From Pseudeuparius sepicola (taxonomy: Eukaryota > Arthropoda > Insecta > Coleoptera > Anthribidae): a stretch of DNA of 64,000 bases. Below, piece after piece: positions 1 to 64,000 of this stretch; position 1 is the stretch's first letter; every line of letters begins with the position of its first letter. The DNA lies in the NCBI GenBank assembly GCA_963920635.1, contig OY987298.1, forward strand, positions 110,722,035 through 110,786,034, given 5' to 3'. A model generated the notes under the pieces. That model saw only the letters and a program-made list of their open reading frames with translations. It was not told the origin of the DNA and did no database searches. Position numbers and translations under genes: made by a program.

Positions 1-20
1 TATTAATACGTCAGTCAAGC
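1..20. mobile_element. Truncated end of a short MITE
   Basis: The first 19 or so bases match the right terminus of the short inverted-repeat element at 21633-21810 (ending around 21793-21810). The rest of this copy would lie to the left of the window. Only one end is seen, so identity rests on this match alone. Confidence 0.5.
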
Positions 21-1700
21 CTGTTGAAGGGTGATTTTATTCTCTGTAAAGTTGAGGCGTTATTAATTCTTGTAATTTTTTTTTATTTTTGTGCGAAGAA
101 GTTGTGTGTGAAAGATTGTCATTCAAACTAATTAAATTTAATTGCAATTAGCATATTTTCGAGCGTACCGGTTAGGACTTCGAACTGAAGCAACTCGTAC
201 CTACTCTTGTATATTATTGGTAGATTGATCATCTTGATTAAATACAAACAACTGAAAATATACCCACAGTTGAGCGCAAGTGCCAGTGCTAATCGGGAAC
301 AAGAATGAATTACTCACTCGTGAATAATCAAATAATGCATCAGACCTACTTACTATAGAGCTATGTTATAGTAGTCACTCCATGTAGTAGGTAGATGGGC
401 ATGTTATAGCCTGGCATGGAGAAAGCCATTCACCTCGGCATTTCCAAAAAGTGAAGTCTGAAGCAATTTTTTGGAAAAGAGAATACATAGTGGATACAAA
501 TTTACAAAATTTATTCATTCCTACGATTTTGTCAAATTGTTATTTTTTTGGCATTTCATAAGCATCCGCACAATGTCAATTATTTGCCGGAAGAGATAAT
601 CATAATCACAGCCAATCATAAATACTGTAGGACAAGCTAGAATATTAGTTCCAGCAACTATGCTTATCACAATAATGAATGTTGGGCTGCATATACCTAC
701 CTATGTAGTCCACGTAAAAGGCAAACGATGAAAGGATCACTTGCTTCCCAGATTTGTATTCGTTAATAGGGCCATATAGGAACCTGAGTCTTATGCTTTC
801 TTGCATATTTATTTACACACAAGGTATTGTTTTTCTAAAATTTGAACTACTCCTATGCCTCCGCATAAGTAATTACAAAATTACAAGTTATCATTGGACA
901 TATTCTAGGATCAGTGTATTATCTATTTTCACTGTACAATTTCAATTGTCAGTTTGCAAAGACAACCCTAATATTGGCTAATCAGCTCAGATACGTTTAG
1001 AAACCCAATTTATTATTTTTGCTTGATAGTTTCAGTGTAAGATCTGCTTTAAGTCTGTGTCAGTACATGGCTAGGAGACTCTTTTATTGCAAAGTAAAAC
1101 ACCTGGCCAACCTTTATCGTTTCTATTTTCTATTCTTAATTTAAAATACCTACCTACCTGATTTTGATTTCATTTTTAATTAGTTTATTATAATACATTT
1201 AATCAGTGAAGTTTAAGCTCGTTTCTCGATTTTCTTAAAACGGAAACGCGCACCCATAGCGCATTTGGTATGGGTATGTCGAACACCTAATAAATAATAA
1301 TAATTTTAACGCTATGGATGAATTTGCGAACACATTTATTTTAAAAAATAGTAGAGACAATAGGTATTTTGCGTTTCATATTCTGTTAAAGTATGTTGAC
1401 TGAACGAAGCTAAGTTTTGTTTATAATTTTGTAGATATTCAGTCCCTATAGAGGCAGAATACCTACTTAAGAAGGGTGCTGAGGGGGGGACATAGGTGCA
1501 TACGTTTCTTCTGAGAGCATCCAGAGGCATTTTAAGAAACCGGCGGCGCCTCTAAGCTCGCATAAACCCAATCATGTTTGAAAAGTATAAAGTGCTATTA
1601 AAAATATAAAAAAATGGCTTTCGAATTTCCCATTTTCACATAGGGTACACTTATTTTCGCACGAAATACGGCAAAACCTCGATCCTTACATACGGCTCAA
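21..1700. other. AT-rich non-coding stretch, no gene recognised
   Basis: AT-rich sequence with scattered TAGGTA/TACCTA motifs. I see no domain-bearing reading frame, RNA gene or clear repeat structure. If the exon at 1774-1903 belongs to pointed, this is part of the intron following it. Confidence 0.5.
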
Positions 1701-2260
1701 AAGTGAAAGCCCCGATATCTGCTCCTGCACCCCCGCCTACCCCCCGTCCTACCCCGTCATCGCTCTTATATACCTGCGGGTATCACCGTGCAGGTGGGCC
1801 GTCCGGTGACGTTGACGTCCAGGTCCGTGTAGGAGGCCACCGGGCAGTCCGCGTAGAAGGACTCCTCCGCCGCGCCGGACTGGCTGAGCACCTGCAGCAC
1901 CATCGCGCCGCCTGCGCCTCCCGCCGCCGTCGTCTTGCCTCGCTTCCGGTGCGCCGCGCGACTCGCTTCCGGTCCCCCTCGCGTCAAGGCCACGGCGACG
2001 ACACGAACGAACGACGACCACTCGCACGGGCGCGCCACCGTCCACTGGGACCGGGGCGCGGCGGCGGCGGCGCCGCCGGGCCCCCTACTCCGAATGGGAG
2101 GCCCCAGCGCTCCGCCGCGCGGGAGGGGGCGCCGCGTTCATTGATACGGAGAGAGCGGCCGAACGGTTCTTCGGCGGCGGAGGAATAACGAGATCGGGCG
2201 CGATAGATGCGTCGGTACGGGTCGACGAGGAGAGAACCGACACAACACAACTCGACACAT
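1700..2260 (-). promoter_or_regulatory. GC-rich island, likely internal (P1-type) promoter and 5' UTR
   Basis: About 560 bp are strongly GC- and CpG-rich in a window that is otherwise AT-rich. The island covers the candidate first exon (1774-1903) and the sequence just 5' of it on the minus strand. Two CGCTTCCGG cores (ETS-type GGAA sites on the minus strand) lie near 1939 and 1965. Reading frames on both strands across the island are probably by-products of base composition. I see no TATA box at a fitting distance, so the start site is not fixed. A hAT element (2293) begins about 30 bp beyond the island's 5' edge. Confidence 0.5.
1774..1903 (-). CDS. pnt: Candidate alternative first exon of pointed (P1-like isoform)
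   Basis: A minus-strand exon opens with ATG at 1903-1901 in a good context (GCGATGG) and encodes 43 residues beginning MVLQVLSQSG and ending CTVIPAG. It ends at the donor G|GTATAT after base 1774. The junction splits a glycine-type codon after its first base (phase 1), the same phase as the donor of the PNT-side exon at 50165-50380, so both could join one shared downstream exon. The frame is open further upstream to another ATG at 2038, so the N-terminus may be longer. Fly pnt has an internal P1 promoter with its own first exon downstream of the PNT exons; position, strand, phase and GC-rich surroundings fit that. The peptide itself I do not recognise, so assignment to pnt is inference. Confidence 0.55.
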
Positions 2261-2608
2261 TAGTATTTTTCCTAAGGGGGCAGTAGGTATACCACGGGCG
2301 TAGCCAAGGGGGGGTTTCGGGGGTTCAAACCCCCCCCCCCCCCCCCCGAAATAAGCAAAATATTACCTAATATTATACCGAAAAAATACGAGGAGTGAAG
2401 AGTTAAATTATTATTACGTTTGAATATATTATGTAGTAATAGTAGCGCCTAGCGCCAACTTTTGACGAGAGGCAGACGCAGTTGCAGCCGAACTATTTTG
2501 TATTGTAGGGACACTTTGCGTTGTTTCTCGATTATTCGCCACGCCCCTAGGTCGAAATGAGCGGAACTTTGTGGAAGTTCGTGGAAGTTTCTGGACGGCT
2601 ACTGGGCT

Positions 2609-2620
2609 GCTATATAAGCG
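2609..2620 (+). promoter_or_regulatory. TATA box of the hAT transposase promoter
   Basis: TATATAAG at about 2611-2618 lies roughly 200 bp upstream of the transposase-like ATG (2807), with GC-rich sequence around it. Position and strand fit the element's own promoter. The start site is not shown directly. Confidence 0.5.
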
Positions 2621-2806
2621 GCGCCGCGGCGCGTGACCGCGCTTACGGCAGTATTGTTCCATGCGAACTCGAAGCGAATAAAAGTGAAAAGTGGTGAACG
2701 AATAGTGAAGAGAATTAAGTGTACCGTGTAAGTGAGTAATTTTAGTGCGCTGTTATTCGATGACCTTGTTAAGGATAGATACGTGAATCATTATTACTGT
2801 CGAAAA

Positions 2807-3239
2807 ATGGAGGGGAAAAAAAGGAAGGGTGATAAACCTAAAGGTATGGACTACTGGAAAAAGTGGTGTAGTCAAGGTCAAGGGGTTTCTAATAAAGAAA
2901 CAAATTTGGATTTAGCTATCAAAGCTTCAGCTACCTTGCATGCTGATAAGAAGACTGCCTACCCTGAAATCTAGTTTGGAATGCCTAGATATGTGCGATA
3001 AAAACCTTTATCCTAATATTTACACATTACTACAAATCTTGGCTACCATTCCTGTATCCACTGCTACCCCAGAAAGGTCTTTCTCGAGCCTAAGGAGACT
3101 GAAAAACTATTTACGAAACACTACAAGTGAAAACAGACTTAATGGTTTGGCTCTAATGAACATTCACTATGGAACAGAAATTCATGCAGATGAAGTAGTG
3201 GATATATTTAAAAGAAAAAGCCGAAGATTTCTTCTTTAA
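2807..3239 (+). pseudogene. hAT transposase remnant (N-terminal stub fused to C-terminal dimerisation domain)
   Basis: The first frame (ATG 2807, stop near 2974) starts MEGKKRKGDKP, a basic N-terminus. A second frame (about 2940-3239) carries the hAT dimerisation signature: LATIPVSTATPERSFSSLRR, then LKNYLRNTT and NRLNGLALMNIH. The BED zinc finger and the catalytic RNase H-like core are missing. The two frames overlap out of phase, so there is a frameshift at about 2945-2970 besides the internal deletion. It is related to the transposase-like proteins annotated as '52 kDa repressor of the inhibitor of the protein kinase'. It cannot encode an active transposase. Confidence 0.85.
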
Positions 3240-3439
3240 TGGTTTTAGATTTGGCGCAGAGGAACGAAATTAATTTATGCATTTCATTTAAAGTTAAGAA
3301 CTTTATAAATATGTCGTAGTTTTTCGGATGAATATATAGATATTAAATTTCATGTAAGTATATTTTTGTTGTTTTATTTACTTCTCAAACTAACCCCCCC
3401 CCCCCAAAACTAAATCCTGGCTACGCCCGTGAGGTATAC

Positions 3440-4058
3440 CCAAATTGTATGATAATGTCTAAAAATAGTTTTAAAAAGTCTAAGAGTAAATATGAAACCC
3501 CAGGACGCTACGGCGGCGTTTGGTTTTTTAACCGTGGAGCAAGAAAGCGAATCACGGCTATATAGTTAGTGCGTAACGTATCTAATCTCGACATCGCCAC
3601 AGACCAGTCATTGTCATTGTGATGCTACCCTTTGCGCGCCCTGCGAAAAGGCTTTAGCCAAAGTCACTTCGGAATTGTCTGCCTGTTTTGCTACGAACAA
3701 GTTATCCACGGGTAACGCATAAATTGATTGTTTGCGTTTGGCATGTAGCAATAAGTCTTGTGAAGCGATTAAGCGAAGCCGAAGCTGAAAAAGTCCCGTT
3801 GTCTTACCTTTACCCGAGCTATCACAAACCATTGGTGCGGTCTACTGAAATTTGTGGAGACAAGTTCTTATTGAGAAATTTACTTTCCATTTGAAACACA
3901 TAATATAAAAATAAAAAAACCTCGCTAGCTAGTGATTATTGTAAAATATCAATAGTAGGTAGGTATATTCCCTATAAACTCAGTTTAATCACAATTTATT
4001 CCTTGGTACTTCTGCCTAATTAAATTTACAATAAAATAAAATTACAATTATTATTAGG
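3440..4058. other. Non-coding stretch
   Basis: Moderately AT-rich sequence between two transposons. Small frames exist on both strands but none shows a recognisable domain. It contains one ATG-plus-donor candidate at 3808-3832, listed separately. Confidence 0.4.
3808..3832 (-). CDS. Weak candidate for an alternative start exon (8 codons, phase-1 donor)
   Basis: On the minus strand, ATG at 3832-3830 begins MVCDSSGK and runs straight into the donor G|GTAAGA, again splitting a codon after its first base. That phase would suit the same shared exon as the two stronger pnt donors. An ATG followed by a donor in this phase can arise by chance, there is no GC-rich promoter context, and the peptide is not recognised. 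Confidence 0.15.
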
Positions 4059-5320
4059 CAGTGGCGGATCCAAGGGGGGGGGGCACAGGGGCAATTGCCC
4101 CCCCTTGGCCCTATAGATTTATGTTATGTTAGTATAGAAAATAGTGTGGATAGAAATTGTGGAATATTGCTTATATTTCTTAAAATATTCCTCATATCAA
4201 AAACATGTTTTAATAAAAGTGTTAGGGGAAATTATTTCCTGTTTAGTGATATCAAGCAATCTTTCGTAATACAAAAAATGTGGTTGCCATGGTAACCGAC
4301 TTAATTTTTTTAAATTTTTTTGGTGAAAATTAATACATTGGAACTTTCTGAATACGATACAATACAATTTTAATGGGGTCGAATAAGAAAAAAATACTAA
4401 AAAATAAGTTTCCTATTATGCTATTGACAATGTTTATCAAAATAATTATTAATATCAAGTTAGCCATGCCAAAATCAGAACAATGCGGAACTGTCACTAG
4501 CTGTCAGTTCCTTGTAATTGTGTGCATTGTTACAGTAAACGTACTATCTTACTCAATTTTCTGTGTACTTAATTACTTAGTATGTTGACCTGTATTCTTT
4601 CCGTTTCACTTAATTCAAGCGCCATTATAACTTACTAAGTACTTCAGTACACAGAAAATTGAGTAAAAAAGTACGTTTACTGTAACAATGCATACAATTA
4701 CAAGCAACTGACAGCTAGTGACAGTTCCGCATTGTTCTGATTTTGGCATGGCTAACTTGATGTTAATAATTATTTTGATAAACATTGTCAATAGCATAAT
4801 AGAAAACTAAATGTTTTTGTATTTTTTTCTTACGCGACACCATTAAAATTGTATTATATCGTATTCAGAAAGTTCCAATGTATTATTTTCACCAAAAAAC
4901 GTACATATGGTGCCATTTAAAAAAATTAAGTCGGTTACCATAAGTTACCATGGCAATTACATTTTTTGTGCTACGAAAGATTCCTTGATATCACTAAACA
5001 GGAAATAATTTCCCATAACACATTTATTAAAACATGATATAAGGAATATGTGGAATATTTTAAGAAATATAAGCAATATTCTACAATTTCTATCCACACT
5101 GTATAATTAACCGTTTTTCAAAATCAAAACAGATTAAATTTTGTCCTGTAAACTAGGAGTCTAATAAAAATTTGTTGTACTATTCCGACTTTTACTGACA
5201 AGGGCCCTTCTTATATTTACTATAATCATATTATATGCAGTGGTTTTTATTTGTGATCGCTGACCAAGTCCATTTATAATAGCATGTGCCCCTCCCTTAG
5301 TGAATTGCTGGATTCGCCAT
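4059..5320. mobile_element. Foldback/MITE-type element with arms of about 0.46 kb
   Basis: The left end has CAGTGGCGGATCCA followed by a G run; the right end (to about 5320) has the complement of TGGCGAATCCAG. Inside, 4131-4586 and 4629-5106 are near-identical inverted arms around a loop of about 40 bp, so the two strands encode almost the same spurious peptide on each arm. The CAGTGGCG start is common for hAT-like MITEs, but I find no clean target duplication, so the class is unsettled. No transposase is present. Confidence 0.75.
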
Positions 5321-6771
5321 ATAATAAATAATTGTTGGGTCTTTTAACCTTGACACGTTTTCGGTTTCGGCATTATGTCATGTTTCTTCCTAAACTTGGC
5401 TATTTCGTTTGTGCTGTACCTTGGTGGAAACCCAAAAGCTATTTTGACTGCTACACAACGGCACGAAAAATTTCCTTTGCTAGTTCCTTTCAAGTCGCAA
5501 TTCCATCCAAACGCGTCGTGACGCCGTTAATCTTAATATTAAAAAAACTGACAATTATAGCGAGCTCGGATCGGACTCTGAGCATCAGCGATGTCGAGAT
5601 GACGTCAGCGCAACGGCCCTCAAACTTCCATCTTTAATAATTCAAAAACAGAAAAGTGCGGTTTAAAATTTTGTTCTTAATTTTTCTTCCAATTTTTTCT
5701 ATTTGGAGTATACCCCTTTAAGAACAAACGAGTAGTACCTAATGGTGAAATACATCAACCTGCTTACTGTTTGTAAATTTGACAGGATTGCCAGGCGTAT
5801 ACACCTAAATTATTATACTAGTCACAAAATATACGATAAATGATGTATTATGTCGCATTTTATTTGAATAGACATTTAACTATACCTATACATACGTCAT
5901 ATAATATTACTGTACCGACTTATTTCCGTCTTTTTCTGAAATTCGTAAAATATTATCTACTTTACCTATCCAGCAACGCCGCGGTCAAGTGTTTCACGTG
6001 CTTCAATTTGTCTTGATGCACATTCAAAGTTATATTATTTCTTAGCAAGTGCCGAAGTGAGTAGGTACAGACGTGTTGTTTTAATTTTAAAATGTTTATA
6101 GTTGTGTATCACGCGCATAATGCGTAATCATTTTGAACAATGGCAGATGCATCGTGCGTGACATGTATAAGAAAAACTGCCACTGACAACGGAATTAGCC
6201 CCTGCACCTATACAAATATTATAATTTTGATTTGGTATTGTATTGAATGATTACAATGTCATTTGTTATTATTGATATAGTTATATTCTGTCGGGATTAG
6301 CTTACAAACACCGAAAATATGGAGAAGATTATTTATTTTCATTTAATCCCGAACAACTCTCTGGGTTTTTGAATAGTCAAGTGGAAAAATACATATTTTT
6401 CTCTCTGCATACCGCCTTTAGTGATACAGGATATTGAAATTTTCCTAAACAAGTCAGTCAATTCTTCTAACGAGAAATTCACAATAATTGCTTTTTTGCT
6501 AACTACGAACAACTCCGATTTCCAAGCGACGGACGAGTAGAATTTTATTCAATACCCGTTTGTGATCAAACGAATTAAGTTTAGAGAAAAATTCAAGAGA
6601 CCTTTTTTGGTATTTTTTTTTTGATAGGATTGTGAGGAGGAATTTTAATTTTTCCAGTGTAGTAGCACGTTTATTCAAATCAAATGTCTACCTGCTATAT
6701 AGACGGTCTTTCTTGAAAACCATCGAAATCGCATATAAAATTGGCTTTGATAAGAACAGGAAAACGTAATT
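5321..6771. other. Non-coding stretch, no gene recognised
   Basis: AT-rich sequence. A short frame at 5332-5637 has no recognisable domain. I see no RNA gene or clear repeat structure here. Confidence 0.4.
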
Positions 6772-7687
6772 AAGTATACAAAAAGTCTGCACCATATGGG
6801 AAAAATTTTTAGTAAATAACTTACCGAAAATTTGTTTGCGGCATCAGGTTTTGCTTGCTCTAGAACCAAAATTGACATAATCAAATGTTGTGACGTAGTC
6901 TTTTTTATATGTCAAATTTGACATTAATGAAAAAAAAAATTCGAAAAATGGGCTTATTTAACCGAATTTCGAAAAAAGTCATAAGAAAAATATGTTTCCT
7001 TCGCAATTTTATACCCCTATGCAAAATTTCAAGAGCCTACTACGATTTTTATATTTTGCCCTTTGTTGCCCTTTTCCGTATTTGTTAATCCATAAAAGTC
7101 GATCCTATGTAATTTAAAACTCTCATTGACTGAATAAATACTGCATAATACTTAGTTTACGGTCTAAATATCCTTCTTTTCCTTTTTTTTTTGCAAAACA
7201 AATAAAATGAGGGCTTGTTGAAGAAGCACGCTTGGTGCAAAACTGATCTCATTTTTACAGATAAACACATAAATTCGATTTACAAACTTCTATAGTAAAT
7301 GGTTGTAAAAACACACAAATATTTCTGTTATGCTGATCTGATCAGAAATATCTAGAAAATTTAAAATATTATGTCCAATAATATCCAACAAAGGGCAAAA
7401 TATGAAAATCGTAGTAGGATCTTGAAATTTTGCATAGGGGTATAAAATTGCGAAAGAAACATATTTTTCTTATGACTTTTTTCGAAATTCGGTTAAATAA
7501 GCCCATTTTTCGGACATTTTTTTCATTAATGTCAAATTTGACATATAAAAGAGACTACGTCACAACATTTTATTATGTCAATTTTGGTTCTAGAGCAAGC
7601 AAAACCTGATGCCGCAAACAAATTTTCTGTAAGTTATTTATTAAAAAATTTTCCCATATGGTGCAGACTTTTTGGCGGGCACTGTAT
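6772..7687. mobile_element. Palindromic element with arms of about 290 bp
   Basis: Bases 6779-7072 and 7384-7672 are inverted copies of each other, sharing the block AAAAAGTCTGCACCATATGG at the outer ends. The right terminus reads GGCGGGCACTGTAT, and its left counterpart is eroded. The 8-mer ACGTAATT occurs on both sides (6764-6771 and 7688-7695) and may be a target duplication. No coding capacity is seen. Confidence 0.75.
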
Positions 7688-7695
7688 ACGTAATT

Positions 7696-8333
7696 CCCTT
7701 GTAGACAAAGTACCTTTTCCGTTAGATATCGAAAAATTATTTTAGACGTTAGAGAAAAGTGTCACGATTAAAACCTTATGTAGGTACCTACCAAATCCCA
7801 AAACTGTGGACATATAAAGTGGATGTCACGAATTTTGACAATGGTCGACAATGGAAATTGCATTGTTGATCATTGCGACGCCATAGGGATCAAGATTCGT
7901 GATATCCGCACCATATACCTACCTTGATATGACAAAAAGATGCAAATGCTAAAAAAATCTAAGTAAGCTATGCTTATCTCCACACTTTATTTACAAGGCT
8001 GTGTAATTTAATTCTGAACAAGTTTCCCTAATAAAATTGTCCGTTATACCGACTTATTTTACAAAAAGGCCTTATAGGTACCTAAAGAATAAAAAAACGC
8101 ACTATTCTATATAGCTTGGGAAACTCCCTGTGCTAAATTGTTAACGATTCTATTTCTATAACACTACACGAATATATTTACTAAAACTCTTCTTAACGCG
8201 ATTTTTTATTTGGTTAAGCGTATATAGACAGGGACCCCCTGGAATTTATATATATCATTATTTAAAAAAAAATGTGGTTGTGAGAGAAAGCAATGTGCTA
8301 TAACATATAGCAGGTAATTTTTTATCGCTTATA
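7696..8333. other. Non-coding spacer between palindromic elements
   Basis: AT-rich sequence without recognisable genes or strong repeats. Confidence 0.4.
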
Positions 8334-9716
8334 CAGCGTGTCCCACTTAAGGACTGACCACCCCCGTAAAATTTTTATTTATGGCTCGATATCCATAAAC
8401 TTTTTTTTGTTGGATAGAGCTTCAAAAATGGCATTAAATGCATAATTCAGGTACCTCGTGCCTTAAATTCATGGCCCACTGAGACGGTGTTTTAGTGCTG
8501 AAATTTCGAAAAGTACTATTAGGGATTTTTTTAGAGTTGTTCGAAACCCAAACGTACCAATTTGCATTACCATAGCTCTACAGGGTGTTTCAAAATTTTT
8601 AGTGCCCCACTTAATTAGTGACCACCCCTGTAAAATTTTTATATTTAGCTCTATTTCATAAACTTTTTTTTGTTAGATAGAGCTTCAATAATGGCATTAA
8701 ATGCATAATTCAGGTGCCTCGTGGGTTACATTCATGGCCCACTGAGACGCAGTTTTAGTGCTGAAATTTCGAGAAGTACTATTAGGGACTTTTTTAGAGA
8801 AAAATTAATGCTAGATTTTTATTCATCGTTGATGGAAACCCAAACGTACCAATTTGCGTTAGAAAATGGAGGACTAATTGAAATGACTGAAATTTGAGTT
8901 TATGTCTCGGCTTATGTTATGTTGTGTTGTTTATTCATGTATTTGATGATATTAAATAAAATAAAAATTTTGTTCGCTAAGAAATTTTTGAAAGAATATG
9001 AGTTCCTCATGAATATTTTAGTGACCAACTTACCAGAAATTAAGAAAATTAATTACAAGTTAGTACGTTTTTGTTTGGAACCTCTCACCTGCATATAAAA
9101 ATCCGGCCTTACTTTTCCTTTTAATTTTTTTGGAACACCCTGTAGAGCTACGGTAATGCAGATTGACACGTTTGGGTTTCCAACAACTGTGAACAAGAAA
9201 CCGGCATTAATTTTCCAATAAAAAATCCCTAATAGCGTTGACATCTTCACCCAACGCTAATAGTGCTTCTCGAAATTTCAGCACTAAAACACCGTTAACA
9301 CCGTGGGCCATGAATGTAACGCACGAGGCACCTGAATTATGCATTTAATGCCATTTTTAAAGCTCTACCCAACAAAAAATAGTTTATGAAAATCGAGCTA
9401 AAAATAAAAATTTTACAGGGGTGGTCACTAATTAGGGGGGGGACTAAAAATTTTGAAACACCCTGTAGAGCTACGGTAATGCAAATTGGTACGTTTGGGT
9501 TTTGAACAATGCTGAATAAGAATCTGGCATTAATTTTCCTCTAAAAAAATCCCTAATAGTACTTCTCGAAATTTCAGCACTAAAACCGTCTCAGTGGGCC
9601 CTGACTTTAACGCACGAGGCATTTTTTAAGCTCTATCCAACAAAAAAAAGTTTATGAAAATCAAGCTATAAATAAAAATTTTACAGGGGTGGTCAGTCCT
9701 TAAGTGGGACGCACTG
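8334..9716. mobile_element. Palindromic TA-flanked element with internally repeated termini
   Basis: The left end is TA|CAGCGTGTCCCACTTAAGG at 8334, and the right end is its near-exact complement finishing at 9716 before TA. Each arm holds a second, diverged copy of the terminal module, near 8580-8660 and 9400-9480, around the block GACCACCCCTGTAAAATTT. The arms are therefore made of repeated units. The CAG..TGTCCC ends and TA duplication fit IS630/Tc1/mariner-like non-autonomous elements. No transposase is seen. Confidence 0.85.
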
Positions 9717-9718
9717 TA

Positions 9719-9788
9719 TAATAATAATAATTCTCACACTCACAATACTCCAAACTAGGAGTACCCCAGAAGCAACCACATACTTGTG
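9719..9788 (-). repeat. Copy 1 of a 70-bp repeat with an ATT microsatellite tail
   Basis: On the minus strand this reads GCATGTGG-like start, GGTTGCTTCTGGGGTACTCC, then TTTGGAGTATTGTGAG and a run of ATT units. Closely similar copies lie at 22503-22575 and 39987-40056 on the plus strand. A shared block ending in a short microsatellite suggests the 3' end of a SINE or LINE family. Confidence 0.6.
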
Positions 9789-11399
9789 CGGGGTATCCAA
9801 TGGCACAAAGGACATGACTCTGGAATAAGGGTAACCCTGGCCTTCAGTAGATTTAACTTATTTCTTTATATATTATATGTTGTTGTTTATATTATGTTGT
9901 TAAGGGCCTGAGAATGTCGTGCTCTGTACATTTTGTAAAAACAATTAAAATTAAAGGTCCTTTTTTGCACGACTTGTTTACTTTTTTGGTGGTGAGAGCC
10001 AACAAAACCATTTAAAATTGACCAATTTGGGCACCATTTTCAGCAACTTTGGACCTCACTTGTGGCTCGTAGGTACCTACGAGTATATACCTATATCCAC
10101 ACAAAATTCCTCGCTTATTTAGGTTTATTATAAGGCCCCTACCAACATATAAAAAAAAAACTACTGAAAGCCAGCATTACCCTTATTCCAGTGCCGTGTC
10201 TTTTCAAAATATAAAATGTTCTATACCTGCCTCGCCATTTTGTTCTGAAATTTGCGAAATTAACAATAACACAATGCTATTTAGTTGAAATGGGTTATTC
10301 TATTAGATTAGATAAACATAAAGCAGAAAGCAGGAATAATTTATTATAGTTTTCATCCTATACCTAACTCGAATTACCGGAAGCATGTTGTATTTTATTC
10401 AACTCATTAGGTTATAGGTAGGTATACAAAATTTGACAATAATTATTGCAATGTACAGTGTTCAGTTGGTAACACAAGTTCATGAGAATTAATAAGAATA
10501 TACCTACCTACTCTCCTGATGAAAGGATGCAGTTTATATAGTTTTGAATCACCGTGCATATCTAGTATAGAACAATAATTCGTTTCGGAAGCACGAGCGG
10601 CCGAACCAACAAAACCAAAACAAATCTCGAGCCGAATTGAGAACTTCCGGTTAAAGATATCGAGCCAAGTCGAACCCACCGGCCAAAAAAGCATCCACCC
10701 CCGGCGGCGGCCGCCGCGCAGCCCTACAAGCAATAACTTGGGCGAGGTTAGGCCGATCACGTGTGGCGGTGTCAGGTTGCCGGAGGGTTTCCGGCACCGG
10801 AAATTGCACAATGCCGTCGCCGAGTATGCGGTGCGCGCTCGGCCCATTCGCCCGCGCCGCCACGGCATCAGGTATGGAAGCCCCGGCATTTTTAGTCGCC
10901 GTTACGTTCCGGCGACTTTTGTTTGCAACTTTAAAGTTGTGATTACTACTGATAGGAACTTAATTACTACGTTCCTATTACGTCCCTGCAACCAAAATGG
11001 GGAACATTTTGAGGGTGATAGATACGTAATGGCGACCACCTATAGCAACTTACACCGCCTACTACGCGCTTAAGTTCCGGCAACGTGGTGGAGACGTAGC
11101 GGCGTGGTCACCGCTACTTTGTTGAAAATGGAAGTCATACCTATTTATTTTTAACCTTATATCTATGAATATGGTAGGTATAAGAAAGGTATTAATTTGC
11201 TGATTTATTTCTCGTTGCTAGAATCGAGAAACTAAAACGATTGAAAATTTTCTGTCAAATATGACATTGATAGATTGAAAAGTAACAACGGGCCCTCTCA
11301 AGATGCATGTTTTGAACTTTTTTATCGGGAAGATAAATTACGAAAATGTGCGAAATTACCTAAAAATGCTGAAACATACATTTTTAATATTTCTATATA
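9789..11399. other. Intronic stretch with a GC-rich island at about 10590-10880
   Basis: The sequence is mostly AT-rich, but about 10590-10880 is distinctly GC-rich. The island holds ETS-type sites: ACTTCCGG at about 10643-10650 and the palindromic pair TTTCCGGCACCGGAAA at 10788-10803. Long frames on both strands (for example 10443-10889 minus) show no known domain and probably reflect base composition. A regulatory role is inference. Confidence 0.35.
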
Positions 11400-12222
11400 G
11401 CCTGTTTTACACTGACAATTTCTTCATGAATTAATTCATGAATAAGTTTATGAATAAATTCATGAATTAATTCACGACAAGTTCTATTTTACACTGATGA
11501 AGAAATTGATGAATTTTTTTGTCACCTTATGTCAGATTCTAGCGAATACCAACACAAGAGAATAAATAACAAAATAATTTTTTTGTGCTGCATTTCCCCT
11601 ATCAGAACATATTTTATAACCATATCCATCTTCATCCAAAGCATCTTTAACTACAGATTAAGTCTGGCAAGAAGAGTAGTTGAAAATGCATTTGGCATTT
11701 TAGCCAAACGATTTAGAGTTTTTTGACTAAAATTAATTTGAATGTGGAAAAAGTGCAAACCATAACATTGGCATATTTCGCATTACATAATTTTTGAGAC
11801 CCGAATGTCCTACTTCCATCCTAGAATACCTTGATAAAGACTATATATTTCAATTTGGACTTTCTTACCAAACATGCTTACCAACATGCTTGCGTTGCTG
11901 CCCAAGAGGAGTTTTGTGATTATTTCGTGAATGAGGGAGCTGTGCCTTGGCAGCGGAATACATAAATAAAACATATTGTAACATTTCACACACTTTTTAT
12001 CTAAGTATATTATCTTTAAAACTATGTACTCTCCTCTTTCTCAATGCCTCAAACAAAACTAGTATCAAAATATAACCTTCCTAGTGTTAAAATTTTCAAT
12101 GTTAGTACTCCTGAAGTTCACGCAAAACTTGATGGAAAATAGAACATGCTCTAATTCGTGAAGTAACTTCATGAAGAAATTCATGAATTAATTCATGAAG
12201 AAATTGTCCATGTAAAACAGGC
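11400..12222 (+). mobile_element. PIF/Harbinger element, internally deleted, with 3-bp duplication
   Basis: The ends are GCCTGTTTTACA at 11400 and the complement finishing at 12222, flanked by ATA at 11397-11399 and 12223-12225. A 3-bp duplication is typical of PIF/Harbinger. Subterminal regions carry repeated TTCATGAATTAATTCATGAA motifs in both arms, possible transposase-binding sites. Two stretches match Harbinger transposase, so the family is well supported, but the element is too short to be autonomous. Confidence 0.9.
11641..11965 (+). pseudogene. PIF/Harbinger transposase remnant
   Basis: Two conserved pieces of a Harbinger (DDE_Tnp_4) transposase remain. The first, at about 11650-11726, ends ARRVVENAFGILAKRFRVF, the conserved motif near the last catalytic residue. 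The second, at about 11886-11965, encodes ACVAAQEEFCDYFVNEGAVP followed by WQRNT and a stop, the usual C-terminus of this family. They lie in different frames with decayed sequence between them. The upstream catalytic region and the companion MADF/Myb gene are absent. Confidence 0.85.
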
Positions 12223-12359
12223 ATATAAGTTATACGAGTTCATTTTTGCTCAATTTTCTCTTTTTTGGGACAATTTTGAAGAAATACCTAACTATTTCAG
12301 TACCAAAGGAAATTGACATTTGATATTAATGGCGTGTATCATTTTATAAGAAAATATGG

Positions 12360-13400
12360 CCTAATTTTCAGTAATTACTTCTAAGTATTATTTACCTTAA
12401 AATGGGTGTTTGAAGGCTTTGTCACTCAACTGGTAGTAACGACAACTAGACTTTTTTCACTTTGAGGTAATTCCTACCTTTAAGACGAAATTTAGTTTAT
12501 TTATTTTAAACTCTAAAGTCCCAATTACTACAAGAGGACTTCAAGGTTCCAGAAGCCTCGTTTTCCGAATGCCACTACTAGGTTCCATTTGGAACTTTAA
12601 CCTATAATTTTTATATGAGAGTGTTATTTTCAGCCGGTGTGTGTTTCGTGCTATACTTCGAAATGTTGATATTAAAAAAAAAAATTGTAGCCACTCAAGA
12701 GAAGCGTTTTGTAATTTTGTATTGAAGACAGGTGCTCGTATTTCGATTCCTTTCATCCAACTGCTGCTTTAATTTTCTATAAAATGTGAATGTGTGTCTA
12801 TAATTTTTCTTCTTTCTAATGGCTAACATTTTCATCACTTCGCAAAAACGACCGAATCCTTCAAACGATTGTAAGGAACTAAATGTAGTTTCCAATGACT
12901 AGGTATTTTGGTCCGTATAGAAGTGACAGTGACTTTAAAGTATTTTTGTGTAGTAATTGGAACTTTCTAGTAATTTTAAGTGGGAAGTAAATCTTACCAT
13001 ACAGTAGTTTTCTCGAGTAGCGGGAAAGTTAATTTCACTTTAAATATTACTATACAGTTCCGTAACTTTGGAAGTATTTCTAAAGTCGCTAAGATGTAGA
13101 AGTTACTTTCAACGTTACCATAAAGTAATAAAAACTTTAAAGTGACAAGTAACACAACAAAGTAATTGTGACCATTGAATATATCTTTAGAGTTAACGTG
13201 ACTTTAACGTAATTTTGTATAGTAACAATTCCGTTCCAGATACTTCAAAAACTACTTAGAAGTACTGAAACCATAAAGTTCCAACTTGTAGTAATAATTA
13301 CTACGTAATTACTCATACTTTCTAAATATAAGTAATAAAAACTAATAAGTCGATTTTTAAGTAATAATTACGTAATAACTACTTATTCAAAGTTCCCATC
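12360..13400. repeat. Degenerate AACTTTA/AAGTAAT-rich region, possibly an old transposon
   Basis: The stretch is unusually rich in variants of ACTTTAAAGT and AAGTAATT. The same style is seen within the element at 46863-49415. On the minus strand a frame at 12695-12895 contains KKKNYRHTFTFYRKLKQQL, resembling KKYRRSTTFYRKLKQ in the broken frame at 48642-48714. I could not place clear ends. It may be a diverged relative of the element at 46.9-49.4 kb. Confidence 0.35.
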
Positions 13401-15535
13401 TCAGTTACCGCAACTTTAATGCTGCTTGGGTTCGGACAAAGTGCCCGACGGGGACAGGGACAATGGAGATTGGACCTCGACCAAGCAAACACCCACCACC
13501 GCCGATGCATGATCGCTCGCAAATAATACACATTATTATGACGGGAAGTATACGAGTAGTTCCAAGAGAGGACAGCTGTCAACCGGACACCAACTTGGAC
13601 TAAGAAGTGCGGTGGAGACCGGGTTGATCAATTTTGCAGAAACTATTTGTAATACATGTTGGAAATTTGGCAACATCGACATGCGAACATCTGTCATAGT
13701 TATGAGGAAGTAAGTATTCCAAAATATATACTAGTTATTTCTGTTCCGTTGACTGAAATATACAAGTCTCCGGGGTAGGTTGTTACGTTGTCGGGGTAAA
13801 TTGTAACACTTAAGGATTTCTTCGCGAGTTCATAGTGCACTAGCGGGAACTCAAATTGACAGCGCGATTTATTTTCACGAGAAAATGGAGATAGGGGAGG
13901 GTAATATGACGCGTAAGCAACTAGCGTCATTACTTTCGCACCGGGTAGTAATCTTGTTCACGCACTCGATAGTATGGTGTACTGATGATAGGTCTTTTGT
14001 AGTTTCGATCTTTCGTGCTTCGGCCTTTTGTTTTTCGATCTTTTGATTCTTCGGCGTTTTCTGTTTTCGACATTTTTTAAAATTTCGACCCTTTTTGTTT
14101 GGACCTTTTTTTCCACCAATCGTATAGCCTGCAATCACGAAATGCGCTTTGAGAAATACGGGTAGTTTCGCGGCGTCGAAACCTTCCTGCGGATGATTTA
14201 AAAAGTTGCTAACTTCAGTCTATTGTGATTTTTAATACAAAAATTAAATGCGCAGGTAATTTAAAAATTCGTTGATTAACTTTGAGATTTTATCGGTAAT
14301 TAGTAGGTACTTTTGATGCAAACATATTTAAATAATACAAATATGTTTTAAAATATGGAGATACGTGTATTTCAACTGAGAGCATTAAGAGCAATTTAAA
14401 CATTCATTGCAGATATAACACATTTTTAAGAATTGTATCGCAAACAATTTTTTAAAATGAGTCGTCATCTCCGTGGTTAGGCCATTTTCATGTAATCGAA
14501 ATGACATATTTTCTATTAGGTAATAGAAAAGAAATACACATCCCGTAATATAGAAGAAACGACAAACAATTTCAATTTTTCTTTATTAAGTAAACTTTGT
14601 GTAGTATATGTCTACATTAAATATACCGAGAAATTTGTATCCAATGAGAATAGGTCAGTAGGTATCGGCCATGCGCAGATAGGTATATTCTTTTAGGCGG
14701 GTAATTAAAAATACAACCCAATAATACCAAAAATCAATCCGTTTAAACGTTGAAACCAAGTCAAGACACATTCTCAATACAGCTTGTAAAATGAAGCCAA
14801 CTCAGCACTATTTCAGCCAATCACTGCTCTAGGGGGGATGTCACGTCCCTAACGAGAATTTGAATAACTGATTTTTCAGAATTTCCAGAAATACCGTGGA
14901 ATCATCATGTTCCAGCAGATTGGGAAAATGTTTCCCATTACAAGTGGCTAACCTCCTAATTTCTTTTATTTTTGGAAGTAGAAAACACTTCTAAAATACA
15001 AAATTTAATGCTAAGTAGTTATCTGTTTCAATATTTATAATATAATTTCCATTTAAGCTAATTACCTGCTTTTTTACGAGATGATTGACTCGCAGATGAA
15101 GAAAATGCAAAGTAAACCTGGAGGAAAGAAGTCTGGCATAAAGAAAAACACAATTTCATGACTTAAATAAATTAATCTCTTTTTATCATTCCTTATTATG
15201 CCTGGCAAAATGTTACAATGTAGGTAGGTATGTACCTCAACGTATAATCATTATAATTGTATATTTTTTATTCACCAAATCGACTAATTACACTTCTGGA
15301 ATTAGGCGACTGATAGCCTAAACCGCATAGGTAATACAATGATAATCACCTGCCAATTTGATTATTACTGCTAGAAAAAAAACATTATAAAAATTAATTT
15401 AATAAATGTGCCCCGGTCTCACCTACATGGTCCCAAGAAAGGTTCACATCCTAAGCACTTTTCTATTTTCTAAATATGGTAAAGAGCGAAGTGAAGTGAA
15501 GCGTTGCGACAGCGCGTAAACATGAAACCATTGTA
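13401..15535. other. Non-coding stretch with a degenerate TTTCGATCTTTT tandem repeat near 13990-14110
   Basis: The sequence is mostly AT-rich and has no recognisable gene. Between about 13990 and 14110 a motif of roughly 20 bp (TTTCGATCTTTTG-like) is repeated imperfectly several times. Short frames at 13379-14138 on the minus strand show no domain. Confidence 0.4.
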
Positions 15536-15598
15536 CAGTGTGGTCATTTAAGAATGTGCAACATATGGGATTTTTTTTTATTAATTGCACAACGAAAA

Positions 15599-16371
15599 CA
15601 CAAATATTCCCGAAAGTTGGTGCATGTTCGATAATCATATTAGGCGCACTTAGAATGGTTGCAAGTCAAACAGCATACAGGGTAGGTCAAAAAATATAAA
15701 AAATGTAGAAGAGTAAAGTGCCCTTATTTTAGAAAATTCAGCAAAATGTTGTTAAGAAAAGTTGCCTAGAATTAAATTTATGCCTAAATACCAAAACATG
15801 GCCTCCTAAGAAAAAAAATATTTTTTGAAAAACATTAGGTAATAATTTCCTCAAAAAAAGTTTCTTTTAATATTCACCCTAAACAATTTCATAAATCAAT
15901 CAAAATTAAAATAAATTCCGCATAACTTTGTTCAAATTCAAGCATATTTGTAAAATTAATTTAGATTTTTAATTTTTTAGAGAATCACAAACTTCATGTT
16001 TGTTGCAACGATATTAAACAAAACTTTAAAATTTCGCAAAAATTCTTCTGAACAAGGTAAAACGTTAGTAATGATAATGTGTATATTAAAAAACTCTCAT
16101 TTAAGGTGCAAAATTTTTATTTTAAATGTTTATTAACTGTGGAAATTAATTGACAATTTTTTTTTATTTTCTTAGGAGGCATAGCTTTTATTTCTAAACA
16201 ACTCTCCTTATTAACTTTTTGCTGAATTTTCTAAAATAAGGGTACTTTGCTCTTGTACAATTTTTATAGCTATTTTTTGACCTACCCTGATGCTGTTTGA
16301 CTTGCAACCATTCTAAGTGCGCCTAATATGATTATTGAACATGCACCAACTTTCGGGAATATTTGTATTTT
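15599..16371. mobile_element. Palindrome inserted in the left arm of the larger palindrome
   Basis: The outer left arm stops matching the right arm after AACGAAAA (15591-15598) and resumes at TAGTACAAG (16372). The intervening segment begins CACAAATATTCCCGAAAG and ends in the complementary CTTTCGGGAATATTTG, with continuing inverted similarity inwards, including ACAGGGTAGGTCAAAAAA near 15677 and its complement near 16275. It is absent from the right arm, so it entered later. No clear target duplication is visible. Confidence 0.75.
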
Positions 16372-17104
16372 TAGTACAAGATCCCGCACTGCAAGATTTC
16401 TACGTTCATCTGTTTTTTAATCAAAATACAATTTGTATCAATAATTATGAATAGAGGAATATGTTTCGGCAGGGTTGCCTATCAAAATATGGCCGCAAGT
16501 ATTTTTAATTAAAATTAAATTAATTAATTTTTTTCGAACAATTTCGTTCACTTGTTTTTAAGAAAAAACATAATTTATTTCAAAGAGAAATATGTACAGA
16601 TCTTTAAAAGTTTGGGTTGCCATTGCTCACTTGGCCGCAACCTCTTGGCAGCCAGGTCTAAAAAGGTATATTTTTGTCGAATTTATACGTTCATAATGTA
16701 TCTTAATGAATCATATTTATATCAAATTAAAGCTATTTTTTTTCTAAACTCGATGGAATACGGTTGCCTATGTAAAAGTGGCCGCAAATAGGGGTTGCCA
16801 ACTGTTAAAGGTACACAATAGCGAAAGAGAATTAGCGCACCACACGTACGTAGTTTTACAACCGTCAACTAGACAGCGATATTTGTATTTTATTTTAATA
16901 TACGTTATTTTGAAGCTCCTACTGCATCGCGTTGTTTTATTTATACCTAATCAACAAAAACTTTTGTTACAGTAAAATAAAAATTTTAAAAAATAAAGAA
17001 ATGTTTTATGATGTAGTGAGAAGAAAAATGTGCGCTTGACTTCAGTGTTACATCATTTAAAAAGTGTTCTTTAATATTACTGTTTCGTCGAAAAAAAAAT
17101 TAAG

Positions 17105-18078
17105 TACCATGATATTGAATTAACACTAGAATCTACGAACGATTACGGATATCATGCAAGCTGTTTAAAAAATGTCACAAGTTTAAAACAAAAATATAAT
17201 CAAGAATTTGAAGATTTTTGCAAAACTCAGGTAAGTAAAATTTTTCATTGAACTTGAGAATTATTTTGCTCATATTATTAGCTATTACATAAATAATATA
17301 TTAATTTTGCGTAGGATCTAGTTTTAACGCTAATAAGAGATATGAAACGTATACAGGGTGATTCGGTGATTCAGTTCCGGTGCACAACATGGCGATCTCG
17401 GAAATTGTAACAGATACGAAGTCGGTCAAATAGAGGCAAACTTGCGCCTTTGGGCGCCTAACAATCTGCCGTTGAGAAAGTTAAAATATTTTCATGGGTC
17501 GCTGAGATAGGTATTTAAGAAAAACCGAATTTTTGAAAATTAGATTTTATTTTTTTTCTGGCGCCATTTGCGATAATATTGATAAATAAATTATACTTTT
17601 TCATTCCAAGTTCTTCTGGACTACATCATGGTATTTTTAGATTTTCGGGGCGACTTTTCGTTTTTGAGATAGAGGGATCATCTTCATTATTTAAATACGG
17701 ACCTGAGTACAACGATGTATGACACATGCATATTTTTTCTTGTTTTAGCTGCTAAAATGCACATTTACTAAGAAAAAATCAATACGGTCCTGTACTATGC
17801 ATTTTTCTCTCTTTTTTTTTCAAAGCTATTCCAATTAGAACAGGTGATCATTTTCTTATACTTTCTGGATTAATTAAACTCTATGTTTGTCATATTTTGA
17901 AATTCTTTTTTTTATACTTAAGGTAAAATGTATCCCACTATTGTTAATAATTGCAACGCCAATGCAAGTTGAGGATGTGCTATGTGATTCCATAAACAGA
18001 TATTCTGAAAATGAAGATGATGGTTATGATATCTGTACCTATGAAAATGAGAACTCCGATTATTCGGAGGTTGAATAA
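17105..18078 (+). CDS. Two-exon passenger coding candidate inside the palindromic element
   Basis: Exon candidate 17105-17230 encodes YHDIELTLESTNDYGYHASC and then LKNVTSLKQKYNQEFEDF, ending at CAG|GTAAGT in phase 0. A second exon at 17923-18078 follows a pyrimidine-rich ATACTTAAG acceptor, also phase 0, and continues in frame to an acidic tail (SENEDDGYDICTYENENSDY) and a stop. AATAAA follows at about 18157. The first exon's 5' boundary is uncertain because a stop lies about 30 bp upstream and the acceptor is poor; a real gene would need an earlier exon. The Y-H-x2-C-x4-T pattern recalls zinc-binding stretches in uncharacterised insect proteins linked to transposons, but this is recollection, not a match. 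It could be a captured host fragment or a transposon gene. Confidence 0.4.
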
Positions 18079-18156
18079 ATGGCACTAAAACGTAATAGAT
18101 ATAGTTTTTATATATTAATTATTAAACCGTTTTTTTCAATGTTAACTTTATGTTTA

Positions 18157-18162
18157 AATAAA
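18157..18162 (+). terminator. Poly(A) signal for the passenger frame
   Basis: AATAAA lies about 80 bp after the stop codon at 18078 and before the start of the right palindrome arm. Position and strand fit; the cleavage site is not defined. Confidence 0.35.
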
Positions 18163-18807
18163 ACTAAACTACAAAAAAAAATTTTTTTGAGTATTTTCAA
18201 GTCATTACTAATATTGCTTGCGCTCTTAGTTCAGCATGCGCAATAGTTGTAAAACGACATACATAACTGGCACACTGCGACCTTGTCTGATGGACGGTGT
18301 AGTGCGCTAATTCTCTTTCGCAATTGTGTACCTTTAACAGTTGGCAACCCCTATTTACGGCCACTTTTACATAGGCAACCGTATTCCATCGAGTTTAGAA
18401 AAAAATAGCTTTAATTTGATATATGATTCATTAAGATACGTTATGAACGTATAAATTCGACAAAAATATACCTTTTTAGACCTGGCTGCCAAGAGGTTGC
18501 GGCCAAGTGAGCAATGGCAACCCAAACTTTTAAAGATCTTTGCATATTTCTCTCTCTTAAAAACAAGTGAACGGAATTGTTCGAAAAAAATTAATTAATT
18601 TAATTTTAATTAAAAATACTTGCGGCCATATTTTGATAGGCAACCCTGCCGAAACATATTCTTCTATTCATAATTATTAATAAAAACTGTATTTTGATTA
18701 AAAAACAGATGAACGTAGAAATCTTGCAGTGGGATCTTGGACTATTTTGTTGTGTAATTAATAAAAAAAAATCCGATATGTTGCACACTTAATAAATGAC
18801 CACACTG

Positions 18808-21632
18808 TATACCCCATACAATGATTACTTATCAACACTTTAATCAATTCAGGTAAAATGGATTCTGAGGTGGAATCCGCCTAAAAGACAATAAATTATA
18901 TTGTTTCCTTCCTGTCGAAGGAAACTCTGCATTCTCAGCGCGTGAAATAGGTACCTATTTGATTTTCAAGTAACTATATACCTACGTAATATGATAATAA
19001 CAATACAAATTTATATCAAAATGCTACGAATTGAAGTTTTACTTCGTTTGAACTTCACATCATATGTAAAACCTCCATTCAAGAGTTTTAGCGATCCTCT
19101 AGGTATAAACTATAGGTTAACGTTTAGACAAAATCCACAAGAAAGAAAAAGAAAATCCCTCAATAGTTTCATTATATTTGCGGGAGAAGCTGCAATTTGG
19201 GCTGAAATATAAAGGGAATGCAACCAACTACGAAGCCATCGTGTTGCCGATACTTTTCCAATTTTTGAAAATATAATGATTTAAAGAGTTTATCGTACCG
19301 GCCACGTCGTATATATTATGGCGATGCTGCGATGGGAATTTTGAAAGGCCCTAACTTTTTAATCAGCATATTTTCAAAAATACTCCCAGTAATTTTGTAT
19401 ACTAGTAAAAAAAAACTCATGAACATTATTCACTTTCTTGTCTTTGTAATAGAAAAAACAACTTTTATAATCATCTGTTCTTTTAACGACTATGTTTCAA
19501 ACAGAGACTTAATGAAACGACTCTGTCTCAGCTACCGCGCTTATGTATATTTATTTAAACAACGCGCCAAGGAAATTAATTTATATGCAAGTCCGGAGGT
19601 GTAGAACCGAAAACTTTATGTCTATTCATCTGCGCTTGTATTACTGTCGCTTTATCTTTAGTAAATTCCCAGTATGCTCGGGCCAGTTTACGATCCTTTT
19701 CAGGCCTGGGTTATCCTTTGGCAGAAATATTATATGCCTTTATAGGGTATTGATACGCGATGAATTTCACATATATGAACAACACACAAGGGTTTTTCAA
19801 AAAATAATATCGTGTATACCTGTGTAAATTTTCTCGATATTGATTTTGGGTATAGGTAAACATTCTGGCAGAGGTTTCAACAATGATTATGACTGTTTAT
19901 ATTTTTGCTTTATATAGGTATGTTAAGTCTAGGTAGAAACTGTCACTTTGTTTTCATTGTTTCCTTAACTTCTGCATTTATCCATTGCTTTAGATAACTT
20001 GTTATTCATCACTCCTGTGCGTAAATAATCATGAAGCGGTTCAAGGCAATATGTATGGACAATCGATAGGATCAAGAACCAACAGATTAAAGATCGGCTA
20101 TGCTGATTTTTGCGCTGATTCTCCCCGAAGGCGCAACTGGCACATTCGATTATCGAAGACTCTCGGCAGTTACCATCAACCGCTACTGTATCACCTAATG
20201 ATAATCGCTCCGATAATGACCGAGTCGCGACTGCCCCAGGTCCACCAATAATCATTATTTCGCCTCTAATTGTACCGGCCATTGCGTGTCTTCTCCTCGG
20301 CTGAATTAAGGTACTTCGATCCACGATATTGGTCCCACTTCGGCATTGCCGTCACGAACTAGTAAGAGTCACTTCCGGCGGCCGGGAGGTTCGGAAACGG
20401 TACTGCGGAATATTTATTTAAAAATTTCCTCGGACGGTGTCCCGAGCGTTATGTTTATGATTGTCATTGACACGAAATTTTAGTATTCATCCGGTATTTG
20501 GGCGGGTTGGATCTCATTCGAATTCACGAAGGGGCCGATGAGTTGGACAGTGCGAACGAATGTAAATTATTAGGTAACACGTAAAGAGTAATTTGGACCA
20601 CGTTTGCCTTACGGCATTGGTTTTCCTGTGATTATTTCCCTCATACTACCGGTCTCCGATAGGGGCAGCTCTTCTAAAAGAAACAACCAGCCATAATATG
20701 CCCTTGCTAGCGATATATGATCAAGACCGTTTTTATCACTTTGTTTTGTTGCTTGGCAACCGCGGACAAACAAAATTTTATGTTGCTTGTTTCTTCAAAC
20801 GCTCCAGTCGAAGCTTGTTCTCGGAAATTTATGAAAAGACAAAAGGGTAATTTGTACGAGTGAGCAAAATAGCGCTTGAGAGAAAATTTATTGAGAGACA
20901 TTTTAGATATGTAACCTACGGTTTTTGTTGAGGATTAAGAAAAGAGCTGCCTCGCGATTTTATCAGAAAATAAAGATACTAATTAATAAAAACTTTGATA
21001 GTTTCTGTGACGGAAGACTCGGCAGTAGTTGATGAAGATCTACAGGGTGATTCAATCATGATGTAAAAAAAATTAACCACATAGTGGCAGAGGCCCATTA
21101 AAAAGGAAAATGCGAAAAACATTTTTTGGCGAAGTTAAAATGTGGGGCAAATCAACCTTGCGAGTAACTCGACGCATCTGATGCCAAGCAAGTATCTAAG
21201 GTGAGCGATGTTGCCGCATTTCACTGTCAGTGTTCAACCTTATTAATATGTAAGTTAATCTAAAGAAATAATTAACACTGAGCTTTTATCAGCAGTATCA
21301 GGGTTGTCAGGCTCTTCACATGGCAATTGTTATAGCACTTGAAACCCTTTGAGAAAATGTTGTATTCACATCACAATCATTTGCAGTTACTTGAGAAGTT
21401 TTCGCGAGTTTCCGCACACACAATAATTTGCCTAGTTTTTAAATTACACGAGAAAATTGCTACCAGTAATATCTACTGTCAAATTCTAACGGTATGTTTG
21501 TCCGTTTTGCACTTTGTACGTTTTCCGCTTTTCTTGGTTATTTTCGTTAAATCACTAAACTATACCATAGCCTAGCAACTGGTGTTGTTGACATTTAGGT
21601 TGCCGCTAGCTACACTTTCTAGCACTATAAGC
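18808..21632. other. Intronic stretch with a GC-richer island at about 20090-20560
   Basis: No recognisable gene. Frames around 19332-19827 and 19965-20324 lack domains. The region about 20090-20560 is richer in GC than its surroundings and contains ACTTCCGG at 20371-20378, a good ETS-site core. It is a candidate conserved or regulatory segment by composition only. Confidence 0.3.
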
Positions 21633-21810
21633 GTTGACTGACGTATTAATAAGACTTCTCACGGCTATAGCTTCATGTCCCGGAAAGAAGATGGCGCCTA
21701 CTGCCAACAATGTATTTTGCATTGTATTTTGTCTCCGGGAAGCGCATGGTGAGCCAGAGAACTGTCAAACATGACAGCCGTGAGCAGTCTTTATTAATAC
21801 GTCAGTCAAC
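21633..21810. mobile_element. Short MITE with terminal repeats of about 34 bp
   Basis: GTTGACTGACGTATTAATAA at the left and its complement at the right (to 21810) form terminal inverted repeats extending into ACGGCT/AGCCGT. The core is unrelated sequence. The same terminus opens the window at bases 1-19. A short GCACTATAAGC motif occurs on both flanks, directly adjacent on the left but about 7 bp away on the right, so the target duplication is uncertain. Confidence 0.75.
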
Positions 21811-21956
21811 GATATAAGCACTATAAGCTGGGCTGGTTACAGATTTCTGTACGCGCCGGAGGGAGCGGCAAATTAGAACCAGAAATACTTGGTATTTTAA
21901 ATTAAATCTGTACCTAGTTGTTTCTGAAACCGTATAATTAATTGAAAGCTATAACC

Positions 21957-22131
21957 CTTGTTTATGGAATCCCTAGTTAGCCAATGTGTGACAGAGTCTA
22001 GAGTCATAAGGATACTAGAGCCATATTGACCAACTTTATTTTGGTAAACTCTGTCCCCAGTATCTACTGTATTTCTGTCATGTTCTTATGTCAGTGTCAG
22101 ACATTGGCTAACTAGAGTATTCATAAACAAG
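21957..22131. mobile_element. 175-bp MITE with perfect 9-bp target duplication
   Basis: The element starts CTTGTTTATG and ends CATAAACAAG, with inverted similarity continuing through CTAGTTAGCCAATGT on both arms. It is flanked by GCTATAACC at 21948-21956 and 22132-22140. A 9-bp duplication points to a Mutator-like or similar family. No coding capacity. Confidence 0.85.
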
Positions 22132-22502
22132 GCTATAACCACAGACCTATATAGATAGGTCTGTGCTATAACGTTAGGACATTTTTGCGAATTAAAACTA
22201 AAGAAAAGTCATAATACTGTGTGAATTCTCACAATTTATTAAATTTTTTGTGCGTGTTCTTTAGCAGTAAAGATGGTTTATATATTTTAGAATAGAATTC
22301 AAAGTTGTATTTTAAAAATTACAAATAATAATAATGTGTCAAATTAAAAATTAACAATTAACAATGAATCCATTATTACTTCATTGCATGTGTTTACTAT
22401 ATCCACAGTACATTGACTGCTAGCGCCATCTAATTAAAGAAGCAGCAACAGAAACACCTCGACATTCTGAAGGTATTTATTTGTTACTTTCTTACAGGGT
22501 AG

Positions 22503-22575
22503 GCATGTGGTTGCTTCTGGGGTACTCCTAGTTTGGAGTATTGTGAGGGTGAGAATTATTATTATTATTATACGG
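22503..22575 (+). repeat. Copy 2 of the 70-bp repeat with ATT microsatellite tail
   Basis: GCATGTGGTTGCTTCTGGGG followed by TTTGGAGTATTGTGAG and ATT repeats. It matches the copies at 9719-9788 (minus) and 39987-40056 (plus). Probably the 3' end of a retroelement family. Confidence 0.6.
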
Positions 22576-24466
22576 CAAGTTCTGATGACATTATCCATAG
22601 AGGGCAGTTCATACAGCCTGCGAACATGGATGGGTAATCGGACAAAATCCTCGACGAATGTCGATGGGCAGTTAACGTGTTATAACTAAAGAAGTTCACT
22701 TATATAATGGCGGTATATAATAATGTAGTTCTTATCAATATAACGTTTCTTCAAACCACTAAATTTAAGTACTTTTAATTTATCATTAGTACCTATCGTG
22801 GCCGTAGCCTTTGAAAGAGTAAAAAATTACCTTAAAATTGCCTAAAAAGGAAAATGCAAATGTTTTTGGCCTAACTCTAAAACATGGGGCAAATCAACCT
22901 TAGTACCCTTGTAACTCGGCGCTCCGGTGACCTATAATGTTGCCGCACCGAAGCTAATAATCAGCCCACTTGCCGCCGTCAGCTGTTTAGTCGAACGACT
23001 GGCAATTTAAAGGAAATTTTTGAAAAATCCTATTCCCCCAGTTAAAAACTTCAAAAAAATTAGGTATTGAATTCCGTTGCTTTATTTTTCACCCAAAACA
23101 CTACCGGGAGTTTTGAAAATGACGTTTATTATTGGCATACACATTTTCCTGATTAAAATGGTATATTTTCTTACTTCTTATTAGATTCTATTATTTGCAT
23201 ATTAGGTGTAAATACGAAAAACAAGTAATATTTTTTGGAAGAGGCAAAATCGGAAACATGAAAGTGAAAAATTATCGGTAACTTTTAAGCACTCCCGCGA
23301 GAGTTTTAATTTTTCTTTTCTTTATTATTGCTTCTTTGTTTTCCTACAAAAAAGAGACTAAATAATAGTGAATACAATTATTAAAACAAAATTTGGAAAA
23401 CAGTCTAATCTTTTTGTTTGATACAACCCCAACATAACCCCAACATTTCAAACGGAGAAATTTGAAAATTACATTTTGAGAGAACCTGCTAAAATGAGTA
23501 TTTATATTTTAAAAATTGTAAATATTTACTTTTATAAGTATTTAAAAAATTAATAACAAAAGGAACAAAAACTGATTTTAAAAAATTAGAAAAATTTACT
23601 TTTATACAATTTTACAATTAAAAATATATTTTTAAAGCGAATTAAAGACACTTTGTAATCAGAAAACGCCATTTTTATTTGAAGCAAACATCGAATAAGC
23701 CTAACGTATAATGTTGTGCAGGCTTTTGCCACAATTTTGTGCCCAAACTTCGACTTTCGACATTTCAGGGCATACCAAAATTATGGACTCATGGGGAGCT
23801 TACCATATATTATCTTATATACTATTTACCACTCTGAATTTTCCCCCTTTTCGATGCCTTAGGTACTTATTATTATTTGGCACTTACTTGGTTATGATTC
23901 CTGTATCTCTATGCCTACTTTAACCCAGTTCACGGTTTTGTTTCTCACTATATGTTATGTATATCTTCGATCAAAACGTGAGACGAGTAAATCTTTTTTT
24001 TACCGAGGAAATTTCCGCCGTTTCAAGTGTCACTATAATACACATGGCGCATCTGGAGCGGATGCTGGGTGACCTCGGCAAGATGTTCTTTGTTTTTGAC
24101 AAGCGAACCGCCCATGGGCAGGTAATAATATGTGGGAAAAGGGTGGGTATGAGTCCTATGTGTAGGCCATACCTTTAATGGGCGGCCAAAAACAAACGAA
24201 ATTCAACAACAATAGATTTCAGATACTATTTAGAACTACTAGGTTTGGGGCCTCTAAACGCCCTTTTAAGAAAGTTCGTACACGAATATAATACTTTTAT
24301 TATACGTCGCTTCAAGAATACCTTACTGGCAGTATAGGTACAAGAAAGGTAACCTACATACAAACCTGCCTATAGTCATGTTCACATTTTATGTCCCCAA
24401 ACTATTTGCGTTTTTATTTTCCTCGAGGATATCTATACCTAATATGTATAATACTTAGGTAGATAA
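22576..24466. other. Non-coding stretch
   Basis: Strongly AT-rich, especially 23100-23700, with no recognisable gene or RNA. Short frames at 23711-24178 show no domain. Confidence 0.4.
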
Positions 24467-24613
24467 AATCTGTTCAACAAATGTTCATACCTACTTCACA
24501 ACTTCTGTTGTTGTCCGACTCGTGAATATAAGACCGATGCCCATCGTATATTCATGAGTAAGACGAGGACGGGAGTTGTGACGTAGGTATATGAACATTC
24601 GTTGAACAGAGTT
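24467..24613. repeat. Short palindrome (hairpin MITE), arms of about 65 bp
   Basis: TCTGTTCAACAAATGTTCAT at the left is mirrored by ATGAACATTCGTTGAACAGA at the right, and the similarity runs inward to a short loop around GACCGATGCCCATCG. A transcript would fold into an imperfect hairpin of about 65 bp. No duplication could be fixed. Confidence 0.7.
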
Positions 24614-25908
24614 TACATATTTTGTAAAATTTATACAATATTGGAATCATCCGTAAGTCAACTTAGCCCGTAAACTTTTGTTTTCAATATCATTATTATT
24701 CATTTATAATTTCGCGAAATGAGACCGTGTATTCCAGGAATGCTAGGATTGCTAAACAAACGACCACAAACCGAGTTTTAGTGATAATTCTGTAATTTTT
24801 GATATGACGTTAATTAGATGACCACATATAATATGTGTATATCAGCTTTGAAATTATCTTACATACTTCCGCTGTATTCTGATATGACTAGATTGGGCTT
24901 TCTGCAGTACTAAAAATTATTTATTCTTGTTGTTAGGACGCATTACTTTCTCACAAAATAAAATGAGTAGGTATACGTCTATATATAGGTTGCAACGACG
25001 AAAAAATATTAGATCTGCACCGTATGTTTAACACATAGTTGACAGTATTTTTAAATCTTTTGCCAATAATGATCAATATTATCTTAAATAACTCGGACTG
25101 GGAAAATGTTATAAAGACCCGTTTAAAATTAAAAAAAAATTGTACCTGTATCTTTCCCGATACCTACTATGAAAGTTCTCTCATATCATTTGTGAAATTG
25201 TATAGGTAGCTGTTTTGCAATTCAAAAAAGTATAAGAAATAAAGGCACCTTAATGGCCACCTACTAAAGTGTAAACTGAAGCTAATGTTGTTCGTCATTC
25301 ATTTGAATACTTATCACCCTCTACCACGGTAAACAATAAACAACCTACTTACACGTCTGTTGAATATAAAGAGTCCTGCCCTTTTTTGGCAAGCACAACA
25401 CGACATAAATTTCTCAGTAACTTCTTATAGGGTAGGTGATAACCGTACAGTAGGATACGATGTGCTTTGTGTCTGCGTATTTATCTTTTCATCAAGATGG
25501 GGGTGGTGACAACTGTCCCAGGAGTTATTGCGAGTTTTGTTTAGAATACATTTCGAAGGGATCTACTTAGGTAGCATATGTTTTTTTATTTGGGTTTCGT
25601 AAACAGTAGATTCTCAGTATTGGCCTGGCCCCATGGTTTTTCAGTATAAAATCTTTAATTTAAAACTGGATGAATCTAAAGAAAACAAATATAGAAAACC
25701 CAACAAGCAATGAAATAAGTCAAAAGTGAGATTTAAAGCTCAAGTTTTAAATAAAGCCGATATTTTTGTTATCCAAAGACAACGAATAAAACGTGCCCAT
25801 ACGGATGGAGTTGACCATAAAAGAAAATTTTATTTTTAAAATATATGACTTTTCACTAAAACAGATTTTACTTTGAGGTCTAATTTAAATGACAGCTGGA
25901 GATATGTA
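24614..25908. other. Non-coding stretch
   Basis: AT-rich intronic sequence. No gene, RNA or strong repeat recognised. Confidence 0.4.
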
Positions 25909-26767
25909 CAGTGTGTTTCACTTTAACTGGCTACAATTCATTATTTTATAACCGGTCCACCGATTTTCGTTTTTTTTAATATAGTATAGAGTTCAGCCGC
26001 CCTTAGAAGAACACCGGGAAGCCATTATTAGATAGATGTGCAGTAGAACATATTAGCTCCACCCCTTAGCAACGACGGGCATCATTGACGTATCTCTATG
26101 CTAGCGATAAAAATGTTAATTATAAAACTATTTATTTTTCTATAAGCGTAATAGTATAGTTCTATATAAAAACACCTGTCAAGGATTAATCAATTTTATT
26201 ATTCTTATTTGCTATCGGACATTGGCAAATCATCAAGTAAATGTTCCTTTTCGATTTGCAATGCTTCATAATTTTTTTCGCGTTGGCAAATTTTGTTCCA
26301 ATCATGGGCCGTAATTTCTTCAAATAAGACCCAAAAAATGGCGAAAGTATTAGGCATATTTTTACGAGAAAAAAAATACCTCTATTGATTTAGGCACATC
26401 TGGACCACACAAATCCCAAGTGTAAAAAATGAAAAAATCTCATCTTAATCTATTGGCAATCTAATATTTGCAAGACGTTCAGTAGCGTTTACACAGGACA
26501 CTCTCTAAAAGTCGATTTTTCATTTTTTTGCACTAAGTTGTGAACACTCGGTACAAGTTATGAGATTGAAACTTGGGATTTGTGGGTTCCAGATGGGCCT
26601 AAATTGATAGAGGTATTTGTTTTTTCGTAAAAAATGCATAATATGCTTTCGTCACTATTGGGGTCTTATTTGTTATCATAGTCTATGGAAAAGGCGAATC
26701 TTAAAATAATGTATATACCAGGATATATAAAATAATGAATTGTCACCATTTAAACTGAAACTCACTG
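25909..26767. mobile_element. TA-flanked palindromic element of the CAGTGTGTTTCACTT type
   Basis: The left end is TA|CAGTGTGTTTCACTTTAACT and the right end complements it, finishing at 26767 before TA. Inner arms at about 26310-26420 and 26560-26680 are also inverted copies. About 340 bp near 25970-26310 have no partner in the right arm, suggesting an insertion or deletion. The termini match the element at 50733-51790, so the two belong to one family. Confidence 0.8.
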
Positions 26768-28560
26768 TATAATATATTGATATTTGTTTTCGCAATTGAA
26801 GGATCGCATCAGTTAACCATAAGATAAAGCAGACTTTTGACAGTTATGCTAGATTATCTCTTACTTACCTACTTTAGTAGATAATTCAAAACAATAACAA
26901 AACGATAATAAATATTCAGTATAATAATATATCATTTTTATTATTTCGTCTATCCAGGTTTTTTATTTAATATTTATTGCCATATGGTTTTTATTTTGAT
27001 TTAATAAACTAAATATTTCTGAGAAATTAAGTTCACTTATCTTGCTAACATGAAAAGCAAATATCAAATAAATATATTATATTGATCGACAAAAATTAGG
27101 GAAATAATAGGGGGTTGGGGTTTTTACCTGAAGAATGCACTTTAGCTTTTAAAATAACATGGCATTTTTGACAAAAACGAGTAGGTAGCTACATATTTGC
27201 ATTTCAACATCGCTGACTTCCTGGGGTAGTAAAGTGAGTATTTTATATGACATTAAATTGATAGACGCATGTTTGTCTATTTTATTATTCTGTAGTTTAT
27301 TGGAATTCTAATTTTTTTATTTCGAAAACATACCTACCTCAACCGTGCATATTTTAACCAGAACAGATCAATAGAATAAATGCATAGTTTAAACGTATAC
27401 TCCAGCAGCGAGGTATAGCATTAAATCGCCGCTTTATACATATTTAAACAGGCCGATTTAAAAATTGATAATGGTGAAAAAACTGCCGCACAAGTGTGCT
27501 CACATTTTAAACATTAGCACTTGCTCCAACAATATTTCACTGGCCATCGGTAGGTATACATACAATAATATGGAAAACGCGATTTCCTGTTAAACAGGAA
27601 ACTGCTGACGATAACATCTAGAATGTCTGAATAAAATACCACTAAATTATTAATTAACTAAATAAAGAGGACAACGAGATTTAATCCATTTGATTTTAAT
27701 TACGGCAACGCGACGGCCCGACTTCGATCTGGAAGCAATCGTGGATATACAAACATTAATGTGCGGCCAGCGACACAGCTGTCATCCCCCAGATCCCCAG
27801 ATTGAGAAATGGAAAAAGAATTTATCGTTACCGAGGTTGAGATTCTTATCGGTGCGATCTTAATTGAAGAATTAATTAAATTGAGCCGATGGCCGCATCG
27901 TGAACAAACATCGGTTGATCCGGATGGTGTTTCAACTCGTAGGGGTAACTAAACTATAACTAGGAAAATATGGGTACATTATACATGTACTAAATTAAAT
28001 AAAAAATGGTGGTGAAGACCAAGTAAAGCTAAAGTGAAAAACTTTTCTTTGGTTGCTATTTTACTCGCCATGGCCGATATGGAGGGCATTTTTAAAATTT
28101 AATTTAATACAAAGAGTCATAGATAACGTGATAAATCCGATTTTCGCCGTAATTTTAAAGAAAAATTGATGGTTCAAAAACTAAACTTGTGTAGAATTTT
28201 TCGAGGAATTCAAATATGACATCAAACTTAATATGCAGGGAATTGTTAAAAAGTTATTTCAAAAATTACCCTTTTCCAAAAAAATATAAAGTTGGATTTT
28301 AACACGGAATATTAGTAATGACTCATTACTAATAGACTAGCAGAAAAATGTCCTATGACTTTTGTGTTTACAATTTTTTGCAAGTTTTCAATATTATTCG
28401 AAGAAAGTGGAAAATAACCATTTAGGAGGGGATATATTTCTGGTGTGCAGTGCAGTGCAGCCAGTGGGCCAAGACACCCCACCCAAGCAAAAAACTCTTG
28501 AATTAATATCAGAAAACCGATTTCCATGGTTTGTTGTGAGCTTCTGGGAGCAAAAAAAAA
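26768..28560. other. Intronic stretch with a less AT-rich block at about 27690-27950
   Basis: AT-rich overall. The block at about 27690-27950 has more balanced composition and a homeodomain-like AATTAATTAAATT stretch near 27868. It could be a conserved non-coding segment, but only alignment would tell. Confidence 0.3.
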
Positions 28561-29603
28561 GGGTGTAATTGAACTGATGGTCAAAAATGAAACCACGTAT
28601 TCTTGGAGTCAAAATAAGGGCACTTCTTCATATATTTTGTCTCCTACGGGCCATAGTTTTTTTTATACAGAGCGTAGAAGTTTAGAGGAAAATACACATA
28701 TTTCTTAGTATCTCTAGAAGTATACGATATATTTTCCTCAAACTTGGCGTGTCACATGAGCGGATGAGCCGTCAAACTTGAGGTTGATATGAAGCTTCTG
28801 AGGCCCCCAGTTGCGGAGATACAGGGTGTTAATAAAATTAATTACTTCTGAAAAATATGAATAGCCTGTTTAATCGCATTTTTTAAATTTATTTTTAGTG
28901 GTGAATTCAATGGTTAACAAAAAGTGTCTTTTAGTATTTTTTCATATTCGCAGCCGTTTCTTAATTATATTCAAAGAACGGCAATGCTGCAATAAACAAT
29001 CTGTGGATGTCAATTAAACTTGACATTATTTGATTCATTTGGCTGTCAACTTCTTTTATTATCGTTTTTGCGTATCGTATTTTGTAAAATAAAGTTTAAT
29101 TGACATCCACAGATTGCTAGATTTATTCTTGAAATGATTTGTTTGTTGCAGCATTGCCGTTCTTTGAAAATAATTAAGAAACGGCTGCGAATATGAAAAA
29201 ATACTAAGAGATACTTTTTGTTAACAATTGAATTTACCACTCAAAACACTCCTTACACTCATTTTTTAAAAAAAAATTTAAATTTTAAAAATGCGATTAC
29301 ACAGGGTATTCATATTTTTCTGAAGTAATTAATTTTAATAACATCCTGTATCTCCACGCACTGGGGGCCTCAGAAGCTTTATACCAACCTTAAGTTTGAC
29401 GGCTCATCTGATCATGTGACACGCCAAGTTTGAAGAAAATATCTCGTATACTTCTAGAGATACTAAGAAATATGTGTATTTTGATATCAACTTCTACGCT
29501 CTGTATAAAAAAAAACTATGGCCCGTAGGAGAAAAAAGTATATGAAGAAGTGCCCTTATTAATACGTGGTTTCATTTTTGACCATCAGTTCAGTTACACC
29601 CTG
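28561..29603. mobile_element. Palindromic element with arms of about 0.5 kb
   Basis: GGGTGTAATTGAACTGATGG at 28561 is mirrored by CCATCAGTTCAGTTACACCC near the right end, which finishes with CTG|TA at 29603-29605. The arms pair along nearly their whole length around a centre near 29060. The extreme left terminus (expected CA) is replaced by a run of A. No coding capacity; short frames on both strands are mirror images. Confidence 0.85.
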
Positions 29604-29929
29604 TATATGCTCGCAAGTATCCTAATCTAAAAATATTTCTAGGGAACCAGAGAAGTATTAAGTATTAGCAAGATATTTTCTATACAATTTCCTTATATTT
29701 AAAAAAAATCATGAACACAAACTTTTTTAATACTTTAAAATACAAGAATTTTGTTAATACTTTTGTCTCTTGTATAACTTCTACATATAAAATAAAAAAA
29801 GAGTATAAACTTACTTCTTGGCCTTTCTCCTTACTTCACAAATGATTATATGAGCCCATATTGGTTAACAAAGAAAAGATGAGCGCCAGCTAATGCAGTT
29901 TACTCATATTTGAAAAACTTGAACGTGCG

Positions 29930-30540
29930 GAGCAACCCCCCCCCCCAAGTTATTCCTCTGGGTGCGCCACCACTGTAGTGTACGAATTATATTTTCTACT
30001 GTTAACTCCCTCTCCACCTGGCGCCTAATGGGAGTGCCATAGAAACATAATATCTCTCCAATGTCTCCCTGGTCCCACCCATCTCCTCGGCCAGTTTGAC
30101 CGAGCAAACCCCCGAACAAACAGTCGAACCGGTCTTCGAGCAACATCCCCGGCCGACAATAGAAAACCGTTTCGCGAAGACGCCGCCATTGAAGCACGCG
30201 CCCACCCATTTCCGGAGCTCGCCGTAACCGGTGTCTCCGCTCACCTATTACCACGTGCTAGGGCCCGCCGTATGGGGTAACCAGAGAAGAGCCGGGATAC
30301 CTCGCCGTCCCTTGATGGGGGACGGGAAGTGCTCGAATGTCGAGGGGTGGATGGAACACGTGCGAGCGCCCATCGCCGAACGGGCCCCTTGGACGTGGAA
30401 GGGTTCTTGGCGGCTACAATGGGACAGGGACACTAAGTGGGGATTAGCAGGTTTCTATTTAATTGTGTCAATGGTGTGCGGGGCCGTCTCAACGAGTCTG
30501 AAGATTGTCTACGCGATATCTGGGGAATGATAGAGGGGTA
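29930..30540. other. GC-rich intronic island with a hAT-like terminus at its left edge
   Basis: The run of C at about 29937-29951 followed by GGGTGCGCCACCACTG reads on the other strand as CAGTGGTGGCGCACCC and then a G run, resembling a hAT-type end. The next 550 bp are GC-rich with long frames on both strands (for example 29904-30254 minus, 30231-30530 plus) that I do not recognise. Composition alone could explain them. Confidence 0.3.
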
Positions 30541-31079
30541 ATGATTCTATTGTGCCCAGTTGACCCAAGCCTTTATTACCACAACATTCAAGCATATATG
30601 ACGGACAGAGTACATTTTATTGAATAATATGAACGGTTCTCTGCATAGGTAGGTACGTCTTCGACAGTATTTATTTTCCATTTAATCATGTCCAACCCAA
30701 AACACCATAGAGAAGTGATGTCGCTATCATATAATGTCACGTTCTGATCTTCATTTAGGCCGAGAAGGTTCTACTTCGCGAATCGAAAGGAAAGTCTAAT
30801 CGACGCTTAAAAATGGCAACCTAGTTTCTAAACTACTAGCATCTCCACACTAATTCCAGTATCAATATCAATACCAAAAAAACAAACCCTTTTCTGTACG
30901 ACCTACCCACAATGTTGGCTTAGATGAAATCTCATACGTATACTCATACTGACCCAAGTTAAGATTTATTATACTATTGGAGATATTATGATCACATTGA
31001 AACCGCCAAGGCAGTTGCCATAGATGAAGTCACAATAGTTAAATTTGGATAGGACCAGTGAATCACATAAAGTTCGAAA
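30541..31079. other. Non-coding stretch
   Basis: Intronic sequence without recognisable genes or repeats. Confidence 0.35.
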
Positions 31080-31890
31080 GTCAGAAAGTAACGACTAGCA
31101 TATAACAATTTTAATGACACAAAATATTGCTGAAGAAGTTTCTTTGTGATCCCTAAAGCCAAGATCAATATCCAAGATCAACCCAAGGTTCTTACCGGAA
31201 TTTACTATCAGGATAGAAGTGCCATTAAATTTTATATTAAGGTTAACAACATGATTTCTTACTATTAAAACTTTGGACATTCCGAGATTTTAATTAAATT
31301 AGAGACTCGAGATCATCATTGATTAGCAAAGCAGATTCTTAAAAGTTTTCATAATTAAAAACCAAGTAAAGCTAAAGCATCAGGATTCGCTTGTTCTTTG
31401 CAATTTCCAACCGATCGCAAGATATTATAGCAGTGTAAATAAGAAATAGGAGGGGCCCAAGAATCGAACTATGGAACCCTGTGAAAGACCAAGAATCGAA
31501 CTATCGAACCCTGTGAAAGACCTGAGTGAATCTTAGTAGAGTCAGAAAAATTGCCCCCGGAAAGTATTCTTTGAGACCTGATTAAATTAAGCGACTCATT
31601 TTAGCGATCAGTAGGTTATGGCGGATGGTAGGTATCGAAAAGTTTAGTGAACTAACTAGCTTCTAAGCAGGAGTTGATTATGTTCACAATATATTTGTCA
31701 ATAAATGGACTGCAACACAATAGCATGCTGATAGTCACACCATCAATCCCGCAGGCTTTATAAGAAATATTGTGCAGAATGCCATGAATTTTAGGAGTAG
31801 AGGCTAAAGAGAAAGAGAAACGATTTAGTTCGTTGAAAACGCTATTATTAAAAGTTGTTATTTTCTCCTTACAATCATCAATATTTTATA
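31080..31890 (-). pseudogene. Decayed non-LTR retrotransposon (LINE) reverse transcriptase fragment
   Basis: Read on the minus strand, about 31740-31790 encodes KACGIDGVTISML, matching the early RT motif (G-D/I-D-G). About 31510-31560 encodes SGLSQGSIV, matching the P-Q-G-S motif region. The frame at 31095-31280 has NSGKNLGLILDIDLGFRDH, the 'KNLGv.lD..L.f..H' motif found after the RT domain in Jockey/CR1-type elements. Stops and frameshifts lie between these pieces, so it is dead. A 33-bp direct duplication (around 31452-31520) lies within it. No endonuclease domain or ends were found. Confidence 0.65.
31452..31520. repeat. Short direct tandem duplication inside the LINE relic
   Basis: CAAGAATCGAACTATGGAAC and the following CCTGTGAAAGAC recur about 34 bp later with one difference. 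The duplication breaks the RT frame further. Confidence 0.7.
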
Positions 31891-32236
31891 AAAATTGTCC
31901 AAAATAATAATTTATCTTTTTGGGGGTGAGAAAGGCATTTAGGAGGAGAATTTGGCTTTTTTGAGCAAACGTCAAGATCATTCAAAGCAGACCAAGGGCA
32001 GCAAAAGCAATGCAGTCATGAACAATTTTGTCAAATATTATCTAATTGAAACCTAAATTAACTCGTTAAGCAACGCATAACTATTTGATATTGCATATTG
32101 CAGTTGTGCACTCGTATTCAATAGGGTAAACCCATATAGCTTTTATTTTCCCAAAAATATCCTTACGTAACATGAAAATTTTAATCTGATACATGCAGAC
32201 AAACACGCTCTATTAAATGCCACTTTCAAAAATATA

Positions 32237-33112
32237 CAGCGTGTCCCCAGATGGGGTACCGCACTCTTGTAAAGTTTCTTATATTTGATTTTTCGAGAAA
32301 AATTCATTCTTGATAAAAAGTTTTGCTTGTTCTTAAAATAAGATTGGCATGAAAAAAGTTAACATTACTTATACTGGGTGACCAGAAAATTGAAAAAACG
32401 TTAATTAACATAAGAGTAAACTGCCTCTATATGTAGAGATAATGAAAAAAGTTATAAAGAAAATTTGTTCAGCGTGTTAAGTTACTTAGGTGTACAAAAT
32501 TTCAAGGTGTAAGGCCTACTTTGATTTTTTGTTTTTTTTTTCTTGTTTTTCTTCGATTAAATGTTTTTCTGTAAATAGTATGACAAAACTGTATGAACAA
32601 AAGTTACTCAGAGTATTAAACTATGTAGGATGAAAAAATTTTGACAATCCCGGCCTACTTTGATTTTCTTCCAATATTTTCCAAAATACAAAGTAGGCCT
32701 AGAATTATTAAATTTTGTCATCAGGCGCCGTTTTCCATTCTGGGTAACTTTTGTTAATACAGTTTTGTGATACTATTTACAGAAAACCATTTAATCAAAG
32801 AAAAACAAGAAAAATATCAAAAAGTCAAAGTAGGCCTAACTCTTTGAAATTTTGTACACGTAAGAAACTTAGCAGGCTAAACAAATTTTCATTATAACTT
32901 TTTTTCACTATCTCTACAAATAGAGGCAGTTTACTCTTATGTTAATTAATGTTTTTTCAATTTTCTGTTCACCCAGTATAAGTAATGTTAACTTTTTCCA
33001 TGCCAATCTTATTTTAAGAACAAGCAAAACTTTTTATCAAAAATGACTTTTCTCGAAAAATCAAATATAAGAAACTTTACAAGAGTGCGGTACCCCATCT
33101 GGGGACACACTG
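32237..33112. mobile_element. TA-flanked palindromic element, nearly perfect arms
   Basis: TA|CAGCGTGTCCCCAGATGGGG at the left is mirrored at the right end, which finishes at 33112 before TA. The arms pair over about 400 bp each around a centre near 32680. The terminal 60 bp are almost identical, suggesting a young or recently homogenised copy. No transposase seen. Confidence 0.88.
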
Positions 33113-33857
33113 TAGGTATGTTGCCATTTGAAGAAATTGCCGATGATGTCATATTATTAATCCGGGACAGTGATTCGGCATCAAAAGATGAGCTTTTATC
33201 AACAAAAATTGACGTGTGCGAGGACTTCTCTGAAAAACTTTTCCTCTTTAAGAAAATGAATTTTCCTGCTCCCTCCCCCGTAAGTTCACTTTACATACTC
33301 GCCAACAGGCCCGAAAGCGAAAGTCAAATGTTCGAGGTGCCCTGTTATTTTGGTTGCTAGCTGCGAAAGTGGTTGCTAGGTACAAAAAGTATTGCTTAGC
33401 AACCCTTACGCAGCAAGGAACTTAAAACCATTAATAAAATATATATAGCAACGCGAATCTTGCGTCAATTTTAATATGTTTCAGAACAATCGTTTTACAA
33501 ACTGGTTTTAATCATAAAGAACACGAATTATACCAAAGAAAAATTAATAATTTAAATGCTTCTCTGGCGTCAAGTAAGAGCCGCATAACAAAACAAATTT
33601 TGCAAGCACCGCGCTAACAGTACGCGATTAGTAATTATTCGTAGATCCATGGTTCAAATCCCATACAAAGCTCCACATTTTTTATTTATTTTTTATTATC
33701 GCTGTATTCTGCCTCTTATATTTATCACCGATTATCATTTTTAGTAATTGAACAAAGGATATTTTGAAGATCATTATTACTCACAATCTACTCCATATGT
33801 ATTTAGAGCTTTATTCGAAATACCTATAACTTGAAATTTTCGGTAGCAGGAAAAATG

Positions 33858-33993
33858 TAATACATTGCACGATGCGTAAGCTCTTTTTTGGCCTCGGAGG
33901 TACTTTTAATGACCGAGGCAACGCTCGCGTTGCCTCGATCTTTAAACAACCTCCTCGGCCAAAAAAGTGCACTTACGCATCTGGCAATGTAAA
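33858..33993. repeat. Hairpin-forming palindrome with a perfect inner stem
   Basis: GATGCGTAAGCTCTTTTTTG with GGCC(T/G)CGGAGG on the left pairs with its complement on the right. In the centre, CGAGGCAACG and CGTTGCCTCG are perfect complements around CTCG. A transcript would fold into a long hairpin. It may be a tiny MITE or a structured regulatory sequence. Confidence 0.7.
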
Positions 33994-36900
33994 TAACTAT
34001 TTATTCCTTACTTTATGTGAATGTGATATAAAATATGCTTCAGCCGTTTGGAAAATATGCGACATTGAACCTTTCAATTTTGCGTTTTCGTCGAGCCTAT
34101 GTGTCGGTTCAGGTCGAGCTTTATTTCAAAAATGAAACATTGAACGTATATGACAAAGGGTGACAAGTTTCAATGGGCTGTACTCTGCTCTATCTCCGAA
34201 AATAAATGGTATATAAGAAATTGATCGAACCGACAGAGCGTTGGTACCGAAGTAGCCTTTTGAACAATAAGAATGCATTTTACAATGTGCATTAGTTTTT
34301 TTTCCAATATATGGCGACAGCACCAATGATTTTTCAAACTTGTCAACTACTGTTTGTCTTTTGGTACAATACATAATTTACTCAATGATACTAGAGACAA
34401 GTAACCAAAACCTTTACGCCTTATTACAAAATCTTAACTAGCAACCCACACTTTCTGACATATACCTACCTATAGTTGAAAAGCTGCCAAGGGATGTTTT
34501 ATTGTTGTTATTAGATACATAGTTAATTGACTCGGTCCCTGTAAATTGTTTCGTATCACAGAATATTCTGGGACCGTATGTATAATATGCTGGAAAACAC
34601 ATATTCTGCTGTAATGAATCTGAAAATTTTAAATGCGAATGGAAGAATTCCCCTGCATCTGGGCACGCAGTCATGAGATTTTTATTTACGTTAACAAAGC
34701 ACTTGCTTACAAAGCGTCGCGCTAATAGAGTTAGCATTTGTTTCAATTGAACCCACTAATTAAGTTAAACAGCCTATTGAATTAAGGCGTTTAACGGAAA
34801 TAACTAAGATGTAATACGTGTGAGCGCCTTGTTATCTCGACCCCGAAGCAAAGCTTTTATTGCGTGCCATGTCCATACTATTGCCTGCGCTAGTGCGATA
34901 ATGGCTTATCTATTCTTTGGCTCGCCACTTACCGATTACAAAGTGACAACTGCAAAACAAAAGATAAGCTGTGGTATTTTTTGGATGCGTTGTCCAGCAA
35001 ACTACACCTAAAGAAAAATAAACGTGGGCAGTTCATCCCAGAAATATCTGACAAAATTTTAACCACCTATCTAACTCATCAAAGAGTAGATATCAATTTT
35101 TTTCTGGAAACTTGTAATCTTCAATATACTTAAATATTTTTAAAATTTTAATGCCTTTTTGTTACATGCTATCGGAGCATAAATCTTAACTCTTGGTTGG
35201 CTAAGTATATAGCATAGGTACATTGGTACATATTATAATAATAAAAAAGCACAAAGAAGGGGACAAATTAGGATGTTAAATTCTTATTTACTATTTTTCA
35301 TAATAATAACATATATGTGAAATAAGAAAGTCTTAAACTACCTAGTAATACTGCCACACTTTTGACTTAAAAATATCAACGTTGATATTAGGTATTCAAC
35401 TATCAACTGAGGTAGTTTCTTCAAGACGCCAGTTGCAAAAACTTTTCATAGATTGTGCTGTAAAGCCAGTCTACTACACTGCGAGTGATAACTCGAGAAT
35501 AATTTTCGACAAAAGAGTGAAATGAAACACATGTGCGATGTGCGGGTGTGGAGAGAAAACTAGGGAATCGTTCTGTATACTTTACGAGCCTGAAGCCCTG
35601 AAAACATACCTAAAGTCTATCCAAGTTACAGGGGCAGTAGATATAAACAAAGTCACATGACCGCATTGCGATCGATTACCAGGGTCTGACTAATATGAGA
35701 TTCCCAGTGGCTTGTAATTCTGAATTAATTCTTTTGGAAGTTCTAAAAATTGTGTTTTTACCTTTCGTGGATCTTTATAAATTTCCTTAAATTAAGTAGC
35801 AAAATAAATTTACAGAATATACTGCTCGCGATCGGATCTAAAATATGCTCTCCGCGTAAACACTTGACATTTTATGACGGCCAGACCAATAAGAGAATGG
35901 GTCACGTGGTGGCCAATGTTTTGATCCACTGCCTCTGTAACTTGGATATACTTTAGTTTACATGGGTTTCGTCGTAAGCTAATGTATCACATTAGTGAAT
36001 TCGTTGTTATTGTACTTCGTTATTACTTATATTGTCATTACCACAAAATGTTTCTGCACCTCACTCCGTACACGTGTAAACACAACTATTTATAAATAAC
36101 TCGTGCATAGCCGGCAGGAGGTTAGCAAAATATATGAAGATAGTGACTCATAAATTCCCCTGCGTTTCTTCGGTTTTAAGCAACTCGTTAGTGTTAAAAA
36201 TACCTAAAACACAAATAAGTTTTCAAAAAAGTTGATTAATAATTAGATGAGTGGTTACAATTTTGGTATTTATCGATTACTTATTTCTACCTGTACTAAA
36301 TCTACTGAAATAATGAATTTTAGGTTAGTTCCTTAATTACATTTGCGCTTTCTAAGATTAAAATTTGTTGGGACTGTGATTTTTAAAGATGCTTACAAGA
36401 TACTAGTAAGTATACTCTGTAGGAATGTAGATTTCGAAGAAAAATCACTTCTGATTCTTAAAGGCAAATCCTCTGATTTTATTAAAATAGTTCGAAATTT
36501 TAAACTATGTATGTCAAAGTAAACTGGAAATATATCTCTGCTTCAGAGATATCTAGGTAGGTACTTAATCTCTGATTAATAGAAAGTGCAAATTTATAAT
36601 ATACAAATTACGTTTTAATAGATCATTTAGCAAATGCCACAGCGATAAGGAATATCCTTTAATCTTTTATTAAGAAACATTTTTCTTATGGGACAAATTA
36701 GTGAATTAATGATTTCTGTGTGGAGAACCAGAATGCCTCTCGCATCACAAAAACCCGGCCTGCATAATTATGAAGCGTTAATCAATCTGTGGAAGGAAAC
36801 GACAAGTCAATTTCCGCTTTAATTTTAATTATCCGCCAGGTAAAAATAACCAGAAGAACCTGAAACAAACGGCGTGCGACAGGACGTTTAAATTATATTA

Positions 36901-37766
36901 AAGCATGTATAACCAGTCAATGGGGTTTTTAGTCGATACAACGAATCCCGTAAGAGTTGGGAGGCAAAAACCTCCTTTCCGATTATATTAAGCTTATAAG
37001 GCTCGTCCGGTCTCCGGGCCGGTGGCCATGAATCCAGAGCAAGAGTTTCTGGTCCGGAATACCTACGTAGTTGGGTGATTTAGAGTTTAAGCAATGAGGC
37101 TTTTACCTATACCTACATACCTAACCTGTTTTGAGGGAATTGAAATTATTTATTTTTTGGTATAATTTGTGTTGACCTTAACTCTTAGTATAGGTACTTC
37201 CTGGTAGAAATAAAGTTTGTTACTGCATCTTTCTACAGAAATTATATTCCGGCAAAAATAGTTTTGATAGTTTACTATTTCTCTGAGCGCTCCCCGTTTA
37301 TGAACAACTTTACTGAAGTTATTGCAATTTGCGCAGAAACACACAGCGGTTCTTTGATGTTTCCTTTGAGAAAATATATATTGACAAACAGCATGCAATG
37401 GCCAAAAAGTTAAATAAATCAATAAATTAATGAACGGAAGTAGGTAACACATGCTTTTGTCATCATTTGCGTATACAAGAAACGATTTCCTTCACTTGAT
37501 TGTTCTAGAATCGTAGACTTCAAAACTCGTGTACCGCACTATTTAATGTGGGATTTCCCAGTTGAAACTGCCAACCAATGTTTCCCACAAAATTTGCAAT
37601 GAAAACTTGTTTGAAGGCATTCTTCGTTGGGTATAAAATATGTAGACTCAGGGAAATGGTCGTTAATAGCTTCTCTATGGTTTACTATTTGCCCTATACA
37701 CTCACTGAGATCACTACGGTTTTCTAGGATTTTCCGTAGTACTTGAGCAAATGCTATCCTGTAATA
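33994..37766. other. Long intronic stretch without recognised genes
   Basis: No frame here shows a domain. The block at about 36700-37060 is less AT-rich than its neighbours and might be a conserved non-coding segment. I see no RNA gene, transposon end or tandem array. Confidence 0.4.
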
Positions 37767-38552
37767 CAGGATGATTTTTTTAGATCTACCGCCGCGATTT
37801 TCTCGCTTATTTTGCGCCCTACAAAAAAAGCGTAAGAAACAAAAATGTTGCAATTTTGGACAGCTAAGTGGTGCTGCAAAAAACCTCAAATTGAGCAAAA
37901 CGATTAATAGCCGTGGAATGTTTATTTTAAGAGACAGAGGAAAACTTTTATATTGAAAACTGATGGCACTGCATGAGAAGCTTTATCTATCTACGTACTC
38001 AGATAGTTTCAGCAAATTACACAGGGTCTTCGGCTCTCTTGAGAGCATGCAAATTTTTGCGATTCTAAGTTTTCTTAGTACAGTGCGAAAAGTTGGGCAT
38101 TGAGGCCTATTCCTTTTTTAAAGTCGCCTCGCTGACCAAAATTGCCATATTTTGTTTTCTTATGTATTTTCTGTGCGGCCTAAAATAATCGAAAAATCGC
38201 TTAATAAGAAAAAAACAAAAAAATTTCATAGCCTCAAAAGAGCCGAAGACCCTGTGTAATTTGCTGAAACTATCTGACTACGTGGATGGAGAAAGCTTCT
38301 CAGTGCCATCAATTTTCAATATAAAAGTTTTCCTCTGTCTCTTAAAATAAACATTCCACGGCTATTAAGTTTTGCTCAATTTGAGTTTGTTTTTTTTTAA
38401 TATTGCGCGACAAGTTGGCCATGGATGCCGATTTCTTTTGCAGCACCACTTAGCTGTCCAAAATTGCAACATTTTTGTTTCTTACGCTTTTTTTGTATAG
38501 GGCGTAAAATAAGCGAGACAATGGCGGTGGTAGACCTAAAAAAATCATCCTG
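37767..38552. mobile_element. TA-flanked palindromic element with CAGGATGATTTTTTTAG ends
   Basis: TA|CAGGATGATTTTTTTAGA at 37767 is mirrored by AAAAAAATCATCCTG|TA at 38552. The arms pair along roughly 350 bp each around a centre near 38160. Mirror-image short frames on both strands are by-products. No transposase. Confidence 0.88.
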
Positions 38553-38584
38553 TATAGTTTTATCGGGAAAAAGTCCGCCCTCTA

Positions 38585-39922
38585 GGGTAAGGTCACCCAA
38601 GAGTATGCACTTAATATTTAAAGTTAAATAAATCGACAACAATAAGTAATACAGATTTATTCGACACAGTATAAATTCCTTATTACATTTAAGAATATGT
38701 AATGCAAAGAAATATTTTTTTACAATTATCGACATGAAAGATATTACATCTTTAATAAAAAAAACAGTTTGCGTACTCTTAGGAACGAGAGCTCGAAAGA
38801 GTGCTCAGTGCTGAATTTAAGAGAACGCGCTAAAAAAATTCAAATAACATCAATATATTATTCTTGATATAAGTCACATATATTATAAAGACGCCATGTC
38901 CGAGGTAGTTGGTAAAGTCCAAAGTCTATAGACTTTGGGTACAGTCTTTGTGCCACCATGCACCTCATGAATCATACTTAATCCATTCTGAAATGCTCTA
39001 GTGTTCCCTGCAGAGAGAACAAAGAATATCGTATTGAGATTTTCTAGTTTTTCAACAAGTGGCAGCCCCTTTTTTAATTCCTTTTTTAATAGATCTGTTT
39101 GTGCGTGCGACTCTTTGCATGCGTACTCTTGCGGACATGTCAGCGATGATTGAATAATCTATTTAACTAAAACAGGCAACCATAATTACACATCGTATGC
39201 TGTACGAAACATGCCTATCTAAAGACTTTTTAAGATGCACAGTCGAACAATATAGTTAAGCATTCACAGGGTAAGATACTCCTTATAGCAAAGATGCCAA
39301 AAATTATAAAATTATGTATAAAATTAGTTAATTGCCTGTAATTCGTCGAACCTTTTACGGACCACCACGCGACTATACAAAACTTGTTGTCAATTGAAGG
39401 GGTGTACACTGAATAGCGACCTCTATCCGAATAGCATTGGAACTAATAAAAAATGCTAGTGCGTACTCTTAGGGGCTGCGTACTCTTAGGTGATCTAACC
39501 CACGATAAACTTACCCACGGTATGTCATTGCGCATCTTGTGACGCGTCAGTTGCGAGTCAGAATTTAAATTGCTCCATATTATGTCTTGTCTGCGGCATG
39601 CAGCAATCGATTTTTTGGCAAGATTATTGTCCTTGGGAAATTTATAGTACCTAATTTCCGTTCCCTTATACTGCTTCTGTTATTATTTGGACAAACGCTG
39701 ACTGCACATCCCGGCATTTCTGGCCTATTTTAAAGCACTGTTGAGCTGGACTGGCAGTTGTTTACACTTTCTTCTTGACACATTAAACTGTAAACTATAA
39801 AAAATCGTAAAACACAACCGCATTTTGAATTCGTGACTCGCAACTGACGTAGATGCGCAGATTTGCCTTGTTTTCGGATTCGTTACTGACATACCGTGGG
39901 TAAGTCTATCGTGATCTAACCC
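38585..39922. mobile_element. TA-flanked element with pogo-like GGGTAAG ends, split by a later insertion
   Basis: TA|GGGTAAGGTCACCCAAGAG at 38585 and the complement of GGGTTAGATCACCTAAGAG at 39922, followed by TA, mark the ends. The subterminal motif GCGTACTCTTAGG recurs at 38772, 39462 and 39477. The last 10 bp of the right terminus (GATCTAACCC) were duplicated by the insertion at 39502-39912, so the right end is present twice. The GGGTAAG start resembles the pogo-like element at 53049. No transposase inside. Confidence 0.78.
39502..39912. mobile_element. MITE with 10-bp target duplication, copy 1
   Basis: The ends are ACGATAAACTTACCCACGG and, read from the other side, ACGATAGACTTACCCACGG, continuing to GTATGTCA. 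It is flanked by GATCTAACCC at 39492-39501 and 39913-39922. A second member of the family lies at 47894-48424 in the opposite orientation with its own 10-bp duplication. Duplications of 9-11 bp are typical of Mutator-like elements; no transposase is present, so the class is inference. Confidence 0.88.
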
Positions 39923-39986
39923 TACATATAGTCGCAAATGGCAATGAAGCCTAAATCATAGTAATTGCCACCCCTCCCCCACACAA

Positions 39987-40056
39987 GCATGTGGTTGCTT
40001 CTGGGGCACCCTAGTTTGGAGTATTGTGCGGGTATGAGAATTATTATTATTATTGA
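39987..40056 (+). repeat. Copy 3 of the 70-bp repeat with ATT microsatellite tail
   Basis: GCATGTGGTTGCTTCTGGGG, TTTGGAGTATTGTGCG and an ATT run, as in copies at 9719-9788 (minus) and 22503-22575 (plus). Confidence 0.6.
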
Positions 40057-41695
40057 ATTATTAATATACTTACTTGGGATCGATCATAATGTGTCCCGTT
40101 TGACTTCTATCGATTTACCTGAAGCTCATTATGGACCTTCCAATACCTAGACATTCTTCCACCACCTCACCATTAAATCTAATAAGCGTTCTACTGACCC
40201 CTAAACAAGATCGCCATGTCTCCGGCACGAAAATTGTCCACCGACCACGATCACCGGTATCCATCTAAAAGCGCGGGACCGGGATTCGCATTTGTCGCGG
40301 TCAGACGGTATCGCGGGCCCGGCAAAATGGCCACGGCACGCGAAGCAGAAGTGGTTGTGGCAAAACTAGAGAGCCAGCATTGGCATTGTTGGCGAGGAAG
40401 CGGACCATGTCCGCGACTTGGGGCAACGCCAGTGTGTGCAATATAGCTACTTATCTGGCTTTCACTATCAGGCCCATCCTTTGGCAATACGTTCGCTTTT
40501 TTCCTGAAGAAATAGGACGCGCGAGAACCGACCGGAAAAATGTATGGAAATAAAAGTAAGGTGTCATAATCGGTGCAGATATGGTTCTGCCTCCTTTGTT
40601 CTTCTAAGATGGCGATAAGATTGCGTTGCCCACTCGACTATCTTGATTGAGGTTAGGAGTTTGTTGTCATATATATTTCCATCTTGATGCATGCAGATGA
40701 GCAAGAATGTTAACATAAACTGACACCAAATTAAAATTACTTTTTTCCACTGCTGTTATTGAAATTTATACTCCTAATACAATACAAGGGCCAAAAGTGT
40801 GTGGTTATGAACTCAAAAGCACACATCTTTTGGCCAACCACGAACCTCCATTTTTACAACTCAACAGTTCAGGAAATTTTCATTGCGAAAAGTAGGCTAT
40901 GGGCTGTGGTTGCTATGGAGGACAGTTGGATGTGCGATACAATACAAAAAAAAAACAATCTGTCTATTTTAATTGTAGAAAATTACGTTCACAATACTTA
41001 CTCGAAATGATTTCAGATGAGAGCTAAAATGAAGACATTTTTCTGAAGTAATGGAAGCAAATATTATAAAATTACTGTAAGGGTAGTCTTAACAATTCCA
41101 ACAAACATAATGTAGGTACAGACCATTTTTATACAAAGTGGTACAGTGGAATAGATGTAAGTTGAATATATCTGAATGTATTTTTATTTAGATATTACTG
41201 ATATAAGTAAACATGCAGGGTATCTCAAAGAACTTATTTTTTCAAAGATCTCAAAAACTACAAATTCATATGAAATGTTATTTTTCTTTTTACGAGTTCT
41301 ATGGCCTATATTAAATTTCGCGTTTAAAACCTGAACAATTAATACTTATGGAAAAAGCATAGTTCTGAACTCGTTCGGATTACTACGCTCGCCCTGTGAG
41401 CTCGGGTCGCAATCCTCACGAACGAATAATGACTATCATAACCCGCTTGTTGAGAAATACACTATAGAAATATATTTATGATTATGATGGTTTTTAAAAA
41501 TTGTTTATAGGATATTTTATAAAAAAGTCATTTTAAGGGATTTTAATACATCGCCCAAAGAAACTTCAATTAAAAATCTTTGCTATTTCGTTGTATCAAA
41601 AATTATTTTTATTATAAGATACTTACATAATAATTATTATAGCATGTCCCAATTTTTTAAATTTTCACATATATGAGGACAGTCAAAAATAGTTT
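40057..41695. other. Intronic stretch with a GC-richer block at about 40200-40560
   Basis: About 40200-40560 is GC-rich relative to its surroundings, with frames on both strands that have no recognised domain. The remainder is AT-rich. A solo CAGGGTATCTCAAAGAAC-type end lies near 41216, resembling one near 52663-52770, probably broken palindromic elements. Confidence 0.3.
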
Positions 41696-41862
41696 CTTAA
41701 CTACATAATCCAACGTTTAGTCGCTATATTTCGACTTCTTCATCGCTAGTTAAAATATCGTTACACTGTAACGATGGACTAGTTAAACTATCGTTACAGT
41801 TAACTCAGTTACGTTGGTCCAAAGAAGTCGAAATAAAGCTACGAAACGTTGGCTTAGTTAAA
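41696..41862. repeat. Short inverted-repeat element
   Basis: TAACTACATAATCCAACGTTT with CGCTATATTTCGACTTCTT at the left is mirrored by AAGAAGTCGAAATAAAGC and AACGTTGGCTTAGTTA at the right. Inside, CGTTACACTGTAACG and CTATCGTTACAG form smaller palindromes. No clear target duplication. Confidence 0.6.
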
Positions 41863-42954
41863 AAAAGAGTTTTATTGTCTTGAAACCCGTGAAAATTTAA
41901 AGAGTAGGCACCTATAGTATATTTGTTTAAAACTGACACAGATAATTTCCAAAAGAGATCTTCATAGCTGTTGATCTAGATTCTCCCTTTGATCTACCAG
42001 TGAGTGAGTACTTCGAACATTGAAACAATTATAAATTAAACAACAAAATTAATTTGTTGGAACACTAAGAGGAAGACTATATTTCATGTGATTCAAGGAC
42101 TCTCGTACAAAATATCTATACAAAATGTTTTGTTTGTAAAGTACTAAGAACATCAGAACACTGATGACCAGCTCCATTATTTTAGGTCTTCAACCCGCAG
42201 TTTTATGTGAACGCGGTTAAAAACAGTTACATCCAAAACATGCCAATCATCTCTAATAGCAATGCGATTACTGTGTCGTGTATATCTTTGAAGTTAACTT
42301 ATAAATTTTCGGAGAAGATCTTATTGGGGTTTTTCCATTGTATTTCCTAATTCCACGTACGCAAATTGTAACTTGTTACAGAGCTATTATCCGGCATTTA
42401 TAACATCTTTAATAACGGCACCGAACACAATGCGAAGATGGGTATCGGCTATTAAGTTATTAAAGAAAATTACGTAATTAAAAAACTCCGTCACGGCAAG
42501 TAAATGCGAAAGTTTTTGTTACTTAATTTAGGTTAATATGTTAGAACTTCTGCAGCGTATGACGGAATGTTTCTTTATTTTTGTGTGACTAATGATATTT
42601 ATTTAGGTGATTTTTTATAGTCTACTGAGTACGACCTTTACAGAACATAGAACAATTTTCTATTTCGTAATGTACCTATATACGCATATGGGTATCCGTT
42701 CTCAGTTTTCATTGACCAGACGTGTCATGTCGTTTTAAAATACCTGTGTGTTTTAAACCTTTCGAGCTTCATTTATGCCCTTGGTAGTTTCCTAAGTCAG
42801 ACCATCTCTTTTAAATAATACAGGGTGTCCCATTAGTGCGTGGACGGAGCATATCTCCTAGGGTTCTTAAGGTATCAACTTGATTTTTGGTACGGTGGTG
42901 GGGGCGATAAGAGACATATTCTAAAAGCAGTTCTAATATCTAGCGATCACCGAT

Positions 42955-43768
42955 ACAGGGTGGTCAATCTTATTTAGACGTTATCACGGCCAAAGCAACG
43001 ATATAAGGGGTTGGAGGGGATTTTGGCTATAACTTTTGGTGATAAGCTATTTTAAACGAAAAGGTTAGTTTTGTTGCTCGTACACCCTGTATAAAGGAAG
43101 ACTTCAAAAAGGTCTTCTTATTAAAAAAATAGTGGTAATATTGTAGTCTTAGCACCCCTTACAGAGGTCGAGTTTGCCTATATCAAACAGGGTGATGCAA
43201 ATTTGCAAAATCACGTTTTTCTAAAAAAAAACAAGAAATAAAACGGAATGACCCAATTTTTAAATTTTGGCGGAAGAGACTCAATTTCCAACGATACCAC
43301 ATTGCATCGTTTTGTTTTCTGTATTTTCTATGAAAACTCTTATTCAAATGACGAAGTATGCGATTTTATTTACTAAAAAGGATTTATGTGAATTGCGTTT
43401 TTGAAGACAAGTTCCGGAGAAAATACTGAAAATATACACACAGAATGTGGTACCGTTGGTAAGATCTTTTTGTGCTTATTCTATTAGTCTTTCGAAAATT
43501 GGACAATTATATTTTATTTTCTTTTTGAGAAAACCGCATCACCGTGTATGATGTAGGCAAATTCGACATCCTGTAGGGGGCGCTAAGACTACAATATTAC
43601 TACTATTTTTAAGTAAGGAGATCTTTTTGACGCCTTACTTTATATAGATTGTACGATTGAACAAACTAAGGCCTATTTGTTTATTTAAACTAGCTTATCT
43701 TCCAAGTTCTAGCCAAAATCCCTCCATCCCTTATGTCGTTGGATTGACCGTGATAATGGCTATCAAAA
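42955..43768. mobile_element. Palindrome inside the satellite-bearing element
   Basis: ACAGGGTGGTCAAT and GTTATCACGGCCAAAG at the left are mirrored near the right end by ATTGACCGTGATAATGGC. GGCAAATTCGAC/GTCGAGTTTGCC and the AGTCTTAGC/GCTAAGACT blocks also pair around a centre near 43370. It may be a separate nested element or the remaining arms of the host element. No coding capacity. Confidence 0.7.
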
Positions 43769-44018
43769 AATAAAAAAAATAGTGGGGTCGTTTTTAAATT
43801 TAATAAATAAACATTTAAAAAAATAACTTTGGTTGACCATCATTACCATCGGTAATTGTGGCGTCAGCCTTTGCCGGTCAAGACCAGTGGCTTTGTCCCG
43901 CACCTTCAGGTGTGCTATCGTTATAATACACCATGATCAATTAATTGCTTCGGTAATTCATTAATTCCTTATACATATAGTAAATCCATCGTCTAGGCAC
44001 GTTTGTCTATACCACTTC

Positions 44019-44086
44019 ATAGTCGGGTGAGCCATACTGATGAGGGATTACCGTCCCGAAACAGTACTGTATATGGTGGACATATC
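44019..44086 (+). ncRNA. Type I hammerhead ribozyme, copy 1
   Basis: A self-cleaving RNA motif with all conserved core positions. Stem I strand CCATA is at 44032-44036, core CTGATGA at 44037-44043, and stem II GGGA/TCCC (44044-44047 and 44054-44057) closes loop TTACCG. GAAA follows at 44058-44061, then stem III ACAG/CTGT with a two-base loop and A at 44071. Stem I strand TATGG (44072-44076) pairs with CCATA. Predicted cleavage is after the GTA triplet, between 44071 and 44072. An outer stem I helix can form from GTC (44022-44024) and GAC (44079-44081) across an internal loop. Confidence 0.93.
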
Positions 44087-44316
44087 GCTTTTAGTTACAT
44101 CGAGTTTTCGGTTGTCTAACCGACGCCGTGGAGACGGTAGATGGCGGGTCTCGGTAATTGTGGCGTCAGCCTTTGCCGATCAAGACCAGTGGCTTTGTCC
44201 CGTACCTTCGGGTGTGCTATCGTTATAATACTCAATGATCAATTAATTGCTTCGGTAATTCATTGATTCCTTATATAGTAAATCCATCGTCTAGGCACAT
44301 TTGTCTATACCACTTC

Positions 44317-44384
44317 ATAGTCGGGTGAGCCATACTGATGAGGGATAACCGTCCCGAAACAGTACTGTATATGGTGGACATATC
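44317..44384 (+). ncRNA. Type I hammerhead ribozyme, copy 2 (B type)
   Basis: Same architecture: CCATA 44330-44334, CTGATGA 44335-44341, stem II closing loop TAACCG (one change from copy 1), GAAA 44356-44359, and TATGG after the cleavage site between 44369 and 44370. All core residues are kept and the loop change leaves stem II intact. Confidence 0.93.
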
Positions 44385-44618
44385 GCTTTTAGTTACATCG
44401 AGTTTTTGGTTGTCTAACCGACGCCGTGGAGACGGTAGATGGCGGGTCACGGTAATTGTGGCGTCAGCCTTTGCCGATCAAGACCAGTGGCTTTGTCCCG
44501 CACCTTCAGGTGTGCTATCGTTATAATACACCATGATCAATTAATTGCTTCGGTAATTCATTAATTCCTTATACATATAGTAAATCCATCGTCTAGGCAC
44601 GTTTGTCTATACCACTTC

Positions 44619-44686
44619 ATAGTCGGGTGAGCCATACTGATGAGGGATTACCGTCCAGAAACAGTACTGTATATGGTGGACTATCG
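44619..44686 (+). ncRNA. Type I hammerhead ribozyme, copy 3 (stem II base changed)
   Basis: Core CTGATGA 44637-44643, with cleavage expected between 44671 and 44672. The stem II strand reads TCCA instead of TCCC, so the pair next to the core becomes G-A. That may weaken but not necessarily abolish activity. The outer stem I strand is GACTAT, a perfect complement of ATAGTC upstream. Confidence 0.88.
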
Positions 44687-44917
44687 CTCTTTTAGTTACA
44701 TCGAGTTTTCGGTTGTCTAACCGACGCCGTGGAGACGGTAGATGGCGGGTCTCGGTAATTGTGGCGTCAGCCTTTGCCGATCAAGACCAGTGGCTTTGTC
44801 CCGTACCTTCGGGTGTGCTATCGTTATAATACTCAATGATCAATTAATTGCTTCGGTAATTCATTGATTCCTTATATAGTAAATCCATCGTCTAGGCACA
44901 TTTGTCTATACCACTTC

Positions 44918-44985
44918 ATAGTCGGGTGAGCCATACTGATGAGGGATAACCGTCCCGAAACAGTACTGTATATGGTGGACATATC
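44918..44985 (+). ncRNA. Type I hammerhead ribozyme, copy 4 (B type)
   Basis: CCATA 44931-44935, CTGATGA 44936-44942, stem II with loop TAACCG, GAAA 44957-44960, and cleavage expected between 44970 and 44971 followed by TATGG. Near-identical to copy 2, 601 bp upstream. Confidence 0.93.
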
Positions 44986-45219
44986 GCTTTTAGTTACATC
45001 GAGTTTTCGGTTGTCTAACCGACGCCGTGGAGACGGTAGATGGCGGGTCACGGTAATTGTGGCGTCAGCCTTTGCCGATCAAGACCAGTGGCTTTGTCCC
45101 GCACCTTCAGGTGTGCTATCGTTATAATACACCATGATCAATTAATTGCTTCGGTAATTCATTAATTCCTTATACATATAGTAAATCCATCGTCTAGGCA
45201 CGTTTGTCTATACCACTTC

Positions 45220-45287
45220 ATAGTCGGGTGAGCCATACTGATGAGGGATTACCGTCCCGAAACAGTACTGTATATGGTGGACTATCG
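45220..45287 (+). ncRNA. Type I hammerhead ribozyme, copy 5 (A type)
   Basis: CCATA 45233-45237, CTGATGA 45238-45244, intact stem II with loop TTACCG, GAAA 45259-45262, and cleavage expected between 45272 and 45273. Outer stem I ATAGTC/GACTAT is a perfect 6-bp helix, making this the best-paired copy. Confidence 0.94.
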
Positions 45288-45518
45288 CTCTTTTAGTTAC
45301 ATCGAGTTTTCGGTTGTCTAACCGACGCCGTGGAGACGGTAGATGGCGGGTCTCGGTAATTGTGGCGTCAGCCTTTGCCGATCAAGACCAGTGGCTTTGT
45401 CCCGTACCTTCGGGTGTGCTATCGTTATAATACTCAATGATCAATTAATTGCTTCGGTAATTCATTGATTCCTTATATAGTAAATCCATCGTCTAGGCAC
45501 ATTTGTCTATACCACTTC

Positions 45519-45586
45519 ATAGTCGGGTGAGCCATACTGATGAGGGATTACCGTCCCGAAACAGTACTGTATATGGTCGACTATCG
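45519..45586 (+). ncRNA. Type I hammerhead ribozyme, copy 6 (chimeric unit)
   Basis: CTGATGA 45537-45543, loop TTACCG, and cleavage expected between 45571 and 45572. The sequence before the core is B-type (CACATTTGTC) but the core and 3' side are A-type, with TGGTCGACTAT downstream. It is the last unit, and similarity to the satellite stops about 40 bp later. Confidence 0.92.
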
Positions 45587-45728
45587 CTCTTTTAATTACA
45601 TCATTTATCAGGTGATCCCTTTAAAATGTGCCTCTTATCGTCCTCCACCATCGTACCAAAAACCAAGTTGATATCTTAAAAATGCTATTAGGAGCTATGC
45701 TCCGTCCACAAACTAATGGGACACTCTG

Positions 45729-46049
45729 TATATGTCGCTATAGATATTCACTCAGTTATGAGGTGATATGTGTCACAAGGAGACTCGCTTTTGGGCGAAA
45801 TATCTTCTAAAGAGATAAACGTTGTGCATTTTATTTGATTTTAGGGTAATCTACATAGTAAAGAGATTGTATTAATACTAAATTTATGCTTAAAATACTG
45901 ACCGTCTTTCGGTAAATTCAAATGTAGACTCGCTTATATTTGAGACATGTGCGTAAGGAGGCTTCTGTTGCGAAACTATTTATTCTGTGCCGCTAGTCAA
46001 TAAATCGAACTAGGATTCTCTTATGTCCGCAGTTCGAGAATTCGATCTA
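45729..46049. other. Spacer between two transposon composites
   Basis: AT-rich sequence with no recognised gene, separating the TA at 45729-45730 from the next TA-flanked element. Confidence 0.4.
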
Positions 46050-46334
46050 CAGGGTGAGTTTTTTTCGATGCCCATTTGATCAGGTCTCTGTCGCTCCGTT
46101 ATTTATGATTATACAGAAAAACTGTAGAGACAAAAATTGTAGATAATTTTGGGCTTAATAAGATAATCTTATACAATATTTTATGTTGCTTGTGATTTTT
46201 GAGATATGACATAAACTTGTGTTTTTTTAAATGTAAATCATAGTTGGCTGTGGCCTTATCAAATCGGCCATTTTTTGAGCTTTCCAAAGATATAATACTC
46301 GGCATAGTTATTATAATAAATAAAAGAGCTGCGG

Positions 46335-46862
46335 CTAATTTTCTGATTTTTTTAAAATTTCACATAGTCAGCCATAGATTTTTTTCATAATTTTGTTCTA
46401 TTTTATAATTAGACATATTTCAAACTTTCTAATTTTAGCTGGTAACAAAATGTAACAAAATAAAACAAAAATTAAAAAACTCAAATTCAAATTATTTTTA
46501 TTTTAAAAGGTCACCTTTTGAAATAAAAACAGGTGTTCAAACAATCCACCATTATTATATGTGCAAATATTGCATTTTTTAAAACTGAATTTGTCGCCTT
46601 TCTTAGAGAGTGCCTGTCAATACTGGCAATAACTGCTTCTAAAACAGGTGCTCTTAATAAAACAATTGTCTCATACGTTATTTTGTACTGTTCCCCACAA
46701 AAAGAAATCCAAAACAGACAAATCGGGGGATCGGGGCTGCCAGGAAATAAAAATAAAATATTTGAAAGTTTGAAGTATGTCTTATTATAAAATAGAACGT
46801 AATTATGAAAATATTCTATGGCTGACTAAGCGAAAATTAAAAAAAAAATCAGAAAATTAGCC
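46335..46862. mobile_element. Inner palindrome within the 46-49.8 kb composite
   Basis: GGCTAATTTTCTGATTTTTT and CATAGTCAGCCATAG at the left pair with CTATGGCTGACTAAG and AATCAGAAAATTAGCC at the right. A short frame within (46533-46790) shows no domain. Whether it is independent or the inner part of the surrounding palindrome is unclear. Confidence 0.65.
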
Positions 46863-47858
46863 ATCCCAATTAACATTTATAGTCGCAAAACTGTAATTGT
46901 GACTATCAAAGGAACTTCAAAGTGTACGGCCACCAACAATAGCCACCACTTTATTACCACGCTACCACGTTATAATGACTAAAATTGGGAATGATTTTTC
47001 AGTAACAGCATGGTTATCAGGACGCTTTTGGAACCTATTTTGCCACTACTTTTAACGTAGCCGGGTAGTGGGGAACACCAAGCTGCTATGTCGCGATATA
47101 GTAACAGCGACATCATATACCTATACCTTTCTTTTTCTAAAAGTAATATGTGCTTTCATTTTTATGAAATGGTAGATACTTCATATGATTTATTATCGCC
47201 ACTTTAGGTTACCTTATAAGCAGTTAAATATCACTTTTTAAATCGCGTTTTTACGATTATCCAGGGGATAAATTTTAAAACGCGTCTCAGTTTACTGATA
47301 AAAACCATATGAGATATTTCGAAAAGAATATCGCGCCAATAAAAAATTCGTTTTTTAAGAAAAAATAATTGCAAATATTATCGATTTCAACAGAAAAACA
47401 CTATGTAACGAACATGTTTGAATTTCGTATATTTCGTATGTAAGAAATATATGCATTTCATGTACAAAATTACAGTCACTTTATAAATTAACAATTTTCC
47501 TAACGACAATGATTATTTAACGCCAAAAACATGGCGCGATCAGAAGGTTGTTACTTCAAAAAGTAATTTGGCAACTTAAAGGTAATTTTTCCTATGTCTT
47601 TAGTAACCTATCGTTCCTATTTTCTCGATTAACGTATATGCTACTATAAAGTTACAACTGGAACTACGCCAAAATGACTTTCAAGTTCTTGAAACTATAA
47701 CGCTACTTTCCATTTGGGTTCATTTTTGCATGCGTTACACGATGGAGTCCCAAAAGCTACTAAAATACCTAGTGAGATTAGGCAACTCTCAATACATGGG
47801 ACGATAAAGTCGCGTCTTCCACTAAAATGGAACTAATAAATCCCTAACCTAAAAATGT

Positions 47859-48714
47859 TCAGTGTTCAGTTCTCGTCTCAGGTGGTGACGGTCACGATAC
47901 ACTTACCCACGGTATGTCAGAAACTAATCCGAAAACAAGGCAAATCTGCGCATCTACGTCAGTTGCGAATCACGAATTCAAAATAATGGGCGGCTGCGGT
48001 TGTGTTTTACGATTTTTTTATAGTTTACAGTTTAATGTGTCAAGAAAAAAGTGTAAACAACTGTCAGTCAAGAATAAATAATTTATTATTGATAAATAAA
48101 TCTTTGCAGTGAAATCAGTGAAATTCACCTTACTTACAATAAATGTATTATTTAGATACCTAAAACACAAAGAAAACAAATTATTTGTACAATTATAATT
48201 ATCAAATTAAATGTGTTTTTATCAACAGAATATTCATTCATTTATCTAGTAATATAATCTACATATTTTTAACAACATTTATTTGAAAGAAAACGTTTAA
48301 AATAAGCAAAAACCATAAAAAAGTATCTATTGCTGTGTAAAACATATGGAGCAATTTAAATTCTGATTCGCAACTGAGGAGTCACAAGATGCGCAACGAG
48401 ATACCGTGGGTAAAAGTCTATCGTGGTGACGGTCGCGTTTCACCATCAACTGATTGGTCATCGTCTTCAACTTCAACTATCGAATCACACACATAATTTT
48501 CTAAATTGCATTGTGATTGTACATTAACTGTCTCCTCTCGAATGTGTTGTATTTCTGTTACACTCGGTTTCGCTTGTTTAGCAATTACTTTGGAAAAGCT
48601 TTCCAAATTTTGCGTTTTAGAATTTAATGTTAACCGTGTTGTTTTAATTTTCTGTAAAATGTTGTTGAACGCCTGTACTTCTTCCTTTGGATTGGTTTAG
48701 ACATTCCACACAGA
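47859..48714 (-). pseudogene. Broken frame interrupted by a MITE, possibly a transposon protein remnant
   Basis: On the minus strand, ATG at 48714 starts MSKPIQRKKYRRSTTFYRKL, then a stop after KQHG. The reading continues in another frame as LTLNSKTQNLESFSKVIAKQ and an acidic stretch, SIVEVEDDDQSVDGETRP, up to the MITE. If the MITE and one duplication copy are ignored, the frame runs on for a few codons to a stop near 47859. The Y-R-x-T/S-x-T/F-F-Y-R-K-L-K pattern recurs at 12695-12895 (minus). I do not recognise the family. Confidence 0.4.
47894..48424. mobile_element. MITE with 10-bp target duplication, copy 2
   Basis: It starts ACGATACACTTACCCACGG and ends in the complement of ACGATAGACTTTTACCCACGG. 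The flanks are GGTGACGGTC at 47884-47893 and 48425-48434. The arms match copy 1 (39502-39912) in opposite orientation, including blocks such as TTGCGAATCACGAATTC and GTTTACAGTTTAATGTGTC. The AT-rich centre differs in length. Confidence 0.88.
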
Positions 48715-49844
48715 TATATTACTAAAACAACCACGGACTTGTTTTTCACCACATCGCGGCACACTATTTTCTAAATTCTAACCTAAAAATTGTTGCTCTG
48801 GGCTATCGAATGGACAACGAACAATTTAGAAATTCCTTCAGACTAGCTTATACAACAGAGTAATTTCTAACAGTTCCGGGAACTTTATAGTCACAGAGGA
48901 ATAAAATTGTATAGTTACTGCTACTTTACAGTACAATCCTAAAAGAAATGTTACTACCCTGTTACGATCAAAGTTTAACATTATGCTACTAACTTTAAAG
49001 TCACACTCACGGACCCTGCGAAGTCCCGATTACCAGCGATTGTAACTTTTTGGCTAAAATTACTTCGACGACACATATTAGTAACATCTATAGTAACTGC
49101 TACCGATGTCGGTGACTTTCAAATAGAAAATACTTTATAGGAAATTTTATAGTAACTGGGTGGATGCGTTTTTTATATGGGTGGATGATATTACTTTACT
49201 ACATATGGAACAATCAAGGTATCTACGACGTTCTAGTCACTATATTTTGGAACCATAAAGTACATGCTCCTTTAATCACGCATTTATAGTTCCATTCTCT
49301 ACCCCAATCCTTAGTATAAGCGTTGAGTGAAGAAAGAAAGTTATTCCTTCACTCAACGGTATAAGTCACAAAAACTTTAACATAAGTATTCGTTACTTTC
49401 TATGTTAATTGGGATAGCTATTTTATTTTTTATAACAACTATGCCGACTATTATATTTTTGGAAAGCTCAAAAAATGGCTGATTTGATAAGGCCACAGCC
49501 AACTATGATTTAGATTTAAAAAAACACAAGTTTATGTCATATCTCAAAAATCACAAACAACATAAAAAATTGGATAATATTATCTTATTAAGTACAAAAT
49601 TATCTACAATTTTTGTCTCAACAGGTTTTCTGTATAATCATAAATAACGGAGCTAGAGAGACCTGATGAAATAGCAAAAAATCACTCTTTTCAAAATATC
49701 TAGTAAGCCATGAACTTTTTTAAAAACCCAAAAGGGGCATTAGATAGAGCATTCAAAACTGCAATTCTTTCCCCATTTAACCTTTGTTCTAGCTCTGCTA
49801 GTTTCAGAGATCCCCATAGTGGGCATCGAAAAAAACTCACCCTG

Positions 49845-50164
49845 TATATACAGCATCCCCTCAACCTTCAGACAGCATCTTCTTGATGCCACATAAGAAT
49901 ACACACACGACACACAAGTTATGTTTGAGGAGACCCATCGTGCTAGTTGCTTTCAGTTGGCTCTCCATATACTCATATACTAGTCATAAAAAATAAATTA
50001 ATCCTACGATTGCGTGTGCGCTAGTGCATGAAAAGCCGTCGCGCTGTCGGGATAACCAAAGACCAATGCGACTTTTATTAGTCTTAATATCCACCAGACT
50101 TAATGGCTCCATTTCGTTTTGGTACCTATAAATTCGGATAGAAGTGGAGGTAGTAGGTACTCAC
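49845..50164. other. Intron sequence just 3' of the 50-kb exon (gene direction)
   Basis: No recognised gene. It contains the donor side of the exon at 50165-50380 (GTGAGT at 50164-50159 on the minus strand). Confidence 0.5.
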
Positions 50165-50380
50165 CGTCGTGCAGGAAGTTGTTGTTGGTGGGCTGGTGCT
50201 GAGGTTGAGGGGGCGGCGGCGGCGAGTGCGCGACCAAGGGCTTCCGGTCGTCCTGCAGACCACTCGGGGGTGGCGCTTGGCTGTAGTCGATGAAGGCGTT
50301 GAGTTCCGGCACGCACATGCCCTGCTGCATGGCCATGCCGCCGCCGATCGCATTCGACAGAGACCGCTCCCGCTCCACGT
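50165..50380 (-). CDS. pnt: Internal exon of pointed, following the PNT-domain exon
   Basis: On the minus strand the acceptor CCCCTTCCAG precedes base 50380 and the donor G|GTGAGT follows base 50165. The 216-bp exon enters in phase 1 and leaves in phase 1, and is open throughout. It completes a codon with the last base of the PNT exon to give Asp, then reads VERERSLSNAIGGG, a short linker VPELNAFIDYSQ, and a proline/glutamine-rich low-complexity segment ending NNNFLHDG. Such disordered linkers are usual between the PNT and ETS domains. The phase match with 60890-61090 is the main evidence; the linker alone would not identify the gene. The intron between the two exons is about 10.5 kb. Confidence 0.85.
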
Positions 50381-50732
50381 CTGGAAGGGGTGTTACAGAT
50401 CACAAAAATTATAAAAATATTTGTTAGTGGAAACATACAACTCACTCATTCCCATATACCCCCCCTATCAAAAAAATACATCATAAAGACTACTTTCAGC
50501 AGAGGGTTCTAAACAACTCAATAAATTTGTTGTTTGTAACGGAAAAGACACTTCCTGTAGATTATTGTCGATATAAAAAGCACAATGTTGCGTTTTCGTC
50601 TAAAACATAAAAAATGTTCTAAAATTAAATTAGCAATATTTAATTATGTACCAAGGCACTGAAGTTCAATGTTTTATGACTCATGTGAAATTTAGTTGCC
50701 GAGGCCTCTGGCCCAGGCAAATAAACATTGTA
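50381..50732. other. Intron sequence 5' of the 50-kb exon (gene direction)
   Basis: AT-rich. It holds the acceptor and presumably the branch point of the exon at 50165-50380. No other feature recognised. Confidence 0.4.
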
Positions 50733-51790
50733 CAGTGTGTTTCACTTCAAGACGAGACAATTCATTATTTTTTTACGGGATGACCGATTTTCAAAAACTT
50801 TTTTTAAAAAATATAGCGAAAGATCTACATTTTGACACTAATTTTTTTCAGACTCGTCTTTTCCATGACCTACTACGATCAAAATTATACCCCCAAAAAC
50901 TGCAAAAGAACATTAGGCATTTTTTTTAGGAAAAAAATGAATAACACAGTCGTATTGACCATACCCGAAAACCTCACATACCAAGTTTCACGGTCATAAC
51001 TTATTCAAAAATACGGTTTTCGGAGTACTCTGTACAAACACCGAGAGATATTTTAAAATTATTTCTTTGCAGTTTGATTAGGGCTCACATAAGCCATCAA
51101 TTCCCACGATTTCATGGCCCTGCCTTATACAGGGCGTTCGCAATAAAAATACAAAAATCGAAAATAATCGTTTTTTTTTTTCTTGGTGTTTTTTTACATT
51201 TTTTTCTACAATTTTAACTTGGGCCTATTAAAAACATGAACAATATTAAATTTTAGAAAGTATTTTCAATAAAGAGCACCCTCGATACGTGGATACCAAT
51301 CAATTAGAAAAAAATTAAAAAAAAACACCAAGAGAAAAAACGATTATTTTCGATTTTTGTATTTTTAGTGCGCCCTGTATATGGCAGGGCCATGAAATCG
51401 TGGGAATTGATGGCTTATGTGAGCCATAATCGAACTGCAAAGAAATAATTTTAAATTATCTCCCGGTGTTTGTACAGGTTACTTCGAAAAACCGTATTTT
51501 TGCCATGTTTGAAGCTATTATCTGAATAAGCTATGACCGTGAAAAATGGTATGTATGGTTTTCGGGTATGGCCAATACGACTGTGCTATTCATTTTTTCC
51601 TAAAAAAATGCCTAATGTACTTTTGCAGTTTTTGGGGGTATAATTTTGATTGTAGTAGGTCATGGAATAGACGAATCTGAAAAAAATTAGTGTCAAAATG
51701 TAGATCTTTCGGAGCACTATACATATTTTTAAAAATCGGTCAACCCGTAAAAAAATAATGAATTGTCTCGACTTGAAGTGAAACACACTG
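50733..51790. mobile_element. TA-flanked palindromic element of the CAGTGTGTTTCACTT type with a nested palindrome
   Basis: TA|CAGTGTGTTTCACTTCAAG at 50733 is mirrored by CTTGAAGTGAAACACACTG|TA at 51790. The arms 50733-51127 and 51380-51790 pair along their length, with mirror-image short frames. The centre is occupied by a second TA-flanked palindrome (51130-51377). Same family as 25909-26767. Confidence 0.9.
51130..51377. mobile_element. 248-bp palindrome inserted at the centre of the larger one
   Basis: TA|CAGGGCGTTCGCAATAAAAA at 51130 is mirrored by a right end finishing GCGCCCTG|TA at 51377-51379. Flanking sequence CCCTGCCTTA / TATGGCAGGG belongs to the outer arms, so this small element sits at or near the apex of the outer palindrome. 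Confidence 0.8.
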
Positions 51791-53048
51791 TATATATTTT
51801 TTGAACTAGGACAAAAATGTTTTATTAGGCAAAAATAATCATAAGTATGACGAGATATAGCGCTTTCCAACAGAAACTCCAAATTGCTGCCTGTTGTGTA
51901 GCCTCCATGAAAAATAGATTGATATTCAAACCTATACTAAAATATTTTTTATAGTGAAAGATTGCGGTGCTATATATAGGTAACAATTTAGCAATTTGTA
52001 CGAAAAGTTAAATGGACCTTTATTGACCGGGTTTTGAATATTTGGTCACTTCTGACGGGCGATGGCTCCGCGTCTAACGTTCAATGTTTACATCTCGTCA
52101 AGGCATAGGTACTTATTGAAAAATTAATGACGATTTCGAGACACTGCACTGCCGATTTCAAGAAAAAATATTTAATTTAAAAATTGTGACACTGACTGGT
52201 TTTCACGATTGGGGAACTGATGTGTGTGAGCATCTATTTAAAAAAAAGGGTCGGTCAAGTACGCCCAACCAAGATGGTTCGCTCCCGCCACCACTGCTAA
52301 ACACTCTCGCGCAGTTTTCTTTTTAAAAATTCGGCAAAGAAAAAAATAAGTTGTTGGGAAACTATCGTGGTCATCCATAGCACGCCGTGCTGAAATGGGA
52401 ATGTTGTACACGAAAGACCGAAAGACAGTTAGTTGTCCAGATAGAGCACTGTGAGGTACCTCAAAAAAAGCTTGCTACTTCAGAAGAACACCATCAAGGA
52501 ATCTTACGTAAGTGGTACCTTTTTAGTGTCATTATTATTTGTCCTATTAAATCCAATTATTACATCAGATTAAGCTCTTTGTTTATTGCTAAGCCAAGTT
52601 TTATCAAAATGGGCCAAGTAATTTTTTGAAAAAAATATTATTAGGTTTATTATTAACTCTAACACCCTGTATCTCGAAAAGGAAGCTTTAAAACATACAA
52701 GTTTATATGAATTTTTATTTTTACGAGTTCTATCGTAATTTTTTTCCGATTAAAACCTGCGACACCTTGTATAATAAAGTCAACTTTGTCACTTAACTCT
52801 TCAGCTAGGTACTTATATAAAACATTTGGTAAACATTGCGTTATGCATCAACAGTGAAACTGAGATGCGAAAGCCGATACAAGCCATTCAAATATAAAAT
52901 ATATACAAGAGAAGTTCGATCGTAGAGGAATCTTAAAATTGCTTAAATATTATATTATTATATAACTAGATAATCAACAACCACAAAGAATGTTTTAGAG
53001 ATGACAATCAAATCCACTTTTGGATAGAGAGATTACCCAGTAGATATA
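51791..53048. other. Non-coding stretch
   Basis: No gene recognised. An ACACCCTGTATCTCGAAAAG end near 52663 and CGACACCTTGTATAATAAAG near 52760 look like leftovers of palindromic elements. Confidence 0.35.
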
Positions 53049-55819
53049 GGGTAAGTCCGGCGGTGTTGGCCATAGGAGGAGAGATGGCCATATCTAGTAG
53101 TTCCTCTACCAATTAAGAGATGACGCCGCCTCGCGTCGTGAACATCAGTTTATATTGTGCGAGTGTATTGCAGCAGTCGCCGTCTTGATAATATCGGTTT
53201 TTTAAAAGATATTCAGGAAAATATATTTTCAAGGTAGGTTGAGTAGTGTTAGTGGTCCTAAATGGTGGCTGATACTTTATGTTCTACCTAAATTTCATGT
53301 AACTCTGAGCTGTTTGCATGATACACAAACATTTTCGCATATTCTAACCTCAAAATAACCCTGGTATAAATACGTTGTAAATAGTAAATTGACGCAAGTG
53401 TATTGTGTATACATTGGGGAGACATGACCACCATAACATTGGGGGGAGAAGGCCATGGCCAACTCTCCCCACTATTATGGAAGCTATGGCCATCTGACCC
53501 CAACATTTAATTTATTTGCAGATGCCTAGATACTATAAAAGGAAACAGACGGTTCAACGGGGTGCGTGGTCGCAAGATTGCCTAAGAGCTGCAATGGAGG
53601 CCGTGAGAAATGGATCTTCGGTCCGAGACGCTGCAGCTGTACATAACATCCCAAGAAAAACTTTGGAAAGGCGTATCAAAACGAATAATGATGTTAAAGG
53701 AAAGATGGGCTTCGGCGGTATATTTAACAAGGAACAAGAACGTAGGCTTGTCCGTCACATTAAAGAAATGCAAGGCCGTGGATTTCCTTTAACTGTTACC
53801 GATTTGCGTTCAATAATACTTTGCTGAGCAGATTGGTATTAAACATTCATTTAACAAACAAGAAGAAAAAGCTGGCTATGATTGGGTACACTTATTTCTT
53901 CGTAGAAATAATGACCTCAGCTTGAGGAAGGCTGAAGGAATTTCACTAAATCGTGTTCACGCAATGAATCGAAATGAAGTTAAAGAGTATTTTGACTTAC
54001 TATCTAACTGTCTGGAAGAAAACAACTTATTCGACAAACCTGGGCACATTTTTAATATGGACGAAACCGGCCTGCAGCTGAATAACAGACCTGGAATAGT
54101 TTTGGCCCAGAAAGGTGCAAGAAATGTTACTAATATCACGTCAACTGAGAGAGGAGAAACGATTACTGTCATAGCATGCTGCAACGCGGAGGGGAGTTTT
54201 TTACCCCCAGCGTGTGTGATGAAAGGCAAACTAAAGAAAAACGAGTATTCCGACAATATGCCGCCTGGATCGACGCTTTATATGTCAGAAAAATCCGCAT
54301 ATGTCAATAGCGCAATATTTTTAGATTGGCTAACTGGACACTTTCTTCCAAGAAAGCCCCACGGAACAGTTGTGTTGATTTTAGATGGGCATGCCTCTCA
54401 TTCCAGTTCCGTTGAAATGCTCGAAACTTGTAGAGATAACGGTGTTGTCTTACTCTGTCTTCCGAGTCACACAACATATTATTTACAACCTCTGGATAGA
54501 GCAGTTTTTAAATCCCTGAAGAGCAATTTTTATGATGCTTGCAGATTATGGATGAGAGCTCATCCCGGTCGGCGCATAACACGTTATCAGTTCGGAGACC
54601 TGCTTAGTTCAAGTTGGCCAAAAGCTGCAAATCCCGATAATGCAACAGCTGGGTTTAGAGCATCTGGAATTTACCCCTTCAACCCTAACACGATACCAGA
54701 TTATGCTTACTCGGCAATAGATCTGGCGAGGCAGCATCGTTTTGATGCAGTGGAGGACCCACATGATTCAGACCAGATACAAGAAGAAATTGCACCAGAA
54801 CGACCAACTTCCACCTTACCTACTTCACCATTACAAAACGTTCACAATTTGGCTGAACCAAAACCATCAAAGCAAATCGTTCATAATTTGGCTATACCTA
54901 GCAGTTCAAAACAAACGCCGGTAGAACTTGAGCAACCAAGTACGTCAAGAAAGGCATTAAAATATATTGCCCCACCGGATACACCGAAAAAAGAAGTGAA
55001 GGATAAAGAGTCTCCATTTACCAAAACTATTTCTAAGGTTTTTCCACCACCAGAACTCCTAGAGCCTGTCCGTAAGCGAGCAAAAAAAGTAGCCACTATC
55101 TTAACGTCTCCTGAAATAATTCAAGGTATCAAATCGAGAAATATAAAAAAAGGGAAAGATGCCTCTTAAAAAGTTACCTCCTGTAAAAAAGACTGGAAAT
55201 AAGAGAAAGAAGACTGCTGATATTCCTAGTTCTAGTAGCGATAGTGAAGTGGAGGATGTACCTGTGGTTAATAGTGACTCCGATAACTGCACGGAAGACT
55301 TGAATCAAAATGAGTGCGTTGGTTGCGGCGAGGAATATGAGAAAACTCTACAAAGAAGGACGATTGGATCTGTTGCGTGCGTTGCAAATCATGGTTACAC
55401 GAATCATGCACCACATTTTTAGATATTTGCATGAGATGCGGAAAGATTTGTCTAAGACAAAAACGGTGAAATCTGTAATAATTAATATTATTATTTTCCC
55501 AGAATATTAATTTTTTTAAGAGTTATTTTTCATTTTTGTACCTATTGTTTTGAAAATAAATGTTTTTCAACACAGGCCAAGTCTCCCCTTGTGCTGTGGC
55601 CATCTCTCCTGTACCGTTGAGAAGAGATGGCCAATTGCACTAGTTTTGTTTTTTATTGAATTCAATTGAACCTTTCAACTACAAAAGAGTCAATTGCTGC
55701 AAAGAATATGCAGTAATGTTTACCGAACACACATACTCACATACTGGCTATTATTTTTAACTTTAACCTTTGTTAGCGTAAAAAATATGTTGGGGTGGCC
55801 ATCACTACCCGACTTACCC
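53049..55819 (+). mobile_element. Nearly full-length pogo/Tigger-like DNA transposon
   Basis: The ends are TA|GGGTAAGTCCGGCGGTGTT at 53049 and, from the other side, GGGTAAGTCGGGTAGTGAT ending at 55819 before TA. The TA duplication and a DDE_1 transposase place it in the pogo group of the Tc1/mariner superfamily. Both subterminal regions carry repeated GGCCAT and TCTCCCC motifs (53068-53100, 53438-53490, 55570-55635), probable binding sites. Only a few indels separate the transposase from an open frame, so the copy is not very old. Confidence 0.9.
53522..55469 (+). pseudogene. Pogo/Tigger-like transposase with frameshifts
   Basis: ATG 53522 begins MPRYYKRKQTVQRGAWSQ, followed by a helix-turn-helix of the Psq/CENP-B type (SVRDAAAVHNIPRKTLERRI). 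A one-base shift near 53815-53822 interrupts the frame; the second part runs to 55169. It holds the DDE_1 core: NMDETG (first Asp, about 54058), LILDGHASHS (second Asp, about 54381) and YLQPLDRAVFK (likely third acidic site, about 54490). After a basic linker, a shift near the A run at 55143-55150 and one near 55335 lead into a C-terminal cysteine-rich stretch, CVGCGEEYE then DDWICCVRCKSWLHESC and CMRCGKICL, a PHD-like zinc finger seen in insect Tigger-like proteins. Cut-and-paste transposase; this copy is inactive as written. Confidence 0.88.
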
Positions 55820-57581
55820 TAGTCTAACATGGTGTAAGGGTTAAAAATTCAGTTTAGATAGACTTGCGAATTGAGATTGGGTTGTTCCCCTATTTTCAAA
55901 TCGTTCTAGCATTCATTTCATTACTAATGATATTTTATGGTATCGCGCGCGATCCTGCTTTTTGGAGTTTCACGGCGGTTTAGAAAATGAACCGCAATCG
56001 ATTATACTTGTTACGATACACAAGAAGCCTATAATAAAGATAATTATTTATCAGATAGTTTTTATACATTTTTTTTTCAAATGTATTTATTTTAGAACTT
56101 GCCAAGGATAGTAGGATAACAAGAGAAGGAACAGACAAGATTAACCTCTTTATATAACATTTTGAGTTTATTTTTACACAAATCAAAATTTAAAAATGAA
56201 ACAAAAATTCAAAGTTTTTATTCTGAATTGAGAAAACATTTGTTTGCCTTACAGGCTTGATAATATTTACTTCGACGAGGCCTTCATATAATCAAGATCG
56301 AACATCACTTAGGTAAGTTCGTTTGATCTTATGATTTTATTTCCTTTGTGATTTCACTTGCCAAAATAAGAACAATTTAAAAGAGATAAAAAAGAGAATG
56401 GAAGAAAACAAACCATACCATACCAAACAAATTTTCTACACTACTACTACTAATAGTATATAGTAATATGTTAACATAAGGGAGAACAGACACATGGCTT
56501 CAAGACCAAATTTATGTAGGTACAAGGCCAAAATTCTTCCTTGAACATGAACTCCATACAATAATTAGGACCTAATAGTGTGCAACAACGGAGGCAGGTA
56601 AGACTAGAAACCGTACTTTCAGGGTAAAGTTTCCATGTGCTAGGGCAATAATAGCTAACAGCTTTATTTTCCAAGTACCTATAGATTAAAATACTATAGG
56701 TATATCTAAAGAGATATATAAGTTTTCCTCCAAGCCTGAAAAAGGGCCCTGATCCAAAAAGTTTTCCGGCTCTATTACAGCAGTACAACATGGATGTATT
56801 TTGTATGCGTCTAGTATCCAACATTTATTGGTATACCTAAAAGCGTTAAGGAGTATCACGCCGGAGATTAAAGACAATAGATATTCCAATTAAAATATTA
56901 AGGGAGGGATTTATTCTTCACCCAACGGTTAAACCTATAAATCTCTTTCGGGGTAAACAGTAGAAATAATACAAATTATAGTGTGGAAATTCTCGAAGGC
57001 TCCACAATTTGGTATCAATCCATGAACTTTGATAGTTTCATCTCCATAGGGGCAATCAAGAAGAGTCGCTTATTATGATAGCAAGAAGACGTAACGCCGG
57101 GACTGAAATTTATCTTTTCTTTCCCTTATTTTCTAGTAAAAATAAGAATATGGTAATAAAAGGACGAGGCAGGCAGATGGCCGCAAAAACAAAGTCCACT
57201 TATAGGAAACCTGAGTTCGTCAATCAAGTTTTTTGATCATGGGGGCAAACATAATCACTGAAAAACCCCGAAGTATACACGGGCTCCACATAAATATGTA
57301 ATTTCAAATATGGCGGTTCAGATAGGTAATTGCAAATAATAGTTTTCCTCCTATATATTCATATAGGATACTTAGTTTCACTCGCACGACTCAATACACA
57401 TAATATATCCATAATCGATGTCGATAAGTAAAAGAAGAAATGAAAAGGGCTACCCAATTTATAAATGCCATCTGACGTAATCAGTAATGACAACTGAGAA
57501 AATACGATCATAGGTTTTAGTTTATTAATGTGGAATAACATAAATAACGTATTTTATCATTTTCTTTGTTCAGACACTTAC
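55820..57581. other. Non-coding stretch
   Basis: AT-rich intron sequence. Short minus-strand frames at 56471-56889 lack domains. Confidence 0.4.
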
Positions 57582-57597
57582 CTGCTGGAATCTCCAT
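57582..57597 (-). CDS. Candidate micro first exon (ATG plus 5 codons, phase-1 donor)
   Basis: On the minus strand, ATG at 57597 reads MEIPA and then G|GTAAGTG, a strong donor splitting a codon after its first base. This phase joins in frame to the exon at 50380. It lies in the intron between the PNT exon and the next exon, so a transcript starting here would lack the PNT domain. The chance of such an ATG-donor pair arising randomly in 10 kb is not small, and no promoter signal stands out. Confidence 0.25.
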
Positions 57598-57634
57598 AAC
57601 GCCTAATGCCCAGAGAGCCGATGATCCCAGTATA

Positions 57635-57682
57635 TTATATGTAGTAACTAATAGTAACTAATAGTAAAACTAATAGTAAAAT
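57635..57682. repeat. Short AGTAACTAAT minisatellite
   Basis: Imperfect tandem copies of a 10-13 bp unit, AGTAACTAAT to AGTAAAACTAAT. Simple-sequence origin. Confidence 0.6.
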
Positions 57683-58786
57683 GTAAATATAGAGGGAACG
57701 CAACATATAAAGAAAATCTTTTTTTCTTCCAACCACATAGGTGTAACATCATAGGACAAAAACTAGTATCTGCTCAAAGCGCCATTATCACCTCTTGTAT
57801 AGAGGGTTAAGGAGTTACAAAGTGCCGTAGGTATAGTGTTTTTGCCGCTTCTGCGCTTTTGAATGTCAACCAAAAGTATAACCACCTTGATTCCTGATCA
57901 ACAAAGAGATGGTCAAGTGCAAAGTCAGATATTTAACGAAGTTTGTTATGTAAACGTCGAAATTTAGGGGCTTCGGAACGACAACTTCTGCATAATAAAA
58001 TTATTACCTATAAGGAACAGAAGAACACAACTTTATTGCGTAACCTGACTACGTGATAGTTAACAATTATTCCTGAATAAAAGAATGTTGCCATGTTGAT
58101 GAACTATATGCAAGAAATTGTTTGTTTTTGGTAGTACACTCACAACAGCAAATTCTTGTAGTGCTGTAGAATCTCGTACTCGATTAAATATGATCGATTC
58201 GATTCAACAAACGGAATTTATATATCTTTTTTTAACTTTAAATAATTCAGCTCAAACTTCGTTACAGGCAAATCAGTTAATATTATAATTATATTGCGAT
58301 ATGAGGGGCGTTGTTTTATTTTATTTTACTGAAACATCTCGTAAATAAAAAAGATAGTAATATTGTTGATGAAACGAGTAAATTCAATTTTAATATGTGT
58401 ACTAATGAGGATTTTACAGGGCCAATTTGAGTACCTAAATTAGGATGCTATGAAACCAGTGCGATGTAGTTTATACAGCACTCGTCCTGTTAAAGTGTTG
58501 CTAATATATTTATAGACTTTTGTGGATTAAATCACCGTTGTGGAATATATACGTTGTGAGTATATCTGTGTAAGTTGCCTGTCCAATAACTCGTAACTGG
58601 TTCACCCCCGGGGCACTCATCTAGTGTAAATATCTAGTTTTTAAACTCGATGGTTCACTTGCAAGGATGACTACAATACAGGTTATCCTTTTCCTTTTCG
58701 TTAGATGATTCGAGTCGAGCGCCTAACAGCGAAATCTGGCCACAGAATAAGCGAGAAATTGAAAAGTGTAGCATGGAATTGCCAAA
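57683..58786. other. Non-coding stretch
   Basis: AT-rich intron sequence, no recognised gene or transposon ends. Confidence 0.4.
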
Positions 58787-58789
58787 AGC

Positions 58790-58862
58790 AGGGACGTATC
58801 TGAGGAGGGTATTGGGGGTTCAAACCCCCCTCCCCCCGAAATACCACCATTTTATATGCTTT
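58790..58862 (+). mobile_element. Solo left end related to the hAT element at 2293
   Basis: AGGGACGTATCTGAGGAGGG followed by GGGGGTTCAAACCCCCC and CCCCGAAAT parallels the left end at 2293-2352 (GGGGGTTCAAACCCCC, then CCGAAAT). No matching right end was found within the next kilobase, so this is a fragment or a diverged copy. Confidence 0.5.
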
Positions 58863-59645
58863 TGCACCACCACTAGAACGAGCTCCCCGAGCATCGGTGC
58901 TGAGTGTGATAATTTATTAAACTGGTTTTCCAGTAGAGCATGGAAACCCGCCCGAAAACTGCCAACAAAACATAATTTTTGGACCAGTGCAGTACCGAGT
59001 TTTATCATCAGAATATGCTTTCAAATAAAATAAAACATAACTGGCAACACTGAACAGTAAACGGTGAACGGTGGTGCATGGCTGCGGGCGCCATGGATTA
59101 GGAGAATAGGGCATTCCCAGAGTATCTTTTATATGAATAGATTAGTACTAATTTGTATTTGAAGGTTTATTTATTATTTTTATGAAAGTTCAGTTAGGCA
59201 AGTGGCGCGAAGAAATCTTTTAAGTGATCTAAACTTACTGAAGTGATCCAAACTCACTGAAGTGATCTAAACTCATCCTTTCCGAGGCTCCGCACTTTCA
59301 TCTGGGACCCAGCCCCACAAAAGGTTGAGCCGATCCTGAACCCTAGATACGGCCTTGGCCAAAAGTATATGAAAAGTTAAACCAGAGCTTATTAAACAAC
59401 CAGCAGTATTACTCCCCATGGCGGGAAAATTCTGCGCACCTGTTCGCGCAGGCGCCATTTGGGAATAGATTCTGTCAAATGGATGCAGTGTCGGGGCGAT
59501 TGGGCAGTTATTTTTTGGCTGTATGAGAGATATTACAGTGCCTTGGAGTGTGCTTTTTTGTGAATTGTGCTTTATGCTAGTTAGTATCTTTAAATAAAGA
59601 ATCCCAGGAAGGAGTCAAAGCTGCTTGTGCTTACCACACTCTATA
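58863..59645. other. Non-coding stretch
   Basis: No recognised gene. A triple direct repeat AAGTGATCTAAACTCA / AAGTGATCCAAACTCA lies at about 59220-59275. Confidence 0.4.
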
Positions 59646-60548
59646 CACTATGTTCATTTGAAAACAGTCCACCCTTAATATTTTTAAAACTACGAAAAAA
59701 ATCAGAAATCGCCGGGACCCGTCAATTTTTGTTCGGAGGGGGAACTTCTTTGACGTACAGGTCATGTTGACAAATTCACCCCTGTAACCCCCACTACCCC
59801 TTACTTTAAAATTTGTGGGAATACCCCCTTTGTGATACATCATTTTATAGCTGATGTTATTGCGAATACAACTCATTTTTATTTTTTGAAATCCGATGAT
59901 GTTTTAAGAAGTTATGGGTAAAACGGTTTATTTCCATAATTTAAAATAAATTACTTTTTACCCTAGATTTTCAACAGCATTGACATGGGGGAAATAAAAC
60001 AAACGTGTATAAAACCCCTCCCACAAAAATTGAGGATCTGAAGAACAGAATAACAGAAGAATGCCAACGTATTTCTCGCGACACATTTGTTAAAGTAAGA
60101 GCGGAATGTGAACAGAGATTGTACTACTGTCTAGCAACTAATGGAGCTCATTTTGAAAATTTAATAAAATAGGTAGCCACACAATCATTGTGTATTATTT
60201 CCCCATGTAAATGCTGTTGAAAATCTAGGGTAAAAAGTAATTTATTTTAAACTACGAAAAAATCGTTTTTTACCCATAACTTCTCCAAACATCATCGGAT
60301 TTAAAAAAATAAAAATGAGTTATATTCGCAATAATATCAGCTTTAAAATGATGTATCACAAAGGGGGTATTCCCATTTGAAATTTTAAGGTTAGGGGTGG
60401 TGGGGGTTACAGGGGTGAATTTGTCAACATTACCTGTACGTCACAGAAGTTCCCCCTCCGAACAAAAATTGACGGGTCCCGGCGATTTCTGATTTTTTTC
60501 GTAGTTTTAAAAATATTAAGGGTGGACTGTTTTCAAATGAACACAGTG
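59646..60548. mobile_element. TA-flanked palindromic element retaining a transposase tail
   Basis: TA|CACTATGTTCATTTGAAAAC at 59646 is mirrored by a right end finishing AACACAGTG|TA at 60548. The arms of about 350 and 360 bp pair along their length, including GAAAATCTAGGGTAAAAAGT and its complement. The non-palindromic centre (59997-60185) encodes the end of a DDE transposase. This links the palindromic elements to an autonomous IS630/Tc1/mariner-like source. Confidence 0.88.
60012..60172 (+). pseudogene. C-terminal fragment of a Tc1/mariner-like (DDE_3) transposase
   Basis: The open stretch reads PPTKIEDLKNRITEECQRIS, then KVRAECEQRLYYCLATNG, AHFENLIK and a stop at 60170-60172. This matches the conserved C-terminal tail of many insect IS630/Tc1/mariner-type transposases (pattern: D/E-L-x-x-R-I ... 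V-R-x-x-x-x-x-R-L-x-x-C-L-x-x-x-G-x-H-F-E-x-L). The catalytic domain is gone. Its place between palindrome arms shows the element arose by deletion of an autonomous copy. Confidence 0.7.
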
Positions 60549-60889
60549 TATATACATTACTAATACTACTCTGTATTTCTGAACTGATTTTCCCGCCTAC
60601 ACCTCCGACTTCTATTCCCCCAATATGACTCAAGGTCATTGAATTTGCGGATGATTTCTCAAGAGTAAGTTATACTGCTGGTTGTTTTATTATGCTCTGG
60701 TTAACTGTCGCGTCTTGAAACCGTCGTAGCAACGGGCAGTTTGAAGCTTTCTTCTTTGGAAAACGTGATATTCTTGTTGAACTCTACAACACGTACCTAC
60801 TGTGTTTTACGAGATTATCAGGATTATGTAGTTTTAGGTGTCCCGCCAATCCGTATCGGCGCGGCGTTCCGGACGATTCGACAGCTTAC
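60549..60889. other. Intron sequence 3' of the PNT exon (gene direction)
   Basis: No feature recognised apart from the donor GTAAGC at 60889-60884 (minus strand). Confidence 0.5.
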
Positions 60890-61090
60890 CTTTCTGCAGC
60901 AGTTCGAGGTGCTCCCAGAGGATGTCGCCGACGAAGGCGGGAGCACGCGCGGCAAACGCGTCCTTCCCCATCGCGCAGATGTCCTTGCCGCGCATGCGGA
61001 ACTGGTGCAGCGGGATGCACTCCAGCGAGAACTCGCGCGCGGCCCACTGCAGCCAGTGGGCCACGTGCTCCTCCGTCCATTGGCGCGGAT
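60890..61090 (-). CDS. pnt: Pointed/SAM (PNT) domain exon of pointed
   Basis: The minus-strand exon follows the acceptor TTGCTTCCAG (AG at 61092-61091) and ends at AAAG|GTAAGC. It is 201 bp, enters after the first base of a codon and leaves in phase 1. It encodes a PNT domain: DPRQWTEEHVAHWLQWAARE, FSLECIPLHQF, GKDICAMGKDAFAARAP and FVGDILWEHLELLQK. The W-T-x-x-H-V-x-x-W-x-x-W start, the L-C/I-A-M/L-G-K-D centre and the F-V-G-D-I-L-W-E-H-L-E end are hallmarks of Ets-1/Ets-2/Pointed PNT domains. In this family the domain binds partners and carries a MAP-kinase docking surface; the Thr-Pro phosphoacceptor normally sits just upstream, in the preceding exon, outside this window. Other ETS genes with PNT domains are possible but fit less well. 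Confidence 0.93.
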
Positions 61091-61599
61091 CTGGAAGCAA
61101 CAGAGGTTCACGTCAGGTACTGCTTCAAATAAGTGAATGGGAACGAACGCACCACGATAATATTATTTTCCTTATGAAGGCATGCAGTCTCAGTGTTAGA
61201 ATTAAGTTTTGAACAAAACAAATTCCGGCAACTGTCTAAAAATATAGGAATTGAATTTATTTTATAACATTTTCCCCAAAAATGAACGATTGTTCTACAA
61301 ATTAAAAACGGTTTAAAAATTAGAAAAGTTTGTCGCCCGAATTAAAACAATCGTAAGAAATTAAAGACAAATACAAAAACCGAGATACCAGCTTGCAACT
61401 TTGCACAAGCACATGATTTTAAACAACTTTCCTCCTTAATGACAGTTTGGGATATCTTATCTAAAATGACATTTTAATGAAGAACAAACAAGCACAGACC
61501 TCGGAGCGCCACCAACTTGAGGAGTGCCCAGTTGTAGCCGTGCTGAAATCACGGCAGACTTACAAGCGCCTACGCATAATACTCCATTTATTGAAGCCT
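61091..61599. other. Intron sequence 5' of the PNT exon
   Basis: No recognised gene. Contains the acceptor of the PNT exon. Confidence 0.4.
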
Positions 61600-62425
61600 G
61601 TTTGATAAATAACAATTTTCGCCCAACTAATCCCCCAATATATATTACAATTTATCTTTCCGAGGACTTCATTTGAAATAAATGATTGCTTTTTTGATAG
61701 GGCAACTTTGTGTAACATTTGAGATCCATGGCCTACTTTCAAAGATATTTTTGAAAAACCAGAAAACTGCCAGAATTTCTTCGGTTTGTAACTCTTTTGT
61801 TTCAAGAGTTACCGAAAAATTTTCTCTAATGACATTTGCAGGCAAAACTAATTGCTTTAAGCCTACTTTATCAGAATTTAAAACAATGCCACGTTTTAAT
61901 GGGTGCTATCTTAGTATACCTACCAAAAATGTGCCCATTTTATTGTAGCAAGCCGTGGCCTCAAATCCTGTACCTTCATGTTTTATGTATTTTTTCCCAA
62001 GATACTACATTGGAAATCTTGAAAATTTCTTGCGAGGTATCGGTATCTTGCCCATTTTTCACATTTTTAAAATTTTCTAGTAGGTATGCATGACAGTTAT
62101 AAATAAAAAAATTATAAGTGTTAAAAGAGCACACAACAAACCATGGTTTTTCCAAATTCTGATAAACTAGGCTTAAAGCAATCAGTTTTGCCCACAAATG
62201 TCATTAAGAAATTTTTTCGGTAACCCTTGAAACAAAAAAGTTGCATGCCGAAGAAATTTCGGCGATTTTCGGGATTTTGAAAAATATCTCGGAAAGTAGG
62301 CCATGGATCTCAAGTGCGTTTTTACTCAAAGTTAGCTCATAAAAAGCATTTTTCAAACAAAGTTCTCAGAAAAATGAATATTTGTCAAGATTTTCTCGAG
62401 TGGCCCTTCTTAAATAGACACCCTG
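61600..62425. mobile_element. Palindromic element, eroded at the left end
   Basis: About 61690-61890 and 62143-62330 are inverted copies (for example GATCCATGGCCTACTTTC / GGAAAGTAGGCCATGGATC and AAAACTAATTGCTTTAAGCC / GGCTTAAAGCAATCAGTTTT). The right side ends ACACCCTG|TA near 62420-62429. A matching CAGGGTGT end is not seen at the left. Same general class as the other CAG..GTG elements. Confidence 0.7.
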
Positions 62426-62429
62426 TATT

Positions 62430-63374
62430 TTTGTTCTTAACAATTCTGAAGCTATATTCGGATTCTCCAGAGAAAACTGCATCATCTTGGTTTTAAGCTA
62501 GTCTTTTTATTTAAAAAACTAACGATATAATCGGGCTTTATATGTAGGTACTTAGAAAAATAGTTATTTGTATAACTGTATAGTGCAAAAAGTGCATATT
62601 TGTTGCACGAGGCATGAAGTTTTCAGCTCGAGACGCAGTCGAGGTAACTGATGGACAAACTTCATTTCCATAGTAATTTTTTAAATTTTGTTTTCTTCAT
62701 TGCCTGTGAAGGTCTCAGGTTCTTCACTTAAAGCTCTTTTTAGAATTGTTGTGAAGTTTCCGGTACTCGTACTTGGTTCATCTTCCAGAATTTAAGCACC
62801 TATTTCAGTTTTCTTTTACAAATTGACTCCCCAAATATATAGCCCTCAGCTACAGCTACAGTTGAAGATTTCCATCCTCCATGGCGTTTTAATGACTAAT
62901 GTTAACAGGTCTGCCCCAGATTCCACAAGCAATGTTGCAGAAGATCTGCGAAAACAGTGTTCTATGTATTGCATTGGGTTTTCAATCTCTAAGTATTTTG
63001 CAATATCACTTGGAATTTTACTAAAAGTATTTACACGAACAGGTTGAACGGAGCATTTTCCGTTATACCTAATATCTCATAAAAAATCTAGTGTGACTGG
63101 TAGACTGGGGACGAAGGGATGCATATTTTCGATACATTTCAACAATTTCTAATTTTTCCGCTTATTACAAATAATGATCGAGGTTTGTTTATCTTGCTAT
63201 CGGCAATTTTTACAGTTATGATAGAATCCATGTCGTTAATATTATTCAATGGTAATTTCTGTAACTCGTCTCTGCGGCATGCTCCTGCAATGCCAAATAC
63301 TGCAACTATCTATAACAATACACAAGCAGTGATTATAGAAAGATAGTCACTGACACAAGTGAGTAGGTATAAAG
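62430..63374. other. Non-coding stretch
   Basis: No recognised gene; short plus-strand frames at 62823-63346 lack domains. Confidence 0.35.
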
Positions 63375-63572
63375 TTAAAAATCGGCCAAGTGCGAGTCGA
63401 ACTCGCACACGAAGGGTTCCGTACACCTTACAATATTTAACACTACATATTTTTTAAAAATACTTTAGTAAAAAATAAAAAATAATAATACAAAAAACTC
63501 GTTCCAGAGCGTGGTTTCGAACCCCGGATCTTCGTGCTATGAGCCCAGCACGCTGCCACTGCGCCACAAGCC
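63375..63572 (-). mobile_element. tRNA-derived SINE
   Basis: On the minus strand the head starts GGCTTGTGGCGCAGTGGC (A box TGGCGCAGTGGC) and has GGGGTTCGAAACCAC as B box about 40 bp later. Between them CGTGCT...AGCACG encloses a loop with CAT, so it looks derived from a tRNA-Met-like gene. A 60-70 bp AT-rich body follows, then the tail GGAACCCTTCGTGTGCGAG TTCGACTCGCACTTGGCCGA (63381-63420 on the plus strand), a tail sequence I recall as widespread in insect SINEs. The anticodon stem is not a canonical 5+7 arrangement, so it is a SINE rather than a working tRNA. Confidence 0.7.
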
Positions 63573-64000
63573 ACAAATGCTCGATACGAACCGTACAGCT
63601 CTATAAGGTTATAATATATGGTTTCCTAAAATATTCGAGATTTTACATAAAAATACAGCGCGCCCGTACCTGAAAAAGTCACATATGGAATAACAGATGG
63701 GCCTCTGCGCACCCCCAAAATCCGAAATCGGTACGAAATTTAGAAATTCATCAAAATAATACCAAACGTCATTGTAGGAATACGTATCGATCGGGGGGCG
63801 GGGCGTCTCCTCGCCTCGACCACGATGTTAGTATACAGTATGATCCCGCGGACCCCGTCAAATCGCGAAAAAAAAGCGGCCCAAAAGGGGCCCAAACGGC
63901 CGAACGGCTTTTTCGATCGGGGGGGCTCTTTCGTAGGCGGGAGGCCCATATCCCTCCGCGGCCCCACGCGAAAATTGAACTCGACCGGCGCTTTCAGTTC
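63573..64000. other. Window edge: GC-rich sequence from about 63770
   Basis: From about 63770 to the end the sequence is strongly GC-rich with G and C runs. A minus-strand frame (63740-63967) has no recognised domain. It may be part of another repeat continuing beyond the window. Confidence 0.3.

Follow-up and report, generated by a model that had tools for sequence, protein, structure and literature searches.

A tandem array of hammerhead ribozymes stands in a 64-kb stretch of the genome of the beetle Pseudeuparius sepicola (the window, by which we mean that whole stretch). It raises the question of whether the array is satellite DNA in which the ribozymes are incidental, or one copy of an element that uses them to move and, if so, what moves it.

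Ribozymes and units of the window array

We scanned the window with a hammerhead descriptor (CTGANGA, stem II with at most one mismatch, GAA, stem III, NUH, stem I). The results showed exactly six sites, all on the plus strand (Table 1), and no match in 60 first-order Markov shuffles of the window. The original prediction of six type I hammerheads in tandem units of about 300 bp was thus confirmed, and its six cleavage positions were those of our scan. It had also stated that all three stems are paired, with one mismatch in stem II of copy 3; this holds for stem I and for stem II, which reads TCCA in copy 3 and is intact in the other five copies, but not for stem III as proposed (ACAG/CTGT), a pairing that would leave a 2-nt loop and close no hairpin. 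A workable stem III is formed either by ACA/UGU with a GUAC tetraloop or by a 10-bp stem joining two ribozymes, the latter being possible because ACAGUACUGU is a perfect palindrome. The distal part of stem I, absent from the prediction, is ATAGTC/GACTAT in copies 3, 5 and 6 and only GTC/GAC in copies 1, 2 and 4; the stem I internal loop (GGGUGAG/UC) and the stem II hexaloop, candidate partners for the loop 1-loop 2 tertiary contacts of animal non-LTR retrozymes, are also present. The suggested comparison with the Rfam hammerhead model (Rfam 15) gave no match at the gathering score in the window, and lax thresholds likewise gave the ribozyme no name; for one copy searched alone, the best ribozyme match was RF00008, at 14.3 bits against a gathering score of 48.5.

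The fold of the ribozyme was modelled for single and paired copies. A single ribozyme of insertion L036 had a minimum free energy (MFE) of −24.2 kcal/mol, compared with −13.4 kcal/mol for its hammerhead fold, and a non-hammerhead MFE structure was likewise preferred in all six window copies. For two ribozymes, however, the double hammerhead was itself the MFE structure (−54.4 versus −48.4 kcal/mol), in a model that disregards tertiary contacts and concentration. The circular MFE structure of the L036 unit was without a hammerhead, and single-strand stability relative to shuffles was uninformative (z −0.52 for one ribozyme and −1.54 for one window unit). Self-cleavage is plausible, and these models suggest that it would act mainly between two ribozymes, such that tandem transcripts would be cut while single circles would stay closed, a point left open in the main text of PMC7229834. 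A short palindromic stem III and dimer action are likewise described there for amphibian hammerheads.

The array was delimited by Tandem Repeats Finder, with a period of 298, 5.8 copies and 94% matches. GC content was below 50% and slightly above 45% (45.3% in the window unit, 46.3% in the L036 unit), no stop-to-stop frame of at least 100 aa was present within the array, and no LTR-like terminal repeats were seen on the element. Two unit types alternate along the array, strictly at seven unit positions and, at an eighth, everywhere except in the last unit. This pattern suggests a two-unit (dimeric) template; it could alternatively have arisen by duplication of a dimer after insertion. The candidate target site duplication (TSD) of the window copy is weak at 7 bp, the usual length in the family being 12 bp. 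The best reading of the window array is one 5'-truncated, one-armed copy of a small mobile element.

Table 1. Positions of the retrozyme features in the window
Feature	Position	Strand	Remark
Retrozyme array, one-armed, alternating unit types ABABAB	43849..45602	+	5.8-5.9 units of 298-302 bp
Candidate TSD, left copy, CATCATT	43838..43844	+	7 bp, weak
B-site motif TCCATCG (main subfamily: TCTATCG)	43985..43991	+	first partial unit
Hammerhead 1	44018..44085	+	predicted cleavage after 44071
A-site motif TACATCG (main subfamily: TCTATCG)	44096..44102	+	first cleavage-to-cleavage unit
Hammerhead 2	44316..44383	+	predicted cleavage after 44369
Hammerhead 3	44618..44685	+	predicted cleavage after 44671; stem II basal mismatch
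Hammerhead 4	44917..44984	+	predicted cleavage after 44970
Hammerhead 5	45219..45286	+	predicted cleavage after 45272
Hammerhead 6	45518..45585	+	predicted cleavage after 45571
A-type 3' end of the window insertion	45586..45602	+	about 22-30 nt past last cleavage site
Candidate TSD, right copy, CATCATT	45599..45605	+	7 bp, weak

Dispersed insertions with two fixed ends

The 769-Mb assembly, which carries TTAGG telomere repeats at four of the five contig ends examined, was searched with the array and with a single unit, and the best 40 of 681 and the best 40 of 684 candidates were retained, respectively. The 40 clusters of the first search and 20 new places of the second, minus L022, which repeats L021, gave 59 insertions, including the window copy (L048); they are the best-scoring part of the family and a non-random sample. 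L021 (C12:942000-946100) and L022 (C12:707500-711600) are near-identical two-armed insertions that share their flanks and lie on the same 1.05-Mb contig; they probably reflect a duplicated stretch or an assembly duplicate.

The results revealed copies dispersed over many contigs, with TSDs and fixed 3' ends. The word satellite, used in the original prediction, is therefore misleading, although its tandem hammerhead units of about 300 bp stand. The length of arrays and arms varied from less than one unit to about 15. TSDs of at least 10 bp were found in 19 of 39 insertions of the first sample, compared with 0.47% of 1,482 mismatched flank pairs. Across both samples, 30 of 58 insertions (L081 has no flank) had TSDs of 10-14 bp, mostly 11-14 bp; these long TSDs flanked 24 of the 32 two-armed insertions and 6 of the 26 with one arm. 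AT content was 84% in the 29 TSDs whose orientation was given by an A end (defined below) and 65% in the outermost 100 bp of the mapped loci. We joined the flanks of all 35 insertions that had a TSD of at least 8 bp; an alignment to other sequence in the analysed set passed through the joined junction at seven (L010, L019, L032, L039, L082, L083 and L091), and empty sites, with the target present once and the insert absent, could be read at five of them (L010, L019, L032, L083 and L091).

Some targets are themselves repeats that recur in the window. Just 3' of the array lies a dispersed repeat (46130-46750), copies of which host L010, L019 and L032 and are perhaps a preferred target. The repeat that L083 targets elsewhere has two inverted copies in the window (32245-32561 and 32790-33104).

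The ends of the insertions were mapped by wraparound alignment to the real L036 unit, with position 1 as the first base past the cleavage site. Outer ends clustered at A, about 28 nt past cleavage (mode 29, a value that counts bases also present in the target), and at B, about 212 nt past cleavage (207-218, a few at 183-191 being counted as B). Two arms were present in 33 of the 59 insertions, and all 33 were head-to-head, a minus arm followed by a plus arm. One A and one B end were found in 30 of the 33, and A/A or B/B pairs in none; L021, L034 and L081 each had one end outside these classes, that of L034 mapping to position 21 against another reference. The 26 one-armed insertions ended at A (17), at B (6) or elsewhere (3), and ends drawn independently at these rates would give only about 39% mixed pairs. 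Inner junctions were scattered across the unit, with microhomology of at least 6 nt in 7 of 33 (chance 0.2% each) and unaligned bases between the arms in 10 of 33. No consistent poly-A was seen among the ends inspected. A small third cluster of 3' ends was located at unit positions 183-191, about 25 nt short of B, in L016, L025, L026 and L046; the true end of L016 may be B, because its TSD lies further out. L035 (C3:58068500-58074100) has a four-unit period, inverted-repeat flanks and neither A nor B ends.

The L036 unit has two copies of the motif TCTATCG, one at A (26) and one at B (214). A 7-mer shared between two such places arose in 0.6% of shuffles, a figure to be read with the motif having been chosen post hoc and the unit holding six other repeated 7-mers. 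In the window subfamily, CATCG replaces TATCG in both copies of the motif, and both were changed together in L009, L037 and L048 (the window copy). Strict covariation of the two motifs was rejected, as only one was changed in L012, L023, L083 and L085.

Variants borne by the template

Units within young insertions were nearly identical, and we compared variants between the two arms of each insertion. With each arm taken in turn as the reference and mixed states excluded, a variant fixed in one arm recurred as fixed in the other in 61 comparisons and was missing from it in 3 (L019 and L030 disagree), whereas arms swapped between loci gave 95 concordant and 1,249 discordant comparisons (7% concordant). 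Relative to the family majority, 14 young loci carried 33 variants in all units, 7 in some and 74 in one (summed by hand), L028 alone supplying 35 of the 74. L012, L035 and L048 pass the youth filter of the arm comparison and were left out of these 14 as not homogeneous at the single-unit level; with them, and at the thresholds of the arm comparison, the counts were 45, 159 and 58, respectively. By mean divergence, only 8 of 22 two-armed loci had arms more similar to one another than to the closest locus elsewhere, a low figure because many young copies are near-identical and some arms are rearranged; it is the fixed variants that carry the case for a shared template. Their pattern is as if, at each insertion, one RNA circle had been lapped repeatedly from both strands of the target. 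The broader statement that all arrays are homogeneous was rejected: L009, L012, L017, L018, L035, the window array and others are not.

To separate variants that passed through the template from those that arose later, we classed them as present in all units or in one unit. In 34 insertions (L014, L016, L033, L035 and L037 being left out as rearranged), the core and inner stems (37 positions) contained 1 all-unit and 36 single-unit variants, compared with 81 and 193, respectively, outside the ribozyme (230 positions). Template-borne variants thus avoided the core and inner stems (Fisher P = 1.1e-4 by variant counts). Counted as distinct sites, all-unit variants were found at 1 of 37 positions in the core and inner stems and at 43 of 230 outside (P = 0.015), which is the safer value because shared descent leaves variant counts partly dependent. 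The ribozyme loops and distal stem I held 5 all-unit and 22 single-unit variants. The core pattern was counted 201 times, with 231 units covering that stretch. The refuting condition named in the original prediction was a lack of core conservation in other genomic copies; the outcome accordingly favours the ribozyme, and such insertions show a way to measure constraint on a ribozyme with genome sequence only.

A possible Penelope-like mover and competing explanations

Penelope-like elements, proposed as helpers of animal retrozymes (PMC7229834; Cervera & de la Pena 2020), are present in this genome. At least 132 GIY-YIG matches exceeded the cut-off among 150 scored of 1,365 candidates, not each of them necessarily Penelope-like. 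One family has a tandem 3,136-bp unit with an 816-aa frame containing RVT_1 and GIY-YIG, and its insertions terminate at two positions separated by about 32 bp. Three of the four head-to-head loci with both ends covered (L052, L056/57 and L059) had one end of each kind, and their TSDs measured 12-13 bp; L050 has a 6-bp TSD and an arm that stops at neither site, and the one-armed L051 has no TSD. In a second family, with two ends about 30 bp apart, the pair L061/L062 has one of each end, both sides of L063/L064 bear the long end, and the ends of L065/L066 are ambiguous. Published Penelope-like insertions contain inverted repeats, one of which may carry a tail (PMC3846280), and a purified Anolis Penelope protein cuts and extends both strands from two internal starts, treating the strands alike (PMC11167929).

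The retrozyme ends follow the same plan, with two fixed starts, head-to-head arms and one start per arm, and by this analogy the retrozyme is probably mobilised by Penelope machinery. It shares with Penelope-like elements, as described in PMC11167929 and PMC3846280, two reverse transcription starts, internal initiation, a tail on one of two inverted repeats, AT-rich targets and a hammerhead upstream of the start; the TSDs described there are 8-10 bp in A. vaga, compared with the 12-13 bp of the Penelope family here. Unlike them, it encodes no protein (neither reverse transcriptase nor GIY-YIG), its two starts are separated on the circle by 116 or 182 nt rather than about 30, and its ribozyme differs from the described Penelope-like hammerhead in its longer stem I and its 3-bp stem III. 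Because the array is non-coding, it is not itself a Penelope-like element. Blastn found similarity of at most 19 nt between the retrozyme unit and the Penelope loci L049-L060, and no likeness was seen by eye at the ends of the two families; we therefore leave the helper family unnamed. A relaxed descriptor (stem III of 2 bp, stem I of 3 bp) found no hammerhead in L049-L060, and minimal forms were noticed only on visual inspection, CTGAAGA...GAAACGTC in one family and CTGATGA...GAAA in the other.

We consider it likely that the array belongs to a non-autonomous animal non-LTR retrozyme, whose circle would be copied at A and B by the Penelope-like machinery of its own genome. In the order of steps that we infer, tandem copies would be transcribed on the plus strand, and self-cleavage by the hammerheads would release units of about 298 nt, which would be closed into circles. 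A Penelope-like reverse transcriptase/GIY-YIG endonuclease, the putative partner, would cut AT-rich DNA with a 10-14 bp stagger, and each 3' end of the cut would prime reverse transcription on one circle, one at A and the other at B; the stagger is visible as TSDs and the two starts as ends. Several laps per copy would produce the observed homogeneous tandem arrays, if the template is a circle. The two cDNAs would then meet and be joined at scattered points, sometimes via microhomology, into head-to-head arms, and copying of one strand only would leave a 5'-truncated one-armed array, the window copy included.

A more detailed version is put forward tentatively, at somewhat less than an even chance: two primers would act on one circle at its two UCUAUCG copies, and the ribozyme would act mainly between units. 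The two 3' ends left by a staggered Penelope cut would prime on different UCUAUCG copies, which would oblige one arm to begin at A and its partner at B; each polymerase would lap the circle, and the cDNAs would be end-joined. The palindromic stem III would make the ribozyme work mainly between units, cutting tandem transcripts and sparing the finished single circle, which, if true, would explain how circles survive. In the main text of PMC7229834, both the enzyme that moves animal retrozymes and the circle as template are proposals only; both are now directly testable, because the insertions carry a two-start signature and variants shared between arms. The insertions point to one small RNA circle written repeatedly into both ends of a DNA break.

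Satellite DNA spread and homogenised by unequal crossing-over or gene conversion, with the ribozyme incidental, would fit the tandem arrays of up to about 15 units, the four-unit period of L035 and, if it stems from dimer duplication after insertion, the ABABAB pattern of the window. For the family it is highly improbable, as copies are spread over many contigs and show TSDs, fixed ends and empty sites, homogeneity spans inverted arms, and intermediate variants are few in the 14 young loci (33 fixed, 7 intermediate, 74 single); a satellite-type process could explain at most how the window array is patterned internally. Twin priming gives inverted 5' parts and TSDs, and an element moved by a LINE in this way would likewise show both. 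LINEs are also named among the possible helpers in PMC7229834. However, the inverted arm has a fixed outer end, at A or B, rather than one scattered along the RNA, the two fixed ends match the described Penelope tail signature (PMC11167929, PMC3846280) as well as a Penelope family of this genome, and the ends inspected lack a consistent poly-A, which makes a LINE quite unlikely.

That the template was a linear multimer transcript, or linear monomers with template jumps, rather than a circle is unlikely but keeps some weight, given that the Anolis Penelope protein uses uncut RNA in vitro with no need for ribozyme cleavage (PMC11167929) and that the window and L012 arrays are not homogeneous at the single-unit level. 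A mutation in one unit of a linear source should give a one-unit variant, whereas variants tend to fill both arms and, when borne by the template, spare the ribozyme; a cut linear monomer would moreover be copied from A or B for no more than about 28 or 212 nt, respectively, whereas arrays hold many units. A ribozyme that is a relic and no longer cleaves in its host would agree with the MFE disfavouring the monomer hammerhead and with the broken basal stem II pair of window copy 3, but it is very unlikely in view of the constraint on template-borne variants, the 201 core patterns against 231 covering units and the co-folding of two ribozymes as a double hammerhead.

The preferred reading, a retrozyme copied from a circle, places the array in a published kind of element, animal non-LTR retrozymes, whose circles have been shown in coral, mussel and axolotl (PMC7229834). 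Descriptions of this kind also include linear and circular monomer RNAs in tissues and the lack of an LTR, a primer binding site and a polypurine tract. The likeness to the descriptions in that paper comprises a type I hammerhead core with three stems, tandem units (170-400 bp there, 298-302 bp here), low GC (there below 50% in the text and below 45% in a figure legend), no coding capacity, TSDs (above 4 bp there, 10-14 bp in 30 of 58 insertions here) and Penelope-like elements in the same genome. It differs from those descriptions in that 33 of 59 mapped insertions have their arms head-to-head between two fixed ends, with template variants common to both arms; the words "inverted" and "orientation" have 0 occurrences in the main text of PMC7229834. 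As far as we have seen, the element represents a new family of animal non-LTR retrozyme, placed by published descriptions rather than by sequence comparison. Neither a head-to-head retrozyme architecture with one A and one B end nor shared-variant evidence for one retrozyme template was found in the main texts of the literature searched. By description, the newt and axolotl satellites and those of Dolichopoda cave crickets are similar tandem type I hammerhead repeats. Plant LTR retrozymes also are hammerhead elements that spread via circles, as the present element would, but they are described with a type III ribozyme, LTRs and a 4-bp TSD (PMC7229834), whereas the element here has a type I ribozyme and no LTR.

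Other mobile elements were also present in the window. The interval 2916-3239 encodes the C-terminal dimerisation domain of a hAT transposase, and a transposase with HTH_psq and DDE_1 domains, which we take to be pogo-like, occupies two overlapping frames at 53498-55169.
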